This document shows, piece by piece, positions 1 through 64,000 of a stretch of DNA of 64,000 nucleotides (position 1 is the stretch's first letter; the number at the start of each line of letters is the position of its first letter). Both the position numbers and the translations under genes were made by a program. The DNA comes from Myxococcus stipitatus (lineage in GTDB: Bacteria; Myxococcota; Myxococcia; Myxococcales; Myxococcaceae), in the NCBI RefSeq assembly GCF_037414475.1, contig NZ_CP147913.1, forward strand, positions 9,434,501 to 9,498,500, written 5' to 3'. The notes beneath the pieces are model-generated. The model was not told the DNA's origin. It did not search any database and saw only the letters and a program-made list of their open reading frames with translations.

Positions 1-381
1 CAACGCGGCGCCCTCCAGCAGCTCGCTGCGCACGTCGCGCCCCGCGTCCACCTTGCGCTTCAGCTCGGAGGTCCAGGTCCGGAAGAGGTCCGGCCAGGCT
101 TCAATCGTGAACTGGTAGCGGCCATTGCGGGCCAGGGGGAACCCGGCTTCCCACGCGTCGTTGCCAAGTGGACGCATGGGGACTTCCCGCCACTCGCTCT
201 TCGCCGCGACAGGTGCGCTCTGCCGCCAGCGGACGACGGCGACGAGCACGTCATGGCCTTCCTTGAAGATGTCCGCGCGAACGGTGAGGTTCTCTCCGGC
301 GATGCGCTTGACGGCGTGGCGGCCACCGTCGACTTGGGGCTGGACTCCCTCGATGAACACGCTCCCGATTCGGTCTCTCAT
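1..381 (-). CDS. glgE: GlgE, alpha-1,4-glucan:maltose-1-phosphate maltosyltransferase (N-terminal part only)
   Basis: Only the first 127 codons are in the window; the gene runs off the left edge. The ATG lies at 379-381. The protein begins with residues MRDRIG, then carries IEGVQPQVDGG, a GHDVLVAVV segment, EVPMRPLGND and a stretch ending RYQFTIEAWPD before a Lys/Arg-rich helix. This order is typical of the N-terminal beta-sandwich domain of GlgE-type GH13 enzymes, which extend alpha-glucan from maltose 1-phosphate in the TreS-Mak-GlgE route. The catalytic barrel is outside the window, so catalytic residues cannot be checked. It diverges from the sigma-factor gene across about 220 bases. The assignment rests on recognition of the N-terminal domain only. 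Confidence 0.8.
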   Translation of the reverse strand, partial: MRDRIGSVFIEGVQPQVDGGRHAVKRIAGENLTVRADIFKEGHDVLVAVVRWRQSAPVAAKSEWREVPMRPLGNDAWEAGFPLARNGRYQFTIEAWPDLFRTWTSELKRKVDAGRDVRSELLEGAAL

Positions 382-602
382 GTCGGCTCGCGGCCCTTAT
401 AGGTCTGAGGTTGTGGGAAGCCGGGCGGCGTGTCGCGCGGAGGCGTTGGTGAAGGACGGCGCAGACGTGGGCCGCGTTGGCTCGTGAACGTTAGGGATGG
501 GGCCCCAGGGTGCCCACCCACCGTCCCGGATGGGGCCGAGTGCCCGGCTGCCCATATTTGCCGCTGGGAACCGCCCCATCATTTGCGGTATCCGGGGAAT
601 AC
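382..602. other. Divergent intergenic region between glgE and the ECF sigma operon
   Basis: This stretch separates two divergent starts and must hold both promoters. I see no convincing -35/-10 or -24/-12 pair and no strong inverted repeat. Short open frames cross it but have no recognisable protein content. Confidence 0.5.
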
Positions 603-1190
603 ATGGTTCCGCCTCCACCCACCGCTCAGCGGACGGGCGACATGCCGGACGACAGGGACCTGCTCCAGCAGGTGGCCCTGGGCAGTGGCGCGGCCATGCG
701 GGGGGTCTATTCCCGCTGCGGGGCGAAGGCGTTCGCGGTGGTGCTGCGGGTGCTGCCCACCCGGGCGGACGCGGAGGAGGTCCTCCAGGAGTCGTTCCTC
801 GAGGTGTGGCGTCGCGCGCGCGACTTCGACCCGGAGCGGGGCGGGCTGGAGACGTGGGTGATGACGATTGCCCGCACGCGGGCCATCGACCGGCTGCGCT
901 CCCTGGGAACGGCGGCCCGCGTCGCGGAGGGGGCCACGCATCAGCCCCCGCCCTTGAGTGCCACGCCTCCGTCGCCCGACGACGCGACGGCGTGGGGAGA
1001 GGACCGCGCCAGGGTGCGCGCGGCGTTGAGGACGTTGCCCGCCGAGCAGCGGGCGGTGGTGGAGCTGGCCTACTTCGAGGGGTTGTCCCAGCGGGAGATT
1101 TCGGCGCGCACCGGTGACCCGCTGGGCACGGTGAAGACGCGCGCGCGACTCGCGCTGGAGAAGCTGGCGGAGCTGCTGGGCCCCAAGTGA
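603..1190 (+). CDS. ECF-type RNA polymerase sigma factor
   Basis: A 195-residue group-4 sigma factor. Region 2 covers about residues 25-100 (AEEVLQESFLEVWRRA, then a WVMTIARTRAIDRLRS helix). Region 4 covers about 137-192 (LRTLPAEQRAVVELAYFEG, then the LSQREISART helix and GTVKTRARLALEKL recognition helix). The domain order and length are those of SigK/RpoE-type factors. I chose the ATG at 603 because GGGGA lies five bases upstream; an in-frame ATG at 642 is the alternative. The gene is followed after 12 bases by a response regulator and its kinase, not by an anti-sigma gene. I infer that its activity may be tied to that two-component pair. Target promoters are unknown. Confidence 0.88.
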   Translation: MVPPPPTAQRTGDMPDDRDLLQQVALGSGAAMRGVYSRCGAKAFAVVLRVLPTRADAEEVLQESFLEVWRRARDFDPERGGLETWVMTIARTRAIDRLRSLGTAARVAEGATHQPPPLSATPPSPDDATAWGEDRARVRAALRTLPAEQRAVVELAYFEGLSQREISARTGDPLGTVKTRARLALEKLAELLGPK

Positions 1191-1202
1191 GGAGCGCGGT
1201 AC

Positions 1203-1877
1203 ATGCGAGAGCGCATCCTGGTGGTGGAGGACGATTCCCGGCTCGGCACACAGCTCGTCGAGCACCTGCGAGGCGCGGGCTTCGAGCCCCTGTGGTGGAC
1301 GGAGGGGCGGAGCCTGCTGCCCGGCGCGCTGCCCGACGTGCGGCTGGTGGTGCTCGACCTGATGCTGCCGGGGACGTACGGGCTGGACATGCTCAAGGCG
1401 CTCCGGGGCTTCTCGGAGGTGCCGGTCCTCGTGCTGAGCGCGCGCAATGACACGTTGGACAAGGTGCGTGCGCTCAAGCTCGGCGCGGATGACTACCTGA
1501 CGAAACCCTTCTGGCCCGAGGAGCTCATCGAACGGGTGCGCGCGCGGCTGCGGCGGCCCGCGCTCTGCAAGGACGGCGCGGTGCTGGAGCTGGGGCCCTT
1601 GCGTGTCGACCTGCACGGCCGCGCGGTTCACGTGGAGGGGCGCGAGGTGGAGCTGACGCGGGTGGAGTTCGAAGTGCTCGCGGCGCTGGCCCGCCGTCCC
1701 AGTGAAGCGGTGACGCGTCAGTGGCTGGCGGAGCACGTGCTGGACCCCACGCGAGAAGGAACCGAACGCACGCTGGATGTGCACGTCTCACGGCTGCGGC
1801 GAAAGCTGGCGCCGGCGCAGTGCGTGGAGACCGTGTGGGGGGTCGGCTATCGCCTGTCCTCGGGGACCCGCGCGTGA
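1203..1877 (+). CDS. OmpR/PhoB-family response regulator
   Basis: A 224-residue regulator with an N-terminal receiver domain and a C-terminal winged-helix DNA-binding domain. The acidic pocket is VVEDDS (residues 7-12), the expected phosphoacceptor is Asp52 in VVLDLMLP, the conserved Thr/Ser position is in VLSAR, and Lys101 is in YLTKPFW. The C-terminal part has LTRVEFEVLAALARRP and ERTLDVHVSRLRRKL, the usual transactivation and recognition elements. It sits 12 bases after the sigma gene, and its stop overlaps the GTG start of the kinase by four bases, so the two are almost certainly translationally coupled. The regulon is not visible from the sequence. Confidence 0.95.
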   Translation: MRERILVVEDDSRLGTQLVEHLRGAGFEPLWWTEGRSLLPGALPDVRLVVLDLMLPGTYGLDMLKALRGFSEVPVLVLSARNDTLDKVRALKLGADDYLTKPFWPEELIERVRARLRRPALCKDGAVLELGPLRVDLHGRAVHVEGREVELTRVEFEVLAALARRPSEAVTRQWLAEHVLDPTREGTERTLDVHVSRLRRKLAPAQCVETVWGVGYRLSSGTRA

Positions 1878-3400
1878 AGCTCCGCACCCGGCTGGCGCTC
1901 ACCGCGGTGGTGGCGGTGCTCCCGGTCGTGGTGGCCATGCTGTTGCTTCAGCAGTCGCTCTGGGAGTACTCGCAGGAGGACGCGCTCGAGGCAGCCGTGC
2001 TCGCGCGCATGCAGGTAGAGCGGGCGCGTTGTGAGGAGGCACCCGAGACCTGGCGTCCCCGGCCTTCCGAGGAGGGGGTGTTGCCTGGGCGGGTCGTGTT
2101 CGAGGAGTCCGACGGACCGCGCCTCCAGATGCCACGGCCGGAGGTCATCAACGCGCCTTCGGGCCCGCGTCCGAAGAAGGGGGGGCGGGAGCCGACCTTC
2201 GTGAGGCTCTTCCCCTATGACTCGCGCCTGACGTCGCGCAATCCCCTGGCGCCTGGGCTCATGGGGGTGCCTCGCGACGAGGTGCGCGCGGGGATGGTCG
2301 CCCGCCGCTTCGTGCAGGACGGGCGGCGAGTGCTCGACCTCGTGGTGCGCATGCCGTGGGAGGACGGGCCCTGTGCCTTCGTGCTTGCCCGGAGCGTGGA
2401 CCCGCCGCGTCCGTCGAGGCTGGTCCTGGTGCCGCTCAAGGACTGGAGCTTGCTGGTGTTCACCGTCGTGGCGGCGGTGGTGTTGGCGTTGGGCTCCGTC
2501 GTCCGGCGCGTCCGCGTGCTCACCGAGGAGGTCCGCGCCTCGGCGAGCAGTGGCTACGTGCAGCCCGTGTCGGTGCGCGGCCAGGACGAAATCACGGACC
2601 TGGCGAAGGCCTTCCAGGAAGCCCGCGCGGAAATCCAGGCGCGCATGGCGCATCAGGAGGCGCGTGAGCAGGGCCTGCGGGACTTCCTCGCCAACACGAC
2701 CCACGACGTGATGACGCCGCTCACCGTGCTTCAGGGGCACCTGTCCGCGATGCAGCGGCAACTGGCTCGGGGCGAACCCGTGGGCGAGGGCGACGTGAGC
2801 TCCGCCATGAGCGAGTCACACTACATGGCGTCATTGGTCCACAACCTCGCCGCGGCGACCCGGCTCGAGGCGGGGGCGCCCCATGTGCAACGCGCCCCGG
2901 TGGACCTGAACGGCGTGGTGCTCCGCGTCCTCGGGCGCCACCGGCCCATCGCCCGGCAGCGGCGAATCGAGCTGGAGGGCGGAGTGCCTGAGACACCCGT
3001 GAGGGTGATGGGCGACGTGACACTCATCGAGCAGGCCGTGAGCAACGTGGTGGGCAACGGCGTGCGCCATGGCCACGACGGAGGACACGTGGCCGTGGTG
3101 CTCGAGGGGCTGCGCGACGGCGGGTTCCGGCTTCGCGTCTTCGATGACGGGCCTGGGATTCCCGAAGAGGAGCGGACGCGCATCTTGGAGCGAGGCTTCC
3201 GGGGCAACGCCGCGCGCACGCGCGCACCGGAGGGGCAGGGACTGGGCCTGCACATCGCTCATCACGTGGCGCGGGTCCATGGCTGGAGTCTGAGTCTGGG
3301 CCCGTCCGAACATGGCGGGCTGGAGGTGTGCTTCACGTTCGCCGGCGACGGAGCCTGGGCGCCTTCCTCAGGGAAAGCGCGCGAGGAACGCCGCGAGTAG
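1874..3400 (+). CDS. Membrane sensor histidine kinase (HAMP-HisKA-HATPase)
   Basis: A 508-residue kinase starting at GTG in a GTGA overlap with the regulator. It has a first membrane helix at about residues 5-26, a sensor region of about 160 residues presumably outside the inner membrane, a second membrane helix at about 188-212, then a HAMP linker (RVLTEEVRASASSGY...). The phosphorylated histidine is His277 in NTTHDVMTPLTVL. The ATPase domain shows the N box (EQAVSNVVGNGVRHG), G1 (DDGPGIPEE) and G2 (GQGLGLHIA). It should phosphorylate the adjacent OmpR-type regulator. The sensor region has many prolines and arginines and matches no ligand domain that I know. Confidence 0.93.
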   Translation: MKLRTRLALTAVVAVLPVVVAMLLLQQSLWEYSQEDALEAAVLARMQVERARCEEAPETWRPRPSEEGVLPGRVVFEESDGPRLQMPRPEVINAPSGPRPKKGGREPTFVRLFPYDSRLTSRNPLAPGLMGVPRDEVRAGMVARRFVQDGRRVLDLVVRMPWEDGPCAFVLARSVDPPRPSRLVLVPLKDWSLLVFTVVAAVVLALGSVVRRVRVLTEEVRASASSGYVQPVSVRGQDEITDLAKAFQEARAEIQARMAHQEAREQGLRDFLANTTHDVMTPLTVLQGHLSAMQRQLARGEPVGEGDVSSAMSESHYMASLVHNLAAATRLEAGAPHVQRAPVDLNGVVLRVLGRHRPIARQRRIELEGGVPETPVRVMGDVTLIEQAVSNVVGNGVRHGHDGGHVAVVLEGLRDGGFRLRVFDDGPGIPEEERTRILERGFRGNAARTRAPEGQGLGLHIAHHVARVHGWSLSLGPSEHGGLEVCFTFAGDGAWAPSSGKAREERRE

Positions 3401-3706
3401 GGGACCGGCCCGCCGTGCCTCGTCGGCCGAAGCGGGGCCTCCTTCGCGGAGGTGCGCGCGCAGCGCCTCGAGCGCGGGCTTCATGGCGTCGAAGGCCGCG
3501 ATGGCCTGCTCCGCCTGGTCGAAGAAACGGTGATGCAGGAGCCACCCCGCTACGGAACAGGAGACGGCGTGGAAGGAGCGCGACTCATCCGCCTCGTAGG
3601 TGAGCCGCAGCTGGCCGGCGAAGTCCTCGTCCCTCGCGATGGCGCCGCCCTGCGAGCCCATCCAGCCGATGGAGCCGCCCGCGTCAAACGGCACCCAGGC
3701 CGTCAT
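3368..3706 (-). CDS. Conserved hypothetical protein, 112 aa
   Basis: A small, probably cytoplasmic protein with no signal peptide or membrane helix. The N-terminal half has FDAGGSIGWMGSQGGAIARDE, then a segment with AVSCSVAGWLLHHRFF, then an alpha-helical C-terminus with AAFDAMKPALEALRAHL. The overall layout resembles small uncharacterised bacterial proteins of about 110 residues, but I cannot name a family. The start is well supported: CAGGAG lies seven bases before the ATG. Its 3' end overlaps the kinase gene tail-to-tail by 33 bases. Function unknown. Confidence 0.65.
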   Translation of the reverse strand: MTAWVPFDAGGSIGWMGSQGGAIARDEDFAGQLRLTYEADESRSFHAVSCSVAGWLLHHRFFDQAEQAIAAFDAMKPALEALRAHLREGGPASADEARRAGPLLAAFLARFP

Positions 3707-3935
3707 GGCCTGCTCCTGGGGGGCCGCGCGGGCGGCATGGACAAAAGCTGTGCGTTCGACATGTTCTCACCTCGGTGCGCGACGCCTCGTCGCCAGGGCA
3801 ACGGAGGCTCGGGCGTATGCCATTGGTGCAGGGTGTCACGAATCATGCGGCTGCGCGTGTGCGCGGTGTGCAGGGGAACAGTGCGTCATCACGTGGTTTG
3901 TGTGGCGCGAGCCTTACGCCTAACCTGCCGCGTCC

Positions 3936-4628
3936 ATGAAGGCGATCCTTGTCTCCCTTTTTCTGCTGGGCGCGGCTCCTTTGGGTGCCACGCCGGCGAT
4001 TCCTCCGGAGGCGCTTGTCGCGCCGCCGGTTTCCGATGACTCTCCGACGGCCTGGTCCTGCACCATCGACACACTTCGCGAAGGCAAGGAGTGTGTCTTT
4101 GAATCCGATGCCAGTCGCGGGGCGCCCAGCGCGGAGCAGGACGCCGCCAACCGCAAGATGTTGAAGGAGATCGCGCGCGCGATGTGCACGGAGGCGGTCG
4201 GCAATGCCCGCGAAGGGCTCTCCGACGCGACGCTGGTCGGCTTGTGTGAGCGCCGCTACGTCTCCGCCTCCGAGCAGTGTGGAATGGGGGGGAGTGCCCC
4301 CGTGGTGGACGCGAAGGGGCGCTTCGCCGCCGGGGCCCGGAGCTGTTACCGGGGACTCTCCACCGTCCTCCAGGAAACGCAGATGATGGCGACGGTGGCT
4401 TCGCCCTGTTGTGAATGCGCCGCTCGCCGAGGCTGCCCCGGTACGGGCGACCGGTGCTACGCGGATGTGTCCCAGCAGATGTCCAGCCCCGCGACGCTCG
4501 CGTGCCTGAGCGAGCGATGCGAGGACGCCTGTTCCGTGGTGTTGCCCACGACGCACGCAGGCTCCCGCTCCGCCCCCAAGTCCCCTGAAAAGGAGCGGTC
4601 GTCCCGCTCTGGTTCCGCCTCTCTGTAG
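3936..4628 (+). CDS. Secreted cysteine-rich protein of unknown function
   Basis: A 230-residue protein with a clear Sec signal peptide (MKAILVSLFLLGAAPLGATPA). The mature part has more than a dozen cysteines, several paired or in close spacing (SPCCECAARRGC, RCYADV, CLSERCEDAC), which suggests a disulfide-bonded periplasmic or secreted protein. The C-terminus is basic and Ser-rich. No catalytic motif is visible. It is followed after 11 bases by a lipoprotein gene and is probably in the same transcript. There is no good ribosome-binding site directly before the ATG. Confidence 0.7.
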   Translation: MKAILVSLFLLGAAPLGATPAIPPEALVAPPVSDDSPTAWSCTIDTLREGKECVFESDASRGAPSAEQDAANRKMLKEIARAMCTEAVGNAREGLSDATLVGLCERRYVSASEQCGMGGSAPVVDAKGRFAAGARSCYRGLSTVLQETQMMATVASPCCECAARRGCPGTGDRCYADVSQQMSSPATLACLSERCEDACSVVLPTTHAGSRSAPKSPEKERSSRSGSASL

Positions 4629-4639
4629 GAGTTCGTTTC

Positions 4640-5593
4640 ATGCACCACCCATCCTGGTCTCTTCCCACCTGGGCCCTGCTGGGCTCGCTCGCCGCGGGTT
4701 GCACCGGCTCTCATTCGCACGTGACGTGGTCCAACGTCCCGCCTCGCGAGGCCGCCCCCGTCGTCACCCGCGCCCCGGAGGAGCGTCCGCCCGGAGCGAA
4801 GGATGACCCCAAGGGCTTCGTCGCGCGTTTCCCCAATCCGGCCATCTGTGAGGCCGCCGCGCGCCGGCTTCAGGCGGAGTCGCGCGAGGAGGGGTGGGCG
4901 GCCCTCAAGGCGTGCATCGAGCTGACCCCCTTCACGCAGATGCGCGCGCTGCTGTCGGGACCGTGGTCCGAGGACCTGCGCACGCGCCCCGACGCGGCCT
5001 CGCTCATCGCCCGCGTGGTCGCCCAGCGTGGAGGAAGCGTGCGCGGAGAGCTTCAGTATCTCCAGGAGCAGAAGATCCCCATCTTCTCCCTCGCGTCCGC
5101 GGTGGACCGCCCCGACACGTACAAGGGGCGCTACGTCTTGCTGCGCGCCCAGGTGGCGGACCAGCGGTCCGAAGGGGAGAGGCCCACGGTCTGGCTCGTG
5201 GAGCACACCCTGTCCTCGGTGGAGACGAACGTGGCCGTGGGCCCGGGGGAGAGCTTCGACACGATGACCACGACGTCGGGAGACCTGGGGGGCCAGACGC
5301 AGCTCACCGGGCCCGGACAGCTCGGGGGCAGCGTGAGCACGCGCGAGGAGACCTTCGCCTCCACCACGCGCAAGCACTTCGACAACATCTCGGATGAGAC
5401 GGGCCGCGAGGCCCTGGGCCGGCTGCCCAATGCCGACCCGTTCCTGGAGGCCCGCCGCGACTACGTCTTCCTCGCGCGGTTCGACGGAGTGCGCCTCACC
5501 TCGGGCGGTTCGGACGATGACTCCGAGGCGCCTCGCATCCCGGTGCTGACCATCGTCAGCTACCACTCGCCCCAGGAACTCGTCGTCTACTGA
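4640..5593 (+). CDS. Lipoprotein of unknown function, 317 aa
   Basis: The N-terminus is a lipoprotein signal with the lipobox LAAGC at about residues 17-21, so the protein is probably anchored in the outer membrane. The rest is soluble, with no motif that I recognise. A segment around residues 150-165 (DTYKGRYVLLRAQVAD) resembles the strand pattern of OB-fold or nucleic-acid-binding-like lipoproteins, but this is weak. The ribosome-binding site GGAG overlaps the stop codon of the upstream Cys-rich gene, pointing to coupled expression of the two. Function unknown. Confidence 0.72.
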   Translation: MHHPSWSLPTWALLGSLAAGCTGSHSHVTWSNVPPREAAPVVTRAPEERPPGAKDDPKGFVARFPNPAICEAAARRLQAESREEGWAALKACIELTPFTQMRALLSGPWSEDLRTRPDAASLIARVVAQRGGSVRGELQYLQEQKIPIFSLASAVDRPDTYKGRYVLLRAQVADQRSEGERPTVWLVEHTLSSVETNVAVGPGESFDTMTTTSGDLGGQTQLTGPGQLGGSVSTREETFASTTRKHFDNISDETGREALGRLPNADPFLEARRDYVFLARFDGVRLTSGGSDDDSEAPRIPVLTIVSYHSPQELVVY

Positions 5594-5626
5594 GCGGCGG
5601 TGCGGGCGGGCGGCGGACATAAAAAA

Positions 5627-5657
5627 CGAGGCGTCGGAACCGCGTCCCGACGCCTCG
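5627..5657. terminator. Bidirectional intrinsic terminator
   Basis: A perfect 11-base-pair stem (5627-5637 with 5647-5657) with a nine-base loop. Six A residues at 5621-5626 give a U6 tract when read on the minus strand, so it is a canonical terminator for the DUF4382 gene; on the plus strand it can also stop the lipoprotein transcript. It lies between two convergent genes. Confidence 0.85.
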
Positions 5658-5825
5658 TCTGGGGAGCTGGCCCCGCGCCAACTCCACCTGAGTAGTACAC
5701 TCCGGGAAAAATCCTGGAGGCCTCATGGGGGAGACCCCCAAGCACTTCAACCGGCCACATCGCTCCGGGATTTCTCCCGCCTGCCCCGCCCAGCCATCAG
5801 GTGGGCGGCTGTGCGCGGGAGTGGC

Positions 5826-6758
5826 CTATTGGGCCAGGGCGCCGCTCACGACCAGGGACTGGGTGCTGTCCCGGCCGGACTCCAGCTTGAACGTCACGGG
5901 CTGGCCAGGCGTGGTGGTGACACTCACACCCGCGGGGGCCGCGAGCTCGACCTGGAAGTTGCCGGGGAAGAGGAACTTGAAGCTGGCCTCGAAGGTCCCG
6001 TCCGCGTTGGCGTCCGTCAGCGGGAGCAGCTCCTGGGTCCCCTCGGCGTTGATGAGCACCGCCTGGAAGTCCGCGAGGGTCGTCGCCTTGCCCTCGATGG
6101 AGGGCAGGGTGATGCCCGCGCCCAGCTTCACCTCGACGTTGACGCTCGCGGACGCCGTCACCTCGGCGGCCTTGATGACGGGGCTCATCACCCAACGGCC
6201 GGAGCCACCGGCCTGCTTGCCGAAGCTCTGCGCCACGTCGAAGTCGACCAGGAGGATCTTCTGGTTGCCTTCGATGGTCAGCTTCTCGTCGAACTTCACC
6301 TTCAGCCCGGACGCATCGTAGCTGGGCATCTGGAGCTGGCCGGCGACGACCGCACCCTCGGGGAGGCCCTCGTAGTTGTTCGCGGTGGCGTAGATGGACG
6401 TGGTGCCATCCTCGTTGCGCGTCTCCAGGTATCCGCCCGTGATGACGAAACGAAGCTGGTGGTACTCCCCGTCCGAAACCTCGGCCTCGGAGACGAGCTC
6501 CGCGGTGGAGTTGGCCAGGTCGAGCAGGCTCACGGTGACGGGCTTGTCTCTCAGGACGACCCGGCCACCCTTGTCATCGCCCCCTTGGAGGTAGATGGAT
6601 GAGATGGTGACGACGGCTTTCTCGATTCCATCTCCCGGTGCGTCCGTCAGGAGGATGGAGACCTTGCCCTTGTCATCACCACAGCCCATCAGTGGCAATA
6701 GCAATGCAATGGCGACAGCCGAGACAAGGCTCGAACGACGAAGTCCAGTGAATGACAT
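5826..6758 (-). CDS. DUF4382-domain lipoprotein
   Basis: A 310-residue protein with a lipoprotein signal (lipobox LMGC at about residues 23-26), followed directly by KVSILLTDAPGDGIEKAVVTISSIYL, which is the signature start of the DUF4382 domain. The domain continues through SDGEYHQLRFVITGGYLE and ILLVDFDVAQSF to about residue 180. A C-terminal beta-rich module of about 100 residues resembles the carboxypeptidase-regulatory-like or Ig-like folds that often follow DUF4382. DUF4382 proteins are envelope lipoproteins of unknown role. I start at the ATG at 6758 with GGAG upstream; a longer in-frame extension adds no signal-like sequence. Terminated by the hairpin at 5627-5657. Confidence 0.85.
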   Translation of the reverse strand: MSFTGLRRSSLVSAVAIALLLPLMGCGDDKGKVSILLTDAPGDGIEKAVVTISSIYLQGGDDKGGRVVLRDKPVTVSLLDLANSTAELVSEAEVSDGEYHQLRFVITGGYLETRNEDGTTSIYATANNYEGLPEGAVVAGQLQMPSYDASGLKVKFDEKLTIEGNQKILLVDFDVAQSFGKQAGGSGRWVMSPVIKAAEVTASASVNVEVKLGAGITLPSIEGKATTLADFQAVLINAEGTQELLPLTDANADGTFEASFKFLFPGNFQVELAAPAGVSVTTTPGQPVTFKLESGRDSTQSLVVSGALAQ

Positions 6759-6893
6759 GATGGGCTTTGCTCCGAGGTGAAGGGGCCACGATGACGGCTG
6801 GCCGTTCGTCCCTAGGGACTCGCCATGCGCGCCATCGGCCACGAGGCTGTGACTCCGCGCATGGGCGCGGTGCCTGAATCGCTCATCCGCTCA

Positions 6894-6922
6894 CCCACCG
6901 TGGAACCTGGTCTCACGGTGGG
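6894..6922 (-). terminator. Hairpin just after the FHA-EBP gene
   Basis: A perfect nine-base inverted repeat (6894-6902 with 6914-6922) with an 11-base loop starts 17 bases after the stop codon of the activator gene. There is no U tract, so it may be a weak terminator, an RNA-stabilising hairpin or a protein-binding site. Confidence 0.4.
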
Positions 6923-6939
6923 CGAGGAAAGGCCGGGAC

Positions 6940-8322
<1,383 letters not shown>

Positions 8323-8383
8323 AGCACGGGGTTGACCCAGGAAGTTCGGACTCTCGGGATTATGCGGTAGGTTCCGGTTTGCT

Positions 8384-10330
8384 ATGGCCATGCAGCCCGG
8401 CGACAAGTTTGGCCGATACGAGCTGGTGTCCTGGCTTGGTCGGGGGGGAATGGCGGAGACGTGGCGAGCCCGATGGACGGGCGACGCTGGCGTCTCCAAG
8501 TCCGTCCTCATCAAGCGGGTGCTTCCCGAGTTCGACTCGGATGAGGCGCTCGTGTCGATGTTCATCAACGAGGCGCGCATCTCCGCGTCGTTGTCCCACG
8601 GGAACATCGCGCAGGTCTTCGACTTCGGGCGAGTGGATGGCCAGTACTACCTGGCCATGGAGCTGGTGGATGGGCAGCCTTTGCATCGCGTGCTGAAGCG
8701 CGCGGCGAAGACAGGCTTGCCACGTCTGCCCATTCCGCTGGCCACATACATCGCGCTGGAGATGTGCCGCGGGCTGCACTACGCGCACACGCGCGCGGAC
8801 GACAAAGGCGCTCCGCTGAGCATCGTCCACCGGGACATCTCCCCGGACAACGTGCTCATCAGCTATGAGGGCCAGGTCAAGATTGTCGACTTCGGCATCG
8901 CCAAGGCGCGAATGGCGCGCAACTTCAAGACCGAGCCGGGGGTGGTGAAGGGCAAGTACCTGTTCTTCTCTCCCGAGCAGGCGCGAGGCCACGAGGTGGA
9001 TGCTCGCACCGACGTCTGGGCCACGGGGTTGGTGCTGTACGAGATGCTCTGTGGCCAGCCGCCCGTCACGGGGGGCCAGGCATCGGTGATGATGCGTCTG
9101 GCGAACGGCGAGTTTCCGTCTCCCCGGCAGCTTCGCGCGGACCTGCCGGTGGAGCTGGATGCGCTGGTCATGCGTGCGCTCGCGGTGGCGTTGGAGAAGC
9201 GCTACGAGTCAGCGAATGCCTTCGCGGATGCGCTGGCGGGTTTCCTCTACTCCTTCGCGCCGCGCTTCTCCGCGATGAACGTGGCGTATCTGGTCCGGGA
9301 GCTGTTCCGCGGGGACATGGCGGCGGAGGGGCGCGAGCTGACAGTTCCCCAGTCGTTCACCGATGAGCTGGCGCTGTGGCGGGCGGGTGGGGCTGCCGAC
9401 GCGCCGAAGAAGGCACTGACGCAGGAGGAGATCGCCCGGGTCACCACGGAGCCGAGGGGCACGCGGAAGCTTCAGACCCCCGCGGGGCGGAAGTTGCTGC
9501 CACCCGCGACGACGGTGCCGCCCCCTGTCGCTGCCGAGCCGCCTGACATGGAGCCTCACACCTCGAAGACGATGGCGCTTCGAGCGGGAGGCCGGATGTG
9601 GGCCGTGGTCCTGGCTTCGGCGGTGGTGGCGGGGGTGGGCGTGGTCGTGCACCACGAGACCTCGGGGGCTGAGCCAATGCCGGCGAAGGGGGGCAAGGTG
9701 GAGCTCTCGCCTGTGACTCCAATTCCTACCGGGATGCCGGAGAAAGGCCCCGAAGCGGACCTCCGCCGTGCCCGAGAGTTTTTTGACAAGGGTTCATATG
9801 TGAAGTCCGCGGCCCTGGCGGAGTCGTGCCTCGCTGTCCTCCCCGAGCATCCTGACTGCTTGATGATCGCCGGCGCGAGTCTCGCTCGCGTGGAGAAGTT
9901 CGAAGAGGCGGTTCGCCATTACGAGCGCTTCACCCAGAAGCACGCGGACCATCCGTTTGCCTCGACCGCGCGCACATTGGGAGATGAGTACGCGCGGAAG
10001 ATTCCTCGGCCGCCGACCGTCGATCCCGTGCGTCTCGTGGTGCCACAGGATGCGCACGCGGAACAGCTGGTGAGCGCGGTCAAGGATTTCATCAAGAAGG
10101 GAAAGTACAAGGAAGCGCTCCAGTTCGCGGGGCAATGCAAGGCTGCGTTCCCGCTCGAACCTGAGTGTCATTTGATGATGGGAATCGCATATGCGCGCTT
10201 GAATGAGATGGCCGAGGGGGCGCGGTACTACCGGCGCTTCCTGGAGCTTGCGCCCACGGACCACCCCTATCGAGCAGGCGTAGTGGATCTGCTCAAGGCA
10301 TACGACGAAACCTCCAGCCGGCGCCGTTGA
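8384..10330 (+). CDS. Transmembrane Ser/Thr protein kinase with TPR-like C-terminus (kinase 1)
   Basis: A 648-residue Hanks-type kinase. The catalytic domain spans about residues 10-285: glycine loop LGRGGM (18-23), Lys44 in VLIKRVLP, the catalytic loop HRDISPDN with Asp151, DFG at 169-171 and the SPEQARG segment. All catalytic residues are present. After a Pro-rich linker a single membrane helix lies at about 405-422, so the kinase is cytoplasmic and the C-terminus periplasmic. The C-terminal region holds two TPR-like blocks (residues about 460-540 and 560-640). It diverges from an FHA-domain sigma-54 activator and starts a run of three related kinases; the gap to the next gene is 38 bases. 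Alternative start: the in-frame ATG two codons later. Confidence 0.93.
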   Translation: MAMQPGDKFGRYELVSWLGRGGMAETWRARWTGDAGVSKSVLIKRVLPEFDSDEALVSMFINEARISASLSHGNIAQVFDFGRVDGQYYLAMELVDGQPLHRVLKRAAKTGLPRLPIPLATYIALEMCRGLHYAHTRADDKGAPLSIVHRDISPDNVLISYEGQVKIVDFGIAKARMARNFKTEPGVVKGKYLFFSPEQARGHEVDARTDVWATGLVLYEMLCGQPPVTGGQASVMMRLANGEFPSPRQLRADLPVELDALVMRALAVALEKRYESANAFADALAGFLYSFAPRFSAMNVAYLVRELFRGDMAAEGRELTVPQSFTDELALWRAGGAADAPKKALTQEEIARVTTEPRGTRKLQTPAGRKLLPPATTVPPPVAAEPPDMEPHTSKTMALRAGGRMWAVVLASAVVAGVGVVVHHETSGAEPMPAKGGKVELSPVTPIPTGMPEKGPEADLRRAREFFDKGSYVKSAALAESCLAVLPEHPDCLMIAGASLARVEKFEEAVRHYERFTQKHADHPFASTARTLGDEYARKIPRPPTVDPVRLVVPQDAHAEQLVSAVKDFIKKGKYKEALQFAGQCKAAFPLEPECHLMMGIAYARLNEMAEGARYYRRFLELAPTDHPYRAGVVDLLKAYDETSSRRR

Positions 10331-10368
10331 CCCGACCTTCCTAGCGCCTCCCTCCGTACGCATCCGCC

Positions 10369-12615
10369 ATGGTCCAGGAACGGTATGCACGTCTAGGTCG
10401 GTACGAGCTCCTGGCCCTGTTGGGGCGGGGCGGGATGGCCGAGACGTGGCGTGCTCGCCTGGTGGGCGCGGCGGGGGTCACCAAGCCTGTCCTCATCAAG
10501 AAGGTCCTGCCCGAGTTCGCCACCCACGCGGACTTCATCTCGCTCTTCATCAGCGAGGCGCGCATCTCGTCCACGCTGTCGCACGGGAACATCGCGCAGG
10601 TCTTCGAGTTCGGCCGGGTGGAAGGGGAGTACTTCCTGGCCATGGAGCTGGTGGATGGCCAGCCGCTCCACCGTGTCATGAAACGCGCGGCCCGGTTGGG
10701 CATGACGAGACTGCCCATTCCGCTGGCCACGTACATCGCGCTGGAGATGTGCCGGGGCCTCCACTACGCGCACACGCGGACGGATGAGAAGGGCACGCCG
10801 CTGGGCATCGTCCACCGGGACGTCTCTCCCGACAACGTCATCATCAGCTACGAGGGCCAGGTCAAGATTGTCGACTTCGGCATCGCCAAGGCGCGCCTGG
10901 CGCGCAACTTCGAAACCGAGCCGGGCATCGTGCGGGGCAAGTACCTCTACTTCTCCCCGGAGCAGGCTCGGGGCCGCGAGGTCGATGCCCGCACGGACAT
11001 CTGGACGATAGGCCTGGTGCTCTACGAGATGTTGTGCGGACAGCTGCCCGTCACCGGCACCGCGGAGGCGGTGATGACGCGCATGGCCTACGGCGAGTTC
11101 CCCTCGCCTCGGCAGGTCTGTGGCGTCGTCCCGGTCGAACTGGAATCGCTGGTCATGAAGGCCCTCGCCGTGGAGGTGCCGCTCCGCTACGCCTCCGCGA
11201 ACGCGTTCGCCGACGCCCTGGCCGCGTACCTGTATTCGCTCTCGCCGCCGTTCTCCTCCATGGACCTGACGCATCTGGTGCGTGCGCTGTTCCAGAAGGA
11301 GCTGTTGGCGGACGGCCGGGAGCTGCCAGTTCCGAAAGCCTTCCTGAAGGAGTTCTCCGCCTGGTGCGGCGCCACGCCCATCTCACGCGCACCGTCCAGG
11401 GCGAGCCCGCAACATACGGTGGGCCTCGGCGCCCTGAATGCCGAGGCCCGGACGTTGGAGGACCTGCCTCCCGTCGCTCCGATGACGATGACGCTGGAGC
11501 CTCGTCCCGCGGCCCAGCCTCCACGCATCTCGATGGACGAGGACGACGTCGCCACCGTCTATCTCGAGCCCACCACCGTGTCCGCCCCCGAGCATCTGGC
11601 GTGGGTCCGCGAAGGCGGTGTCCCTTTGTCGGAGCGTCGCACGGTGTTGATTCCTCGCGAGCCACCGCGTGGGAGATGGAAGCGGGTGGCGGGCACCACC
11701 GCGCTGGTCCTGTTCGTCATGCTGGGCATCGCCATCCCCTGGGTGGCTGTGTTCAAGACCCAACCCCCGGACCCTCCGCCCAGGCCCGCCCCTCCCGCCG
11801 ACGAGCGCCCTCCGGTGGCCACACCGCATCCGCCCCGGGTCATCCAGTATCCCGTGAAGGAGTTCGTGCTCGAAGCGGACCGGGACGTCATCTTCATCCC
11901 GCGCACGTTCAAGTCCTTTGGCGCGCTGAATCCCGCGGAGGCCTATTCACTCACGGATGTCAGCGCGCAAGGCAGGGGAGAAGACCCGCGCGTCCTCCCC
12001 TCCGAAGTGGAGCCGGTGAACGTCTTCTTCCTGCTGTCGGGCGACGCAAGCCAGCTCCCGGAGAAGGCGCGGCTCGGCGAGGTCCCCACGTCACCCAAGG
12101 TGCTCGTGGGGGTCCAGGAAGTCGCCATCTTCCGCTGGGGCCCCACCCATCCGGGCGCGATGGCCGAGCGGCACATCCGCTTGAATGGCCCGGCCCCGGA
12201 GCCGTCGCGCTCGTTCCGTTTCCGTCCGGAGGTGGAGGGGCCTCGGCTCCAACAGGCGCCTGTCATCAAGGGGCTCGATCCGCTGGCGACGTACACGTTG
12301 AACCTGGAGACGACGTCCAGGGAGGCACGGCTTCATGGCCCGGGCGCGGGGCCCGCCACCACCGTGGCTTGCGTGGAGTGGAGACCCGAGGAGTCACTCA
12401 AGGCCGACCCCGCCAAGGTCCTCACGAGGGTTCAGTTCCTGCTCGAGGTGGGAACGCAGCGCCGCGTGCAAGGTGTCTCTGGACTCGTGTGCGCGTTCGT
12501 CGACGACGGGCCGGACGGCAACTCCGGTGCGCTCCAGGTCCGCATCGAGGAGGCGCCGTCCGTCAACCGTTCCAAACCCTCCGCGAGTGGCTCACATGTC
12601 CCACGACCCCAATGA
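10369..12615 (+). CDS. Transmembrane Ser/Thr protein kinase (kinase 2), TPR tail displaced by frameshift
   Basis: A 748-residue kinase closely related to its neighbours, with the glycine loop LGRGGM (18-23), Lys44, HRDVSPDN with Asp151, and DFG. One membrane helix lies at about 441-462. The region beyond, about residues 490-730, is a beta-rich extracytoplasmic module also found in kinase 3; shared landmarks are FFLLSG, TTVACV and a GLxCxFVDDxPxxNxGA block near the end. Unlike kinases 1 and 3, the protein stops before any TPR repeat. The missing repeat is readable in another frame from 12596 onward. The catalytic domain is unaffected, so the kinase should be active. It is probably co-transcribed with kinase 1. 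Confidence 0.92.
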   Translation: MVQERYARLGRYELLALLGRGGMAETWRARLVGAAGVTKPVLIKKVLPEFATHADFISLFISEARISSTLSHGNIAQVFEFGRVEGEYFLAMELVDGQPLHRVMKRAARLGMTRLPIPLATYIALEMCRGLHYAHTRTDEKGTPLGIVHRDVSPDNVIISYEGQVKIVDFGIAKARLARNFETEPGIVRGKYLYFSPEQARGREVDARTDIWTIGLVLYEMLCGQLPVTGTAEAVMTRMAYGEFPSPRQVCGVVPVELESLVMKALAVEVPLRYASANAFADALAAYLYSLSPPFSSMDLTHLVRALFQKELLADGRELPVPKAFLKEFSAWCGATPISRAPSRASPQHTVGLGALNAEARTLEDLPPVAPMTMTLEPRPAAQPPRISMDEDDVATVYLEPTTVSAPEHLAWVREGGVPLSERRTVLIPREPPRGRWKRVAGTTALVLFVMLGIAIPWVAVFKTQPPDPPPRPAPPADERPPVATPHPPRVIQYPVKEFVLEADRDVIFIPRTFKSFGALNPAEAYSLTDVSAQGRGEDPRVLPSEVEPVNVFFLLSGDASQLPEKARLGEVPTSPKVLVGVQEVAIFRWGPTHPGAMAERHIRLNGPAPEPSRSFRFRPEVEGPRLQQAPVIKGLDPLATYTLNLETTSREARLHGPGAGPATTVACVEWRPEESLKADPAKVLTRVQFLLEVGTQRRVQGVSGLVCAFVDDGPDGNSGALQVRIEEAPSVNRSKPSASGSHVPRPQ

Positions 12616-12880
12616 GCACTTCGGACAGAGTCAGGATGCCTATCGGGTGGCCGAGGACTGCCTCGCCCATGACCCGCGCAAGGCCAACTGCCTGCTGCTT
12701 TCAGGGGACATGCAAGCCCGGCTGGGCAAGGTCGATGGCGCTCTCGTGCGCTATCGGACTTTCGTCCAGGTCTACCCGACCCACCGCATGACGCCCTCGC
12801 TGCGGCAGCTCATCTCGGAGCACTCGACGACGGGGCTTCTTCGGCCTCCCGAGTCTGTGTCCACGCGAAACCCAGAATAG
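12596..12880 (+). pseudogene. TPR tail of kinase 2 in the +1 frame (frameshift fragment or small overlapping gene)
   Basis: A 94-codon frame overlapping the end of kinase 2 by 20 bases. Its product has VAEDCLAHDPRKANCLLLSG, then LGKVDGALVRYRTFVQVYP, which aligns by eye with the last TPR repeat of kinase 3 (ARECIAMEPQNFECHLLLGS, then EEGAKHYRRFLDLAP). The first helix of that repeat is only partly present here. The simplest reading is that one base was lost or gained near 12550-12615 and detached the tail from kinase 2; a sequencing error would look the same. A translated separate small protein is possible, since an ATG is available at 12596, but it lacks a good ribosome-binding site. Confidence 0.6.
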
Positions 12881-12928
12881 ACTGACGACCCTTTTTGAAC
12901 GGAATGCCGCGAGATACGTTACGCCTCA

Positions 12929-15499
12929 ATGGCGAATGAGCAGCACGGACAGTTCGGTCGGTACGAGCTCCACTCGAGGATTGGCCGGGGCGGGATGGCG
13001 GAGACGTGGAGGGCCCAGCTGTTGGGGGCCGCGGGGGTCACCAAGCCCGTCCTGATCAAGAAGGTGTTGCCGGAGTACGCCAACGACGAGGCGTTCATCT
13101 CCATGTTCATCAGCGAGGCGCGCATCTCCGCGTCGCTGTCGCATGGCTCCATCGCCCAGGTCTTCGACTTCGGACAGGTGGGGGGCGAGTACTTCCTGGC
13201 GATGGAGTACGTCGACGGGCAGCCGCTGAATCGCATCATCAAGCGAGCGCTGCGCTCCAACTTCGCGAGCCTGCCGGTTCCCATCGCCACGTACATCGCA
13301 TTGGAGATGTGCCGCGGGCTGCACTACGCGCACACGCGCGCGGACGACAAGGGGACACCGCTGGGCATCGTCCACCGGGACATCTCTCCGGACAACGTGC
13401 TCATCAGCTACGAGGGGCAGGTCAAGATCGTCGACTTCGGCATCGCCAAGGCTCGCTCACTGCGCAGCTTCGACACGGCGCCGGGGGTGGTGAAGGGCAA
13501 GTATCTGTTCTTCTCTCCCGAGCAGGCGCGAGGGGAAGAGGTGGATGCCCGCACCGACGTGTGGGCCACGGCGGTGGTGCTCTTCGAGATGGTCTGTGGC
13601 CGCCTTCCCTTGGAGGGGCCTGAGTACGTGGTGATGCACAAGCTGCAATCCCGTCAGCCATTGCCGCGTCCTCGAGACCTCAAACCAGACATGCCGGTGC
13701 GGTTGGATGCCATCCTTCAGAAGGCGCTCGCGGTGCGGAAGGAGGACCGGTTCGAGTCCGCGCACGAGTTCGGGGATGCGCTGGCCGGGTTCCTCTTCAA
13801 GGCCGCGCCCCGGTTCTCGTCGATGTCCGTGGCGTATCTGCTGCGCGAGCTGTTCCGTCCCGACATGACGGAGATGGGCAAGGACACCAAGGTGCCTGCC
13901 CGGTTCGTGGAGGAGCTGTCCGTCTGGCGGGCGACGACGAACATCCTTCCGAAGCCCACGGAGATCGCGGCGCCCGAGCTGAGCACGGAGCCGCGGACCA
14001 TCGAGAGCCGTTCGGGCGAGCGACCCGATGGAACGGAGGACCTGGATGGCGACGGCGAGGAGGGGCGAAACTCTCCGGACCGGGGTGGCTTCTTCGAGAT
14101 GGGCTTCCGCGTCTCCCCCCATCACCTGGTGGTGGCTGGGGTCGTGGTGGTGCTCTTCGGTTTGCTCTGGTCGGCGTTCGACAAGCTCACGCCGGACGGG
14201 GCGTCACGAGAGACCACCAACGCCCATCCGGCCCGGCCTCCGCTGCCAGGGCCACCGCTCAAGGATGCGGATGCGAAGAGCGCGCCGGCACAGCCTCCCG
14301 CCGCGAAGCCCGCTCCGGCTGTCACGGGCAAGCAGCCCGTGGGCCCGGACTCCGTCCGCATGCCGGTGGATTCCTTCAGGCTCGATGCGCGGCGCCACCT
14401 GCTGGGCGTGTCATCTGGCCGGGCCTCGCTGGCGACGTTGGACCCGCAGGTCTCGTACCGCATCGAGGAGACGGGCACGTTGGCTTCACCGGATCGTGGC
14501 AAACCGATGCCGAACATCTTCTTCCTGTTGTCGGGGCAGAAGGTCGCGGCCGATGCCGCGGTGGGCGTCGTGACCCGGAAGGCGGAGTTCATCCGAGGCG
14601 CCACGGCCGTGAGCTTCTTCACCGTGGGAGCCCCGACGCCGCAGGACGACCTGCCCGAGCGGATTGTCTCCGTGACGAACACGCGGACGGGCGAGGAGCG
14701 GCGCCACACCATCCACTTGGAGTGGATGACCACGGACTTGAACAAGAGCCTCTTCCTGGATGGCTTGGACCCGGCGGAGACGTACACCTTGTCGTTGCGC
14801 CCGGTGGACGGTGGGGCATTCACGCGGGGGAGGGAACAGGGCCCGGTGGTGACGGTGGCGTGTGTCCAGCAGGTGAACCTGGATCGTGATGGCCCCGGAA
14901 TGCCTCCGGCCAGGGCTCAGCGATTCCTGGTCTCGCGAGGCGCGGACACGAAGGTCACCGGTGTCCATGGTTTGAACTGTGGCTTCGTCGATGACGACCC
15001 GTCGGACAATCAAGGCGCGGTGGAGATCCGCATCCAGTCCGCGGCGCAGGCCGCCGCCGAGCGCGCCACCGCGGAGCGTGAGGCCGCGGATGCCGGTGGC
15101 GTGGCGGCGCTGAGCATCCCCGTCACCCCTTCGAGTCCGCGACAAGCTGGAAGCAGGTCCCAACCTGTGAGGCCGCAGGAGGTGGTGAGCGAACCCGTGC
15201 CGCAGCCGGAGACCGGCCGCGGTGACCGGGCGCTGGAGCAGGCTCGGGAGCTCTACAAGGCGAAGCGGTTCGAGTCCGCGAGGACCCGCGCGCGTGAGTG
15301 CATCGCGATGGAGCCACAGAACTTCGAGTGTCACCTGCTCCTCGGCTCCGTGGCGGCGCAGTTGAACCGGCTGGAGGAGGGGGCGAAGCACTATCGCCGC
15401 TTCCTCGACCTGGCCCCATCGGAGCATCCCCAGGCGAGCAAGGTGTTGCGAGTCCTTCAGGAGTACGAGTCCGTGCGCGCCGGGGCCTCCGTGCCGTAA
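12929..15499 (+). CDS. Transmembrane Ser/Thr protein kinase with C-terminal TPR (kinase 3)
   Basis: An 856-residue kinase, the longest of the three paralogues. The glycine loop IGRGGM, the lysine in VLIKKVLP, HRDISPDN and DFG are all intact. The linker is acidic; one membrane helix lies at about residues 397-414. The extracytoplasmic part first has a Pro/Ala linker, then the beta-rich module shared with kinase 2 (FFLLSG, VTVACV, GLNCGFVDDDPSDNQGA), then an Ala/Glu-rich linker and a complete TPR repeat (about 768-840). I infer a periplasmic sensing or docking role for the module and TPR. It is 48 bases after the displaced tail of kinase 2 and may have its own promoter. The next gene is convergent. 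Confidence 0.93.
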   Translation: MANEQHGQFGRYELHSRIGRGGMAETWRAQLLGAAGVTKPVLIKKVLPEYANDEAFISMFISEARISASLSHGSIAQVFDFGQVGGEYFLAMEYVDGQPLNRIIKRALRSNFASLPVPIATYIALEMCRGLHYAHTRADDKGTPLGIVHRDISPDNVLISYEGQVKIVDFGIAKARSLRSFDTAPGVVKGKYLFFSPEQARGEEVDARTDVWATAVVLFEMVCGRLPLEGPEYVVMHKLQSRQPLPRPRDLKPDMPVRLDAILQKALAVRKEDRFESAHEFGDALAGFLFKAAPRFSSMSVAYLLRELFRPDMTEMGKDTKVPARFVEELSVWRATTNILPKPTEIAAPELSTEPRTIESRSGERPDGTEDLDGDGEEGRNSPDRGGFFEMGFRVSPHHLVVAGVVVVLFGLLWSAFDKLTPDGASRETTNAHPARPPLPGPPLKDADAKSAPAQPPAAKPAPAVTGKQPVGPDSVRMPVDSFRLDARRHLLGVSSGRASLATLDPQVSYRIEETGTLASPDRGKPMPNIFFLLSGQKVAADAAVGVVTRKAEFIRGATAVSFFTVGAPTPQDDLPERIVSVTNTRTGEERRHTIHLEWMTTDLNKSLFLDGLDPAETYTLSLRPVDGGAFTRGREQGPVVTVACVQQVNLDRDGPGMPPARAQRFLVSRGADTKVTGVHGLNCGFVDDDPSDNQGAVEIRIQSAAQAAAERATAEREAADAGGVAALSIPVTPSSPRQAGSRSQPVRPQEVVSEPVPQPETGRGDRALEQARELYKAKRFESARTRARECIAMEPQNFECHLLLGSVAAQLNRLEEGAKHYRRFLDLAPSEHPQASKVLRVLQEYESVRAGASVP

Positions 15500-15524
15500 G
15501 CCCTCCGCCCGCGCCGAGGGTTCT

Positions 15525-16835
15525 TCAAGGAGGCGGCTTGCCAGCGGTCCACGTGCTCAGGGGCGCTCGCGGGGCCCAGGACTCCAGCATCGCGCGGGCC
15601 TTGGCCTCCACTCGCGGCGGGAGCGGAGGAAAGCCCCGCAGCGCCGCGTCCAGGTGGCGTCGCGCGGCGTCCCGATTGCCGCTCGCCGCGTCGACGAGCC
15701 CCACCACGTAGTCGAGCCGCGCGTCCTTCGTGCCGAGGCCCACCACGGCGTCCGCCAGGGGCCGGGCCTCGTCCACCTTGCCCGCGTTGACGAGCGCATA
15801 GGCCAGCACCGCTTGAGTGAAGACATCCTGCCGGTACGTCATCTCCTGCCGCGCGAGTGTCTCCGCCAGGACCACGTCTCCTCCTTGGTCCAATAGAAGT
15901 CGCGCATGCTCGCGAGCCTCCCCGACGACGTCGTGCAATGCGCGCGTGGACTCGTTCCGTGCCTCTTCTTCGTGCCCCGCCGCCGCGAGCGCATCGGCCA
16001 GGAACGCGCGATGTCCCGCGCGCGGGCGCGAGGCCATGGCTGCCCGGTACTCCTCTGCCGCGGCCTCCGGTTGGCCCCGGGCGCGCAGGACGTGTCCTCG
16101 GCCCACATGGGCCCGGTCGAGGTCGGGTGCGTGGGTGAGTGCCACGGTGAAGTACTCGAACGCCGTGTCAGCGGTGCCGAGGGCGAGGTACGCATCGCCC
16201 AGCTCGCACAAGGCTCGGGCCACGGCGTCACCATCCTCCCGGTCCGCCGAGGTCGCGGCGAGCTTGAGGACGGAGATGGCGCCCTCCACATCGCCGCGCA
16301 GGAGACGCAGGTACCCTACGCGGGTGTACGCGGCATGCGAGGGCTTCAGGTCCATCATCCGCTGATAGGCCACCTCCGCGTCGTCGTAGCGGCCCAGCTC
16401 CAGCTCCGCGTCACCGAGCACGCCCACGAAGAAAGCATCGTGAGGAGACTGTTCCGTGAGCCGTGCGGCGGCGTCTCGAAGGTCCCTGAACTGATGGCCG
16501 TGGTGGAGCAGCAGCAGCTCCACCTTGAGCGCGTCCACACGCTCGGGGTCCGCCATCAACGCGCGCCGTGCCGCGATGCGAGCTCGCAGCAGGTGCTGTG
16601 AGTCCGCGGTGCGAAGGCCCAGCCGCATCCATTCCGTGGCGAGCTGGCCTTGCACCACGGCATCGTCTGGAGATGCCTCCTGGTCCCTCCGCGTCAGCCG
16701 CTCCAAGGGCGTCTCGGAGCGGCTCGCGCTGGAGGGCGTAGCGCCATTCGGCGCGGGCCGCGTCCACCACCGCATGAGTCCGCCCGAGAAGACCGCCACC
16801 ACCGCGCAGACGATGAGCACCGGTCGAGCGACCAT
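15525..16835 (-). CDS. TPR-repeat protein with N-terminal membrane anchor
   Basis: A 436-residue protein. Residues 5-21 (VLIVCAVVAVFSGGLMR) form a signal anchor or uncleaved signal, followed by a Pro/Ser linker and then a long array of helix-turn-helix repeats. Repeat landmarks include ELGRYDDAEVAYQRMMDLKP, LGDAYLALGTADTAFEYF and ARGQPEAAAEEYRAAMA, typical tetratricopeptide repeats. It is likely to sit in the periplasm as a protein-interaction scaffold. It starts 12 bases after the DUF4331 gene and is certainly in the same operon; pairing of a DUF4331 protein with a TPR protein suggests they work together, though the role is unknown. Confidence 0.85.
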   Translation of the reverse strand: MVARPVLIVCAVVAVFSGGLMRWWTRPAPNGATPSSASRSETPLERLTRRDQEASPDDAVVQGQLATEWMRLGLRTADSQHLLRARIAARRALMADPERVDALKVELLLLHHGHQFRDLRDAAARLTEQSPHDAFFVGVLGDAELELGRYDDAEVAYQRMMDLKPSHAAYTRVGYLRLLRGDVEGAISVLKLAATSADREDGDAVARALCELGDAYLALGTADTAFEYFTVALTHAPDLDRAHVGRGHVLRARGQPEAAAEEYRAAMASRPRAGHRAFLADALAAAGHEEEARNESTRALHDVVGEAREHARLLLDQGGDVVLAETLARQEMTYRQDVFTQAVLAYALVNAGKVDEARPLADAVVGLGTKDARLDYVVGLVDAASGNRDAARRHLDAALRGFPPLPPRVEAKARAMLESWAPRAPLSTWTAGKPPP

Positions 16836-16847
16836 GGTGGCCTCGCC

Positions 16848-18224
16848 TCAGGGGGACGGATTACCCGAGTGTGGGGGCGCCAGATAGGGGAAGGCGGTGA
16901 GGAAGGGGACGTCATTGGCCGCCACGCCATCTCCCAGGCTGCTGGCCGCGCTGGCGAAGGTGCCTCCTCCATCGGGAAGGGTGGCGGGGCCTCCATCCGG
17001 GAACGTGGTGAAGAACGCGCCTCCCACCGCCCTGAGCGCGGTGTCCGTCACGTCGTCGGTGAGGAGCCTTCCATTGGGGAACGAGGAATCCGTGCCGGTG
17101 TTGATGTGGAGCATCTCGCCGGTGGCCTTGCCCTGGGTGTTGCGCGTGAAGAGGGCGACCAGGTCCGTGCGCGGCGAGGGGGGCGCCAGGGGAATGAAGC
17201 CCTTGGCCTGAAGCAGCTGCGGCAGTTCCGGGTTGGTGATGATGGCGACGATGGTCGGAGTGGCCAGGTCGTTCTGGGGCCGGGACGCGTTGAAGAAGTC
17301 CTTGAACTTCATGGGGACGACCACCTCGTTCACCAGCGGGTTGCCCAGTCGGGACACCTGGACCCAGGCCCCACTCGTGTCCACCCCGCCATCCGCGCGG
17401 CGCGTGGTGACACGAGGGCGGCTGGCCGTGGTCCAGATGCCCAAGTGCGGTGAGCTGAACTCCGTGAGCGGCACCTCGATGACCATCGACATCACGTTCA
17501 GCCCCGCCAGGTCATCGCGATTGGCCCGGCCCGAATAGTCGAGGAAGTCGAACGTCTTCGAGAGGTTGACGAAGAACGGGTCGTCCCGAGGCCCCGCGAA
17601 GACCTTGTACTTGGAGGCCGCGCCCTGGCCCGCGAGGATGGCGCTGGTGGTGATGGGGTCCAGCGTGGTGGCGCCCGCGGCCTGGGGATAGGCGGGGGTC
17701 GTCAGTCGGCCCACGTTGGCGGGGGCCACCGGCGCGTCCTTCACGATGACCTGCTGCGCGCCGCCGGAGCCGATCTTCGTGAGGGTGTATGTCTGGTAGC
17801 GGAGGATCTCCGGGGACGTGGCGGTCTTCACGCCCGCGAAGGCGTAGAGGAACGAGTCCTTGTAGGCGTCATACCCCGCGACGACGCCCACGGACGGCAA
17901 GGGGCTCTGGCGAATCTGCGTGCGGAAGCGGAACTGGTAGCGGATGTCCGGCGCGCCATCTCCCGACTGGTCAATCTGGATTTCGTAGAGGACGTTGTCG
18001 TCGAACAGGTAGTAGTTGGGACCGCCGTACGGAATGCCAATGGGATAGTAATTGGCCACCAGCACCAGATTGGTGCCTTGCTTCCACGCATACAGGTCTG
18101 TTCCGTCCGCCGCCGGGTCATTGCTGATGAGCGGGGCTTCGCGATGGCTGGACGCCACGGCGAGGGTGGATGCGAGGAGCAGCGGAGCCGCGACGAGACG
18201 CCATGTCGGAAAGGGAGCTCTCAA
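16848..18224 (-). CDS. Exported DUF4331 protein (TTG start)
   Basis: A 458-residue protein. I place the start at TTG 18222-18224 because a perfect AGGAGG lies eight bases upstream and the protein then begins with a textbook signal peptide (RAPFPTWRLVAAPLLLASTLAVA) cleaved just before SSHREAPLI. The motif SSHREAPLISNDPAADGTD is the hallmark of the DUF4331 family. Further family features are the TDLYAW, YYLFDDNVLYEI and VPLTEFS segments. DUF4331 proteins are secreted or periplasmic and of unknown function. Starting further upstream at 18377 would bury the signal inside a 51-residue Arg/Pro-rich extension. It heads an operon with the TPR protein. Confidence 0.88.
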   Translation of the reverse strand: MRAPFPTWRLVAAPLLLASTLAVASSHREAPLISNDPAADGTDLYAWKQGTNLVLVANYYPIGIPYGGPNYYLFDDNVLYEIQIDQSGDGAPDIRYQFRFRTQIRQSPLPSVGVVAGYDAYKDSFLYAFAGVKTATSPEILRYQTYTLTKIGSGGAQQVIVKDAPVAPANVGRLTTPAYPQAAGATTLDPITTSAILAGQGAASKYKVFAGPRDDPFFVNLSKTFDFLDYSGRANRDDLAGLNVMSMVIEVPLTEFSSPHLGIWTTASRPRVTTRRADGGVDTSGAWVQVSRLGNPLVNEVVVPMKFKDFFNASRPQNDLATPTIVAIITNPELPQLLQAKGFIPLAPPSPRTDLVALFTRNTQGKATGEMLHINTGTDSSFPNGRLLTDDVTDTALRAVGGAFFTTFPDGGPATLPDGGGTFASAASSLGDGVAANDVPFLTAFPYLAPPHSGNPSP

Positions 18225-18422
18225 AAGGGTATCCTCCTGAAGGGGGAGAACCGCGAGGCCGGGCGTGGGTCGAAGGCGTCTGCTCAATCGCCTGAGGGCG
18301 CTTCCATACCTGACAGGTCGAGCGGGAGGCTCCTGCCCCTGGGGGCTGGGAGCCCGCGAGTGTCCAGTGGCGGTCAACCCCTCGACGCAATGCGCTGATT
18401 CAACAGGCGGCAGGGGAGGGCT

Positions 18423-18451
18423 TTGAAAAGCAAGGAGCGCTCTCGTAGAAA
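18423..18451 (+). promoter_or_regulatory. Candidate sigma-70-like promoter of the amylase gene
   Basis: TTGAAA (18423-18428) and TAGAAA (18446-18451) are separated by exactly 17 bases. The predicted start of transcription falls only a few bases before the ATG at 18461, and there is no ribosome-binding site next to that ATG, so the message might be nearly leaderless. No alternative is visible in the 236-base divergent region. Confidence 0.35.
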
Positions 18452-18460
18452 GTCATCCGC

Positions 18461-20617
18461 ATGACGCGCTCCCGACTCGTCCGTTCGCTCGCCGTTCCGG
18501 TGCTGCTGCTGTCGGCGGCGTGTGGTGATTCCGAAGGCTCCATTCCCATCCGGTCCTGCGATGTGGTGCTGACCTACGCGCCGCAGCAGTCATTGCAGGG
18601 CGCGGTCCATGTCGCGGGTGAGTGGAATGGCTTTGCCACCTCCGCCTTGCGCATGGAGGACCGCGGCGATGGGGTCTTCACCACGCGGTTGGAAGGGCTG
18701 GAGCCGCGCGACTACGGCTATCACTTCGTGGTGGGCAAGCAGGAGGTGATGGACCCTCAGAATCCGTACTCCCGCTGGGTGCGGGCGGAGGAGTACTCGA
18801 GGCTGCGGGTTCCGGACTGCCGCCGTCCCGTGCTGGAGCTGCGCCGCTTCGCGGTGACGCCGCAGGGGCTTCTGGACGTGGAGGTGGCCTACCTCGACGG
18901 CACGGACGCGGCGGGGCTGGAGTCGGACAAGGTGGTGCTGTCGCTCGATGGCGCGCCGATTCCAGACGCCCTGGACCCGAGCACCGGGCGCCTGCGTCTG
19001 CGCAGGGAAGGGCTTTCCGAGGGCAAGCACCACGTGAAGGTGGTGGCCATGGACGCCGCGGGCCGCACGGCGGATCCGCTCTATCTTCCGTTCTGGGTGG
19101 AGCCCGAGCGCTTCCGGTGGGAGTCGGGGGCGATGTACTTCGCCTTCACGGACCGATTCCGCAACGCGCGTCCGGAGAACGACGGGCCGGTGGCGGACGT
19201 GGACCCCATCGCCAACTACGCCGGGGGCGACTTCGCCGGCATCACCGAGAAGATTGAAGAGGGCTACTTCGACGCGCTGGGCGTCCGGACGCTGTGGATC
19301 TCCCCGGTGGACCAGAACCCGGAGGGGCGCTTCATCGGCACGGGGGGCAAGTACTACTCGGGCTATCACGGCTACTGGCCTTCGCAGCCGCGCACGACAC
19401 AGCACCGGTTCGGCTCACTCGATGAACTGCGCGCGCTGACATCCGCGGCCCACCGCCGGGGCATCCGTGTCATCGCCGACCTGGTGCTCAACCACGTCCA
19501 CCAGGAGCATCCCTATTGGACGGCCCACCGAGGAGAGGACTGGTTCAACACCTCCGCGAGCTGCGTGTGTGGCACCCAGGACTGTGATTGGGAAGTGAAG
19601 CGGCTGACGTGCAAGTTCACCGACTACCTCCCCGACTACAACTGGCGCTCGTCGGACATGGTGGACCAGTTCACCGCGGACGCGCTGTGGTGGCTGGAGG
19701 CCGCGGATTTCGATGGGTTCCGTCTGGACGCGGTGAAGCACATGGACCAGGTGGCGGGGCGCACGTTGCGCGGGCGCCTGCGTGACCTCACCGCGATGAC
19801 GGGCACCGAGTTCTACCTGGTGGGCGAGACGTATGTCGGCGCGGACGGGCGCTCGCAGCTCGCGCGGTACATCGGGCCTCGGGAGCTGGATGGTCAGTTC
19901 GACTTCCCCCTGTACTGGCCCCTGCGCGAGTCCTTCGCGGACGGGCAGGGGCTGGAGCGCGTGGACCAGGCCGTGCGTGAGAACGAGGTCTTCTACGCGC
20001 CGGGCACCCTCAACTCGCCCTTCCTCGGCAACCACGACGTGGCGCGCTTCATCTCCCAGGCGGCGAAGCAGCTCGCGGGCGCCGGGGGAGACCCGTGGAG
20101 CAACTCCCGGCCTCCGGCGACGGTGACGGACGAGGCGGCCTTCGACAAGGCCCGCTATGCCTTCGCCTTCGTGCTGACCCAGCCTGGCGTGCCGCTCATC
20201 TACTACGGCGACGAGGTGGGCCTGCCCGGTGCGGGCGACCCCGACAACCGCCGGCTCATGCGGTTCGGGTCCACGCTGACGCCGCTGGAGGCGAAGCTGC
20301 TCACCACCGTGCAGACGCTGGGGCGGACGCGGCGGGCCCATGCGGCGCTCCAGTCGGGCGCCCGTCACACGCTGCGCGTGGAGAAGGACCTGTACGTGTT
20401 CCAGCGCTCGCTGCCGGATGGACGCGGGGCGATCATCGCCATCAACCGCAGCGACCTGGAGCGCTCGGTGGTGGTGGAGCCGCTGGGGAGCCTGGCGGCG
20501 AGCCGCGCGATGTACGACGACGTCTTCAGCGGAGGAACGCTCCAGCTCGCCGGCATGGAGACCCTGGTGAGGGTCTCTCCGCGCGGCGTGGCCGTCTACG
20601 TGCCTCGCGCCGACTAG
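18461..20617 (+). CDS. Lipoprotein alpha-amylase family glycoside hydrolase (GH13)
   Basis: A 718-residue enzyme. A lipoprotein signal with lipobox SAAC (Cys at about residue 21) tethers it to the envelope. Residues about 35-95 form a starch-binding or glycogen-branching-type beta module (VHVAGEWNGF...YGYHFVVG). The (beta/alpha)8 barrel follows with all four GH13 regions: DLVLNH, GFRLDAVKH with nucleophile Asp423, FYLVGET with acid/base Glu456, and LGNHD with Asp526. A C-terminal beta domain ends the protein. It should hydrolyse alpha-1,4-glucans such as starch or glycogen at the cell surface or in the periplasm. The exact specificity (alpha-amylase, cyclomaltodextrinase or neopullulanase type) cannot be decided by eye. 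Confidence 0.92.
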   Translation: MTRSRLVRSLAVPVLLLSAACGDSEGSIPIRSCDVVLTYAPQQSLQGAVHVAGEWNGFATSALRMEDRGDGVFTTRLEGLEPRDYGYHFVVGKQEVMDPQNPYSRWVRAEEYSRLRVPDCRRPVLELRRFAVTPQGLLDVEVAYLDGTDAAGLESDKVVLSLDGAPIPDALDPSTGRLRLRREGLSEGKHHVKVVAMDAAGRTADPLYLPFWVEPERFRWESGAMYFAFTDRFRNARPENDGPVADVDPIANYAGGDFAGITEKIEEGYFDALGVRTLWISPVDQNPEGRFIGTGGKYYSGYHGYWPSQPRTTQHRFGSLDELRALTSAAHRRGIRVIADLVLNHVHQEHPYWTAHRGEDWFNTSASCVCGTQDCDWEVKRLTCKFTDYLPDYNWRSSDMVDQFTADALWWLEAADFDGFRLDAVKHMDQVAGRTLRGRLRDLTAMTGTEFYLVGETYVGADGRSQLARYIGPRELDGQFDFPLYWPLRESFADGQGLERVDQAVRENEVFYAPGTLNSPFLGNHDVARFISQAAKQLAGAGGDPWSNSRPPATVTDEAAFDKARYAFAFVLTQPGVPLIYYGDEVGLPGAGDPDNRRLMRFGSTLTPLEAKLLTTVQTLGRTRRAHAALQSGARHTLRVEKDLYVFQRSLPDGRGAIIAINRSDLERSVVVEPLGSLAASRAMYDDVFSGGTLQLAGMETLVRVSPRGVAVYVPRAD

Positions 20618-20635
20618 GGTGCTGGGAAGCTGGGG

Positions 20636-20658
20636 GAAGGGGAGGGGCCGTCCCCTTC
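20636..20658. terminator. Hairpin between convergent genes
   Basis: An eight-base-pair stem (20636-20643 with 20651-20658) with a seven-base GC-rich loop lies between the amylase stop and the stop of the small minus-strand gene. It has no U tract, so it is only a possible terminator. Confidence 0.35.
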
Positions 20659-20667
20659 GGCTGAAGC

Positions 20668-20871
20668 CTACGGCTGCGACGCCTGCTGCTTCCCGTGCCG
20701 GTAGAACAGCACGAGGGTGTAGCAGTGGAATTCATTATCGGACGACTGGCACACCACGCGGTCGACGATCTCCAGATCCGCGTTGCTCTTCATCCAACGG
20801 GTGACGTTCTCACCCAGCTCCTCGCGCTCCTTCGCCTTGGTGGCGGAGAAGACCTTCACGCCCGTGAACAT
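20668..20871 (-). CDS. Small conserved hypothetical protein, 67 aa
   Basis: Starts with MFTGVKVFSATKAKEREELG and contains a short central helix and a beta-rich end (VVCQSSDNEFHCYTLVLFY). The ATG at 20871 has AAGGAG nine bases upstream; a GTG ten codons earlier is possible but less likely. The composition (mixed hydrophobic, few low-complexity residues) is that of a folded small protein. No known family recognised, no membrane segment or signal. It converges on the amylase gene. Confidence 0.65.
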   Translation of the reverse strand: MFTGVKVFSATKAKEREELGENVTRWMKSNADLEIVDRVVCQSSDNEFHCYTLVLFYRHGKQQASQP

Positions 20872-21098
20872 CGCCTGCCACTCCTTGTGCGGTCCCGACA
20901 CAGGACAAGGGGGCGTTATCGCATGGGGTGTTCAGAGGTGTCAAAAACCCGGCTTCCTGGAGGGTAGGGTGTTGCTGGCCTCCAGGCAGGGGTTTGCAGG
21001 GGGGGAGGCATGCCTAGATTGGCCAGGTCGCACCCGGTAGGGGCGCTCGTGGCAGGGGGCCGCGAGTGGCGGCGTGAGTTGGGGAAGGGGGAAGGCCC
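20872..21098. other. Divergent intergenic region with a long inverted repeat
   Basis: It separates two small divergent genes. The only structure seen is a perfect eight-base inverted repeat at 20956-20963 and 20979-20986 (15-base spacer), flanked by AAACC and GGTTT a few bases outside, which extends it as an imperfect stem. It could be an operator or an RNA hairpin. No convincing promoter elements. Confidence 0.4.
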
Positions 21099-21374
21099 GT
21101 GGACGTGAAGACCAAGAAGGACCTGGCGGTCGATTTCATCAACACCATCCGGACGATGGAGCCCACCGCGTTGAATGCGCTCATCGTCAAGGAGGCGGGG
21201 GAGGAGTTGGCGCAGTTCTTCCTCAACTACAGCGCCAACCTCATCTCCAAGGACCCGTCCCGGGTGCTGGAGAACACGTCCTCGCTGATGTTGATGGGTT
21301 ACCTCATCCGCACCTACGAGGAGAAGAACACCCAGGCCAAGCAGGGCGCCTTTCAGTCGTACGCGTTGGCCTGA
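21099..21374 (+). CDS. Small conserved hypothetical protein, 91 aa
   Basis: A helical, acidic-to-neutral protein that starts at GTG 21099 with GGGGAAGGGGG just upstream. Residues 1-60 (DVKTKKDLAVDFINTIRTM, then ALIVKEAGEELAQFFLNYSA) look like a compact helical bundle, followed by LMLMGYLIRTYEEKN. No signal peptide or definite membrane helix. No family recognised. It lies 53 bases before the PHP gene on the same strand and may be co-transcribed. Confidence 0.7.
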   Translation: MDVKTKKDLAVDFINTIRTMEPTALNALIVKEAGEELAQFFLNYSANLISKDPSRVLENTSSLMLMGYLIRTYEEKNTQAKQGAFQSYALA

Positions 21375-21427
21375 GAGGGCAGCGCGGGCTCGACAGGCCC
21401 GGGGGAGCCTGTTAGGGAGCGGCGCCC

Positions 21428-22147
21428 ATGCTCATCGACCTGCACGCCCATTCCCACCTGTCCAAGGGGTGCGAGTTGGACCCTCGCGCCGTGTTGGAAC
21501 GGGCCGCGCTGTTCGGCCTGGACGGGGTGGCCTTCACCGAGACCAACACCCAGGACGGCTGCGATGAGCTGTTCGAGATTGGCGCCAAATCGAAGGTGAA
21601 GGTCTTCGTCGGGCTGGAGCTCTTGACGGACCGCGGGCAGTACCTGTGCTTCTTCCCCAAGCCGGAGTTGGCCCCGGAGCCGGTGCAGATGTGGGGCAGC
21701 AACCGCGAGAAGCCCTGGAGCGCCGCGGAGTGTCTGCCCAAGGTGAAGGCCCTGGGCGCCGCCATCGTCGCGGCCCGGCCGTTCGACAGGGACTCTCCCA
21801 ACCCGGCCATGGACTATGTCCGCTCGCTCAACGTGCTCAGCGCGGTGGAGGGCTACAACGCCCGGGTGAAGCAGACCTCCAACGACCTGGCCGTGGAGGC
21901 CGCGGAGGCGCTGAAGCTCCCCTGCACGGGCGGCAGCGATGCCCGAAGCTCGCTGGATGAAGTGGGCCGGGGCGCCACGTTCTTCAAGCGTCCTGTGGAG
22001 ACGCAGGCCCAGCTGGTGGCGGAGCTGCTCAAGGGCGACTTCTGGCCGGTGATGGCCGGCGAGCTGCCCCGGCTGACCCGCCCGGGCGAGGCCCAGGCGG
22101 CGCGCAAGCAGGGCGGCGGCAACAAGCGTCGTCGCGGCCGCCGGTAG
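21428..22147 (+). CDS. PHP-domain metal-dependent hydrolase
   Basis: A 239-residue protein of the polymerase-and-histidinol-phosphatase superfamily. The N-terminal motif DLHAHSHLSKGCELDP supplies the first metal-binding histidines, AFTETN is the second motif, VFVGLELLT the third, and TGGSDARS near residue 170 replaces the usual GSDAH element. The size and order match the short PHP proteins annotated as putative phosphoesterases or PHP-associated proteins. The C-terminus is Lys/Arg-rich. GGGAGC lies upstream of the ATG. Substrate unknown; phosphoester hydrolysis is the family expectation. Confidence 0.88.
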   Translation: MLIDLHAHSHLSKGCELDPRAVLERAALFGLDGVAFTETNTQDGCDELFEIGAKSKVKVFVGLELLTDRGQYLCFFPKPELAPEPVQMWGSNREKPWSAAECLPKVKALGAAIVAARPFDRDSPNPAMDYVRSLNVLSAVEGYNARVKQTSNDLAVEAAEALKLPCTGGSDARSSLDEVGRGATFFKRPVETQAQLVAELLKGDFWPVMAGELPRLTRPGEAQAARKQGGGNKRRRGRR

Positions 22148-22156
22148 TCTTTCGCT

Positions 22157-22903
22157 TCAGGGCAGGATGGGCGCTCCCGCCTCCTCGGCGCGAGCGAGGC
22201 GGCCGTCGGTGAAGTAGGCCTTGCGGCGTCCGCCCGGGTACGTCCACTCCTCGTTCTTCGACGTGCCTTCGAGCGAGCGCCGTACCAGCTCCGGCGGGCC
22301 CCATGCCATGCGCACCGCCTCCGCCGTCATGTTGGACAGCAGGCGCTTGGCGCTCACGGCGTCACGCACGGGAGCCGCCAGCGCGTCGACCTGGGCCTTC
22401 GGATTCTGGGGGGAGAGGTACTTCTCCAGCTCCGCGCGGAAGTCGTTGGGCTGCTCCAGGTTGGGCGGCAGCACCAGGATGAGCGGGGGCGCGTTCGCGG
22501 CGCCTTCCTCGGCCAGATAGACCCAGGGCCAGGTGCGCGGCGTGTAGAGGACGCGCTCGGCCACGGCCCACGTGGTGGGGAACTCCACCTTGGTGATGCG
22601 CAGCTTCGTGCCCACCGGCAGCGTGCGCTCCACGGCGCCGGGGTTGATGGGCTTGCCGCTGCTGTCGTCCAGCATGCGCACGTCCTCCGGCGCATAGGGC
22701 GTGAGCAGGCGCTTGGAGCCGTCGCCGAAGAAGGGCGTCACGTTGGCGGAGACGCGCAGGTACTGCTCCGCCTCCGGGCCAGTGAGTGTGCGCTGGAGGG
22801 ACGCGCGGACGTCCGGCGCCATGCGGGTGTAGTTGCCACAGCCCGCCGCGAGCGCGGCCAGGCCAAGGAAGGTCAGCGAGGGAAGCAGACGTCGAGCGAG
22901 CAT
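22157..22903 (-). CDS. Lipoprotein of unknown function, 248 aa
   Basis: The signal peptide has the lipobox LAAGC at about residues 18-22. The mature protein contains a repeated pattern of short beta strands (LRITKVEFPTTWAVAERVLYTP) and a C-terminal segment AVRMAWGPPELVRRSLEGT followed by EEWTYPGGRRKAYFTDGRL. That tail resembles the SmpA/BamE-like pattern in which a short helix precedes WGxP and a WxYP strand, so a BamE-like fold at the C-terminus is possible. It converges with the PHP gene with only nine bases between stops. Function not known. Confidence 0.72.
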   Translation of the reverse strand: MLARRLLPSLTFLGLAALAAGCGNYTRMAPDVRASLQRTLTGPEAEQYLRVSANVTPFFGDGSKRLLTPYAPEDVRMLDDSSGKPINPGAVERTLPVGTKLRITKVEFPTTWAVAERVLYTPRTWPWVYLAEEGAANAPPLILVLPPNLEQPNDFRAELEKYLSPQNPKAQVDALAAPVRDAVSAKRLLSNMTAEAVRMAWGPPELVRRSLEGTSKNEEWTYPGGRRKAYFTDGRLARAEEAGAPILP

Positions 22904-22948
22904 CGGGGCACCTCCGCGGCGAAAACGCGCGGGAGGTCCCTGCTTAGC

Positions 22949-23158
22949 TCAGCGCGAGGCCTGCGTCAGCGTGGACGCCTCGGCGCCCGCCGCCTCCCGC
23001 TTGCCGCCGCGGCAGCCTCGCTGCGAGGGGCAGACAGGGCCCCGGCCGTGAGGGTCCGGCACGAGCAGGAAGCGGCCGAGCCCGCGCGTATCCGTGAGCT
23101 CCGGGTGGCCGCAGAGGGCGCAGCGGCGGGGAGGACGCTTGGAGGGAGGGAAGGGCAC
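22949..23158 (-). CDS. Small cysteine-containing protein, 69 aa
   Basis: The central part has RRCALCGHPELTDTRGLGRFLLVPDP, then GPVCPSQRGCRGG. The CxxC near the N-terminus and two later cysteines could bind one zinc. The gene starts at GTG 23158, inferred because sequence further upstream is Arg/Ala-rich without protein-like content. There is no good ribosome-binding site, so the start and even the gene are uncertain. It lies between the lipoprotein and the FmdB gene, on the same strand as both. Confidence 0.45.
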   Translation of the reverse strand: MPFPPSKRPPRRCALCGHPELTDTRGLGRFLLVPDPHGRGPVCPSQRGCRGGKREAAGAEASTLTQASR

Positions 23159-23222
23159 GGGACGTGAGTGTGCGTCGCTCCCGGACCCCGCGCGAATTTT
23201 CGGCGCCCCCGCCGCTCGCGGC

Positions 23223-23555
23223 CTAGCTCTTGTCGCCAGACGCCGCCGCGGGCGCCGGGGTGCTACTGGTGCTCGACGAGGTCGAGGCGGCGGGCGTGCT
23301 GCCCGAGCTCGACGACGACGAACCGCCACCGCTGGAGCTCGAGGACGACGAACCGCCGCCATCCTTCTTGGTGGAGCTGTACAGGTCGGAGTACCAGCCG
23401 CCGCCCTTGAGGACGAAGCTGGAGCGGCTGACGACCTTGGTCAGCGAGCCCTCCGCGCCACAGGCGGTGCAGGCGGCCGGCGTCGGGTCGGAGATCTTCT
23501 GCAGCACATCGATGATCTTCTGGCAGTTCTGGCAGGCGTACTCGTAGATGGGCAT
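23223..23555 (-). CDS. FmdB-family zinc-ribbon protein with Ser/Gly tail
   Basis: A 110-residue protein. Residues 1-45 are the FmdB regulatory-protein zinc ribbon: MPIYEYACQNC at the start, Cys8/Cys11 and Cys29/Cys32 as zinc ligands, then VVSRSSFVLKGGGWYSDLY, the typical family end. Residues 60-110 are a low-complexity Ser/Gly then Ser/Thr/Pro/Ala tail that is longer than usual. FmdB-like ribbons are poorly understood small proteins once linked to amide-induced gene regulation. It begins 15 bases after the larger gene upstream and is likely in one operon with it. Confidence 0.9.
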   Translation of the reverse strand: MPIYEYACQNCQKIIDVLQKISDPTPAACTACGAEGSLTKVVSRSSFVLKGGGWYSDLYSSTKKDGGGSSSSSSSGGGSSSSSSGSTPAASTSSSTSSTPAPAAASGDKS

Positions 23556-23570
23556 GGTTGCGGTGCCTCT

Positions 23571-24776
23571 TCAGGAATTGGTGGGAGGGACGCCGGTGTG
23601 GATCTGCTTGCGCAGTCCGTCGGCGAGGCCCAGGCGCTCGATGGCGCGGAAGACGAGCTCGCTGGGAGAGCCGTACTTTCGGCCCACGGCCTCGCAGAGT
23701 CCGTGGAGGTCCGTGGCGCCGGGGAGGTCATCCCGCAGCAGCCGCTCCAGCTCCTTGCGCAGCGAATCGTTGAACTTGCGCTGGATGCCCAGGTCCGCCA
23801 GGTACTTCTCGCGGCCGAGCAGATCCAACCGGTGCGTCAGGTGTGACGTGGCCAGGGCCTCGCGGCGGAACCGCTCGCGCAGGGCCTCGACCTCCTCCGT
23901 CAGGCCGGCGGCGGAGACGAGCCGCTGGAGCTCCGGAGGGCTGACGCCCAGGGCCCACCCGACACGGCCCGTGGCGCCGCGCTGGCTGGTGTAGGCGTCC
24001 AGGAGCTGGAGTCGCTCCTTCTCCTGCAGCGCGTCGAGCAGGCCGTGATCGCGCAGCACCGTCTCCAGGTCCACCAGGGACAGGTCCCCGCGCGAGCCGT
24101 TGAAGCGGTGGGAGAGGTTGCGCAGCAGGGCGAAGCGGTGCTCGGAGCCCTCCAGCGTGGCCTCGAGAATCTCCTTGCCGCTGGCGCGCGTCAGCTCCAC
24201 GAAGGGCGTGCGAGGCGCCTCCACGCGGGTGAAGCGGCCCCGGGGGCGAGGCAGGTCCCGGCGCAGGAAGCTGTGCGCGTCATCGAACTCGGGGGGAGCG
24301 GAGGTCGTCTCCTCGTCCACCGGGGCGGCGCGCTTCTTGGGCGCGATGCGCTCCATGACGCTGGGCTCTTCGGCCTTGGCGGCCTTCTTGGCGGCCTTGG
24401 CCGCGGGCGGCGTGGCGAAGGTGGGGACGGACGGGTCGGCGGCGGGGGCGCGCGGAGGGGTCTTCTCCTCGCGCACGTAGGCCAGCTCCCGGGCGACGTC
24501 GTAGTAGCCGCAGCTCTGCCGCTGGGCGGCGACGGCGGGCGCGGTGCCGCGCAGGATGTCCACGACGGCGAAGGGGCCCAAGGGGGTGGTCTCGGGTTCT
24601 CCATCCGTGAGGGCTCGGACGCGGAAGTCGTCGTCCTCCGCGAGGAGGGCGAGCGCTTCCCGGACCTCCGGAGCGGGGGCCGGCGACTTGGCGCGCCGGC
24701 AGAAATCCGAGACGGCAACCGCCACGGGGGTGGGAACGTCGTCGGGCTGTCGTCTTCTCTGCCAGGGGCTGGTCAT
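23571..24776 (-). CDS. Conserved hypothetical protein with C-terminal helical domain, 401 aa
   Basis: A cytoplasmic protein without signal or membrane helix. Residues 1-100 are an alpha-helical region with AVAVSDFCRRAKSP. A Lys/Ala/Pro linker follows (100-160). The C-terminal 200 residues are rich in amphipathic helices (LSLVDLETVLRDHGLLDALQ, then a RVGWALGVSPPELQRLVSAAG helix-turn-helix-like unit) and end in a basic region. The helix-turn-helix-like unit suggests a nucleic-acid or regulatory role, but no family is recognised. It starts at ATG 24776 and is followed 15 bases later by the FmdB gene. Confidence 0.75.
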   Translation of the reverse strand: MTSPWQRRRQPDDVPTPVAVAVSDFCRRAKSPAPAPEVREALALLAEDDDFRVRALTDGEPETTPLGPFAVVDILRGTAPAVAAQRQSCGYYDVARELAYVREEKTPPRAPAADPSVPTFATPPAAKAAKKAAKAEEPSVMERIAPKKRAAPVDEETTSAPPEFDDAHSFLRRDLPRPRGRFTRVEAPRTPFVELTRASGKEILEATLEGSEHRFALLRNLSHRFNGSRGDLSLVDLETVLRDHGLLDALQEKERLQLLDAYTSQRGATGRVGWALGVSPPELQRLVSAAGLTEEVEALRERFRREALATSHLTHRLDLLGREKYLADLGIQRKFNDSLRKELERLLRDDLPGATDLHGLCEAVGRKYGSPSELVFRAIERLGLADGLRKQIHTGVPPTNS

Positions 24777-25133
24777 GGAAAGTAGCGGAAAAATGCTCGT
24801 TTACGAGGGCGGATGCCTCTATCTTCGTGGCCAGACAGGTGTCAATGAGCCAGTCCGACTCCATTCTAAACAGCCTGCGGCGGTTGCAAGCCACGGCGGA
24901 GGCCAGCCGGCGGAGGAAGGGCTCCTTGCCGCTGGCTGCCGGACGTTGCTACCCGAGCGGGCTGGGGGTATCAGACGCCCCCCGTCCGGAGACCAACAGT
25001 CGCCGCGGGCACTTTACTTCGTAGAAGATGGCCGGAGCCTGGGGGGCAGGGCGGAGCGCGCGGGTCCGGGGCGCGGTTACAAGTTAGGCTGAGGAGGCCC
25101 AGCGCTGGGTCGGCCTCCTTCCGAGGGATTTCC
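24777..25133. other. Divergent intergenic region upstream of the Fur-family gene
   Basis: About 350 bases without a supported gene. A 65-codon frame at 24827-25024 looks partly protein-like near its start but loses this after 30 codons. The only clear structure is the nested inverted repeat at 25093-25118, listed separately. Confidence 0.5.
25093..25118 (+). promoter_or_regulatory. Nested inverted repeat before the Fur-family start codon
   Basis: A seven-base repeat (25093-25099 with 25112-25118) encloses the 12-base perfect palindrome CCCAGCGCTGGG at 25098-25109. It ends 15 bases before the ATG at 25134. It could be an autoregulatory operator or a leader hairpin near the ribosome-binding site. 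The GC-rich sequence does not look like a classical AT-rich Fur box. Confidence 0.4.
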
Positions 25134-25616
25134 ATGCAGGGCCACGACCACGACCACGAAGATATCAAGGACAAGGACGAGGTGCTCGCCCGCTACATGG
25201 CCCAACACGGCCTGAAGAGCACCCGTCAGCGCAGCCTCATCATCGACACGTTCTTCGCCGTCGGGGGCCACCTGTCCGTCGAGGAGCTGTGGAACAAGGT
25301 CCGTGAGCAGGACGCGAAGGTGTCCGTGGCGACGGTGTATCGGACCATGAAGCTGCTCAACGAGTGCGGCCTGGCCCACGCCCGGAACTTCGGCGACGGG
25401 CAGACGCGCTACGAGGCCGCGGCCGGGAGAGACCACCACGACCACCTCATCTGCACCCGGTGCGGCACCATCGTCGAGTTCGAGAACGACCGCATCGAGA
25501 CGCTCCAGGACGCGGTGGCGCGCAAGCACGGCTTCACGGTGACGTCCCACAAGATGGAGCTGTACGGGCTGTGCCGGGACTGTCAGCGCTCGGGCGCCCG
25601 GGCATCGGAAGCGTGA
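25134..25616 (+). CDS. Fur-family metalloregulator
   Basis: A 160-residue Fur/Zur/PerR-type repressor. A His/Asp-rich start (HDHDHE) precedes a winged helix with HGLKSTRQRSLIIDTFF and VSVATVYRTMKLL (recognition helix, about 64-76). The dimer domain has the His cluster RDHHDHLICTRC (metal site 2) and two CxxC pairs, Cys107/Cys110 and Cys147/Cys150, the structural zinc site. Which metal it senses (iron, zinc or peroxide) cannot be told; it is therefore called Fur-family rather than fur. A TlpA-like lipoprotein gene starts one base after its stop codon. The long GC-rich palindrome just upstream could be its own operator. Confidence 0.93.
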   Translation: MQGHDHDHEDIKDKDEVLARYMAQHGLKSTRQRSLIIDTFFAVGGHLSVEELWNKVREQDAKVSVATVYRTMKLLNECGLAHARNFGDGQTRYEAAAGRDHHDHLICTRCGTIVEFENDRIETLQDAVARKHGFTVTSHKMELYGLCRDCQRSGARASEA

Positions 25617-25617
25617 G

Positions 25618-26127
25618 ATGAGCTCCGCCGCGCGGGCCCTGGCGTGTGTCCTCCTGCTCGCGGTCGCGGGGTGCCGAGGCTCGCGGCCCGTGGACGCCGG
25701 ACCCGCCTTCCTTCAGGCGCTGGCCCTCCCGTCGGTGGGCCCCACGCCTCATGACGTCCGCAAGCTCGCGGGCAAGGTCGTCCTGGTCTCCTTCTTCGCG
25801 ACGTGGTGCTTCCCGTGTCTGGCGGAGATGCCCACGCTCGAGGCGCTCCAGCGGGACTACGGCGCCCAGGGCTTCCAAGTGGTGGCGGTGGGCATGGACC
25901 TGGAAGGCGCCAAGGTCCTCGTGCCGTTCGCCGAGCACTACGCGCCTCGCTATCCGGTGCTCCTCGCGTCGGAGTGGATGATCGCCGGGCGCAGTGCGTT
26001 TGGACCCATCAAGGGGTTGCCCAGCACCGTCCTGTTGGACCGCCATGGCCGCGCGGTGGCGGCGTGGCAGGGCGTGGAGGGCCACACCAAGGTGGCCGAG
26101 GCCGTCGAGAAGCTGCTGAAGGACTGA
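25618..26127 (+). CDS. TlpA-like thioredoxin-fold lipoprotein
   Basis: A 169-residue protein with a lipoprotein signal (lipobox VAGC at about 16-19). The thioredoxin fold follows, with KVVLVSFFATWCFPCLAEMP carrying the redox pair Cys-Phe-Pro-Cys, then the characteristic GFQVVAVGMDLEG and the cis-proline segment GLPSTVLLDRHGR. It probably works as a periplasmic thiol-disulfide reductase, for example in cytochrome c or metallochaperone maturation. It is translationally close to the Fur-family gene and in the same operon, suggesting metal or redox control. Confidence 0.9.
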   Translation: MSSAARALACVLLLAVAGCRGSRPVDAGPAFLQALALPSVGPTPHDVRKLAGKVVLVSFFATWCFPCLAEMPTLEALQRDYGAQGFQVVAVGMDLEGAKVLVPFAEHYAPRYPVLLASEWMIAGRSAFGPIKGLPSTVLLDRHGRAVAAWQGVEGHTKVAEAVEKLLKD

Positions 26128-26236
26128 GGGCGCGGGGCCTTCCGCGAGCCTTTCGAGGCGCGCGAGAGGTGGGTGCTACAGGGCTGGAGCGGAATTCTTG
26201 CGGGGGCGAGGCTCGCTGGTACCGTCGACGGCGTTC

Positions 26237-26518
26237 ATGACGGCGCGCGGAAAGCTCCTGGTGGTGGCGGTAGGTGTGGCGGGGGCCTTGAGCCTGCTGT
26301 CAGTGGCGGATGCCAAGGGCTTCCGGCGCTACCTCTCCTTGCGGCAGGACCTCGAGGGGATGCAGCAGCGCAACGCCACGGTGGCCGAGCAGAACGAGGC
26401 GCTGCGACAAGAGATCGCCGCCTTGCGCAAGGACCCCGCGGCGTTGGAGCGGGCCGTTCGTGAAGAGCTCGGTTATGTGAAGCCGGGCGAGCTCGTCTTT
26501 CATCTGGAGTCGCCATGA
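26237..26518 (+). CDS. FtsB/DivIC-like septum formation protein
   Basis: A 93-residue bitopic protein: a basic start (MTARGK), a membrane helix at about residues 5-25, then a coiled coil (LRQDLEGMQQRNATVAEQNEALRQEIAALR, cut here in the middle of the heptads) and the conserved end RAVREELGYVKPGELVFHL. The coil plus the final ELGYxxPGE motif are hallmarks of FtsB, a partner of FtsQ and FtsL in the divisome. Its last codons overlap the start of the diguanylate cyclase by four bases (ATGA), so the two are translationally coupled. Confidence 0.85.
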   Translation: MTARGKLLVVAVGVAGALSLLSVADAKGFRRYLSLRQDLEGMQQRNATVAEQNEALRQEIAALRKDPAALERAVREELGYVKPGELVFHLESP

Positions 26519-28677
26519 CGTCGCTGAGCGCGTTTCCGTCGCCCGGGAAGTTGCTGCGTCATGCCGTGCGGTCGATTCCCGCCGTGGCGGGTATCTCCAC
26601 GTTCATCCATCTGGCGCGCGGAGGTTTCCGCGGTCTGCACACGTTGGGGTGGACGGAGGCCGCGCTGGTGCTGTGCCTGTTGGTGGGCATCGCGGTGGCG
26701 GCGTGGCGCCGCGCCATGCGGGGCTCGGTGGGCGCGGTCATCGACCTGCGCGATGACCTGGAGCTGGGGGGCGGGCTGGTGGCCGCCGGCTTCATCGTCG
26801 TGGCCATCGGGGGAGGGGAGCTGTTCCCCATCGTCTACCTGCTGATGGCGTTCCTGGTGGCCTTCCTGCCTCGCAACGCGGGGCTCACGCTGCTGGGCGT
26901 GGCGCTGGTGTTCGACGCGCTGGTGACGCTGGGCGGGCCGGTGCCGAACGCCGCGAGCTTCGCGATGCACTCGGCGTTCCTCATCCTCTTCGCGTGCCTC
27001 TATCACCTGGTCCTGGCGTCCCGCATCGCGGTGGCCCGCCGGGCGGAGAACGACGCGGTGCAGAAGCGCATCCGCGAGGTGGAGGAGCGCGCGCGCACCT
27101 TCCGTCTGGTGAGCTCCGGCACGCACGACAGCTTCAGCGGCATGAGCTCCGACGAGAAGTGGCTGGTCGCGTCGGTGAAGGAGATTGAAGGCGCGGTGCA
27201 GGCCGCGCTGGAGATCGCCGAGACGGGCCTGCGCACGCACACCTGCGCGGCGTTCCTGCTGGCCTCCGACGACCGGAGCCTCAAGCTCTACGACTGCCGC
27301 TCGGGTTCGGAGCGGGTGCAGCGCGACCGCTTCGGCGCGGGTGAGGGCATCATCGGCGGCGTGCTGAAGCGCCGCGCGCCGGTGCGGATGAACTCCGCGC
27401 AGGGGCTCAAGGGCGTGACGTACTACGAGGGCGGAGGCCCCGCGGTGCAGGCGCTGCTGGCGGTCCCCATCATCGAGGGCAGCGGCCTGGTGCGCGGTGT
27501 GCTCGTGGCGGACCGGTTGGGCAACGAGCCGTTCAGCGACCAGGACGAGAAGCTGCTCACGACCATCGCGGGCGAGGTGCTGCGCTCCATCGAGGTCGAG
27601 CGGGTGATGACGTACATCCGCAAGACGCGCGACGAGAAGGACCGCTTCTTCCGCGCCATCGAGGAGTTGAACCGCGCGGGCAGCCCCGAGCAGGTCTTCG
27701 CGGCGGTGCTGGAGAGCACCCGTCAGCTGGCGGGGCTGGACTTCTGCGCGGTGACGCTGGTGTCCGAGGTGGACGGCAAGCGGATGCACCGCGTGGCGCG
27801 GATGACGGGCGTCACGGCGCAGGGCAAGGCGCTCGAGGGGCGCTCGTTCCCGGACAACAACGGCCTGGTCTCCAACGTGGTGCGCTACGGCGCGCCGCTG
27901 CCGGGGCGGGACCTCAAGGCGATGAACCAGCAGATCATCTTCGACGACGAGACGCAGATTCGCGGGCTCGGCGCGCTGAAGATCTTCCCGCTGGTGGCGG
28001 GAGACCGCATCCTGGGCACGCTGGTGGCGGGTTCGCGCAAGAAGGCGAACTTCGAGCAGGACGTGCTGCGGATGATCGAGGTCATCGCCATCCAGGCCGC
28101 GCAGGCGGTGTTGCGCGCGCAGCTCTACGAGCAGATGGAGCGGATGGCGACGACGGACGGCCTCACCGGCCTGTTCAACCACCGCACCTTCCAGACGAAG
28201 GCGGATGAAATCCTGGCCCAGGCGCGCCGCTATCAGCGCAAGTGCTCCGTCATCCTCACGGACGTGGACCACTTCAAGAGCGTCAACGACACCTACGGCC
28301 ACCCGACGGGTGACCAGGTGCTCAAGGGCGTGGCGCGCATCATCAAGTCGATGGCTCGCGATACGGACATCGTCGCCCGCTACGGCGGCGAGGAGTTCGT
28401 CATCGTCATGCCGGAGACGGACGCCAAGGGCGCCTACACCATCTCCGAGCGGATTCGCGAGGCGGTGAAGGCGGAGGTCTTCCAGACCGAGATGGGGCCG
28501 CTGAAGATCACGATGTCGCTGGGCATCGCCACCTTCCCGGACAACGGGATGGAGAAGCAGCAGCTCATCGACCTGGCGGACCAGTGCCTCTACCACTCGA
28601 AGCGCAACGGCCGGAACCAGTCCGTCACCGTGGCCATCATGCAGGGCGGCCGGAAGCTCCAGGCGGTCGAGGCGTAG
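26515..28677 (+). CDS. Membrane diguanylate cyclase with GAF domains (GGDEF)
   Basis: A 720-residue protein. Residues 1-160 contain several hydrophobic helices forming a membrane-embedded N-terminus. Then come a coiled-coil linker (about 175-200), two GAF-like domains (about 210-360 and 380-545) and a GGDEF domain (about 555-705). The catalytic signature is GGEEF at 624-628, and RDTD at 615-618 is an intact inhibitory I-site five residues before it. It should make cyclic di-GMP from GTP with product feedback. Start overlaps the ftsB-like gene (ATGA), which suggests coupling of c-di-GMP signalling to division. Confidence 0.94.
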   Translation: MTSLSAFPSPGKLLRHAVRSIPAVAGISTFIHLARGGFRGLHTLGWTEAALVLCLLVGIAVAAWRRAMRGSVGAVIDLRDDLELGGGLVAAGFIVVAIGGGELFPIVYLLMAFLVAFLPRNAGLTLLGVALVFDALVTLGGPVPNAASFAMHSAFLILFACLYHLVLASRIAVARRAENDAVQKRIREVEERARTFRLVSSGTHDSFSGMSSDEKWLVASVKEIEGAVQAALEIAETGLRTHTCAAFLLASDDRSLKLYDCRSGSERVQRDRFGAGEGIIGGVLKRRAPVRMNSAQGLKGVTYYEGGGPAVQALLAVPIIEGSGLVRGVLVADRLGNEPFSDQDEKLLTTIAGEVLRSIEVERVMTYIRKTRDEKDRFFRAIEELNRAGSPEQVFAAVLESTRQLAGLDFCAVTLVSEVDGKRMHRVARMTGVTAQGKALEGRSFPDNNGLVSNVVRYGAPLPGRDLKAMNQQIIFDDETQIRGLGALKIFPLVAGDRILGTLVAGSRKKANFEQDVLRMIEVIAIQAAQAVLRAQLYEQMERMATTDGLTGLFNHRTFQTKADEILAQARRYQRKCSVILTDVDHFKSVNDTYGHPTGDQVLKGVARIIKSMARDTDIVARYGGEEFVIVMPETDAKGAYTISERIREAVKAEVFQTEMGPLKITMSLGIATFPDNGMEKQQLIDLADQCLYHSKRNGRNQSVTVAIMQGGRKLQAVEA

Positions 28678-28800
28678 CGCGAGTGTCCTCGGCGCCAGCC
28701 CCTGGCGCTGTGTCGCAGGCAGGCGGCCTCACGTACAGCGGCGAGGGCGCGAGTCCGGATGCGTTGCATCGACGCCCGGCTCGGGCAGGATGCGCGCCCC

Positions 28801-29586
28801 ATGTCTCCCGTGCCCCTCGCTGTGACCACCAGCACCAAGGTGGATGATGTCCAGATCCAGGAGGCGCGGACTGTCGCGGAGCGCTGGGGCCTTCCGTTCA
28901 TGCGTCGCCGCGCCAAGGAAGGCATCGCCTCCTGGTTGGGGACGAAGACGGAGGCCTTGATTGTCGTGGGTGGGGATGGCGTGACGCTGTGGGAGCCGGA
29001 GGGCTCCTTCGGCTTCGCCGCGGGCATGGCGCACTTGAGGCGGATGCGGCTGCGCGCGGGCGAGCCGGACACCTTCGTGAAGGTGGCGGAGCTTCGTCCT
29101 GGAAACTCGGTGCTGGACTGCACGTTGGGGCTCGGGCAGGACGCGTTGGTGGCGGCCCTGGCCGTCGGCCCTTCCGGGAAGGTGGTGGGACTGGAGAAGA
29201 GTCTCGCGCTCTGTGTCGTCGTGGCGGAAGGGCTTCGGCGGTACGAGCGGGGCGAGGATTCGTGCGCGGTGGACGTGCTGCACGCCGACGCGCACGAGTA
29301 CCTGAAGACGTTGCCCTCCAAGTCCTTCGACGTGGTGTTCTTCGACCCGATGTTCGCCAAGCCAAAGAAGGCGCAGCCGGCCTTCGAGGTCCTTCGCCGC
29401 TTCGCGGAGCACGCTCCCCTCACTCCCGAGGCACTGGAGGAGGGGAGGCGCGTGGCGCGCCGGTGGGTGGTGGTGAAGGGCGCGCGCTACACCGACGACC
29501 TGCGCAAGCTGGGGCTCACGCCGGAACCCATTTCACGCTTCTCAGATGTCGCCTGGGGACGCGTGGCGGCCGCCCCCAGGCGGTAA
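28801..29586 (+). CDS. Class I SAM-dependent methyltransferase (RsmJ-like)
   Basis: A 261-residue protein. An N-terminal domain (about 1-85) with GLPFMRRRAKEGIASWLG precedes a Rossmann methyltransferase fold: motif I SVLDCTLGLGQDALVAAL, then VVGLEKSLALCVV, and the catalytic loop FDVVFFDPMFAKPKKA. The DPMF element followed by basic residues is like RsmJ, the 16S rRNA guanine-1516 N2-methyltransferase, and like related proteins of unknown target. I therefore propose an rRNA methyltransferase but do not assign the gene name. Start at ATG 28801; a longer in-frame extension has no protein-like content. Confidence 0.83.
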   Translation: MSPVPLAVTTSTKVDDVQIQEARTVAERWGLPFMRRRAKEGIASWLGTKTEALIVVGGDGVTLWEPEGSFGFAAGMAHLRRMRLRAGEPDTFVKVAELRPGNSVLDCTLGLGQDALVAALAVGPSGKVVGLEKSLALCVVVAEGLRRYERGEDSCAVDVLHADAHEYLKTLPSKSFDVVFFDPMFAKPKKAQPAFEVLRRFAEHAPLTPEALEEGRRVARRWVVVKGARYTDDLRKLGLTPEPISRFSDVAWGRVAAAPRR

Positions 29587-29601
29587 CTCCACCGGGTGGC
29601 G

Positions 29602-31275
<1,674 letters not shown>

Positions 31276-31296
<21 letters not shown>

Positions 31297-31330
31297 GGGA
31301 CGTCAACACATAACACGTGCCTCTGTCCCC
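31276..31330. repeat. Inverted repeat spanning the divergent start region
   Basis: GGGGGACAG at 31276-31284 is matched by CTGTCCCC at 31323-31330 on the opposite side of the HAD gene start, a long-range eight-base inverted repeat. It may act as a regulatory site between the two divergent genes; chance is possible in DNA this GC-rich. Confidence 0.25.
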
Positions 31331-31359
31331 GGCTCGGTCCTTGAGGGCCCTGCACGGGC

Positions 31360-31710
31360 ATGGCACGCTGGAGGACCGCGATGCGTTCGCCTGTCCGACG
31401 TCAGCCCTCGGAGTCACCCGAGGAAGTCCATGCGCGCCTGTCCTCCCGGGTCGCCGCGCTCGAGGACCGGGTGCGACGCCTGGAGGCCCGGCTGCGCGCC
31501 GCGGCTCCTCGTCCCGTGGAGGCCGCCGCCCGAGGCGCTTCCGGACGGGCAGCCGAGCCGTCGCCCATGGCTCCCCGCCGGGCACGTCCTCGCTGTCCAG
31601 GCTGCACCCTGGAGCTCCCTCCGGGTCGACGCGGCGAGTCGTGTGTCTGGTGTGGCTTCGTCTTCTCCGCCGTGAAGCGCCGCCGCCCCGCGGGAAGAAA
31701 GAAGCGATGA
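31360..31710 (+). CDS. Small coiled-coil protein with C-terminal zinc-ribbon-like motif
   Basis: A 116-residue protein. Residues about 20-50 are a coiled coil (SRVAALEDRVRRLEARL). A linker follows, then CPGC near residue 79 and CVWC near 95, which together could bind a zinc ion, and a basic end (KRRRPAGRKKR). The start may be ATG 31360 or ATG 31381. Its stop overlaps the start of the pseudokinase by ATGA, so the two are translated together. No family recognised; a DNA- or RNA-binding or scaffolding role is plausible. Confidence 0.7.
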   Translation: MARWRTAMRSPVRRQPSESPEEVHARLSSRVAALEDRVRRLEARLRAAAPRPVEAAARGASGRAAEPSPMAPRRARPRCPGCTLELPPGRRGESCVWCGFVFSAVKRRRPAGRKKR

Positions 31711-33776
31711 GCGCCACCTACCGACTGACGGGCCGCATCGAGTCCGGTGAACTGGCGGAGCTGTACGAGGCCGTCCAGGCTCCCTCGGCGGAAGTGGTGG
31801 TGAAGCTCTTCCACCCGAAGACCTCGGACCCCGCTTATGCCCTGGACCTGGCCGAGACGACTCGTCAGCTCCAGGCCGTGCGCCACCCGGGCATCCTCCA
31901 TGTGGTGGACATGGGCGTCGTGCGCCAGCGGCTCGCCGTGGTGCGCGAGGACGTGGATGGCTACCTCCTCGGAACCGCACTCCAGCGCCTCCACACCAAG
32001 GAGGTCGTGCTCCCGTACACGGTGGCGCTCTACATCGTCATCCAGTTGTTGGATGCCGTGCAGCAGGCACATGAGGCGGGGGTCCTCCATGGCGCGCTCA
32101 CGCCCGGCAACGTGGTGTTGGGCCGCAATGGCACCCCCGCGGTCTGCGACTTCGGCGCGATGCGCGCGCTGCTCGCGGTGCCGCAGCTCCGCAAGTCCTT
32201 CGCGGGCCGGGGACGCGGGACGTACCGCGCCCCAGAGGTGACTCGTGGAGAGGCCACCAGTGAGGCCTCGGACGTATATTCGCTGGGGGCCATCGCGTAT
32301 GAGCTGCTCACCCAGCGCGAGCCCATGGCGCCGGGCAATGGGGGGGTCTCCACGCGCCGCAGCGAGGGACTGCCACCGCCCAGCCGGTTGGATCGCCGCA
32401 TCAACGCGCGGTTGGATCCGATTGTGCTGCGCGCGCTGGAGCCCAATGCCGCGCGCCGGTTCCGCTCGTGCGCGGAGTTCGCGAACGCGCTGCGGAACTT
32501 CCTCTCCGCCAGCGGTGGCATGCCGGGCGTGGAGGATGTGCGCCGCTTCGTCAACGAACTGTTCCCCAACGAAGTGAGCATGGCCAGCCTGGCGGCCCCC
32601 GCCTTCAAGGAGCCCTTCTCGTTGGAGCCCATCTCCGGCGCGGAGATGGACAACCTGGGCGCCGAGGAGCCCGAAGCCTCCATCGTCCAACGGGCCCCCT
32701 ACAGCCGGGCGCTCACCGAGGTGGAGGCCGGCGCCGACACGCAGGAGGCCGCGCCGGGCTTCGACGAGTACCGCCCCGAGGAGTACGAGCAGACCTCTGT
32801 TCCCACCCGGGAGCCCGAGCCTCGCGCCCCCCAGGAGGATTGGGCGGAGACGACCCAGTCCGGGGGCACCGCGGTGCTCGAGCAGGGCTGGGAGGCACCA
32901 CCGGGGGCGGCGCCGCCGAAGCCTCGCCGGCAGTTGGTGCCCCAAGGCGGAGGCGTGGGGCAGGGCGGCACCCGAGTCGCCGCGCGCAACGCGAGGATGC
33001 GGGTGGTGGAGGACTTCTCCACGCCCATGCCTCCGGACGACGACGAGGAGTTCTCCGTCGCGGGGCGTCGCGCGGCTGCTCGTGCGAAGCGTCCGCCGCC
33101 GCCCGTGGAGAAGGGGCCCCCGACGGTGCCCGACGCGTTCCCCGCCTTGTTGGCGCGCGGGAGCCCTCGCGATGACGTCGCGATGCCTCCGCCGTCGGAG
33201 CCCTCGCTACCGGCTTCCAAGGGCGCGACCCCGAACACCACCGAGCGGAAGATCCTCCGGACGCAAGACCGCCGCGTGCGGATGCTCGCGGTCGCCGGGG
33301 TGGTGGCGCTGATCGGGGTGTCGACGCTCGTCATCACCACCTCGGGCGCGGGGGATGGTGCGCCGGAGCCCGAGGCCGCCGCGGTGCCCGAGGACGCCCC
33401 CGTGGCTCCGCCTCCGCCCATGCCGATCCAGCCGCCCCCGCCTCGGCCGAAGGCCATCGCGGAAGCCGCGGCGCCCGAGCCGGAGCGCGTCGTCGAGGAC
33501 GTGACGGACGAGCCCGTCGCGCACGTGAAGGCGCCGCCCAAGTCACAGCGGGGTTTCCTCTCCGTGACGACCAACGTGCCCGCGAAGGTGTATCTCGACG
33601 GAGTGCTCATCAGCCGCTCGACGCCCCTCAAGCGCTATCCGTTGCGCATCGGGCAGCATCAGGTCCGCGTGGTCGCGTTGGCGACGCACGAGCCGCAAGA
33701 GGCCGCCGTCCGCATCCAGCGCGGCAAGGACTACCAGTTGTCGGTGTTGGACTTCCGCCCCCTGTCTCGACGGTGA
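31707..33776 (+). CDS. Membrane pseudokinase with C-terminal PEGA domain
   Basis: A 689-residue protein with a Ser/Thr-kinase fold at about residues 1-270. The ATP-anchoring lysine is present (Lys33 in VVVKLF) and the DFG motif is intact (Asp148), but the glycine loop is lost and the catalytic HRD is replaced by HGA at 128-130 (HGALTPGN), removing the catalytic base. It should therefore be catalytically dead or very weak. A long acidic Pro/Glu linker follows, then a membrane helix near residues 530-548, a Pro-rich stretch and a PEGA-type beta domain (about 612-689, GFLSVTTNVPAKVYLDG). It is coupled to the zinc-ribbon gene and, by GTGA, to the NarL-type regulator. Confidence 0.9.
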   Translation: MSATYRLTGRIESGELAELYEAVQAPSAEVVVKLFHPKTSDPAYALDLAETTRQLQAVRHPGILHVVDMGVVRQRLAVVREDVDGYLLGTALQRLHTKEVVLPYTVALYIVIQLLDAVQQAHEAGVLHGALTPGNVVLGRNGTPAVCDFGAMRALLAVPQLRKSFAGRGRGTYRAPEVTRGEATSEASDVYSLGAIAYELLTQREPMAPGNGGVSTRRSEGLPPPSRLDRRINARLDPIVLRALEPNAARRFRSCAEFANALRNFLSASGGMPGVEDVRRFVNELFPNEVSMASLAAPAFKEPFSLEPISGAEMDNLGAEEPEASIVQRAPYSRALTEVEAGADTQEAAPGFDEYRPEEYEQTSVPTREPEPRAPQEDWAETTQSGGTAVLEQGWEAPPGAAPPKPRRQLVPQGGGVGQGGTRVAARNARMRVVEDFSTPMPPDDDEEFSVAGRRAAARAKRPPPPVEKGPPTVPDAFPALLARGSPRDDVAMPPPSEPSLPASKGATPNTTERKILRTQDRRVRMLAVAGVVALIGVSTLVITTSGAGDGAPEPEAAAVPEDAPVAPPPPMPIQPPPPRPKAIAEAAAPEPERVVEDVTDEPVAHVKAPPKSQRGFLSVTTNVPAKVYLDGVLISRSTPLKRYPLRIGQHQVRVVALATHEPQEAAVRIQRGKDYQLSVLDFRPLSRR

Positions 33777-34444
33777 ACATGGATCGCACTCGAATCTTCG
33801 TCGTCGAGGACCAACCCCAGCTGCTCAAGAACCTGCTCAAGGTGTTGAGCACCTTCGAGGAGCTGGAGCTGGTGGGCAGCAGCCAGGAGGGCGAGGCGGC
33901 GGTGGAGGACATCGTCCGCGTCCGGCCCCACCTCGTGCTGCTCGACCTGGAGCTGCCGGGCATCAACGGCATCCAAGTGACGCAGAAGGTGAAGCGCCAG
34001 GCGCCCGAGGTGGAGATCCTCATCCTCACCTCGTTCGACGACGAGCAGAAGGTCTACGAGGCCATCCAGGCTGGGGCCTCCGGCTACCTGGTGAAGCGCG
34101 TGGGGCCGGAGAAGATCCGGGCCGGCATCCAGGAGGTGATGGGGGGCGGTACGGTCCTGGAGCCCATCATCGCCCGCCGGTTCTGGAACTACTTCCAGTC
34201 CGTCCAGGCGAAGCCCGCCACGCCCGAGAAGAAGGCGGACAACCCGTGGAAGCTCACGCCCACCGAGTTCGAGGTGCTGCGCTACGTGGCCAAGGGGCTG
34301 TCCAACGCGGAGGTGGGGCAGGTGATGACGCTCGAGCGGCGGACCGTCCGGACGCACCTGTCGCATATCTACCGGAAGATGGGCGTCAACTCCCATGTGG
34401 AGGCCGTGGTGATGGCCCTGCGTGAAGGTGTCGTGGACCTGTAG
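33773..34444 (+). CDS. NarL/FixJ-family response regulator
   Basis: A 223-residue regulator. The receiver domain has VVEDQPQ, the expected phosphoacceptor Asp in VLLDLELPGING, and Lys in GYLVKRVG. The C-terminal LuxR-type helix-turn-helix is LTPTEFEVLRYVAKGLSNAEVG, then RTVRTHLSHIYRKMGV. I take GTG 33773, in a GTGA overlap with the pseudokinase stop, as the start; ATG 33779 is also possible. There is no histidine kinase nearby; the pseudokinase is its only signalling neighbour. Confidence 0.93.
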   Translation: MNMDRTRIFVVEDQPQLLKNLLKVLSTFEELELVGSSQEGEAAVEDIVRVRPHLVLLDLELPGINGIQVTQKVKRQAPEVEILILTSFDDEQKVYEAIQAGASGYLVKRVGPEKIRAGIQEVMGGGTVLEPIIARRFWNYFQSVQAKPATPEKKADNPWKLTPTEFEVLRYVAKGLSNAEVGQVMTLERRTVRTHLSHIYRKMGVNSHVEAVVMALREGVVDL

Positions 34445-34470
34445 CCCCGCGCTGTATACGTTGGGGACCT

Positions 34471-35784
34471 ATGCGCAAGGCTTCCCCGAAGTCCGCTCCC
34501 GCTCGCGCGGCGGACCCCGCCCTCAAGTCCCTGTTCGAAGTGCACGAGGCCACGCTGCCCAACGGCCTCCAGGTGCGCCTGCTGCCCAACCGCCAGGCGC
34601 CCGTCGTCAGCCTCTACACCTTCTTCAACGTGGGCAGCCGCAACGAGCGGCCCGGCATCACCGGCATCAGCCACCTGTTCGAGCACATGATGTTCAACGG
34701 GGCCAAGAAGTACGGCCCCAAGATGTTCGACAAGACGCTGGAGGCCAACGGCGGAAGCTCCAACGCGTACACGTCCCACGACATGACGGTGTACTACGAC
34801 GACTTCGCGTCGGACGCGCTGGAGACGGTGCTGGACCTGGAGTCGGACCGGATGCGCTCGCTGCGCATCTCCCAGGACATGCTCACCAGCGAGCGCGAGG
34901 TGGTGAAGGAAGAGCGCCGCGTCCGCACGGACAACGACATCGGCGGGATGATGGACGAGGAGCTGGGGACACTCGTCTACAAGGCCCATGCGTACCGCTG
35001 GCCCGTGATTGGCTGGATGGCGGACATCGACGCCATCTCCCGCGAGGACTGCCAGACGTACTTCCGCACGTACTACGCCCCCAACAACGCGATGCTCTAC
35101 ATCGCCGGCGACATCGACCCGAAGAAGACGCTGGCCCTGGTGCGCCGCTACTACGGCGACATCCCCCGAGGACCCGCGCCGCTGCCCGTCATCAACGCGG
35201 AGCCCGAACAGCGCGGTGAGCGCCGCTCCACCGTGCGCCACCCCGCGCAGTCCCCGGCGGTGATGATCGGCTACCGGGGCCCCGCCGCGCGCGACGAGGA
35301 CACCCTGGCCTTGGACGTGGCGCAGTATGTGCTCACCAAGGGGGAGGGGAGCCGGCTGACGCGCTCGCTGGTGTACGAGCAGAAGCTCGTGGTGGGCGTG
35401 GGGCTCGACTGGTCGTGGCGCATCGACCCAGGCACCGTGCTCTTCTTCCTGGAGCTCAAGCCCGACTCCGATCCGCAGAAGGCCGAGGCCGCGCTGTACG
35501 CGGAGTTGGAGAAGCTGGCGCGCGACGGCATCACCGAGCGCGAGCTCCAGAAGGCGCTCAACAACCTGCGATCAGACCACCTGCGCGAGCTGGGCACGAA
35601 CAATGGCCGCGCCCACGCGATGGGCAACTACGAGGCCCTGCTGGGCGACTGGCGGCACGTGCTCACCCTGCCTTCCGCCTACGCGGCCGTGACGAGCGAG
35701 AAGGTGAAGGCCGCCGCCGCGAAATACCTCATCCCCGAGCGCCGCTCCGTCGTGACGCTGCTGCCCGCGCCCTCCGAGGCGTGA
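34471..35784 (+). CDS. M16 zinc peptidase, catalytic subunit type
   Basis: A 437-residue M16-family protein. The inverted zinc motif HLFEH is at 68-72, followed about 76 residues later by the third ligand region. The fold ends with the conserved NLRSDHLRELGTNNGRA and C-terminal helical part. No signal peptide is seen, so it is probably cytoplasmic or exported by an unknown route. It is immediately followed, after 32 bases, by a second M16 gene without the zinc motif. This layout fits the two-subunit M16B peptidases made of an active and an inactive chain, which degrade short peptides. Confidence 0.92.
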   Translation: MRKASPKSAPARAADPALKSLFEVHEATLPNGLQVRLLPNRQAPVVSLYTFFNVGSRNERPGITGISHLFEHMMFNGAKKYGPKMFDKTLEANGGSSNAYTSHDMTVYYDDFASDALETVLDLESDRMRSLRISQDMLTSEREVVKEERRVRTDNDIGGMMDEELGTLVYKAHAYRWPVIGWMADIDAISREDCQTYFRTYYAPNNAMLYIAGDIDPKKTLALVRRYYGDIPRGPAPLPVINAEPEQRGERRSTVRHPAQSPAVMIGYRGPAARDEDTLALDVAQYVLTKGEGSRLTRSLVYEQKLVVGVGLDWSWRIDPGTVLFFLELKPDSDPQKAEAALYAELEKLARDGITERELQKALNNLRSDHLRELGTNNGRAHAMGNYEALLGDWRHVLTLPSAYAAVTSEKVKAAAAKYLIPERRSVVTLLPAPSEA

Positions 35785-35816
35785 GGCCGGACTGACAAGG
35801 AAAGCTGAAGCAACCC

Positions 35817-37244
35817 ATGGCCTCCCGCAAGAGCCGCTCCCCGAAGTCCTCCCCGCGCCGCGCCGCGAAGAAGGCGCCGTCCCGCGCGAAGAAGCCGGCG
35901 TCCACGAAGTCCGCCCCCACCAGTCGTCCCCTGGTGTTCCCCTCGCTGCACGAGAGCACTACGTCCAGCGGCCTGAAGGTCGTTGCCGCCGAGCGCGGCC
36001 CGCTGCCCATGGTGTCCATGCGGCTGGTGATTCGCGCTGGAAGCTCCACGGACCCCGCGGGCAAGCATGGCATCGCGGACTTCGCCGCGCGGCTGCTGCG
36101 CCGAGGCACTCGCCGGATGACGGCGGAGGCCATCGACGAGGCCGTGGAGTTCGTCGGCGCGAGCCTGGGCGTGGGCGTGGGCGAGGACACGCTGTCGGTG
36201 GCCATCACCACACCGGCCGAGCACTTCGCGCAGATGTTGGAAGTCATGGGCCAGCTGGTGATGGAGCCCACCTTCCCGGAGTCAGAGGTCGCCGACGCGC
36301 GCGAGCGGGCCCTGGCCCAGTTCGCCAACGATCTGGATGAGCCGTCCGTCATCGCCGACCGCGCCATGGTGCGTGCCCTGTGGGGAGACCATCCCTACGG
36401 GCATGACGTCAGCGGCTCGACGAAGACGGTGAGCACCTTCACCCGCGATGACGCGGTTCGCTACCACCAGGAGCGGTTGGGGCCCAAGGTGGCCATGCTG
36501 GTGGTGGTGGGCGCGGTGGACCCGATGAAGGTGGCCCAGGCGGCGGAGAAGGCCTTCGCCGGATGGGCGGGGGGGCCCGACGCGCCCATGGTCATCCCCG
36601 CGCTGGCCCGTGTCGTGGGCGCCGGCCGCGTGGTGGTGGTGGACAAGCCGGACCAGACGCAGTCCCAGGTGCGCCTGGGGGGCCCTGGCTATCGCATGGG
36701 CCACGAGGACTACTTCCCGGCCACCGCGATGAACATCGCGCTGGGCGGTGGCTTCACGTCCCGGTTGATGAACGAGGTCCGCGTCAACCGGGGCCTGACG
36801 TACAGCATCGGCTGCTGGTTCGACGCGATGAACGCGGCGGGCATCTTCGCGCTGTCGACGTTCACCAAAACGGAGTCGACCCGGGAGATCATCGACGTGT
36901 CGCTGGGCGAGATCACCAAGGTGCGCGACTCGGGCATCAAGCCGGGCGAGCTGCGCGACGCGCAGACGTACATGAGCGGCCTCTACCCGCTGCGCACGGA
37001 GACGAACGAGTCCATCGCGCACAGCATCGCCGACATGCGCCTGAACGGGCTCGGGGATGACTGGGTGGAGAAGTTCCGTGATCGGCTGCGGGCCGTGACG
37101 CCCAAGCAGGTCTCCGCGGTGGCGCGGAAGTACTGCTTCGCGGAGGCGCCCGCCGTGGTGGTGCTGGGCAAGGCCGACGCGGTGAAGAAGCAGCTGCGCG
37201 GATTGGGCCCCATCACCGTGGTGCCGGCGTCGGAGTACGAGTGA
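35817..37244 (+). CDS. M16-family non-catalytic partner subunit
   Basis: A 475-residue M16 protein that begins with a 40-residue Lys/Arg/Ala/Ser-rich tail. The M16 fold follows, but the site equivalent to HxxEH reads HGIAD, so zinc cannot be bound. The Arg/Tyr pair used by the partner subunit for substrate binding is kept in NRGLTYSIG (about residue 325-333). It should therefore pair with the preceding zinc-binding M16 protein. Its stop overlaps the GTG start of the pseudouridine synthase by four bases. The basic tail is unusual and might direct it to nucleic acid or membrane surfaces. Confidence 0.9.
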   Translation: MASRKSRSPKSSPRRAAKKAPSRAKKPASTKSAPTSRPLVFPSLHESTTSSGLKVVAAERGPLPMVSMRLVIRAGSSTDPAGKHGIADFAARLLRRGTRRMTAEAIDEAVEFVGASLGVGVGEDTLSVAITTPAEHFAQMLEVMGQLVMEPTFPESEVADARERALAQFANDLDEPSVIADRAMVRALWGDHPYGHDVSGSTKTVSTFTRDDAVRYHQERLGPKVAMLVVVGAVDPMKVAQAAEKAFAGWAGGPDAPMVIPALARVVGAGRVVVVDKPDQTQSQVRLGGPGYRMGHEDYFPATAMNIALGGGFTSRLMNEVRVNRGLTYSIGCWFDAMNAAGIFALSTFTKTESTREIIDVSLGEITKVRDSGIKPGELRDAQTYMSGLYPLRTETNESIAHSIADMRLNGLGDDWVEKFRDRLRAVTPKQVSAVARKYCFAEAPAVVVLGKADAVKKQLRGLGPITVVPASEYE

Positions 37245-37939
37245 CGGAGGTTCGCATCCTCTTCGAGGGAGGCGGGCTGCTGGTGGTGGACAAGCCGCCC
37301 GGGGTGCCGGTCATCCCCGGGCGCGATGGCGGCGCGTCGTTGCGGGACGAGCTCGAGTCGCGTCGCGGGCAGAAGATCTTCGTGGTCCATCGGTTGGACC
37401 GCGACACGTCTGGGGCGCTGGTCTTCGCGCTCGATGCGCGGACACATCGCTCGCTCTCCGTGGCCTTCGAGTCCGGCAAGGTGCGCAAGCGCTACGTCGC
37501 GTTGGTGGAGGGGCGGCTGGATGAGCCTCGCCTCGTGGACGCGCCGTTGATTGCCGCTCGCAAGGGCCGCATGCGCGTGGCGAGAGCGGGGGAGTCCGAG
37601 GCGAAGCCCTCGCGGACGCGGGTGCGTCCGGTGGAGAGTTTCGACCGGGCGACGTTGGTGGAGGCCGAGCCACTCACCGGCCGCACGCACCAGATTCGAG
37701 TCCACCTGCTTTCGCTGGGTCACCCGCTGCTGCTCGACCACCAGTACGGCCGGGACGAGCCCGTGACGGAGAAGGACCTGGGCGGGGAAGGGGCGGCCGT
37801 CGTTCTCGACCGCACGCCCTTGCATGCCGCGCGAGTCGAATGGCCCGAGCTGCCGGGAGTGGCGGCCAGGGCGGTGGATTCGCCGCTGCCGGTGGACATG
37901 GCTCGTGCCCGGGACTTGCTGCGCCTCTCCTCTCGCTGA
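37241..37939 (+). CDS. RluA-family pseudouridine synthase
   Basis: A 232-residue enzyme. The signature HRLDRDTSGALVFA contains the catalytic aspartate, preceded by VVDKPPGVPV, the conserved N-terminal lead of RluA-type synthases; the C-terminal part has TGRTHQIRVHLLSLGHPLL. There is no S4 domain, so it is like RluA or TruC rather than RluD. It isomerises uridine in rRNA or tRNA. It starts at GTG 37241 in a GTGA overlap with the upstream M16 gene and is the last gene of this run. Confidence 0.9.
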   Translation: MTEVRILFEGGGLLVVDKPPGVPVIPGRDGGASLRDELESRRGQKIFVVHRLDRDTSGALVFALDARTHRSLSVAFESGKVRKRYVALVEGRLDEPRLVDAPLIAARKGRMRVARAGESEAKPSRTRVRPVESFDRATLVEAEPLTGRTHQIRVHLLSLGHPLLLDHQYGRDEPVTEKDLGGEGAAVVLDRTPLHAARVEWPELPGVAARAVDSPLPVDMARARDLLRLSSR

Positions 37940-37961
37940 GGCGCGGCGGTGTGAGGGGCGG

Positions 37962-38735
37962 CTACCGGACCCCGAAGGCGTTGGAGATTCCCTTCACTCC
38001 AAACCGGTCGGAGACCTGAAGCTTCGCGCCGGTGCTCTGGCCGTCCACGGTGACGCTCTGCACGCAGACACCCCCGACGAACCGGTCCAGGGATGACGGC
38101 GCGACACGTCCCGTGCCCGCGTTGAGGGACAGGTCCACCTTCTCCTCGAACTCCGCCGCGCGAGGCCCCAGGGCCCGGACGGTGATGACGAAGGGCTGTC
38201 CCTGCTGCTGCTCCTCCACGGGAATGAACTCGAAGCCGGTGATGTCGCCCTCGGCCATGGGTGTTCCCGTCCGTGTGCCGCCGTCGGGATTCGAGCCCGC
38301 GTCCGTGGCGAAGACTCCCGCGTCGGGGGGCGTCGGGGTCCCCGCGTCGTTGCCGGGCTCGACGTCGTTGCGCAAGACGAAGCCCTGGAGGCGGCTGGCC
38401 TCGCGCCCATCCTCGAGGACGACGCGCACGTCATGGACACCGGGCGCGAGTGCCGCCGGTAGATTCACGTCGAGCGTGCTGTCTTCGTCGATCTGGAGCA
38501 AGGGCGCCTCCACCGTGCCGAACCACAGGCGCACGCCAAGCTCCGCTCGGGCCTCCTGGCGGGAGTAGTCCACGCGGACGGGGACCATTGCTTCGAGCGT
38601 GACGCGGATGACGCCCGGGTAGCCGACCTGGGCCTCGCGGGGGCTGATGGACGCGATGCGCGGGGCGGGCAGCGCCGTGTCCGAATCACACGCGGACAGC
38701 AGCAGGACAAGTAGCACGAGGATGGCTCGGCTCAT
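37962..38735 (-). CDS. Lipoprotein of unknown function, 257 aa
   Basis: The signal has the lipobox LSAC at about residues 13-16. The mature part begins with an IPT/TIG-like beta stretch (RIASISPREAQVGYPGVIRVTLEA) and continues as beta-rich modules, with a central Asn/Asp/Gly/Thr-rich linker (NDAGTPTPPDAGV...). Modules of this kind are common in myxobacterial surface proteins. It starts at ATG 38735, which overlaps the stop of the upstream outer-membrane gene (ATGA). It is therefore co-expressed with it. Confidence 0.78.
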   Translation of the reverse strand: MSRAILVLLVLLLSACDSDTALPAPRIASISPREAQVGYPGVIRVTLEAMVPVRVDYSRQEARAELGVRLWFGTVEAPLLQIDEDSTLDVNLPAALAPGVHDVRVVLEDGREASRLQGFVLRNDVEPGNDAGTPTPPDAGVFATDAGSNPDGGTRTGTPMAEGDITGFEFIPVEEQQQGQPFVITVRALGPRAAEFEEKVDLSLNAGTGRVAPSSLDRFVGGVCVQSVTVDGQSTGAKLQVSDRFGVKGISNAFGVR

Positions 38736-40105
38736 GGCTCGAACCTCAGTCCCACCAGGGTCGACACGCCCCCCAGTTGAGCGTCGAGCAGGGGCGTCCT
38801 CGCGGGAGCCCAGGCGCCGCGAACCTCTCCCAGCGCGCTCCAGCGCCCGAATCGGTACGCGCCCTGGACGGCCAGGAATGCCATGCCCGAAAGCTTGCTC
38901 TCTTTCACTTCCGCCTGGAAGTCGCTGAGGAGGCGATGACGGAAAGGCGCCACTCCGCCTCCTGCTCGAATGTGCAGGCGAAAGGCGGCCGCATCGAGCA
39001 GCTCCGCGCGCACCGATGCGAGGACCGGGACTGCGAGCACCTGGGATTGAACCTCGCCCAACGTGCCCACTGGCCCGCGGAAGCTGGCGCCGCGCATGCC
39101 CACCTCCAGCTCCGCGGCCAGCCGTCCTCCCCACCACGGACTCGTCAACGAAGCTCCCAGCGCCCCAGACGGGCCTGAGTTCTTGCCTCGAGCAAACGTG
39201 CCACCAGCCAGCAGGTGGAACGCCGGACGCCACGCGACTCGTGACTCCGCGTCGGCCCGAGCGTCAGGCTGGCGCGGGGTGGAGTCACGAATCACCATTG
39301 CCTGGACGCGTGCTTCCTCCTGGGCTTCTCCCCGCACCACGGCGGTGACCGTGGTCGCCTCCGGGGCCGGCACGACGCGGAAGCTCACGAGCTCACGTCC
39401 CGTGGAGTTCTCGAGCGTGGCACCGTCGATGGAGGGCTTCAGCTGACGCGCGTCGAGCGGCACGTCGGCGGCGACGAGCAACCATCCTCCCCGCGTGGGT
39501 AGGGGGGAGGGGATGAGCGCCGCGACGCGAGGACTCGTGCGGGGGACATCGAGCGGGGCGGCCGCATCCGTGCGCAGCTCGCCGCGAGTGGCGAGGACTC
39601 GCGCCGCGTTGATGCCTGGAGGGACCTCCACTCGAACGCGCGCCTTGCCGCGTGCATCCGCCTGGACGGGGCCGAAACGTGCCTCGCCCAACCACACCTC
39701 GACTGAGGCGCGTGGCGCTGTCGCCACGTCGAGCGTCGTATGCCCCAGCAACGGCAACCGGAAGACGGTCGCCTCGGGCGGACCCTCACGTGCCTCCACC
39801 CAGAAGATGAAGACAGCGACCAGGGGATGGCGGATGGAGGGAGGTGTCCAACGGAAGGTCCGGACAAGGCCTTCGTCCAGCCGCTCCTCGGCGAAGCGCC
39901 CGGACGAAGCCGCCGCCCGCACGGGCCCCGTGCCCGAGGGGACACGGACCGCCAGGGAGACAGCGGAGTCCCGGCCGAGGATGACTCGGGCCGGGGTGGC
40001 CACCACCTTCAGCGAGGGAGTGCTGGAGGGGGCCGCCGCCATGGCCGCCGACGCGACCACGGTCAGCAAGAGGAACGGCAGCAAGGGCGGCGGGCGGGTT
40101 CGCAC
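38732..40105 (-). CDS. Exported outer-membrane-like protein, 457 aa
   Basis: Begins at GTG 40105 with a signal peptide (RTRPPPLLPFLLLTVVASAAMAAA). Residues 30-260 are beta-rich, Ig-like modules (ARVILGRDSAVSLAVRVPSG). The last about 160 residues alternate polar and hydrophobic residues (HLLAGGTFARG, LAAELEVGMRG, GALGEVRGAWAPA, ending LVGLRFEP) in a beta-barrel-like pattern, with an aromatic penultimate strand. I infer an outer-membrane barrel with a periplasmic or surface domain. The alternative start at 40195 would overlap the next gene and lacks a signal. Its stop overlaps the lipoprotein start, so they form a pair. Confidence 0.75.
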   Translation of the reverse strand: MRTRPPPLLPFLLLTVVASAAMAAAPSSTPSLKVVATPARVILGRDSAVSLAVRVPSGTGPVRAAASSGRFAEERLDEGLVRTFRWTPPSIRHPLVAVFIFWVEAREGPPEATVFRLPLLGHTTLDVATAPRASVEVWLGEARFGPVQADARGKARVRVEVPPGINAARVLATRGELRTDAAAPLDVPRTSPRVAALIPSPLPTRGGWLLVAADVPLDARQLKPSIDGATLENSTGRELVSFRVVPAPEATTVTAVVRGEAQEEARVQAMVIRDSTPRQPDARADAESRVAWRPAFHLLAGGTFARGKNSGPSGALGASLTSPWWGGRLAAELEVGMRGASFRGPVGTLGEVQSQVLAVPVLASVRAELLDAAAFRLHIRAGGGVAPFRHRLLSDFQAEVKESKLSGMAFLAVQGAYRFGRWSALGEVRGAWAPARTPLLDAQLGGVSTLVGLRFEP

Positions 40106-40145
40106 GAGCGGTCCCGCCAAACTTCGCCCTCCCGCCTTGCTCCGG

Positions 40146-40730
40146 TCAATCCCCGCTAGCGGGGGATTCGCTGCCAGCCTCGTCCGGCGGCGCATCCATC
40201 GGGGCGGCCTGCGGCTTGTCCGCCGGGCCGCTGGCGTTGCGCACGGGCGGGCTGAAGGCGGGCTTCTCCGTGGGGGCGCCGCCGCGTCCGTGAACCAGCG
40301 TCTTGGTGTCGGTGCGGAAGGTGAGGTCCACCTTGTCGCCCCGCACCGCCGTCACCAGGCCGATGCCAAACGTCGGATGCTGGATGACCTGGTCCACCTG
40401 ATACGTGTCCTTCGGGCTGTAGCGGGGGGCGTTGGCGATGTCCTTGCCCGCCAGCTGCTCCTCGAAGGAGATGATGATCTTCTCGGCCCTGGCCGAGGAG
40501 GCGGAGGAGCCGCCGCTGGAGGACGCCCGGCTCGCGCGCGGGGTGCTGCTGCTGGACGTGGGACGGTCCGTCGTGCCGGGAGCCCCGCGGTAGGCGTGGT
40601 CCCCGTTGCAGGTGTTGCAGCGCACCCGTGCGATCTTCGTCCCCACCATCGCCAGGATGGTGTGCGCGAGGGTGAGCTTGCAGCGGGTGCAGTACGCATC
40701 CACCTCGCCGCCGACCTTTTGAGTTGCCAT
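40146..40730 (-). CDS. Zinc-finger protein with CarD-like C-terminal module
   Basis: A 194-residue protein beginning MATQKVGGEVDAYCTRC. Two CxxC pairs, Cys14/Cys17 and Cys38/Cys41, form one zinc ribbon with HTILAMVGTKIARV between them. A Ser/Arg-rich linker follows. The C-terminal segment (QVDQVIQHPTFGIGLVTAVRGDKVDLTFRTD) resembles the short SH3/Tudor-like fold of the CarD and TRCF RNA-polymerase-interacting domain family, although the match is by eye. The tail is Pro/Ala-rich. I infer a transcription-associated accessory protein. It diverges from the mla operon across 198 bases. Confidence 0.78.
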   Translation of the reverse strand: MATQKVGGEVDAYCTRCKLTLAHTILAMVGTKIARVRCNTCNGDHAYRGAPGTTDRPTSSSSTPRASRASSSGGSSASSARAEKIIISFEEQLAGKDIANAPRYSPKDTYQVDQVIQHPTFGIGLVTAVRGDKVDLTFRTDTKTLVHGRGGAPTEKPAFSPPVRNASGPADKPQAAPMDAPPDEAGSESPASGD

Positions 40731-40928
40731 GTTCGTCTGTGTTCTCGGCCCCGCGCGCCTCGCGGACGCAGGGCATGGAAGGAAAGGGGCGCGGAACATA
40801 AACGCATCGCTTCGAAGTGAGGTAGTCCCTTCGACGCACGCCCTCCTGCTGGAGCCGGGCTCGGGCCAGGGAGGGAACACTTCGCTTGTGCCCCCCGTCC
40901 TGGCACGTAAGAGTAGGCGCCTGAACGC
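40731..40928. other. Divergent region between the zinc-finger gene and the mla operon
   Basis: Contains a TGGCACG element at about 40896, which resembles the -24 half of a sigma-54 promoter, but no GC follows at the right distance, so I do not call a promoter. Nothing else stands out. Confidence 0.4.
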
Positions 40929-41744
40929 ATGACCACGCAGACCCCCAGCAAGCCGGCCCAGGAGCCAGGGCTTTTCGTCCAGACGGTGGCCGGCTTCGGC
41001 AAGGGCCTCATCGACGTCGTCTCCAGCATTGGTGGCGTCGTGACGCTGGCCGTGGATGTGGCCCGTTGGAGCGTCCGCCGCCCCTTCCGGCTGCACAACC
41101 TGTTCACCCAGTTGGACTTCGTGGGGGTGGGGTCCATCTTCATCGTCGGGCTGACGGGCCTGTTCACCGGCATGGTGTTCGCCCTGCAAACCTCGACGGC
41201 GTTCCAGCTCTTCGACGCGGAGAGTCTGGTGGGGCCCACGGTGGCGCTGACGCTCACCCGGGAGCTGGCGGCCGTGTTCTCCGCGCTGATGGTCACCATG
41301 CGCGCCGGCTCCGCCATGTGCACGGAGCTGGGCACCATGCGCGTCACGGAGCAGGTGGATGCGCTGGAGACCATGGCCGTCAACCCGGTGCAGTACCTGC
41401 TGGTGCCCCGGGTGCTCGCCGGCCTGTTCATGGTCCCCATGCTCACCGTCCTGTTCAGCACGGCGGGCATGGCGGGGGCCTACTTCGTCGCCGTCGGTGG
41501 GCTGGGCATCTCTCCTGGCACCTTCCTGACGCGCACCCAGCAGTGGCTGGAGCCCGCGGACATCTACGAGGGTGTCACCAAGGGCGCCATCTTCGGTGTC
41601 TCCGTGGCGCTCATCTGTTGCTACAAGGGTTTCAACGCCTCCGGCGGCGCCAAGGGCGTGGGCCAGGCGACGACCGAGGCGATGGTGGCCAGCGCGCTGT
41701 CCATCTTCATCCTCGATTTCATCTTCGGCATCGCGATGCACTGA
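40929..41744 (+). CDS. mlaE: MlaE-type lipid ABC transporter permease
   Basis: A 271-residue permease of the MlaE/YrbE family. Five to six membrane helices are visible (for example FVGVGSIFIVGLTGLFTGMV, and FMVPMLTVLFSTAGMAGAYF). The family landmarks TRELAAVFSALMVTMRAGSAM and TEQVDALETMAVNPVQYLLVPRV are intact; the latter is the conserved cytosolic coupling segment. It forms the inner-membrane channel of a phospholipid transporter with MlaF and MlaD. Its stop TGA shares one base with the mlaF start. Confidence 0.93.
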   Translation: MTTQTPSKPAQEPGLFVQTVAGFGKGLIDVVSSIGGVVTLAVDVARWSVRRPFRLHNLFTQLDFVGVGSIFIVGLTGLFTGMVFALQTSTAFQLFDAESLVGPTVALTLTRELAAVFSALMVTMRAGSAMCTELGTMRVTEQVDALETMAVNPVQYLLVPRVLAGLFMVPMLTVLFSTAGMAGAYFVAVGGLGISPGTFLTRTQQWLEPADIYEGVTKGAIFGVSVALICCYKGFNASGGAKGVGQATTEAMVASALSIFILDFIFGIAMH

Positions 41745-42532
41745 TGGCTGCCCAGGGTTCATCCGATTCGGCGGCAGGCGCGTCCACGAAGCCGATGATT
41801 GAAATCGTGGACCTGCACAAGACCTTCGGTGAGAACAAGGTCCTCACGGGCATCAACCTCACCGTGCCCGCGGGCAGCACGTGTGTCATCCTGGGCGGCT
41901 CCGGCTCCGGGAAGACGGTGTTGATGAAGCACATGATTGGACTGCTCCGCCCGGACAGCGGCCAGGTCATCATCGACGGCGAGGACATCGTCCCCCTCGG
42001 CGTCGAGGGCCTCCAGCGCGTGCGCAACAAGTTCGGCATGGTGTTCCAGGCCGCGGCGCTCTTCGACTCGATGACGGTGTTCGAGAACGTGGCCTTCCCG
42101 CTGCGCGAGCACACCCGGCTCTCCGAGGACGAACTGCACGACAAGGTCCGCGCCAAGCTGGACCTGATGGGGCTCAAGCGGGAGGTGGAGTCCAAGTTCC
42201 CGTCGGACCTGTCCGGCGGCATGCGCAAGCGGGTGGGGCTGGCGCGCGCCGTGGTGCTGGACCCCAAGATCGTCCTCTATGACGAACCCACGACGGGGCT
42301 GGACCCCATCACCACGGACTACGTCGACGAGATGATCCTCGCGGCCCAGAAGGGGCTGGGCGTCACCAGCGTGGTCATCAGCCACGACATCTCCTCCGCC
42401 TTCAACGTGGCGGATCAGATTGCGTTCTTGTCGAAGGGCGTCATCGTGGCCAATGGCCCTCCCGCGCAGCTGCGCGAGTCCGAGCACCCCGCGGTGAAGG
42501 TGTTCCTGGAGACGTGGTTCGGAAAGAATTGA
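41744..42532 (+). CDS. mlaF: MlaF-type ABC transporter ATPase
   Basis: A 262-residue ATPase. Walker A GGSGSGKT is at about residues 50-57, Q-loop in FQAAALFDSMTV, signature LSGGMRKR, Walker B IVLYDEP with catalytic Glu, and the H-loop in VVISHDIS. The C-terminus matches the MlaF group, which drives phospholipid transport between inner and outer membranes. It is translationally coupled to the upstream permease. A 100-base gap with a sigma-54 promoter separates it from the mlaD gene. Confidence 0.94.
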   Translation: MAAQGSSDSAAGASTKPMIEIVDLHKTFGENKVLTGINLTVPAGSTCVILGGSGSGKTVLMKHMIGLLRPDSGQVIIDGEDIVPLGVEGLQRVRNKFGMVFQAAALFDSMTVFENVAFPLREHTRLSEDELHDKVRAKLDLMGLKREVESKFPSDLSGGMRKRVGLARAVVLDPKIVLYDEPTTGLDPITTDYVDEMILAAQKGLGVTSVVISHDISSAFNVADQIAFLSKGVIVANGPPAQLRESEHPAVKVFLETWFGKN

Positions 42533-42570
42533 GGGGCGTGTCCCGGAACGGGTCCGCTTTCAGGAAAATG

Positions 42571-42586
42571 TGGCACTCCGGATGCA
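42571..42586 (+). promoter_or_regulatory. Candidate sigma-54 promoter upstream of mlaD
   Basis: TGGCACTCCGGATGCA matches the -24/-12 consensus TGGCACG-N4-TTGCA in the invariant GG (42572-42573) and GC (42584-42585) with ten bases between, and nearly all other positions. Predicted transcription start about 42597, 36 bases before the GTG of mlaD. Confidence 0.6.
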
Positions 42587-42632
42587 AAACGCTAGAGTCG
42601 CGCCCGGCCGGTAGCCCTCGGAGTCACACCAG

Positions 42633-44162
42633 GTGAAGAAGCTCGTTACGCCCTTCCGTGTTGGCCTGTTGGTCATCGCCGCGGGGGCCTTTTTCGTCGC
42701 CTTCGTGTTGTTCGCGCGCGAGGGCGGCCTGAGCGCCAGTGACTCCACACGTGTCTGGGCGTACTTCCGGGATGCGTCCGGCCTCGCCGTGCGCGGCCGC
42801 GTGCAGATCGCCGGCATCCGGGTGGGAGAAATCGATGAAATCTCCCTGGAGGGCACACGCGCCCGCGTCATCCTGAAGATTCGCAAGGACGTGGACCTGC
42901 GCGAGGACGCGGTCCTCACCAAGCGCTCGGAGTCGCTGCTGGGCGACTACCTGTTGGATTTGAACCCCGGCACCGAGAGCGCGCCCAAGCTGGAGGAGGG
43001 CGGGCAGATCCGCCGGGTCATCGACACGCAGGGGATGGAGGCCATCTTCGAGTCGCTGTCGCAGATCACCTCCGACATCCAGCAGGTGACGGGCGCGCTG
43101 CGCGAGGTGCTGGGTGGAGAGCGCGGCGCCGGTTCGCTCCAGCGCATCGTCGAGAACCTGGTCCGGCTGTCGGACTCCGTGGACGCCACGGTGCGCCGCA
43201 ACGCGGACCGGCTGGACGTCATCCTGTCGAACTTCGAGGGTGTGTCCTCCGACGTGCGGACCATCACCCAGAGCAACCAGGCCGACGTCGGCCGCATCGT
43301 CGACAACATCGAGTTCATCACCCGCGACGTCCGTGAGGTGCTCGCCAGCGTCAAGAGCATCGTTGGAAGCGGGGAGGGCGACTTCAAGGAGAGCGTGGCC
43401 AGCCTGAAGCAGACGCTGACCAAGCTGGACAGCACGCTGGGCAACCTCGAGGAGATCACCCGCAAGGTGAAGGACGGCGAGGGCGCCGCGGGCGTGTTGT
43501 TGACCGATGAGAGCGTGGGCCGCGAGGTGCGCGAGACGGTGCAGGATGTGGCCCGCTTCGCCTCCAAGCTCACCGACCTGCAGGCGGAGGTGGGCATCCA
43601 GAGCTCGTACCTGGCCGCGCAGGGCCGCTCGAAGAACGTGTTCTCCGTCCGCCTCATCCCCAAGCCGGACAAGTACTACCTGCTGGAGCTGGTGGATGAC
43701 CCGCGCGGCACCGTCAGCACGGAAGTCGTGCAGACCAACCCTCCGTCCGAGGGCGACCCCGTCATCCAGACCCGCAAGGTGACGAAGGAGAGCTTGAAGG
43801 TCAGCGCGCAGTTCGCCAAGCGCTGGTACTTCACGACCCTGCGCGTGGGCCTCATCGAGTCCACGGGTGGCGTGGGCGCGGACCTCCACCTGTTCGAGGA
43901 CGCCCTCACGCTGAAGCTGGACGCCTTCAACTTCGCGGCGGACGAGCTGCGCTACCCCCGCCTGCGCGCCACGCTCCGGGCCCAGGCCTTCGACCACCTG
44001 TTCGTGGTCGCCGGCATGGACGATATGCTCAATGCCCAACAGCGCGACACGGTGACGCAGCGGCTCATCGCCGGCCGCGACTTCTTCGTGGGCGGTGGCC
44101 TGTACTTCACCGACGACGACCTGAAGGCCATCATCGCGGCCACGGGCGTTCCGGCCTTCTGA
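42633..44162 (+). CDS. mlaD: MCE-domain substrate-binding protein (MlaD-type)
   Basis: A 509-residue protein. A single N-terminal membrane helix (about 8-28) anchors it; the MCE domain (about 37-120, with ASGLAVRGRVQIAGIRVGEIDEI) follows. The rest has long apolar helices (DVREVLASVKSIVG) and a C-terminal beta-rich part that is longer than in E. coli MlaD, as in other deltaproteobacterial relatives. It binds lipid for transport by the MlaEF pair. The start is GTG 42633 after CACCAG; a sigma-54 promoter lies 47 bases upstream. It may have its own transcript in addition to read-through. Confidence 0.9.
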   Translation: MKKLVTPFRVGLLVIAAGAFFVAFVLFAREGGLSASDSTRVWAYFRDASGLAVRGRVQIAGIRVGEIDEISLEGTRARVILKIRKDVDLREDAVLTKRSESLLGDYLLDLNPGTESAPKLEEGGQIRRVIDTQGMEAIFESLSQITSDIQQVTGALREVLGGERGAGSLQRIVENLVRLSDSVDATVRRNADRLDVILSNFEGVSSDVRTITQSNQADVGRIVDNIEFITRDVREVLASVKSIVGSGEGDFKESVASLKQTLTKLDSTLGNLEEITRKVKDGEGAAGVLLTDESVGREVRETVQDVARFASKLTDLQAEVGIQSSYLAAQGRSKNVFSVRLIPKPDKYYLLELVDDPRGTVSTEVVQTNPPSEGDPVIQTRKVTKESLKVSAQFAKRWYFTTLRVGLIESTGGVGADLHLFEDALTLKLDAFNFAADELRYPRLRATLRAQAFDHLFVVAGMDDMLNAQQRDTVTQRLIAGRDFFVGGGLYFTDDDLKAIIAATGVPAF

Positions 44163-44277
44163 ACCCACGCGTTGAGCGCCTGCGCGGCTTGACGCCGGGC
44201 GCAAAACCGCGTACCCGGCACGGGCACGGGGCTCCTGGTTGATCGCCGTGCTCCCTCGGCCTACCCAGGAAGCTCGC

Positions 44278-45204
44278 ATGACCCTGCTCGTCGTTGGCTC
44301 AGTCGCCTTGGACTCGCTGGAGACTCCCTTCGGACAGAAGGAGGACGTCCTCGGCGGTTCTGCTACGTACTTCTCCACGTCCGCGTCGTTCTTTGTTCCC
44401 ACGCGCGTGGTGGCGGTGGTGGGCGAGGACTTCCCCGAGGCTCACCTGAGCTTCCTCAAGGGGCGTGAAATCGACCTTGAGGGCCTCACCCGCGTGCCCG
44501 GCCGGACCTTCCGTTGGAAGGGCCGCTATGGCTACGAGCTGAACGAGGCGACGACGCTGGACACCCAGCTCAACGTCTTCCAGACCTTCTCTCCGGACCT
44601 GCCCGCGGGCTACCGCGACACGCCCTACGTCTTCCTGGGCAACATCCATCCGGAGCTCCAGTCGCGCGTGTTGGACCAGGTGCGCTCGCCCAAGCTGGTG
44701 GCCGCCGACACGATGAACTTCTGGATCAAGGGCAGCCGCGACGCACTGCTCAAGACGCTCGAGCGCGTCAACCTCCTCTTCGTCAACGATGCCGAGGCCC
44801 GCCAGCTCGCGGGTGAGCACAACGTGGTGAAGGCCGCCCGCGCCATCCTGCGCATGGGCCCCGAGCGCGTCGTCATCAAGCGCGGCGAGTACGGCGCGCT
44901 GCTCTTCGACAAGGAGCACGTCTTCGCCTGCCCGGCGTTCCCCCTGGCCGAGGTCTTCGACCCGACCGGCGCCGGAGACACCTTCGCCGGTGGCTTCATG
45001 GGCACGCTCGCCACCTCCGCGGTCGGCGTGGATTCCTCCCTGCTTCGCCGGGCCATGGTGATGGGCAGCGTCATGGCCTCGTTCACCGTGGAGAAGTTCA
45101 GCCTGGAGCGGCTGCGCGAGGTGACCCGTCCCGAGATTCACGCGCGGTTCGCGGAATTCCGGAAGCTGACCCACTTCGACGACCTGGGTCCGCTGGAGCG
45201 TTGA
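44278..45204 (+). CDS. PfkB-family carbohydrate or nucleoside kinase
   Basis: A 308-residue ribokinase-fold enzyme. Starts TLLVVGSVALDSLETP, has a GG substrate-binding dipeptide in VLGGSATYFSTSASFF, and ends with the PfkB signature DPTGAGDTFAGGF at about 228-240, with the catalytic aspartate in GAGD. It phosphorylates a sugar or nucleoside; adenosine kinase-like enzymes share this size. The exact substrate cannot be told. ATG has AGGAAG upstream. It is a monocistronic gene preceded by 115 bases without other features and followed by a hairpin. Confidence 0.9.
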   Translation: MTLLVVGSVALDSLETPFGQKEDVLGGSATYFSTSASFFVPTRVVAVVGEDFPEAHLSFLKGREIDLEGLTRVPGRTFRWKGRYGYELNEATTLDTQLNVFQTFSPDLPAGYRDTPYVFLGNIHPELQSRVLDQVRSPKLVAADTMNFWIKGSRDALLKTLERVNLLFVNDAEARQLAGEHNVVKAARAILRMGPERVVIKRGEYGALLFDKEHVFACPAFPLAEVFDPTGAGDTFAGGFMGTLATSAVGVDSSLLRRAMVMGSVMASFTVEKFSLERLREVTRPEIHARFAEFRKLTHFDDLGPLER

Positions 45205-45217
45205 TCCTTCGAAGGGG

Positions 45218-45235
45218 AGGGCGGGGTCCCGCCCT
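45218..45235 (+). terminator. Short GC hairpin after the PfkB gene
   Basis: AGGGCGGG (45218-45225) and CCCGCCCT (45228-45235) form a strong stem 14 bases after the stop codon. No U tract follows, so termination is only probable. Confidence 0.4.
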
Positions 45236-45245
45236 ACCCACGAAC

Positions 45246-45275
45246 TTGACGTTGGATTCAGGCAGTCCCTAGGCT
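45246..45275 (+). promoter_or_regulatory. Candidate sigma-70-type promoter of the PilZ gene
   Basis: TTGACG (45246-45251) with TAGGCT (45270-45275) at 18-base spacing. The -35 is good, the -10 fair. The predicted start of transcription is about 45282, 26 bases before the proposed start codon. Confidence 0.4.
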
Positions 45276-45307
45276 CCCATGCTTTGGTGCTCGGGGAAGG
45301 AAGCAGG

Positions 45308-45661
45308 TTGAGCGATAACCGAAAGTCCGCGCGAGTCCCGACGCTGCTTCGCTGCTGGTGCGAGGCGGACAACGTCACGCTGTATGCTCGCATCGCGAAT
45401 CTGAGCGAAGGGGGTCTCTTCCTTCGCACGAGCACGCCGCTGGCTCGAGGGGCGCGAGCGGTGCTCCGGTTGACGCCGGGAGATCATCCCGAGGTGCAGG
45501 CCGAGGCCACGGTGGTGTGGCTGCGGGATGGGGAGGACAAGAGCTACCCGCCGGGGATGGGGCTCCAGTTTGAATCACTGGATGCGGAAACCTTGGGGCG
45601 GCTCCGGCGGATTATCTCCCAGCAGCAGAAGAACCCCGTGAAGGCGGTCTGGGCCGGCTGA
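45308..45661 (+). CDS. PilZ-domain cyclic di-GMP receptor
   Basis: A 117-residue single-domain protein. The c-di-GMP-binding RxxxR motif is RKSAR at residues 5-9, and the second motif NLSEGG is at 31-36. The rest is the beta-barrel of PilZ. I choose TTG 45308 because AAGGA lies six bases before it, and it begins just before the RxxxR motif; an in-frame TTG at 45284 would add eight residues. PilZ proteins are effector partners of diguanylate cyclases; two such cyclases with intact feedback sites are in this window. Confidence 0.85.
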   Translation: MSDNRKSARVPTLLRCWCEADNVTLYARIANLSEGGLFLRTSTPLARGARAVLRLTPGDHPEVQAEATVVWLRDGEDKSYPPGMGLQFESLDAETLGRLRRIISQQQKNPVKAVWAG

Positions 45662-45689
45662 ACGCCGGGCGGTACCGACCGAGGCATCC

Positions 45690-46421
45690 ATGCGTATCGC
45701 CGTCATCTCCGACATCCACTCCAACATCGAGGCGCTCACCGAGGTGCTCCGGGTCACCGAGCACCAGAAGGTCGACCGCATCGTATCCCTGGGGGACATC
45801 GTCGGTTATGGGGCGTCGCCCAACCCGTGCTGTGAGCTGGTGCGCTCGGTGGCGGAGGTGACGCTCCTGGGCAACCACGACGCCGCGGTGGCGGGGCGGA
45901 TGGACTATTCGTACTACTACGACGCTGCCCGGCACGCGCTGGACTGGTCCGCCAACGTCCTCACGGACGAGAACATGGCGTGGCTGCGCAGCCTCCCGTA
46001 CACGTATCGCATCGGCGACGTGGGCTTCTGCCACGGCTCGCCCATCGACCCGAAGGCGTACGAGTACATCTTCGCGCTGGAGCAGGCGCGGGAGCTGACG
46101 CCCTACGTGGAGGAGCTGCCGGAGGTGACGTTCATCGGCCACAGCCACCTGTGCCGGGCGTTCGCCATTGGCAATGGCGAGGTGAACGACGTGGTGGCCC
46201 AGAAGTTCGGCATCCGCCGGGGCTACAAGTACATCATCTCCGTGGGCAGCGTCGGGCAGCCGCGCGACTACGACAACCGGGCGTGCTTCGTCATCTGCGA
46301 CACGGACGCGCGCACGGTGGAGTATGTCCGGGTGGAGTACGACATCGAGACGGCGGCGCAGAAGATCTTCGACGCGGACCTGGCGCTCAACTTCGGCAAG
46401 CGCCTGTTCCTCGGGGTTTGA
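45690..46421 (+). CDS. Metallophosphoesterase
   Basis: A 243-residue calcineurin-like phosphoesterase of the YfcE/Icc-type. Motifs: RIAVISDIHSN (metal), GDIVGYGASPNPC, LLGNHDAAV and FIGHSHLCRAF, which carry the five metal ligands. The substrate is unknown. ATG 45690 is 28 bases after the PilZ gene, so the two may be co-transcribed. The C-terminal part has alternating strands and ends in a helix. Confidence 0.92.
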   Translation: MRIAVISDIHSNIEALTEVLRVTEHQKVDRIVSLGDIVGYGASPNPCCELVRSVAEVTLLGNHDAAVAGRMDYSYYYDAARHALDWSANVLTDENMAWLRSLPYTYRIGDVGFCHGSPIDPKAYEYIFALEQARELTPYVEELPEVTFIGHSHLCRAFAIGNGEVNDVVAQKFGIRRGYKYIISVGSVGQPRDYDNRACFVICDTDARTVEYVRVEYDIETAAQKIFDADLALNFGKRLFLGV

Positions 46422-46476
46422 CGCGCTGCTTTCGGAAAACTGGGCACGGCCGGGGGAAATGAAATAAACCGGGTCT

Positions 46477-47199
46477 GTGCGCCCCCAGGTCCTCCGAGTG
46501 TCCCTCCGGCCCTTCGCGGCCCTCTTGTCCGCCCTCGTGCTGGTGTTGTCGGCCTGCCGTCGTGAGCCGCCGCCCGCGTCCGCCGAGTACGAACAGGCCA
46601 GCCGCCAGTTCACCGAGCTGTACGCGCAGAAGCTCGACGAGGCCTATCTGGATCCCCAGATGGGCACCATCGAGGCGACGCTGCAGCGTGTGCCCCAGGA
46701 CAGCGTGGATGCGCCCGCCTCGCGCGAGCTGCTCCAGCGCATCCATCAGAACCGCGCGCGCATGCAGGAGGCCGCCAACAGCCGGCAGAAGGCGGTGGCC
46801 AGTGCTCGCGAGCTTCCGCCAGGCGTGCCCTCCACCGCGCTGACGCCCCTGCCTCCGCCTGCCCCTCCCGCCGCCGAGGAGGTGGATGCGGGGACGCCCG
46901 ACGCGGGCCCGGTGAGCGGTCCCCAGACGGGGACCCCGGCAAGCGAGCTGGTCGCCGGCTTCCGTGGCTGCTTCAAGCGGGGCCAGCCCATCAACCTGGA
47001 AGGACGGGGCATCCGGGAGGCGTGGGAGATGAGTGACAGCACGTCCTGCCGCCTGGAGTACCCGGGCCACGTGGGCGTGGTGCTCCTCACCGAAGAGGGC
47101 AAGGTTCTGACTTTGTTGCCCAAGAGCTCCGTGCGAACGGTGACTCAGACGCTGGATGCCGGGACGCAGCCCCCCACGGGGACTGGCGCCGGCCGTTAG
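46477..47199 (+). CDS. Lipoprotein of unknown function, 240 aa
   Basis: Starts at GTG 46477 (or the in-frame GTG 46498) with a lipoprotein signal whose lipobox LSAC places Cys at about residue 27. The first 80 mature residues are helical with a coiled-coil-like look (FTELYAQKLDEAYLDPQ), then a Pro/Ala-rich linker, then a compact C-terminal part with two cysteines (GCFKRGQ and SCRLEYPG) and beta strands. Located just upstream of psd on the same strand with 12 bases between. Function unknown. Confidence 0.72.
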   Translation: MRPQVLRVSLRPFAALLSALVLVLSACRREPPPASAEYEQASRQFTELYAQKLDEAYLDPQMGTIEATLQRVPQDSVDAPASRELLQRIHQNRARMQEAANSRQKAVASARELPPGVPSTALTPLPPPAPPAAEEVDAGTPDAGPVSGPQTGTPASELVAGFRGCFKRGQPINLEGRGIREAWEMSDSTSCRLEYPGHVGVVLLTEEGKVLTLLPKSSVRTVTQTLDAGTQPPTGTGAGR

Positions 47200-47211
47200 T
47201 CAAAGACGCCC

Positions 47212-48054
47212 ATGAACGACCAGACCTTCATGAAGTTGATGCGGTTGTTGCCCAAGTCCGCCGTCTCCACGGTGGTGGGAATGGCCACGCGAGTGCCCGT
47301 GCCCGCCCCCGTCCATCAGGCGGCCATGCGTGCGTTCGCCCGGTCCTACAACGTGGACATGGCGGAGGCCGAGCACCCCATCGAGCACTACCCGACGTTC
47401 GCCCAGTTCTTCACCCGGGGCCTCAAGCCGGGCCTGCGTCCCATCGACCCGGACGAGAAGTCCGTCGTGTCGCCCGTGGATGGCCGCGTGTCCCAGGTGG
47501 GCTACTCGGAGCACGGCCGGTGCCTCCAGGCCAAGGGCATCGAGTACACGGTGGATGAGCTGCTGGGCGACGCGGAGGCGGCGAAGCCGTTCCACGGTGG
47601 CGCCTGGACGACCATCTACCTCTCTCCGCGCGACTATCACCGCATCCACGCGCCGCTGGCGGGCACCATCACCGGCTACGCGTACATCCCCGGCGAGTTC
47701 TGGCCGGTGAACCCGGCGTCGGTGATGAACAAGCAGTCGCTGTTCTGCGTGAATGAGCGGCTGGTGACGTACCTCCAGACGGCGGCGGGGCAGTGCGCGG
47801 TGGTGAAGGTGGGCGCCACGTGTGTGTCGCGCATCAAGGCGTCCTACGACGACATCACCACGCACACGGGGCAGCCGGGCAAGGTGCACCGCTACCAGGA
47901 GGGCTACAAGGTGGAGAAGGGCGGCGAGCTGGGCCGCTTCGAGATGGGCTCCACCGTCATCCTCTTGTTCGAGGCCGGCCGCGTGAAGTGGGAGTCGAGC
48001 CTGCAGCCGGAGGCGCCGCTCCGGCTGGGGCAGCGCATCGGAGTGTTGCCGTGA
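47212..48054 (+). CDS. psd: Phosphatidylserine decarboxylase proenzyme
   Basis: A 280-residue proenzyme. The N-terminal part has FAQFFTRGLKPGLRPID and VSPVDGRVSQ, and the autocleavage site is GST at 246-248 in EMGSTVILL, where Ser247 becomes the pyruvoyl group. The adjacent RVKWESSLQ completes the alpha chain. It makes phosphatidylethanolamine from phosphatidylserine at the inner membrane. It is followed by hisS in a four-base GTGA overlap. Length and motifs match the PSD-B type. Confidence 0.95.
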   Translation: MNDQTFMKLMRLLPKSAVSTVVGMATRVPVPAPVHQAAMRAFARSYNVDMAEAEHPIEHYPTFAQFFTRGLKPGLRPIDPDEKSVVSPVDGRVSQVGYSEHGRCLQAKGIEYTVDELLGDAEAAKPFHGGAWTTIYLSPRDYHRIHAPLAGTITGYAYIPGEFWPVNPASVMNKQSLFCVNERLVTYLQTAAGQCAVVKVGATCVSRIKASYDDITTHTGQPGKVHRYQEGYKVEKGGELGRFEMGSTVILLFEAGRVKWESSLQPEAPLRLGQRIGVLP

Positions 48055-49346
48055 GTCAGAAGATTGTCGCCGTCAAGGGCATGAACGACCTGTTGCCAGG
48101 GGAGATTGAAATCTGGCAGCACGTCGAGCGCCTGATGCGAGAGCTGTTCGGCCGGTTCGGCTACAGCGAGATTCGCACGCCCATCGTGGAGGACACGTCG
48201 CTCTTCGTGCGCAGCGTGGGCGAGGAGACGGACATCGTCGGCAAGGAGATGTACACCTTCGACGACAAGGCCGGCCGCAGCCTGTCTCTGCGCCCCGAGG
48301 GCACGGCTCCCGCGGCGCGCGCGTACATCGAGCACTCCATCCTGAACCAGGAGCCGCTGACGCGCTGGTACTACATGGGGCCGATGTTCCGGTACGAGCG
48401 GATGAAGACGGGCCGCTACCGGCAGTTCTATCAAATCGGCGCGGAGGCCTACGGCTCGAAGGAGGCCGCCCAGGACGTCGAGGTGATGGACATGGTGACC
48501 CAGTTCCTCCAGGCGCTGGGGCTCCAGGACATCACGCTCAACCTCAACTCGCTGGGGGACGAGGCCTGCCGGCCCGCCTACTACGAGAAGCTGGTGGAGT
48601 ACCTCAAGGCCCACCGCGAGGAGCTGTGTGGGGACTGCCACCGGCGACTGGAGACGAACCCGCTGCGCGTGCTCGATTGCAAGAACGAGACGTGCCAGGC
48701 GGTGGCCGCCAGGGGCCCCAGCGTGCTCGAGTTCCTGTGCGAGCCGTGCCGCGCCCACTTCGACGATGTGCAGCGCAAGCTGACGGCGCTGGGCGTCCGG
48801 TTCGTCGTCAATCCGCGCATGGTTCGCGGCCTGGACTACTACACGCGCACCGTCTTCGAGTTCATCGCGTCCCACCCCGCGCTGGGCACCGCCAGCACCG
48901 TGGGCGGCGGTGGCCGCTATGACAAGCTGGTGAAGAGCCTGGGCGGGCCCGACGTGCCCGCCGTGGGCTTCGCGTGTGGCGTGGACCGGCTGGTGTTGCT
49001 GCTGAAAGAGAGCCAGCAGAAGTTCGCCGTCACCCCGGACCTGTTCATCGCGGTGGCGGACGCGGGCTCGAACGACGCGGCCTTCACCCTGGCGAGCCGC
49101 CTGCGGCGCGAGGGGCTGCGCGTGGACTTCGACACCCGGGGTGGCAGCCTCAAGAGCCAGATGAAGCGCTCCGACAAGAGCGGGGCGACCTTCACGCTCG
49201 TGCTCGGAGAGCAGGAGACCACCAGCGGCCAGGCGAAGCTCAAGCGCATGGCCGGCGGGGACCCGATTCCCGTGGCGCTCGACGACATCGCACGCACAGT
49301 GCGAGCCCACGCCGAGGCTCCTCAGGTCGGTCCTTCAGGGAATTGA
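48051..49346 (+). CDS. hisS: Histidyl-tRNA synthetase
   Basis: A 431-residue class II synthetase. It starts at GTG 48051 in a GTGA overlap with psd. Motif 2 reads GPMFRYERMKTGRYRQFYQIGAE, the histidine site is VRGLDYYTRTVFEF, and motif 3 is GGGGRYDKL, then VPAVGFACGVDRL. The central insert has CGDCHRRL and further cysteines, a zinc-ribbon-like feature found in some members. A C-terminal anticodon-binding domain with KSQMKRSDKSGA completes the enzyme. It charges tRNA-His. Confidence 0.97.
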   Translation: MSQKIVAVKGMNDLLPGEIEIWQHVERLMRELFGRFGYSEIRTPIVEDTSLFVRSVGEETDIVGKEMYTFDDKAGRSLSLRPEGTAPAARAYIEHSILNQEPLTRWYYMGPMFRYERMKTGRYRQFYQIGAEAYGSKEAAQDVEVMDMVTQFLQALGLQDITLNLNSLGDEACRPAYYEKLVEYLKAHREELCGDCHRRLETNPLRVLDCKNETCQAVAARGPSVLEFLCEPCRAHFDDVQRKLTALGVRFVVNPRMVRGLDYYTRTVFEFIASHPALGTASTVGGGGRYDKLVKSLGGPDVPAVGFACGVDRLVLLLKESQQKFAVTPDLFIAVADAGSNDAAFTLASRLRREGLRVDFDTRGGSLKSQMKRSDKSGATFTLVLGEQETTSGQAKLKRMAGGDPIPVALDDIARTVRAHAEAPQVGPSGN

Positions 49347-49484
49347 AGGGTTCAAATACGAATCCCCAGGTATCCCAAGGATTCGTTGGAAACCCGAGGC
49401 TCCTTGTAAGTACTGGGAAATTCTAGAGGATTCCAAAGGGACTCAGTCGCTCCGCCCGGGTTGCTGCGGTAGACTCGGGCGGAA
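49347..49484. other. Intergenic region before the RiPP-like cluster, with inverted repeats
   Basis: Less GC-rich than its surroundings. Contains the seven-base repeat CGAATCC (49359-49365) and GGATTCG (49379-49385). A further GGATTCC at about 49428 repeats part of that element, so the word AGGATTC occurs twice in direct order and once inverted. It could terminate hisS or bind a regulator of the peptidase gene. No confident promoter. Confidence 0.4.
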
Positions 49485-49892
49485 ATGTCCAGTGAGTTCC
49501 AACCCACCGGTTCGCCTTCGGCCATGCGCTGGATTCCCGTACGGGGAGACAGCATGTGGCCGTCGCTGCGGTCGGGGGACCTGGCTGGAGTGGCGCCGCT
49601 GACGCGGGAGCCCCGGCCGGGTGAGGTGGTGCTGGCGCGTTTCGACGATGCGCTGGTGCTGCACCGGGTCCAGGCACTGCGCCAAGGCCATTGGTCACTG
49701 CGAGGTGACAATGCGCCGGGCGAGGACCCGCCGATTGCCCCTTCTCGAATTCTTGGAACGGTGCTGCGAGTGCGGCGGGGCGGCGTGGAGCTGGGCGAGG
49801 AGTGGGACCAGGGGCCGTCTCGGCTGGGGCGCGTCCGCGCGGTGGTGCGTGGCTGGGTGGCGCGGTGGTTGGGGCGGGGAGGGCGCTCATGA
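49485..49892 (+). CDS. Soluble S26B-type serine peptidase (signal-peptidase-like)
   Basis: A 135-residue protein. It has the signal peptidase box B VRGDSMWPSL with the catalytic Ser, box C (SGDLAGV), a box-D-like VLHRVQAL in which His replaces Lys, and box E RGDNAPGEDPPI. The Ser-His-Asp set is that of the ER/SipW-type (S26B) peptidases. There is no hydrophobic N-terminal anchor, unlike real signal peptidases, so it is probably cytoplasmic. Small soluble S24/S26 proteins of this kind occur next to PqqD-like genes; I infer a leader or peptide peptidase role. Its stop overlaps the PqqD-like gene by four bases. Confidence 0.82.
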   Translation: MSSEFQPTGSPSAMRWIPVRGDSMWPSLRSGDLAGVAPLTREPRPGEVVLARFDDALVLHRVQALRQGHWSLRGDNAPGEDPPIAPSRILGTVLRVRRGGVELGEEWDQGPSRLGRVRAVVRGWVARWLGRGGRS

Positions 49893-50185
49893 GCAGTGGC
49901 TTCGGGGCGGACTGTGTTCCCCGTCGCCGCGCTGGTGCGGAAGGGCAGCGCTTTGGCGCGGACTTCATCTTGCTGGACGCGGAGGGCCGCACGCTGCGGG
50001 GCCTCAATGCGACGGCGGTGCGAATCTGGGAGCTCAGTGACGGGACGCGCTCGGCGCGCTCGGTGGCCGAGGTCGTGGCCCGCGAGTTCTCCGTGGACGT
50101 GGCGCAGGCGCTCACGGACACGCTGCGATTTCTCTCGGAGTTGGCCCGGCTGGGCCTCATCGACGAGCTTCAGGAGGTACGGTGA
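49889..50185 (+). CDS. PqqD/RRE-like protein
   Basis: A 98-residue protein. Residues 30-98 are the PqqD domain: LLDAEGRTLRGLNATAVRIWELSDG, then SVAEVVAREFSVDVAQA, and LRFLSELARLGLIDEL. This winged-helix fold is the RiPP recognition element, which binds the leader of a peptide precursor. The first 30 residues are a linker. ATG 49889 lies in a four-base overlap with the peptidase gene, and its stop shares a base with the lipoprotein ATG. There is no radical-SAM or lasso cyclase partner, so the modifying enzyme, if any, must be different. Confidence 0.88.
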   Translation: MSSGFGADCVPRRRAGAEGQRFGADFILLDAEGRTLRGLNATAVRIWELSDGTRSARSVAEVVAREFSVDVAQALTDTLRFLSELARLGLIDELQEVR

Positions 50186-50694
50186 TGCGAGCGCGCATAG
50201 CGGGCTTGTCGGCGGCGCTGCTGCTGTCGGCTTGTACAGAGGGGACCCATCCGCCCAAGGGGAGCGATGACCCCGGGGTGGTCGCGCCCGTGGATCCGAC
50301 GGATGTGCTGGGCGAGGGGACCGAAGTGGCCCGGCCGCCGTCCTCGGAGGAGGAGATCGCGGTCGAAGTGCCGACGCCGATGGGCCAGGCCGAAGTGGTG
50401 GGGCTTGCGTCGCGGGGGCTGTCGGACGTGTCCCAAGTGGACGTGGACCTGCGGGTGAGCGGCATCTCCGGCAAGCGCACCGTGGAGGTGGAGTTCGTGT
50501 CCCCGGAGGGACATCCCTACCAGCGGCGCTCCTCGGTCGTGGTGGCGAAACCCGACGCGACGCGGACGTTGCGCTTCTCGATGCCCGTGGCCGGGACGAC
50601 GGTCGCCACATCCCTCATGAGCGGGAAGTGGAGCGTGCGCTTCTTCCTCGATGGGGCGCCGTTGACGACGGCCTCCTTCACCCTGGAGCCGTGA
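50185..50694 (+). CDS. Lipoprotein of the RiPP-like cluster, 169 aa
   Basis: Starts at ATG 50185, with AGGAGG seven bases upstream and ending exactly at the PqqD stop (one base shared). Lipobox LSAC (Cys at about residue 17). A Pro/Asp/Glu-rich linker is followed by a beta-rich domain (VSQVDVDLRVSGISGKRTVEVEFVSPEG) that resembles immunoglobulin-like or fibronectin-like strands. Probably surface- or periplasm-anchored. It is followed directly by the large exported protein. Function unknown. Confidence 0.8.
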   Translation: MRARIAGLSAALLLSACTEGTHPPKGSDDPGVVAPVDPTDVLGEGTEVARPPSSEEEIAVEVPTPMGQAEVVGLASRGLSDVSQVDVDLRVSGISGKRTVEVEFVSPEGHPYQRRSSVVVAKPDATRTLRFSMPVAGTTVATSLMSGKWSVRFFLDGAPLTTASFTLEP

Positions 50695-50695
50695 C

Positions 50696-53600
50696 GTGAG
50701 GCCCGCTTCGATGACACCCGTGAATGCCCACCTCGCCGTGCTCCTCGCCGCCTTGGCCCTGCCGTCGGCGGTGATGGCTCAATCCATGACCCGAAGCGCT
50801 GTCTTCACCGCCCTCGCGGGTCCGGGTGAGAGTCAGGCCACGGTGACGATGGACGAGGTCTCCGAGTTGCGCGTCGAGGTCCGCAACAACACGTGGAGCA
50901 ACTCGCCGAACTACAGGCCCATCAACGAAGTCATCTTCCAGCTCCCGAGTGGCTACACGCTGCTCGAGAGCCCGCCGCCCGCGGGCTGGGCGGCCGAGCA
51001 ATTCACCACGCTGGGGCGCGTGAGGTACTACTTCATCCCCAGCATCCAGTGCGCGGGCGCGGCGGTGGGGCTGGCGATGAACGAGACGGAGACGTTCACG
51101 CTCCGGATGATTCCGTCGGTCGCGGGCACGAACGCCTCCAATCAGCAGTTCTCGGTGCTCGAAGCGAACGAGCAGTGCAGTTGGAATGGGAGCTTCGGCA
51201 CGAACCGGACGAGCACCGCGGCGCGGTGGCTGCGCGTGGGACTGTCCACCCAGGTCGCCATCCAGCCTCGGGTCCTCCCGGTGGGCGATGACTTCACGGC
51301 GCGCCTGGTCATCGAGAACCGCACGTCGCAGACGAGCACCCAGGCCAACATCACCGCGGAGGGACCGTCCACGGGCTCTGGCGGTGTCTCATTCGAGATT
51401 GTCGACCTCGAGCCCGCGAACTTCCGGGTGAGCATTCCGCAGAGAGGGGCTGGCATCCTCGGGGCGCGGGCGACCGTGCAGTCCGCGGGGACCATGGTGG
51501 CCAGTGTCCGCGCCACCAATTCTGGAGGCTCGGTCACCTCGAGCGTGGTCGACACGCGCATGGTGAACGTGGGGGCCCTGGCCGCCGCGGCTGACCTGGA
51601 CGTGGAGCAGGCCTTCACGGGAGAGAGCGTGAAGGTGCGGCTGAGCGTCACCAACACGGCCGCGACGGCGTCGTATCTCGACGTGGTGCCACGGGCTCCC
51701 GTTCTCGTGGGTTCAGCACAAGCCACGTTGACGCAGGGCCCGAATCCGGCGAGCAGCACCCGGTTGGCGCCTGGCACGTCCGCCCACTTTGTCTGGAGCT
51801 ATACGCTGACGGGCGCGGAGTTCTCCGACTACGCCTTCGATGTGCGGGCGGACGCGACCCTGGATGGGGCGGCTGTCAGCACCCCGCTCGTGCGCACCGG
51901 GCGTGGCCGCATCGTGGCTCATCGCCTCAAGGTCAGCCCGTCCGTGCTCGACCCCAGCGTCACGAATCAGACGGTGACCTACACGGTCCAGAACCGGGGC
52001 AGCCAGCCCATCTATCAGGTCACGCTGCTGCGCCCGGCGACGAACTACTTCCGGTTCGCGGCCGGGAGTCCTTCCTCGTCGGGGGGCTGGTCGGTGTCCA
52101 GCAACGCCGCCAGCTTCACGTGGACGGTGGCCAACGGGCAGCCCATCGGGGTGAACCAGGAGCGCAGCTTCACGGTGATGTACTCGAGCCTCACGGCCGT
52201 CACCGCGCCCACCGCGTTCCGCCATCGCATGCACCTGCCGGATGTCTACGCGTCGCAGTCCGCGACGCGCATCGAGGCCCCCGTGACGCTCGCGGGGAGC
52301 GGGACGGCGCCGGAAGTCGAGAGGCTCACCGCGGTGGCTCGGGATGGGAGTGTGACGCTGGCGTGGGACAATCCCGCGTCGCACAACGGAGTGTTGGTGC
52401 TGCGTGCGGTGGGGAGCGCGCCCAGCACGCCGCCTGTCTCCGGACGGACCTATGCCGAGGGGGCGACCTTGGGCAACGCGACGGTGGTCCTCTCGGAGAC
52501 GTTCTCCAGCACCTCGTCCTTCGTCGACACGGGCGTCACCAACGGCACGACGTACTACTACCGGGTGTTCAACGCGGACGACGCGGGCATCTATTCAGCG
52601 GGCAACCGGCCGACGTCCGCGGCGCTCAAGGCGACGCCTCGGGCTCGCGTGGGGGCCGAACCGCTTTGGTGCTACTCCGTGGGCGTGGACGCTCGCATCC
52701 AACCCATCACCGAGCTGGGCGTGGGCATCTTCAGCTCGTTCGACAACACCCTCGTCGCCAACCTCACCCAGGTCTCGAACCCCGCCGCCGATGGCGCCGA
52801 GCGGTGGCGTCCGCTGCAACTGGGCGCTCCCATCGGCAGCCGTTTCCCGGTGGTTCCTCTGCGCGGACTGCCTGGACAGTACATCCTCACCGCGGACCAG
52901 GACGGCGTGGCCTACGCCATCAGCGCCGCCACGGGGACGGTGCTGTGGCGCTGGACCAACAACGGGGCGCCCATCGGGACCATCCAGTCCTTCCCCGTCA
53001 CCCAGCTCCATGACTACGCGAACGCCGCGTACCAGGCGGCGCGTCCCGGCCAGGACCTCGTCTTCTTCGCGACGCGGTTGACCAACCCGGCGCTCAACAG
53101 GGTGGTGGCGCTGAACGCGGGGACGGGGCTGCCTGTCTTCACCTACCAGCCGGGTGACCTGGGCATGGTCAATGGCGGCATGGTGGTCGACTACGCCAAC
53201 AACCTGCTGTTCGTGGGCGGGAAGGTGAATGGCGGCTCGGCGGCCTCGTTGCGCGTGCTGAACACGCTCACCGGCGCCGAGGTGGCGCGCCTGTCACTCG
53301 GGGACCTGGAGCACAGCCTGGTCCGCAATGGAGTGACGGGGCATATCCTCGCGACCAACAGCGATGGCGTGGTCCATGCCGTCGACCCGGTCACCCGCCA
53401 GATTGTGTGGAGCCTGAACGTCGCGACGCGGCCCGCGCCAAGTACGCCTGCCTTCACCAGCTTCGTTCGTCCGCTGGGCGGAGGCTTCGTGGCCAGCCTG
53501 GCCAGTGGCCACGTGGAGTTCTGGGACTACGCGGCGCCCGGGGCGGCCGTGCCCACGCGCATGTGGTCCACGGCCGTCGCGAATCCCTCGGGCACCTTCA

Positions 53601-53812
53601 CCCTCAACCGCAACGGCGTGGTCCGCATCTACGTCGGCGGTGGCGACGGCAAGGTCCATCAACTCGAGATGGTCGGTGGCGCGGACACGGCGCAGGTGAC
53701 GCTGAACACGGGCCTGCGCATCGGCACGCCGACCATCGACACGACTTCCTCCCGGCTGCATGTGGGCTCCGAGGACGGCCTCATCTGCTCCTTCCCGGTA
53801 CCGTTCCCATGA
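50696..53812 (+). CDS. Large exported protein with Ig-like repeats, FN3 domain and PQQ-type beta-propeller
   Basis: A 1038-residue protein with a signal peptide cleaved near VMA-QS (about residue 28). Residues 30-520 are repeated beta-sandwich modules (CARDB/DUF11-like, for example AADLDVEQAFTGESVKVRLSVTN). A fibronectin type III domain lies at about 540-645 (GTTYYYRVFNADDAG). Residues 650-1038 form a beta-propeller with repeats such as DQDGVAYAISAATGTVLWRW and NSDGVVHAVDPVTRQIVWSL, the sequence pattern of PQQ-binding-like (YncE/BamB-like) blades. No catalytic residues are evident. Likely secreted or surface-exposed. Start GTG 50696; ATG 50711 is possible. It overlaps the peptide gene by four bases. 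Confidence 0.85.
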   Translation: MRPASMTPVNAHLAVLLAALALPSAVMAQSMTRSAVFTALAGPGESQATVTMDEVSELRVEVRNNTWSNSPNYRPINEVIFQLPSGYTLLESPPPAGWAAEQFTTLGRVRYYFIPSIQCAGAAVGLAMNETETFTLRMIPSVAGTNASNQQFSVLEANEQCSWNGSFGTNRTSTAARWLRVGLSTQVAIQPRVLPVGDDFTARLVIENRTSQTSTQANITAEGPSTGSGGVSFEIVDLEPANFRVSIPQRGAGILGARATVQSAGTMVASVRATNSGGSVTSSVVDTRMVNVGALAAAADLDVEQAFTGESVKVRLSVTNTAATASYLDVVPRAPVLVGSAQATLTQGPNPASSTRLAPGTSAHFVWSYTLTGAEFSDYAFDVRADATLDGAAVSTPLVRTGRGRIVAHRLKVSPSVLDPSVTNQTVTYTVQNRGSQPIYQVTLLRPATNYFRFAAGSPSSSGGWSVSSNAASFTWTVANGQPIGVNQERSFTVMYSSLTAVTAPTAFRHRMHLPDVYASQSATRIEAPVTLAGSGTAPEVERLTAVARDGSVTLAWDNPASHNGVLVLRAVGSAPSTPPVSGRTYAEGATLGNATVVLSETFSSTSSFVDTGVTNGTTYYYRVFNADDAGIYSAGNRPTSAALKATPRARVGAEPLWCYSVGVDARIQPITELGVGIFSSFDNTLVANLTQVSNPAADGAERWRPLQLGAPIGSRFPVVPLRGLPGQYILTADQDGVAYAISAATGTVLWRWTNNGAPIGTIQSFPVTQLHDYANAAYQAARPGQDLVFFATRLTNPALNRVVALNAGTGLPVFTYQPGDLGMVNGGMVVDYANNLLFVGGKVNGGSAASLRVLNTLTGAEVARLSLGDLEHSLVRNGVTGHILATNSDGVVHAVDPVTRQIVWSLNVATRPAPSTPAFTSFVRPLGGGFVASLASGHVEFWDYAAPGAAVPTRMWSTAVANPSGTFTLNRNGVVRIYVGGGDGKVHQLEMVGGADTAQVTLNTGLRIGTPTIDTTSSRLHVGSEDGLICSFPVPFP

Positions 53813-53991
53813 CCCGATCTTCGTCGACACCTCCTTCTTCACGGTCACTCGCGGTGGATTCGCTTCGAGACGTGCGCCCGGATGTCGCTCCTCGCTATGA
53901 GGCGCCGGCCATCCTGTGGGAGCAGCCCTTCGTCGCGCTCGCGATGATGTCGCAGTGCAACATCCCGGGCGAATCGGAGTGCACGCCCTGA
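53809..53991 (+). CDS. Candidate RiPP precursor peptide, 60 aa
   Basis: A 60-codon gene, start ATG 53809 in an ATGA overlap with the large exported gene. The peptide has a Ser-rich, variable first half, then RYEAPAILWEQPF and a short C-terminal core MMSQCNIPGESECTP with two cysteines. The segment Y-E-A-P-A-I-L-W-E-Q-P-F fits the YxxPxLxxxGxF-type leader motif recognised by PqqD-like elements in lasso peptides at Tyr, Pro, the aliphatic and the Phe positions, but lacks the Gly. Together with the neighbouring PqqD-like gene this makes it a candidate precursor. No homologue has been checked. Confidence 0.6.
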   Translation: MTRSSSTPPSSRSLAVDSLRDVRPDVAPRYEAPAILWEQPFVALAMMSQCNIPGESECTP

Positions 53992-54869
53992 GTCCGTCGG
54001 GTGCCGGTCCCTCCGGTCCCCAGGGTCCGGGGCCGTCGGGCCCCTGGCTCACGATTGCGGGATGGACCGTGGGCCTCCACGTCCCGGACTCCCGCGTTCA
54101 GTCGCAGCTTCGCCGTTCGCTCGCGGGCTTCATCACGCCCCGGCCTCCACCGGGTGTCCGGGCCGCGGTGCTCGAAGTCCTCGCCCCCTCGGTGGCCCGC
54201 CCCGAGCCCGCGACTCGAGAGATTCCTCGTCCCTGGCGCGCGGAGGATGGCGCGCTCGTGCTGGAGGGGGAGGACTATTCGGCGCGGCTCGATGCGGACG
54301 GCCTGCATGGCGAAGTGGTGGGAACCGGCCGTTTCCCCGTGGAGGTGGTGCTGCGGGTCATGCTGGCCGCGGAGCTTCGCCAGCGGGACGGATTGCTGGT
54401 GCATGGCGTGGCGCTCATGCACGGAGAAGAGGCCGCGCTGTTCACGGGCCACTCCGGCGCGGGGAAGAGCACCCTGGGCGGGTTGTGGATGGACGCGGGG
54501 GAGTCACTGCTCTCGGATGAGTTGGTGGCCGTCTGGCCCAAGGCGCTGAGTGGCCAGGCTCCGCGTCGATGGAGAGTAGCCGGGACGCCTTGGAACGTGG
54601 GGTTCCCTCGTGAGGCGAACCTGCGCGCGGTGGGGACCCTGGGCTGGGATTCGAGCTCCCGTTGGGAGCGGCAAGGGGCGGGGGAGGTGGGACGGATGCT
54701 GGTGCAGAACGTCCTGCTGTGCGAAGCCTCGGGGGCGGGGCGCGCGGCGATGCTCTCCTCGGCGGGCAGGCTGTTGACGGAGGTGGAGCCGGCGCGATTG
54801 GTGTTTGCTCGGGATGCCTCGGCGGTGGTCGTGGTGCGCGAGGCCTTGGGAGCGGCGGCACATGGGTGA
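53979..54869 (+). CDS. HprK-like peptide or protein kinase
   Basis: A 296-residue protein starting at GTG 53979, 13 bases inside the peptide gene. The first 150 residues are a beta-rich N-terminal part. The kinase core has FTGHSGAGKSTLGGLW (P-loop at 157-164), then ESLLSDELVAVWP, the pattern of HPr kinase/phosphorylase-like proteins, and a C-terminal region with ARLVFARD. Members of this fold are known to phosphorylate a Ser in some lasso peptides and occur with PqqD-like proteins. I infer that it modifies or is regulated by the adjacent peptide. It overlaps the miaA gene by eight bases. Confidence 0.8.
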   Translation: MHALSPSGAGPSGPQGPGPSGPWLTIAGWTVGLHVPDSRVQSQLRRSLAGFITPRPPPGVRAAVLEVLAPSVARPEPATREIPRPWRAEDGALVLEGEDYSARLDADGLHGEVVGTGRFPVEVVLRVMLAAELRQRDGLLVHGVALMHGEEAALFTGHSGAGKSTLGGLWMDAGESLLSDELVAVWPKALSGQAPRRWRVAGTPWNVGFPREANLRAVGTLGWDSSSRWERQGAGEVGRMLVQNVLLCEASGAGRAAMLSSAGRLLTEVEPARLVFARDASAVVVVREALGAAAHG

Positions 54870-55779
54870 AGGACAGGAGGGACGGCCGACGCTGACGGTG
54901 GTGGCCGGGCCGACGGCGTCGGGAAAGACGGCGCTGGCCATCGAACTGGCGCGCCGAGTGGGTGGGGAGATCGTCAGCGCCGACTCGCAGCAGGTGTACC
55001 GCCACTTCGATATCGCCACCGCGAAGCCGTCCACGGAAGAACTGGCGGCGGTGCCTCACCACCTCGTGTCGGAGGTGGACCCGCAGGAGACCTTCTCAGC
55101 GGCCGAGTATCAACGCCGGGCGGACGCGGCCATCGCGGACATCACGCGACGAGGTCGGCCCGTCATCGTCGTGGGAGGCACGGGCCTCTACCTGCGAATC
55201 CTCCTGCACGGCGTGGTGGATGCACCGGGGGCATTGCCAGCGTTGCGCGCCGAACTGGAGGCGCTCGCGGCGGAGCAGGGGCGCGAGGCCGTGCATCGCC
55301 GGTTGGCGCAGGTGGACCCGGAGACGGCGGCGCGGTTGCACGTCCAGGACCTGGTCCGCGTGGTCCGAGCGCTCGAGATTCATGCGCAGACGGGAGTCCC
55401 CGCCTCGGAGTTCCACAGGGCACACGCCTTCTCCGCCGACCGGTATCCGTTCCGCCTCTTCGTGCTGGAGCCACCACGCGACATGCTCTACGCCCGCATC
55501 AACACTCGCACCGAGGCCATGTTCGCGTCGGGGCTGGTCGATGAGACGCGGGCCTTGCTGGAGCGGGGATACGCGGACGCGGCGCCCATGCGAAGCGTGG
55601 GCTACGTGCAGGCGCGTGCGGTGGTGGAAGGACGCATGTCCGAGGCGGAGGCCATTCGAGACACGGCCCAGGAGACGCGACGCTACGCCAAGCGTCAGCT
55701 CACCTGGTTCCGCAAGGAGGCGGGCGCGGTGTTCGTGGCACCGCCCTATGACGCTGTGCTCGAGCGCCTCCAAGCCTGA
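54862..55779 (+). CDS. miaA: tRNA dimethylallyltransferase
   Basis: A 305-residue enzyme that adds a dimethylallyl group to A37 of tRNAs reading UNN codons. P-loop GPTASGKT is at 16-23; next SADSQQVYRHFDIATAKP, then VGGTGLYLRILL, and the tRNA-binding ETRRYAKRQLTWFRKE. Length and motif order are typical. ATG 54862 lies eight bases inside the HprK-like gene, so miaA is likely to be expressed as the end of the RiPP-like cluster operon or from an internal promoter. Confidence 0.96.
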   Translation: MGEGQEGRPTLTVVAGPTASGKTALAIELARRVGGEIVSADSQQVYRHFDIATAKPSTEELAAVPHHLVSEVDPQETFSAAEYQRRADAAIADITRRGRPVIVVGGTGLYLRILLHGVVDAPGALPALRAELEALAAEQGREAVHRRLAQVDPETAARLHVQDLVRVVRALEIHAQTGVPASEFHRAHAFSADRYPFRLFVLEPPRDMLYARINTRTEAMFASGLVDETRALLERGYADAAPMRSVGYVQARAVVEGRMSEAEAIRDTAQETRRYAKRQLTWFRKEAGAVFVAPPYDAVLERLQA

Positions 55780-55895
55780 GGCCTCCCGCGAGGAGGAGCA
55801 GGGAGGAGAGGGCTGAGGGGGGACGCCGTTGCCCCTGGGCACCGAGGCACCCATGTTCGCCGCTGAATCTTTCCTCCACGCGGGAGCGGACCGAC

Positions 55896-56480
55896 ATGGA
55901 AACCAGCTTCAAACGTGAACCTGCGACGGGCGACGGGGGCAGGGCTGCCTCGGCCGCATGGGGCCCGCCCTTCATCCTGGGATTGCTCACGGCCATCCTC
56001 GGGATCGTCGCGCTGGGGGCCTCGTTCCTCACGAGCCTGGTCTCCGTCATCCTCTTCGGCGCGCTGCTCGCGGGTTCGGGCATCGCGGAGATCATCTCCG
56101 CGTTCCGGGTCCGGAGGTCCGGCGGCCCCTTCTGGCTCTACCTGCTGGGTGGCGTGCTCTCCACCGTGGTGGGTGTCTTCGTCCTCGTGTACCCGGCGGC
56201 CGGGCTGGGGGCGCTGACGCTGCTGCTCGCCGGCTACTTCTTCGCGAGCGGCCTCTTCCACGTCGTCACGTCCTTGATGGACCGGTATGCGAAGTGGGGC
56301 TGGGACTTCGCCTACGGCGCCATCTCCATCCTGCTCGGCGTCATCATCATGGCCCAGTGGCCCATCTCCGCGGTGTGGCTCGTGGGCACGCTGGTGGGAA
56401 TCTCCATCCTCATGCGCGGCATCGCCCTCATGGCCGGCTCGCTGGAGCTGCGCCGCGCCGTGCGGAGCTTCTCTTCATGA
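55896..56480 (+). CDS. HdeD-family membrane protein (DUF308)
   Basis: A 194-residue protein with six closely packed hydrophobic helices (for example FILGLLTAILGIVALGASFLTSL and AGLGALTLLLAGYFFASGLF). The repeated Gly-rich helix pairs and the LFGALLAGSGIAEIISAF and MRGIALMAGSL segments are typical of the HdeD/DUF308 acid-resistance membrane proteins. Role in this organism unknown; a membrane stress function is possible. The ATG is preceded by CGGGAGCGGACCGAC; a 116-base gap separates it from miaA. Confidence 0.85.
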   Translation: METSFKREPATGDGGRAASAAWGPPFILGLLTAILGIVALGASFLTSLVSVILFGALLAGSGIAEIISAFRVRRSGGPFWLYLLGGVLSTVVGVFVLVYPAAGLGALTLLLAGYFFASGLFHVVTSLMDRYAKWGWDFAYGAISILLGVIIMAQWPISAVWLVGTLVGISILMRGIALMAGSLELRRAVRSFSS

Positions 56481-56579
56481 AGCAGTGGTCGTGACGTACG
56501 TGCCGAAGACTGGGGGCGCGGAGACCTGGATGGCTCCGCGCCCCGTGTCTTTGCTTCGTGCTTCGCCTGTCGCTGCGGG

Positions 56580-58319
56580 TCAGGACGCGGCGTAGCGATC
56601 CGACGTGCCCCCATCCCCAGGCAGTCGCGCCGGCGAGGGCTCCGACGACGTGCTCGACGCGGGCATGCGTCCGGTGAGGATGCGCAGGAGTCGCTCCGGG
56701 TCCACGGGCTTGGGAAGGAATGCCTCCGCCCCCGCATCGAGCGCCCGCTGCCGGACATGGGGCCGATTCAGTCCGCTCATCACCACCACGCGAGTGCCTC
56801 GCGTGAGCGGGTGTTGCTTCAGGCCTTCGCACAGCCGGAGTCCATCCACCCAGTGCAGCACGACGTCGAGGAGGATGGCCGTGGGAGGCCTGCGAGCCAC
56901 CGCGCAGAAGAGCGCCAGCTCATCCGCGAAAGACACCACCTTGGCGCCCGTGCTCTCCAGGAGCGCTGTCAGCGCCTCACGTGCATCGGGGTCGTCGTCC
57001 ACGACGTAGTACAGGTCCGGCTCCAGGTCCGGCACCGCCATGGGCACCGGGTCCATGGTCGTCCGCAACCAGGAGCCCACCACCTCGCGCAGGCCCGCCC
57101 AGCGCACCGCGCCTAACAAGGCCAGGGGCGTGGGAGCGCTGAGTCCCAGCACTCCGCCTCCGTAGATGCCCAGGGACGTGCGCCGCCCCTTGGCCGCGAG
57201 GAAGGCCGAGGGCGCCCGCTTGCCGGCGCGCCGCATCCAGGACACCGAGCGCGCGCCGGCCGCCGCGTCCTCCATCAGCTCGCACAGTCCCTCGCGGACA
57301 TAGCGGCGCTCCAAGGCCGAGGCCTCCAGCCCACCATCCAGGAGCGCCACCGCCGCCCGGCTGCACGAGGCGAGTGTCTCCGAGAGCCCCAACTGGAGCG
57401 GATGCCCGAACGCCGCGGGCCCCACGGCGAGCTGGCACGGCGCGACGAGCGTGCGGCCCGGACCATGGGGCAGGCGGGTGGTCTCGAGCGCGGCGAGCTC
57501 GAAGCCCTCGTTCAGCAGGCCATCCCGCGAGGCCATCATCAGCGCCTGGCACAGGTCGGCGGGAGTCACGGCGGGCCCGAAGGCCAGGGCATAGACCGAG
57601 TCCACACCGGGCAGGAGGAACAACCCATCCACCGTGGGGAGCGGCGCCACCCACAGCCGAGCGACGGGGGCGATCTCCAGACGGGACGACGCATGTCTTA
57701 GCCGGGCCTGGACCGCGGGCATCGTGGGCGCGGGCCGGAAGCCAGGGAAGAACGCGTCCCCCAGGAGCGGGCCCGCCCCCGAGGCGAGGGCGACGGCGTG
57801 GTAGCGCTCTCCGCTTCCCTGCGCGCGGACCACCATGGGGCCGGTGCCTCGCACGGCGATAGGGGCGTCCGGAGCAGGGGGCTGTCGCTCCACCCGGTCG
57901 ACGTGCCTGTCGACGAACCGGGCCCCTTGAGCGCTGGCGGCGTTGGTGAGGATGCCGCGAACGTGCGCCATGCCTCCTTCACCCGAGGGCCAACCATCGA
58001 CGAGCCACATGCCGCCGGGAGAGGAGGGGAGGAGCTCACGACGGCCCTCCGCGATGATCTCCACCCCTCGGAGCTCGAGCGTGCGCCACTCGGCGGGGAT
58101 GCGGCAGCCCAGCGCCGCCAGCCGCGAGCGGCACTCGGGAGTGAGGACGACAGGGGGCGAGGTCCGCTCCGACATGCCCCCGGCATAGACGCGTACGTCC
58201 AGCGTCAGCCCCCGCGCCCGACCATTGAAGAGCAGGGAGGCCGCCAATCCCGCTCCCGCGATGCCGCCCCCGACGATTGCAACCCTCGAACCGCTCGCCA
58301 GCCTGTTGCCTAGAGTCAT
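56580..58319 (-). CDS. FAD-dependent oxidoreductase fused to a C-terminal receiver domain
   Basis: A 579-residue two-part protein. The first 430 residues are a Rossmann FAD enzyme: the GGGIAGAG dinucleotide site is at about residues 17-24, followed by an FAD-linked fold of the geranylgeranyl-reductase or squalene-monooxygenase type (GPMVVRAQGSGERYHAVALASGAGP, LLPGVDSVYALAFGP). Residues about 440-560 are a receiver domain: acidic pocket VVDDDPDA, phosphoacceptor Asp485 in AILLDVVLHW, and Lys in AFLPKPVD. All receiver residues are conserved. No DNA-binding domain follows. It starts at ATG 58319 with GAGGG upstream, 47 bases after the REC-GGDEF gene, so it is in its operon. Confidence 0.88.
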   Translation of the reverse strand: MTLGNRLASGSRVAIVGGGIAGAGLAASLLFNGRARGLTLDVRVYAGGMSERTSPPVVLTPECRSRLAALGCRIPAEWRTLELRGVEIIAEGRRELLPSSPGGMWLVDGWPSGEGGMAHVRGILTNAASAQGARFVDRHVDRVERQPPAPDAPIAVRGTGPMVVRAQGSGERYHAVALASGAGPLLGDAFFPGFRPAPTMPAVQARLRHASSRLEIAPVARLWVAPLPTVDGLFLLPGVDSVYALAFGPAVTPADLCQALMMASRDGLLNEGFELAALETTRLPHGPGRTLVAPCQLAVGPAAFGHPLQLGLSETLASCSRAAVALLDGGLEASALERRYVREGLCELMEDAAAGARSVSWMRRAGKRAPSAFLAAKGRRTSLGIYGGGVLGLSAPTPLALLGAVRWAGLREVVGSWLRTTMDPVPMAVPDLEPDLYYVVDDDPDAREALTALLESTGAKVVSFADELALFCAVARRPPTAILLDVVLHWVDGLRLCEGLKQHPLTRGTRVVVMSGLNRPHVRQRALDAGAEAFLPKPVDPERLLRILTGRMPASSTSSEPSPARLPGDGGTSDRYAAS

Positions 58320-58366
58320 CCGCGCCCTCTTGCTTCCCACCGTCGCCTGCTTGCCGGGCACCGCGC

Positions 58367-59323
58367 TCAGTGCTGATGCGCGGGCGGCGACAGCGCCGGA
58401 CGGCCGAACACCACCACCCGGTCACGTCCTTCGCGCTTGGCCTCGTAGAGGGCCGCGTCCGCCGCTTTCATCAGCGTCTCTGCATCGTCCCGGGGTGATT
58501 CCAATGTGTGGTCGGCGATGCCAACACTCACGCTCAACCCGAAGGAGGCGGGGCGGCCGTCGCCCTTCTGCACGCCGACGGAACGCAGCCCGGCGCGGAT
58601 CCGCTCGGCGAACACCGCCGCCTCCATCGCCGTCTGGTGCGGCAGGAGCGCGATGAACTCGTCGCCGCCGAAGCGCGCCGCGAAGTCCGACTCGCGCAGG
58701 TTCCCCTTGAGCTGCTCGGCCAGCGCGAGGATGGCCTGATTGCCCACGTCGTGGCCCATGCCGTCGTTGATGGCCTTGAGGTGGTCCAGGTCGATGACCA
58801 CCACGCTCAGCGAGTACCCGTAGCGCTGGGCCCGGCGCAGCTCTTCCTCCAGCCGCACGGACAAGGCCCGGAAGTTCGCCAACCCCGTGAGGGCGTCCGT
58901 CTGGGCGAGGATCTGCAACCGCCGCTGCTGTTCACTCTGCCGCAGCGCCCGGTCGATCCGTGCCATGAGCTCCCTCGCGCTCGCCGGCTTGTGGATGAAG
59001 TCCACCGCGCCCTTCTCCAGGCAGCGCTCCAGGGTGGCCTCGTCCGCGTCCCCAGTGAGGAAGATGACGGGCGTGGACTCGGTCCGGGAGTCGTGTTGGA
59101 GCGACTCGAGCACCGTCAGCCCATCCCCACTGGGCAGGAACCTGTCCAGGAGGATCAGGTCCGGGCCGTGCTCACGGGCCAGCTCCAACCCCAGGCCCGC
59201 GTCCGCCGCGCCCAGCACGTCGAAACGCGCCGCGAGCAGGTCCGACAGGCTCTCCAGTACACCCGCGTCATCCTCGATGATGAGGAGGAGGGACCGCTCC
59301 GAGGTGCGCCCTCGCCTTTGCAT
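58367..59323 (-). CDS. Response regulator with GGDEF output domain
   Basis: A 318-residue regulator. The receiver has IIEDDA, phosphoacceptor Asp60 in LILLDRFLPSGDG and Lys112 in FIHKPAS. The GGDEF domain starts at about residue 140; the catalytic GGDEF is at 219-223 and the I-site RESD is at 210-213. It should make cyclic di-GMP under control of an unknown kinase, with product feedback. The start has GGAGAGG upstream. A sigma-54 promoter-like sequence and two palindromes lie in the 250-base region before it. It is followed by the FAD-receiver gene. Confidence 0.94.
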   Translation of the reverse strand: MQRRGRTSERSLLLIIEDDAGVLESLSDLLAARFDVLGAADAGLGLELAREHGPDLILLDRFLPSGDGLTVLESLQHDSRTESTPVIFLTGDADEATLERCLEKGAVDFIHKPASARELMARIDRALRQSEQQRRLQILAQTDALTGLANFRALSVRLEEELRRAQRYGYSLSVVVIDLDHLKAINDGMGHDVGNQAILALAEQLKGNLRESDFAARFGGDEFIALLPHQTAMEAAVFAERIRAGLRSVGVQKGDGRPASFGLSVSVGIADHTLESPRDDAETLMKAADAALYEAKREGRDRVVVFGRPALSPPAHQH

Positions 59324-59397
59324 GACCCTCTCCGCCAGCCGCCAAACCCGTCCACTCCACGTGACGGCGACCTCTCCGTCGGCGCGCGAGGGCGAAA

Positions 59398-59413
59398 AGC
59401 AAGCTGCATGCCC
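59398..59413 (-). promoter_or_regulatory. Candidate sigma-54 promoter of the REC-GGDEF operon
   Basis: On the minus strand the 16 bases 59413 to 59398 read GGGCATGCAGCTTGCT. The invariant GG (-24) and GC (-12) are ten bases apart, and GGCA and TTGCT match the consensus. Predicted start about 59388, 65 bases before the ATG. The -24 overlaps a palindrome. Confidence 0.55.
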
Positions 59414-59459
59414 TCTCCCAGGGCATGCGGGCAGGAGTCATTTCGAGGGGTTGAAATGA
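59406..59459. repeat. Two adjacent palindromes upstream of the REC-GGDEF gene
   Basis: GCATGCCCT (59406-59414) pairs with AGGGCATGC (59420-59428), a perfect nine-base inverted repeat with a five-base spacer. TCATTTC (59438-59444) pairs with GAAATGA (59453-59459), with an eight-base spacer. The second is less GC-rich than the region and could be an activator-binding site; the first overlaps the -24 element and could be a repressor site. Confidence 0.5.
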
Positions 59460-59572
59460 CAGGCTCACGCCGCGAAGGCGACGGAGTGGAAGTCGTTCCA
59501 GCGTGGAGGCGCAAACGCCCGGTAGGAATTCCCGGGCGAAGGAGGGCGGGGAGGCCCTCCTCGCGTCGTGGA

Positions 59573-60319
59573 TCAACGTCGCGTAACGAACTGCATCCGG
59601 CGCCCGCCACCCCCCGACGGAGGCATCATCGGCGGCGTCTCCAGACCGAACTGCCACCAGGTGGGCTCGTAGGGCTTCATCTTCAGCCGCTTGTCGTTCT
59701 GGAGCTGGGCGAGGCTCGCCTTGAGCTTCTCGTCCTTGGGGTTCTCCTCGACACCGCGGCCGAGCACCTTGAGTGCCTCGTCCTTCTCCTTCTTCTGGAG
59801 GAGGCACCAGGCGTAGGCGGCCCAGACGATGGGCTCCTTCTTGCCACTCTTGGTGGCGGCCTCGAACGCGGCCTTCATCGCCGGGACGTTGTCGCGTTGG
59901 TAGAAGAGGGCGCCCTCCATGGCCTTGGCCATGTAGTTGCGCGAGCTGCCCTTGTTGAAGTGGGCCTGGGCGCCTTCCAGGTCCTTCACCATGTACTTCA
60001 ACATGCCAATCTGGGCGTGAATCTCAGGGCCCACCATGAACTGCCACTTCTCGTAGGCGAGGCCCTTCTCCAGCGTCTTGACGGCGCGCTCCACCCGGCC
60101 CTGGGCGTCCTTCTGACTGGTGGGCTGGGACTGGAGGTCCGCCTGCACCGTCGACATGAGCCCCTGGATGCGGGTGGCGACCCGCCGAGCCAGGAGGATG
60201 AAGGTGAGGACGGCGGCGATCAGGCCCGGGACAAGCCCGGCCCAGATGGAGAAGTTCGCGAGCTTCACCAGCAGCGCGACCAGGAATCCCACTGCCAGCG
60301 AGATGAGAAGGTTGTACAT
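59573..60319 (-). CDS. Membrane-anchored TPR-like protein
   Basis: A 248-residue protein. Two N-terminal membrane helices (about 3-20 and 23-42, NLLISLAVGFLVALLVKLAN, then WAGLVPGLIAAVLTFILLA) are followed by soluble TPR-like helical repeats (ALFYQRDNVPAMKAAFEAA, CLLQKKEKDEALKVLGRG) and a Gly-rich end. The start at ATG 60319 gives the membrane region. It probably acts as an inner-membrane scaffold with its repeats in the cytoplasm or periplasm. It diverges from the tRNA-Leu gene by 97 bases. Function unknown. Confidence 0.8.
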   Translation of the reverse strand: MYNLLISLAVGFLVALLVKLANFSIWAGLVPGLIAAVLTFILLARRVATRIQGLMSTVQADLQSQPTSQKDAQGRVERAVKTLEKGLAYEKWQFMVGPEIHAQIGMLKYMVKDLEGAQAHFNKGSSRNYMAKAMEGALFYQRDNVPAMKAAFEAATKSGKKEPIVWAAYAWCLLQKKEKDEALKVLGRGVEENPKDEKLKASLAQLQNDKRLKMKPYEPTWWQFGLETPPMMPPSGGGGRRMQFVTRR

Positions 60320-60416
60320 GCGGGGGCCCCTCATAGCGATGTGCGTACGGCACCGCAATCTTCGGATGCATCTGGGCGGCGGTCGCGGTATACGTCTGGC
60401 CGCTTCGCCAACAAAC

Positions 60417-60502
60417 GGCCCTCTGTCGAAATTGGTAGACGAGGCGGACTCAAAATCCGCTGCGGCTGACCCCGCGTCCCGGTTCGAGTCCGGGGAGGGC
60501 CA
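60417..60502 (+). tRNA. tRNA-Leu (anticodon CAA)
   Basis: An 86-base type II tRNA. The acceptor stem pairs GGCCCTC (60417-60423) with GAGGGCC (60495-60501); the D-loop has the conserved GG in AATTGGTAGA, the anticodon stem-loop is GCGGA-CTCAAAA-TCCGC giving anticodon CAA, a long variable arm follows, and the T-arm is CCCGG-TTCGAGT-CCGGG. A73 is at 60502; the CCA end is not encoded. Confidence 0.95.
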
Positions 60503-60601
60503 CTTCCCAAGAAGGGTGGGCGACCGGCATGGTAGCGCCGGCCCCCCTGTCTGGGAGGGTGGAGGACGTGCTCCTGTCAGGGGCGTCGGAGAGACCCCGA
60601 G

Positions 60602-61270
60602 ATGAAGGTTCTGCTGGTCGAGGACGACGCGAGCCTCCGGGAAGGCATGGGTGAGCTGATCTCCGACCTGGCGAACGTGCGCTCGGTGGGTGAGGTCGGA
60701 GAGGCGCTGGCGGCCCTGCGGCAGGAGCGCTTCGAGCTCGTCGTCACGGACCTGCGGATTGGTGGAGGCGAGGCGGGTGGCCGCGCCGTCCTGGAGGCGG
60801 CCCGGCAGGGGCGTCAGGCGGTGGTCATCGTCAGCGCGGCGTCTCCAGAAGAGGTGGCGCGGACCTTGCGCCCCTGGGTTCCCGACGGCGTCCTGGTGAA
60901 GCCCTTCCAGATCGAGGACATCCTCGGGCTCGTGGAGCGCTTCCTGGCGGTGCACCGCAACGTGGAAGCGGCCTCCCGAGGGACGATTCCCTCCGAGGGA
61001 GACTGGGTGGAGTGTGCGCCCGGAGTGCATCTGGCCTCGCCCGAAGGGGGCGTCGCGGGGGCCATCTGGGTGCGGCTGGTGGCGGCGGGGACGTGGGCCT
61101 GGGCGGCTCGGCCCCGGGGACGCGAGGCGGCCCTCCTGTTGGAGGGTGAGCTGATCATTGAAGGGGCGCGATTCGTCGCCCCGGTGACGTTCTTCGTGGG
61201 CACGGATGATGCCCCCGAGGTGCGCTCACCCAACGGGTGCCTCGTCATCACGCTGGGCCTGGACGGTTGA
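60602..61270 (+). CDS. Receiver domain fused to a cupin-like module
   Basis: A 222-residue protein. Residues 1-118 are a receiver domain: LLVEDDAS, phosphoacceptor Asp in LVVTDLRIGG, Ser in VIVSAA and Lys in VLVKPFQ. Residues 125-222 are a beta-rich module with EGDWVECAPGVHLASPEGG and a double-stranded beta-helix pattern (REAALLLEGELIIEGARFV), as in ChrR-type cupins, but the usual His/Glu metal ligands are not obvious. I infer a two-component output domain that senses or binds a small molecule. It starts at ATG 60602, 99 bases after tRNA-Leu. Confidence 0.8.
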   Translation: MKVLLVEDDASLREGMGELISDLANVRSVGEVGEALAALRQERFELVVTDLRIGGGEAGGRAVLEAARQGRQAVVIVSAASPEEVARTLRPWVPDGVLVKPFQIEDILGLVERFLAVHRNVEAASRGTIPSEGDWVECAPGVHLASPEGGVAGAIWVRLVAAGTWAWAARPRGREAALLLEGELIIEGARFVAPVTFFVGTDDAPEVRSPNGCLVITLGLDG

Positions 61271-61279
61271 AAGGGCAGG

Positions 61280-62659
61280 TTGGGACCCGTGGACACTGTC
61301 TGGCCCACAACTCCGCTGGATGCGGCACGCCTGGGGCGTCCCTCGCGGAGGGGGGCGACGGCGGCATTGGAGGCACACATCGCGGTGCTGCGTGGCGAGC
61401 CCCTGAAGGCGGCGCTCGCCAATGCGCTTCGTGACGCGGACGGGCTTGGCGGGCAGGAGCGCCGGTTCGCGGCCCTGGTGGTCCGTGAGTTGTCGCGGCA
61501 CCAGCGCCTGTTGGACCTGGCCTCGCGAACCCTGGGGCATCCTCCCGGGAAGCTGGGGCTGACCGAGGACCAGGCCCTGGTGCGCTATGCGCTGTGGCGC
61601 CGCCTCTTTTGTGGAGAGAACTGGGCGCGCATCGGTCCGGAGGTCCGGCTGCCCGGGCCTGTTCGGCCGCGCACCATCAAGGACGACCTTCTCCAGGGCG
61701 TGGTGGAGTCGCCACTTCCCGAGCCGCCACTTCCGGATTCCCACGTGGAGCGGCTCGCGGTCCGCTACTCGTTCCCGAACTGGCTGGTGCAGAAGCTGGC
61801 GCAGGCCTATCCGGAGCCGGTGCTCGAGGGGCTCCTGGTCTCCTTGGATGAAGATCCAGGTCTTCACTTCCGAGTCCGCCCTCCTGGGACGCGGGATGCG
61901 GTGCTCGCCGCGCTCATTGATGAAGGAGTCGCGGCGGAGGCGGTGCCCGCGGCGCCCGATGCGGTCCGGGTGGTGGATGCGAGCCACCGCGTCTTCGAGA
62001 CGCGCGTCATGAAGACGGGGCGGCTCCAGGTCCAGGACGTGGGCAGCCAGCTCATCTCCGAGGTGTGTCGTCCGGTGGGGGGCTCGCTGACGGGGCTCAC
62101 CGTGGCGGATGTCTGCGCGGGCGCGGGTGGCAAGACGCTGGCGCTGGCGGACTTCGTCGGTCCTTCGGGGAAGGTGCTCGCGGGAGATCGCTCCCGGCGC
62201 CGGTTGGCCGAGGCTCGTGAGCGGGTGCGCCACTTCTCCCTGCGGCAGGTGGCCTTCCCCCAGCCGATGCCGCTGTCCGAGGCGGACGTCCTCCTTATTG
62301 ATGCGCCGTGCAGCGGCACGGGCTCGCTGGCTCGGGAGCCTGATCAGAAGTGGAAGCTGACCGCGCAGGAGATCTCCAAGTTCCAGACGACTCAGTCGGA
62401 GCTCCTGGAGGAGGTTTCTCGCCAGGTGAAGCACGGCGCACTCATCGTCTACGCCACCTGCTCGGTGTTGCCCGAGGAGGATGAAGCCGTCGTCGAGGGC
62501 TTCCTGGCGAAGCATCCGGAGTTCACGCTGGAGCCGGTCTCGGACGTGCTCGGGGCGGAGCAGGCCGCGCTTGCCGTACAGGGGCCGTACCTCAAGGCGC
62601 TGCCGCCGCGTGTGCCGGGGGGCGGGTTCTTCGCCGCGAGGCTCCGCCGGACTCGGTAG
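61280..62659 (+). CDS. rsmB: 16S rRNA (cytosine-C5)-methyltransferase, RsmB-like
   Basis: A 459-residue protein. Residues about 25-140 are a NusB-like helical domain. The methyltransferase follows: SAM-binding VADVCAGAGGKTLALA, and the two catalytic cysteines Cys344 in DAPCSGTGS and Cys394 in YATCSVLPEE. The layout fits RsmB, which methylates C967 of 16S rRNA. I use TTG 61280 (AAGGG upstream); GTG 61289 is nearly as good. It starts ten bases after the receiver-cupin gene and may be in its operon. Assignment to RsmB rather than another RsmB/RsmF member rests on the NusB-like domain. Confidence 0.88.
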   Translation: MGPVDTVWPTTPLDAARLGRPSRRGATAALEAHIAVLRGEPLKAALANALRDADGLGGQERRFAALVVRELSRHQRLLDLASRTLGHPPGKLGLTEDQALVRYALWRRLFCGENWARIGPEVRLPGPVRPRTIKDDLLQGVVESPLPEPPLPDSHVERLAVRYSFPNWLVQKLAQAYPEPVLEGLLVSLDEDPGLHFRVRPPGTRDAVLAALIDEGVAAEAVPAAPDAVRVVDASHRVFETRVMKTGRLQVQDVGSQLISEVCRPVGGSLTGLTVADVCAGAGGKTLALADFVGPSGKVLAGDRSRRRLAEARERVRHFSLRQVAFPQPMPLSEADVLLIDAPCSGTGSLAREPDQKWKLTAQEISKFQTTQSELLEEVSRQVKHGALIVYATCSVLPEEDEAVVEGFLAKHPEFTLEPVSDVLGAEQAALAVQGPYLKALPPRVPGGGFFAARLRRTR

Positions 62660-62721
62660 GGTTGACAGTCCTGGAGCCCACACGCTACGCCAGCGTTGGT
62701 TCTTCAAGGGGTGATACCCAC

Positions 62722-63123
62722 GTGGCGGCCGACGCGAAGCAGTCCGAAGTGATGAAGCAGATCAATGAGGCCTTCCAATCCGCGCAGGCGCGGCTGACGC
62801 AGCTGCGCGACGCGGTGGAGCGCAACACGGACCTCGCTCGCGCGAACGCCAAGGCCACCGTCCTCAAGGACCAGAAGGACCGCGCCCTGAAGGAACTGGG
62901 CGAACTGGTCTACCGGCAGATCCAGAAGGGGAAGCTGGAGCTCCCCGCCGGTTTTGCTTCGGCGCTCAAGGCCATTGAGGCGGCCGAGCAGGCGGCCGAG
63001 GCGCACGCTCGGGAGCTGACCGACATCCTTCGGGAGGGGGAAGAGGTCGCTGAGCGGTTGAAGGTTGGAAAAAATGCACCGAAGCCTCAAACAGTTCTGG
63101 CACCTGGGAACAAGAGGCGGTAG
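62722..63123 (+). CDS. Small coiled-coil protein, 133 aa
   Basis: A highly helical protein: SEVMKQINEAFQSAQARLTQLR, then KDQKDRALKELGELVYRQIQ, and a C-terminal helix EEVAERLKVG. The heptad pattern indicates a long coiled coil. No membrane helix or signal. The start is GTG 62722 with AAGGGG upstream; a TTG at 62662 would add 20 residues lacking structure. It lies between rsmB and tRNA-Ala on the same strand and could be a cytoskeletal or scaffold protein. No family recognised. Confidence 0.72.
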   Translation: MAADAKQSEVMKQINEAFQSAQARLTQLRDAVERNTDLARANAKATVLKDQKDRALKELGELVYRQIQKGKLELPAGFASALKAIEAAEQAAEAHARELTDILREGEEVAERLKVGKNAPKPQTVLAPGNKRR

Positions 63124-63178
63124 AAGGCACCCACTTTCGACGTCGGGCCGCTCCCCAAGGCGGCCAGCAGCAAAAGAC

Positions 63179-63251
<73 letters not shown>

Positions 63252-63263
63252 CTCTGAAATAGG

Positions 63264-63303
63264 AAGGCCCGCCTGGGAAACCCGGCGGGCCTTTTTCTTT
63301 TCC
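63264..63303 (+). terminator. Strong intrinsic terminator after tRNA-Ala
   Basis: A ten-base-pair stem (AAGGCCCGCC at 63264-63273 with GGCGGGCCTT at 63284-63293), ten-base loop and a T-rich tract (TTTTTCTTTT) directly after it. It ends the tRNA-Ala transcript 13 bases after the mature 3' end. Confidence 0.95.
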
Positions 63304-63534
63304 GGCGTCTTCGCCGCGGCTCCGACTTACTTTTTCGACCGGGCCCGAGGACACGGCGTGACGGCTCTGGTGTTTCCTTCGGAAAACTCGCCGAGTCGTG
63401 TGGGGACTGATCCAAACGTGGCGATGGCGGACTCTGGGTTGCCAATGAAGTTGGGCGGTGACTGTGCGTCGGCGAACGAAGATGCTGCGCCATCGCGAGA
63501 TTCTCGGGTATGGGGGCTCGCGAGAGGCCGAGTG

Positions 63535-64000
63535 ATGCGCAGACACCTGGATCGAGGCGTGACAGTGGCGCTGGTACTCGCGGCCGGACTGTCCGCCGCG
63601 CAGTTCACACCGGGCTCCACGGGGCAGGGCGGGGGCGCAACGCCGGGCACGACGGGAACGGGTGGCTCGAATTCGGGCACGACGGGAACGGGGACCTCGA
63701 GCGGCACGTCCGGGTCGACCGGAACCGGAACCAGCGGTGTCCCCTCGACGGGGACAGGGGCGAATCCCTCCACCCCGGGGCCCGCCGCGCCGAGAACTCC
63801 GGCCCCCACGACGAATCCCAACGCGGGCACGGTCATTCCTCCATCCCCTCCGGTGATTGCGCCGGAGACCGTGGACAATGCGACCAGCCCCCCGGATGGA
63901 CGGGCAGTCTCTCCGGCGCCGATGAAGGAGACTGCGCGCGAGGCGCAGCAGGCCACCGAGAAGGTGAGCCAGACGCCTGACTCGGAGGGGGCTCCGGCGA
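63535..64000 (+). CDS. Exported low-complexity Gly/Thr/Ser/Pro-rich protein (N-terminal part only)
   Basis: An open frame of 155 codons that runs off the right edge. It has a basic start (MRRHLDRGV), a hydrophobic signal (ALVLAAGLSAAQ) and then a repeat-rich segment with GTTGTGG and SGTTGTGT blocks, a Pro-rich linker (APRTPAPTTNPNAG) and a helical end with AREAQQATEKVSQ. The frame on the other strand is a shadow. ATG 63535 has GAGAGG upstream. Likely an envelope or surface protein; the functional part is beyond the window. Confidence 0.72.
   Translation, partial: MRRHLDRGVTVALVLAAGLSAAQFTPGSTGQGGGATPGTTGTGGSNSGTTGTGTSSGTSGSTGTGTSGVPSTGTGANPSTPGPAAPRTPAPTTNPNAGTVIPPSPPVIAPETVDNATSPPDGRAVSPAPMKETAREAQQATEKVSQTPDSEGAPA
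63644..63692 (+). repeat. Direct repeat with 30-base period in the low-complexity gene
   Basis: A 19-base sequence, CGGGCACGACGGGAACGGG, occurs at 63644-63662 and 63674-63692. The unit encodes a Gly-Thr-Thr-Gly-Thr-Gly peptide, so copy number could change by slippage or recombination. Confidence 0.8.

Follow-up and report, generated by a model that had tools for sequence, protein, structure and literature searches.

We identified a six-gene operon in Myxococcus stipitatus that probably makes a short phosphopeptide by a RiPP pathway resembling that of the linear polyphosphorylated peptides (LPPs); two co-encoded exported proteins may be partners of this peptide in the envelope or at the cell surface. 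LPPs were described in May 2026 from Paenibacillus alginolyticus (lppA-K-B-S-D-N), and an RRE, an HprK-like kinase, an SpI-like peptidase, and a YxxP precursor form their defining biosynthetic core (PMC13381572). An earlier note on this DNA had proposed an uncharacterized RiPP-type or peptide-kinase system. That reading was largely right and is supported here, and of the chemistry it suggested, phosphorylation or proteolysis of a peptide has the best support; the word "uncharacterized" no longer applies, as the core mechanism matches the published LPP family (PMC13381572).

The operon lies in the window, the 64,000-nucleotide stretch of contig NZ_CP147913.1 analyzed here. All six genes are on the plus strand and each junction is an overlap or a 1-bp gap, confirming the overlapping same-strand cluster described previously. 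They encode, in order, a soluble S26-like serine peptidase of the SpI-like (S26B/archaeal) type (49485–49892), a discrete PqqD-like RRE (49889–50185), a lipoprotein (50185–50694), a 1038-residue Sec-exported protein (50696–53812), a 60-residue precursor peptide (53809–53991), and an HprK/PEPCK-fold kinase (53979–54869). ATGA overlaps join the peptidase gene to the PqqD-like gene (49889) and the gene of the 1038-residue protein to the peptide gene (53809). The most likely kinase start is GTG 53979, with GTG 53916 upstream as a possible alternative. Because the end of the kinase gene (54869) overlaps the start of miaA (ATG 54862), the operon probably continues into miaA. As the earlier note had stated for radical SAM, YcaO, lanthipeptide, and lasso cyclase genes, no radical SAM, YcaO, LanC, or Asn-synthase domain was found in the ten neighboring window ORFs scanned, and the operon and these neighbors lack an MsbA-like ABC exporter and an NTP transferase. 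The anatomy of the locus is firm, its chemistry putative.

The C-terminal 31 residues of the peptide are nearly invariant (YEAPAILWEQPFVALA/xxSxCxIPGESECxP, with the slash at the proposed cleavage site), and about the first 28–29 residues are variable. The pN/pS ratio was 0.28 over the C-terminal 31 codons compared with about 0.6 in the N-terminal 29, and from these sequence comparisons the C-terminal half is under purifying selection. Given this selection and the conservation of the frame, the ORF is not a chance one. Its landmarks are a YxxP leader motif (Y30–P33) and the core MMSQCNIPGESECTP, which reads QISQCNIPGESECIP in related Myxococcus and contains a conserved Cys pair. We propose cleavage after A45 and phosphorylation at S48, by sequence register with the LPPs, in which the phosphosite is Ser at +3 (PMC13381572).

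When the LPP precursor motif YxxPxVLxHQxIxFET/xxS is aligned with the operon peptide (YEAPAILWEQPFVALA/MMS), Tyr, Pro, Leu, Gln, and Ser fall in register, Ile replaces Val, and Ala occupies −1, where the LPP search motif permits Thr or Ala (PMC13381572). The positions common to both are Y-16, P-13, a hydrophobic residue at −11, L-10, Q-7, A-1, and S+3, and the LPP residues H-8, F-3, and E-2 are unmatched. Cleavage of LppA requires F-3 E-2 T-1 (PMC13381572), whereas the Myxococcus peptide carries A-3 L-2 A-1 before the proposed cut. Position −1 is Ala, Gly, or Thr in 14/14 divergent Myxococcota peptides and +3 is Ser or Thr in 12/14, a register with a shuffle p of about 1e-4 (any offset, eight representatives, kinship ignored). 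An insertion shifts the Ser off +3 in one orthologue (L060), and some peptides of family f11 have Gly at this position. A PDB search with the peptide profile gave no match.

The peptide was present in 27/27 Myxococcus genomes searched, M. xanthus among them, and in sister genera. The order hisS–[six genes]–miaA holds at 26 of the loci read, and in three genomes (G003, G005, and G034) the block is cleanly absent and hisS adjoins miaA. Inheritance of the locus is largely vertical, and the core is near-invariant in two genera. The earlier note had made its proposal depend on a conserved peptide frame and on the co-occurrence of PqqD-like and HprK-like genes with a short peptide gene. We found the frame conserved wherever its neighbors are. 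Close kinase orthologues (E < 1e-34) are confined to peptide-bearing genomes, and within the family every such genome has one except G087, which carries two propeller-peptide pairs and in which no close kinase was found. Across the phylum, a YxxP peptide ORF precedes the HprK-like kinase at 26/35 Myxococcota loci compared with 18/704 control genes (Fisher p = 1e-28); the motif match at L099 in this comparison is probably a chance frame. Two further peptide matches looked spurious and were rejected, one marginal with no kinase, PqqD, or S26 gene adjacent (L104) and one in a translated frame without the YxxP motif (L066).

The PqqD-like protein matched PF05402 (E = 3e-14) and is the only such match in the 10.3-Mb genome, where it is present in single copy. 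Its profile aligned without gaps to the LppB crystal structure 9x8z (E = 4e-7). In LppB, D70 and N33 hold Y-16 and P-13 of the precursor, and F74 is the pocket divider (PMC13381572). The equivalent N40 and F81 are invariant in 20 RRE orthologues, D77 is conserved in at least 90% of them, and the spacing is identical to that of LppB. The sole peptide with Trp at −16 belongs to locus L058, whose RRE has Glu in place of this Asp. A search of plasmid records for LppB returned no match.

The peptidase sequence lacks an N-terminal membrane segment. It matched PF00717 (Peptidase_S24) above the cut-off (E = 5e-12), and sigpep_I_arch (E = 4e-6) and sod_Ni_protease (E = 2e-7) below their curated cut-offs; S23, H60, D75, and D81 are invariant across 17 orthologues. 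For the kinase, domain models gave weak HprK-related matches only, and a sequence search of the PDB gave none. Its AF2 model (pLDDT 93) has an HprK/PEPCK fold, with HprK/P 1knx as the best Foldseek match and a VIA Z score of 14 to PEPCK. H120, the P-loop GxSGAGKST, whose Lys is K141 in the alignment, and D158–E159 are invariant.

From the gene set, the folds, the catalytic and binding residues, the peptide register, its conservation, and the gain and loss of the block, we infer the following pathway. The RRE would bind the leader of the 60-residue precursor via Y30xxP33, and the HprK-like kinase would phosphorylate the invariant Ser-48 at core position +3. The RRE-bound precursor would be presented to the soluble SpI-like peptidase and cut after Ala-45, which would release a linear, 15-residue, two-Cys core. 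The lipoprotein and the 1038-residue propeller protein, predicted to be exported by Sec, may serve as the envelope or surface partner (receptor, carrier, or target) of the peptide.

The parallels with LPP are an RRE with the N33/D70/F74 equivalents, an HprK-like kinase, an SpI-like leader peptidase, the YxxP leader, the −16/−13/−1/+3 register, and the lack of a cyclase. The peptidase, as proposed leader peptidase, is labeled LppS-like and the kinase, as proposed peptide kinase, LppK-like, both by class and fold; the RRE, the proposed precursor-binding protein, is LppB-like, and the comparison with LppA is with the published motif. In Bacillota, the MsbA-like exporter LppD and the NTP transferase LppN are both core, although deletion of lppN left the products unaltered (PMC13381572); the Myxococcus operon has neither, and the lipoprotein and the propeller protein stand in their place. 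The 15-residue core is near-invariant in Myxococcus whereas LPP cores are variable, and LPPs, stated to be restricted to Bacillota (PMC13381572), are patchy in distribution in contrast to the largely vertical locus in Myxococcota. We do not assign the operon to the LPPs, because it lacks two genes of the LPP core and the RRE could have either ancestry, the lasso RRE TbiB1, its closest solved relative, outscoring LppB in the profile comparison. Rather, by analogy, it looks like an LPP-like pathway outside Bacillota to which genes for two exported proteins, a lipoprotein and a giant one, have been added. We found no myxobacterial HprK/PqqD/SpI system in the literature searched. As described in 2026, the function and final product of LPPs were still unidentified (PMC13381572), and a single-copy version in every Myxococcus genome searched, with a fixed core of predictable mass, offers a genetically tractable test of phosphopeptide function. 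The [M+H]+ computed for the core of the M. stipitatus peptide is 1626.63 without modification, 1706.59 carrying one phosphate, and 1786.56 carrying two, and for the QISQCNIPGESECIP-type core it is 1617.73, or 1697.69 carrying one phosphate.

It is unlikely that the locus is instead an intracellular phospho-switch, in which a phosphorylatable peptide ligand controls synthesis or assembly of the lipoprotein and propeller protein and no product is released. A core near-invariant in two genera is unusual for a secreted bioactive, the operon is without an exporter, the lipoprotein and propeller move with the block, and the two propeller-peptide pairs of G087 lack a close kinase. Against these points, the invariance of the catalytic residues in the leader peptidase and the small residue at −1 imply processing, and the leader and core boundaries match LPP. 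We consider it improbable that a further enzyme, acting for example on the two Cys residues, makes a cyclic or metal-binding RiPP whose phosphorylation is secondary: phosphorylation alone does not account for the Cys pair, and related systems in the phylum (L103, L135, L139, L141, and L151) carry radical SAM genes, but the operon and the scanned neighbors hold no such gene and hisS and miaA bound the block on both sides.

A lasso pathway with its cyclase in trans is very improbable. Phosphorylated lasso peptides of the paeninodin type share an RRE (B1), a YxxP/WxxP leader, and an HprK-like kinase with the operon, and the RRE profile fits TbiB1 best. However, they use a B2 transglutaminase-like protease and a macrolactam (Asn-synthetase-like) cyclase, neither of which was found in the operon or scanned neighbors; the SpI-like peptidase stands in for B2, PF13471 has a single, borderline match in the genome, about 3.6 Mb from the operon, and the only PqqD-domain protein is that of this locus. 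An HprK-related kinase and a PqqD-family protein are likewise paired in the HPr-rel-A system, but the operon proteins fall below both equivalog cut-offs (TIGR04352, 24.9 of 200 bits; TIGR04353, 20.8 of 35 bits). A PQQ-like pathway supplying a quinone to the propeller, evoked by the PqqD name match and the PQQ-like propeller in one operon, is extremely improbable: the conserved peptide lacks the PqqA ExxxY motif, no PqqE-type radical SAM occurs in the operon or scanned neighbors, the PqqD model scores under its equivalog cut-off, and PQQ synthesis uses neither an HprK kinase nor an SpI peptidase.

Orthologues of the two exported proteins accompany the peptide. The lipoprotein has a lipobox (LSAC) and one Ig-like β-sandwich domain, modeled by AF2 with pLDDT above 92 across most of residues 61–170. 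Its orthologues are present at all complete loci, with a homologue at family f13 locus L103; a fold search returned generic, low-TM β-sandwich matches only and gave no functional assignment. The 1038-residue protein has a signal peptide, β-rich repeats, and a C-terminal PQQ-like β-propeller (PQQ_2, PF13360, E = 1e-7, residues 697–868), and the syntenic loci carry its orthologues. As a putative partner that recurs, this giant protein gives a specific and testable starting point for finding what such phosphopeptides do. It is possible, although somewhat doubtful, that the peptide is a ligand of this protein and that Myxococcota hold a widespread RRE-kinase-SpI phosphopeptide class. In that case the class would pair a phosphopeptide with a receptor at the surface and would not be a classical natural product. 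The partners in such a system would be of the Ig/propeller type or, in a second, paralogous type, an Ig/FG-GAP lipoprotein.

The earlier note had described six closely spaced genes on one strand, encoding an S26B-type peptidase, a PqqD/RRE-like protein, a lipoprotein, a 1038-aa exported propeller protein, a 60-aa peptide, and an HprK-like kinase. Our analysis upheld both the reality of these genes and their tight packing, with overlaps or a 1-bp gap at the junctions. ATGA overlaps join the peptidase to the RRE gene and the propeller to the peptide gene, the RRE and lipoprotein genes also overlap, and the 1-bp gap precedes the propeller gene. If the kinase starts at the GTG at position 53979, its gene overlaps that of the peptide by 13 bp; it also overlaps miaA. 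The PqqD-domain protein of this operon is the sole one encoded in the 10.3-Mb genome containing the window.

The 60-aa peptide is a real gene. It was present in all 27 genomes of the window's genus, in all genomes of two further genera (16/16 in g6 and 2/2 in g5), and in scattered relatives. Across the phylum, the peptide profile found matches in 57 of 195 genomes, 3 of them marginal. Conservation is nearly complete over the last 31 residues, with free variation in the first part. The C-terminal 31 codons gave a pN/pS of 0.28 over all pairs and of near zero to ~0.2 in most Myxococcus pairs with the window, and the N-terminal 29 codons gave ~0.6 in close pairs.

The six genes are one unit. All six orthologues, in the same order, were recovered in 26 of the 35 loci of the first set compared, and nearly all of these complete loci have the block flanked by hisS and miaA. 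The corresponding empty site, in which hisS directly adjoins miaA, was found in three genomes (G003, G005, and G034; loci L160, L161, and L162), and the genus of the first two, g3, also includes carriers of the block. Close kinase orthologues were confined to peptide-bearing genomes. Within the family, G087 is the peptide-bearing genome in which no close kinase orthologue was found. It has two propeller-peptide pairs (L057, 401-2694, and L063, 3919-5727), each with the peptide directly behind the propeller gene.

Pfam searches assigned the RRE protein to PqqD (E 3e-14), the peptidase to Peptidase_S24 (E 5e-12), and the 1038-aa protein to the PQQ_2 propeller (E 1e-7). In the orthologue alignment of the peptidase, Ser23, His60, Asp75, and Asp81 are all invariant. 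The kinase gave only weak HprK-related matches in the domain-profile search, and its AF2 model (pLDDT 93) had HPr kinase/phosphatase 1knx as the best Foldseek match. The model also aligned with PEPCK (VIA Z 14 over ~240 residues), the fold being common to HprK and PEPCK. The kinase alignment revealed invariant His, P-loop, and Asp-Glu motifs, which match catalytic residues of HprK. The predicted structure of the lipoprotein is a single Ig-like sandwich, for which a fold search returned no specific relative.

These components invite comparison with the linear polyphosphorylated peptides (LPP), in which LppB binds Y-16xxP-13 of the precursor, LppK places several phosphates on Ser+3, and LppS cleaves after T-1 in a reaction requiring the presence of LppB (PMC13381572). 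The 60-aa peptide aligns in register with the LPP precursor, the four positions -16, -13, -1, and +3 corresponding to Y30, P33, A45, and S48. The window RRE retains, at identical spacing, the residues by which LppB holds Y-16 and P-13. Among 14 divergent Myxococcota peptides, position -1 was Ala, Gly, or Thr in every case and position +3 was Ser or Thr in 12. At locus L058 (1882-2425), the peptide has Trp at -16, and Glu replaces the Tyr-binding Asp in its paired RRE; this one example fits a possible co-variation between the two sequences. By analogy, the operon would work like an LPP system, and its predicted product would be a 15-aa phosphopeptide with two Cys residues.

We nevertheless keep the operon out of LPP because neither an exporter nor an NTP transferase was found in the operon or its scanned neighbors, the window peptide does not match the F-E-T that precedes the cut in LPP, and the RRE is only a possible member of the LPP clade. 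The RRE profile matched the lasso RRE TbiB1 (E 3.5e-9) and LppB 9x8z (E 4e-7), as well as PqqD. LPP are described as restricted to Bacillota (PMC13381572); therefore, the operon is either the first LPP-like system from another phylum or a case of convergence.

Further loci came from searching the phylum with the kinase profile. We scored a motif ORF where [YW]xxPx[ILVM], followed by a tail of 19-50 aa, ended at the kinase start. This was the case at 26 of 35 kinase loci, a set that includes seven orthologous loci, versus 18 of 704 control ORFs; among the 26, the hit at L099 probably arose by chance. Three arrangements recur: that of the window, a paralogous Ig/FG-GAP type, and a radical SAM type. 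The paralogous systems of other Myxococcales (L100, 5218-13314; L101, 3012-8933; L147; L149) comprise PqqD, a giant Ig/FG-GAP lipoprotein, a peptide such as YAPPQVRSERILVPDLFTPSCIIDPETGAC, an HprK-like kinase, and an S26-like domain. The protein of 1273-2755 aa precedes the peptide, and in several loci, including L100 and L101, the S26-like domain is fused to GNAT and follows the kinase. Both L100 and L101 also carry an EamA-type transporter gene. Clusters of families f11 and f31 (L133-L139 and L142) encode an HprK-like kinase, S26, PqqD (found in most), and peptides such as YEAPTVTYTEISANEALMGICKGGLGMGPYGPGCPGGCSGGGS; the two that were scanned, L135 and L139, have a radical SAM enzyme gene between PqqD and the peptide. 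At L103 of family f13, the lipoprotein recurs with an exported protein, peptide, kinase, and RRE in a different gene order. That a giant exported protein recurs in these systems suggests that it is a functional partner.

Finally, elsewhere in the window, a 593-aa ORF on the reverse strand (56580-58361), whose long N-terminal part has no Pfam match, carries a C-terminal response-regulator domain (residues 453-561).
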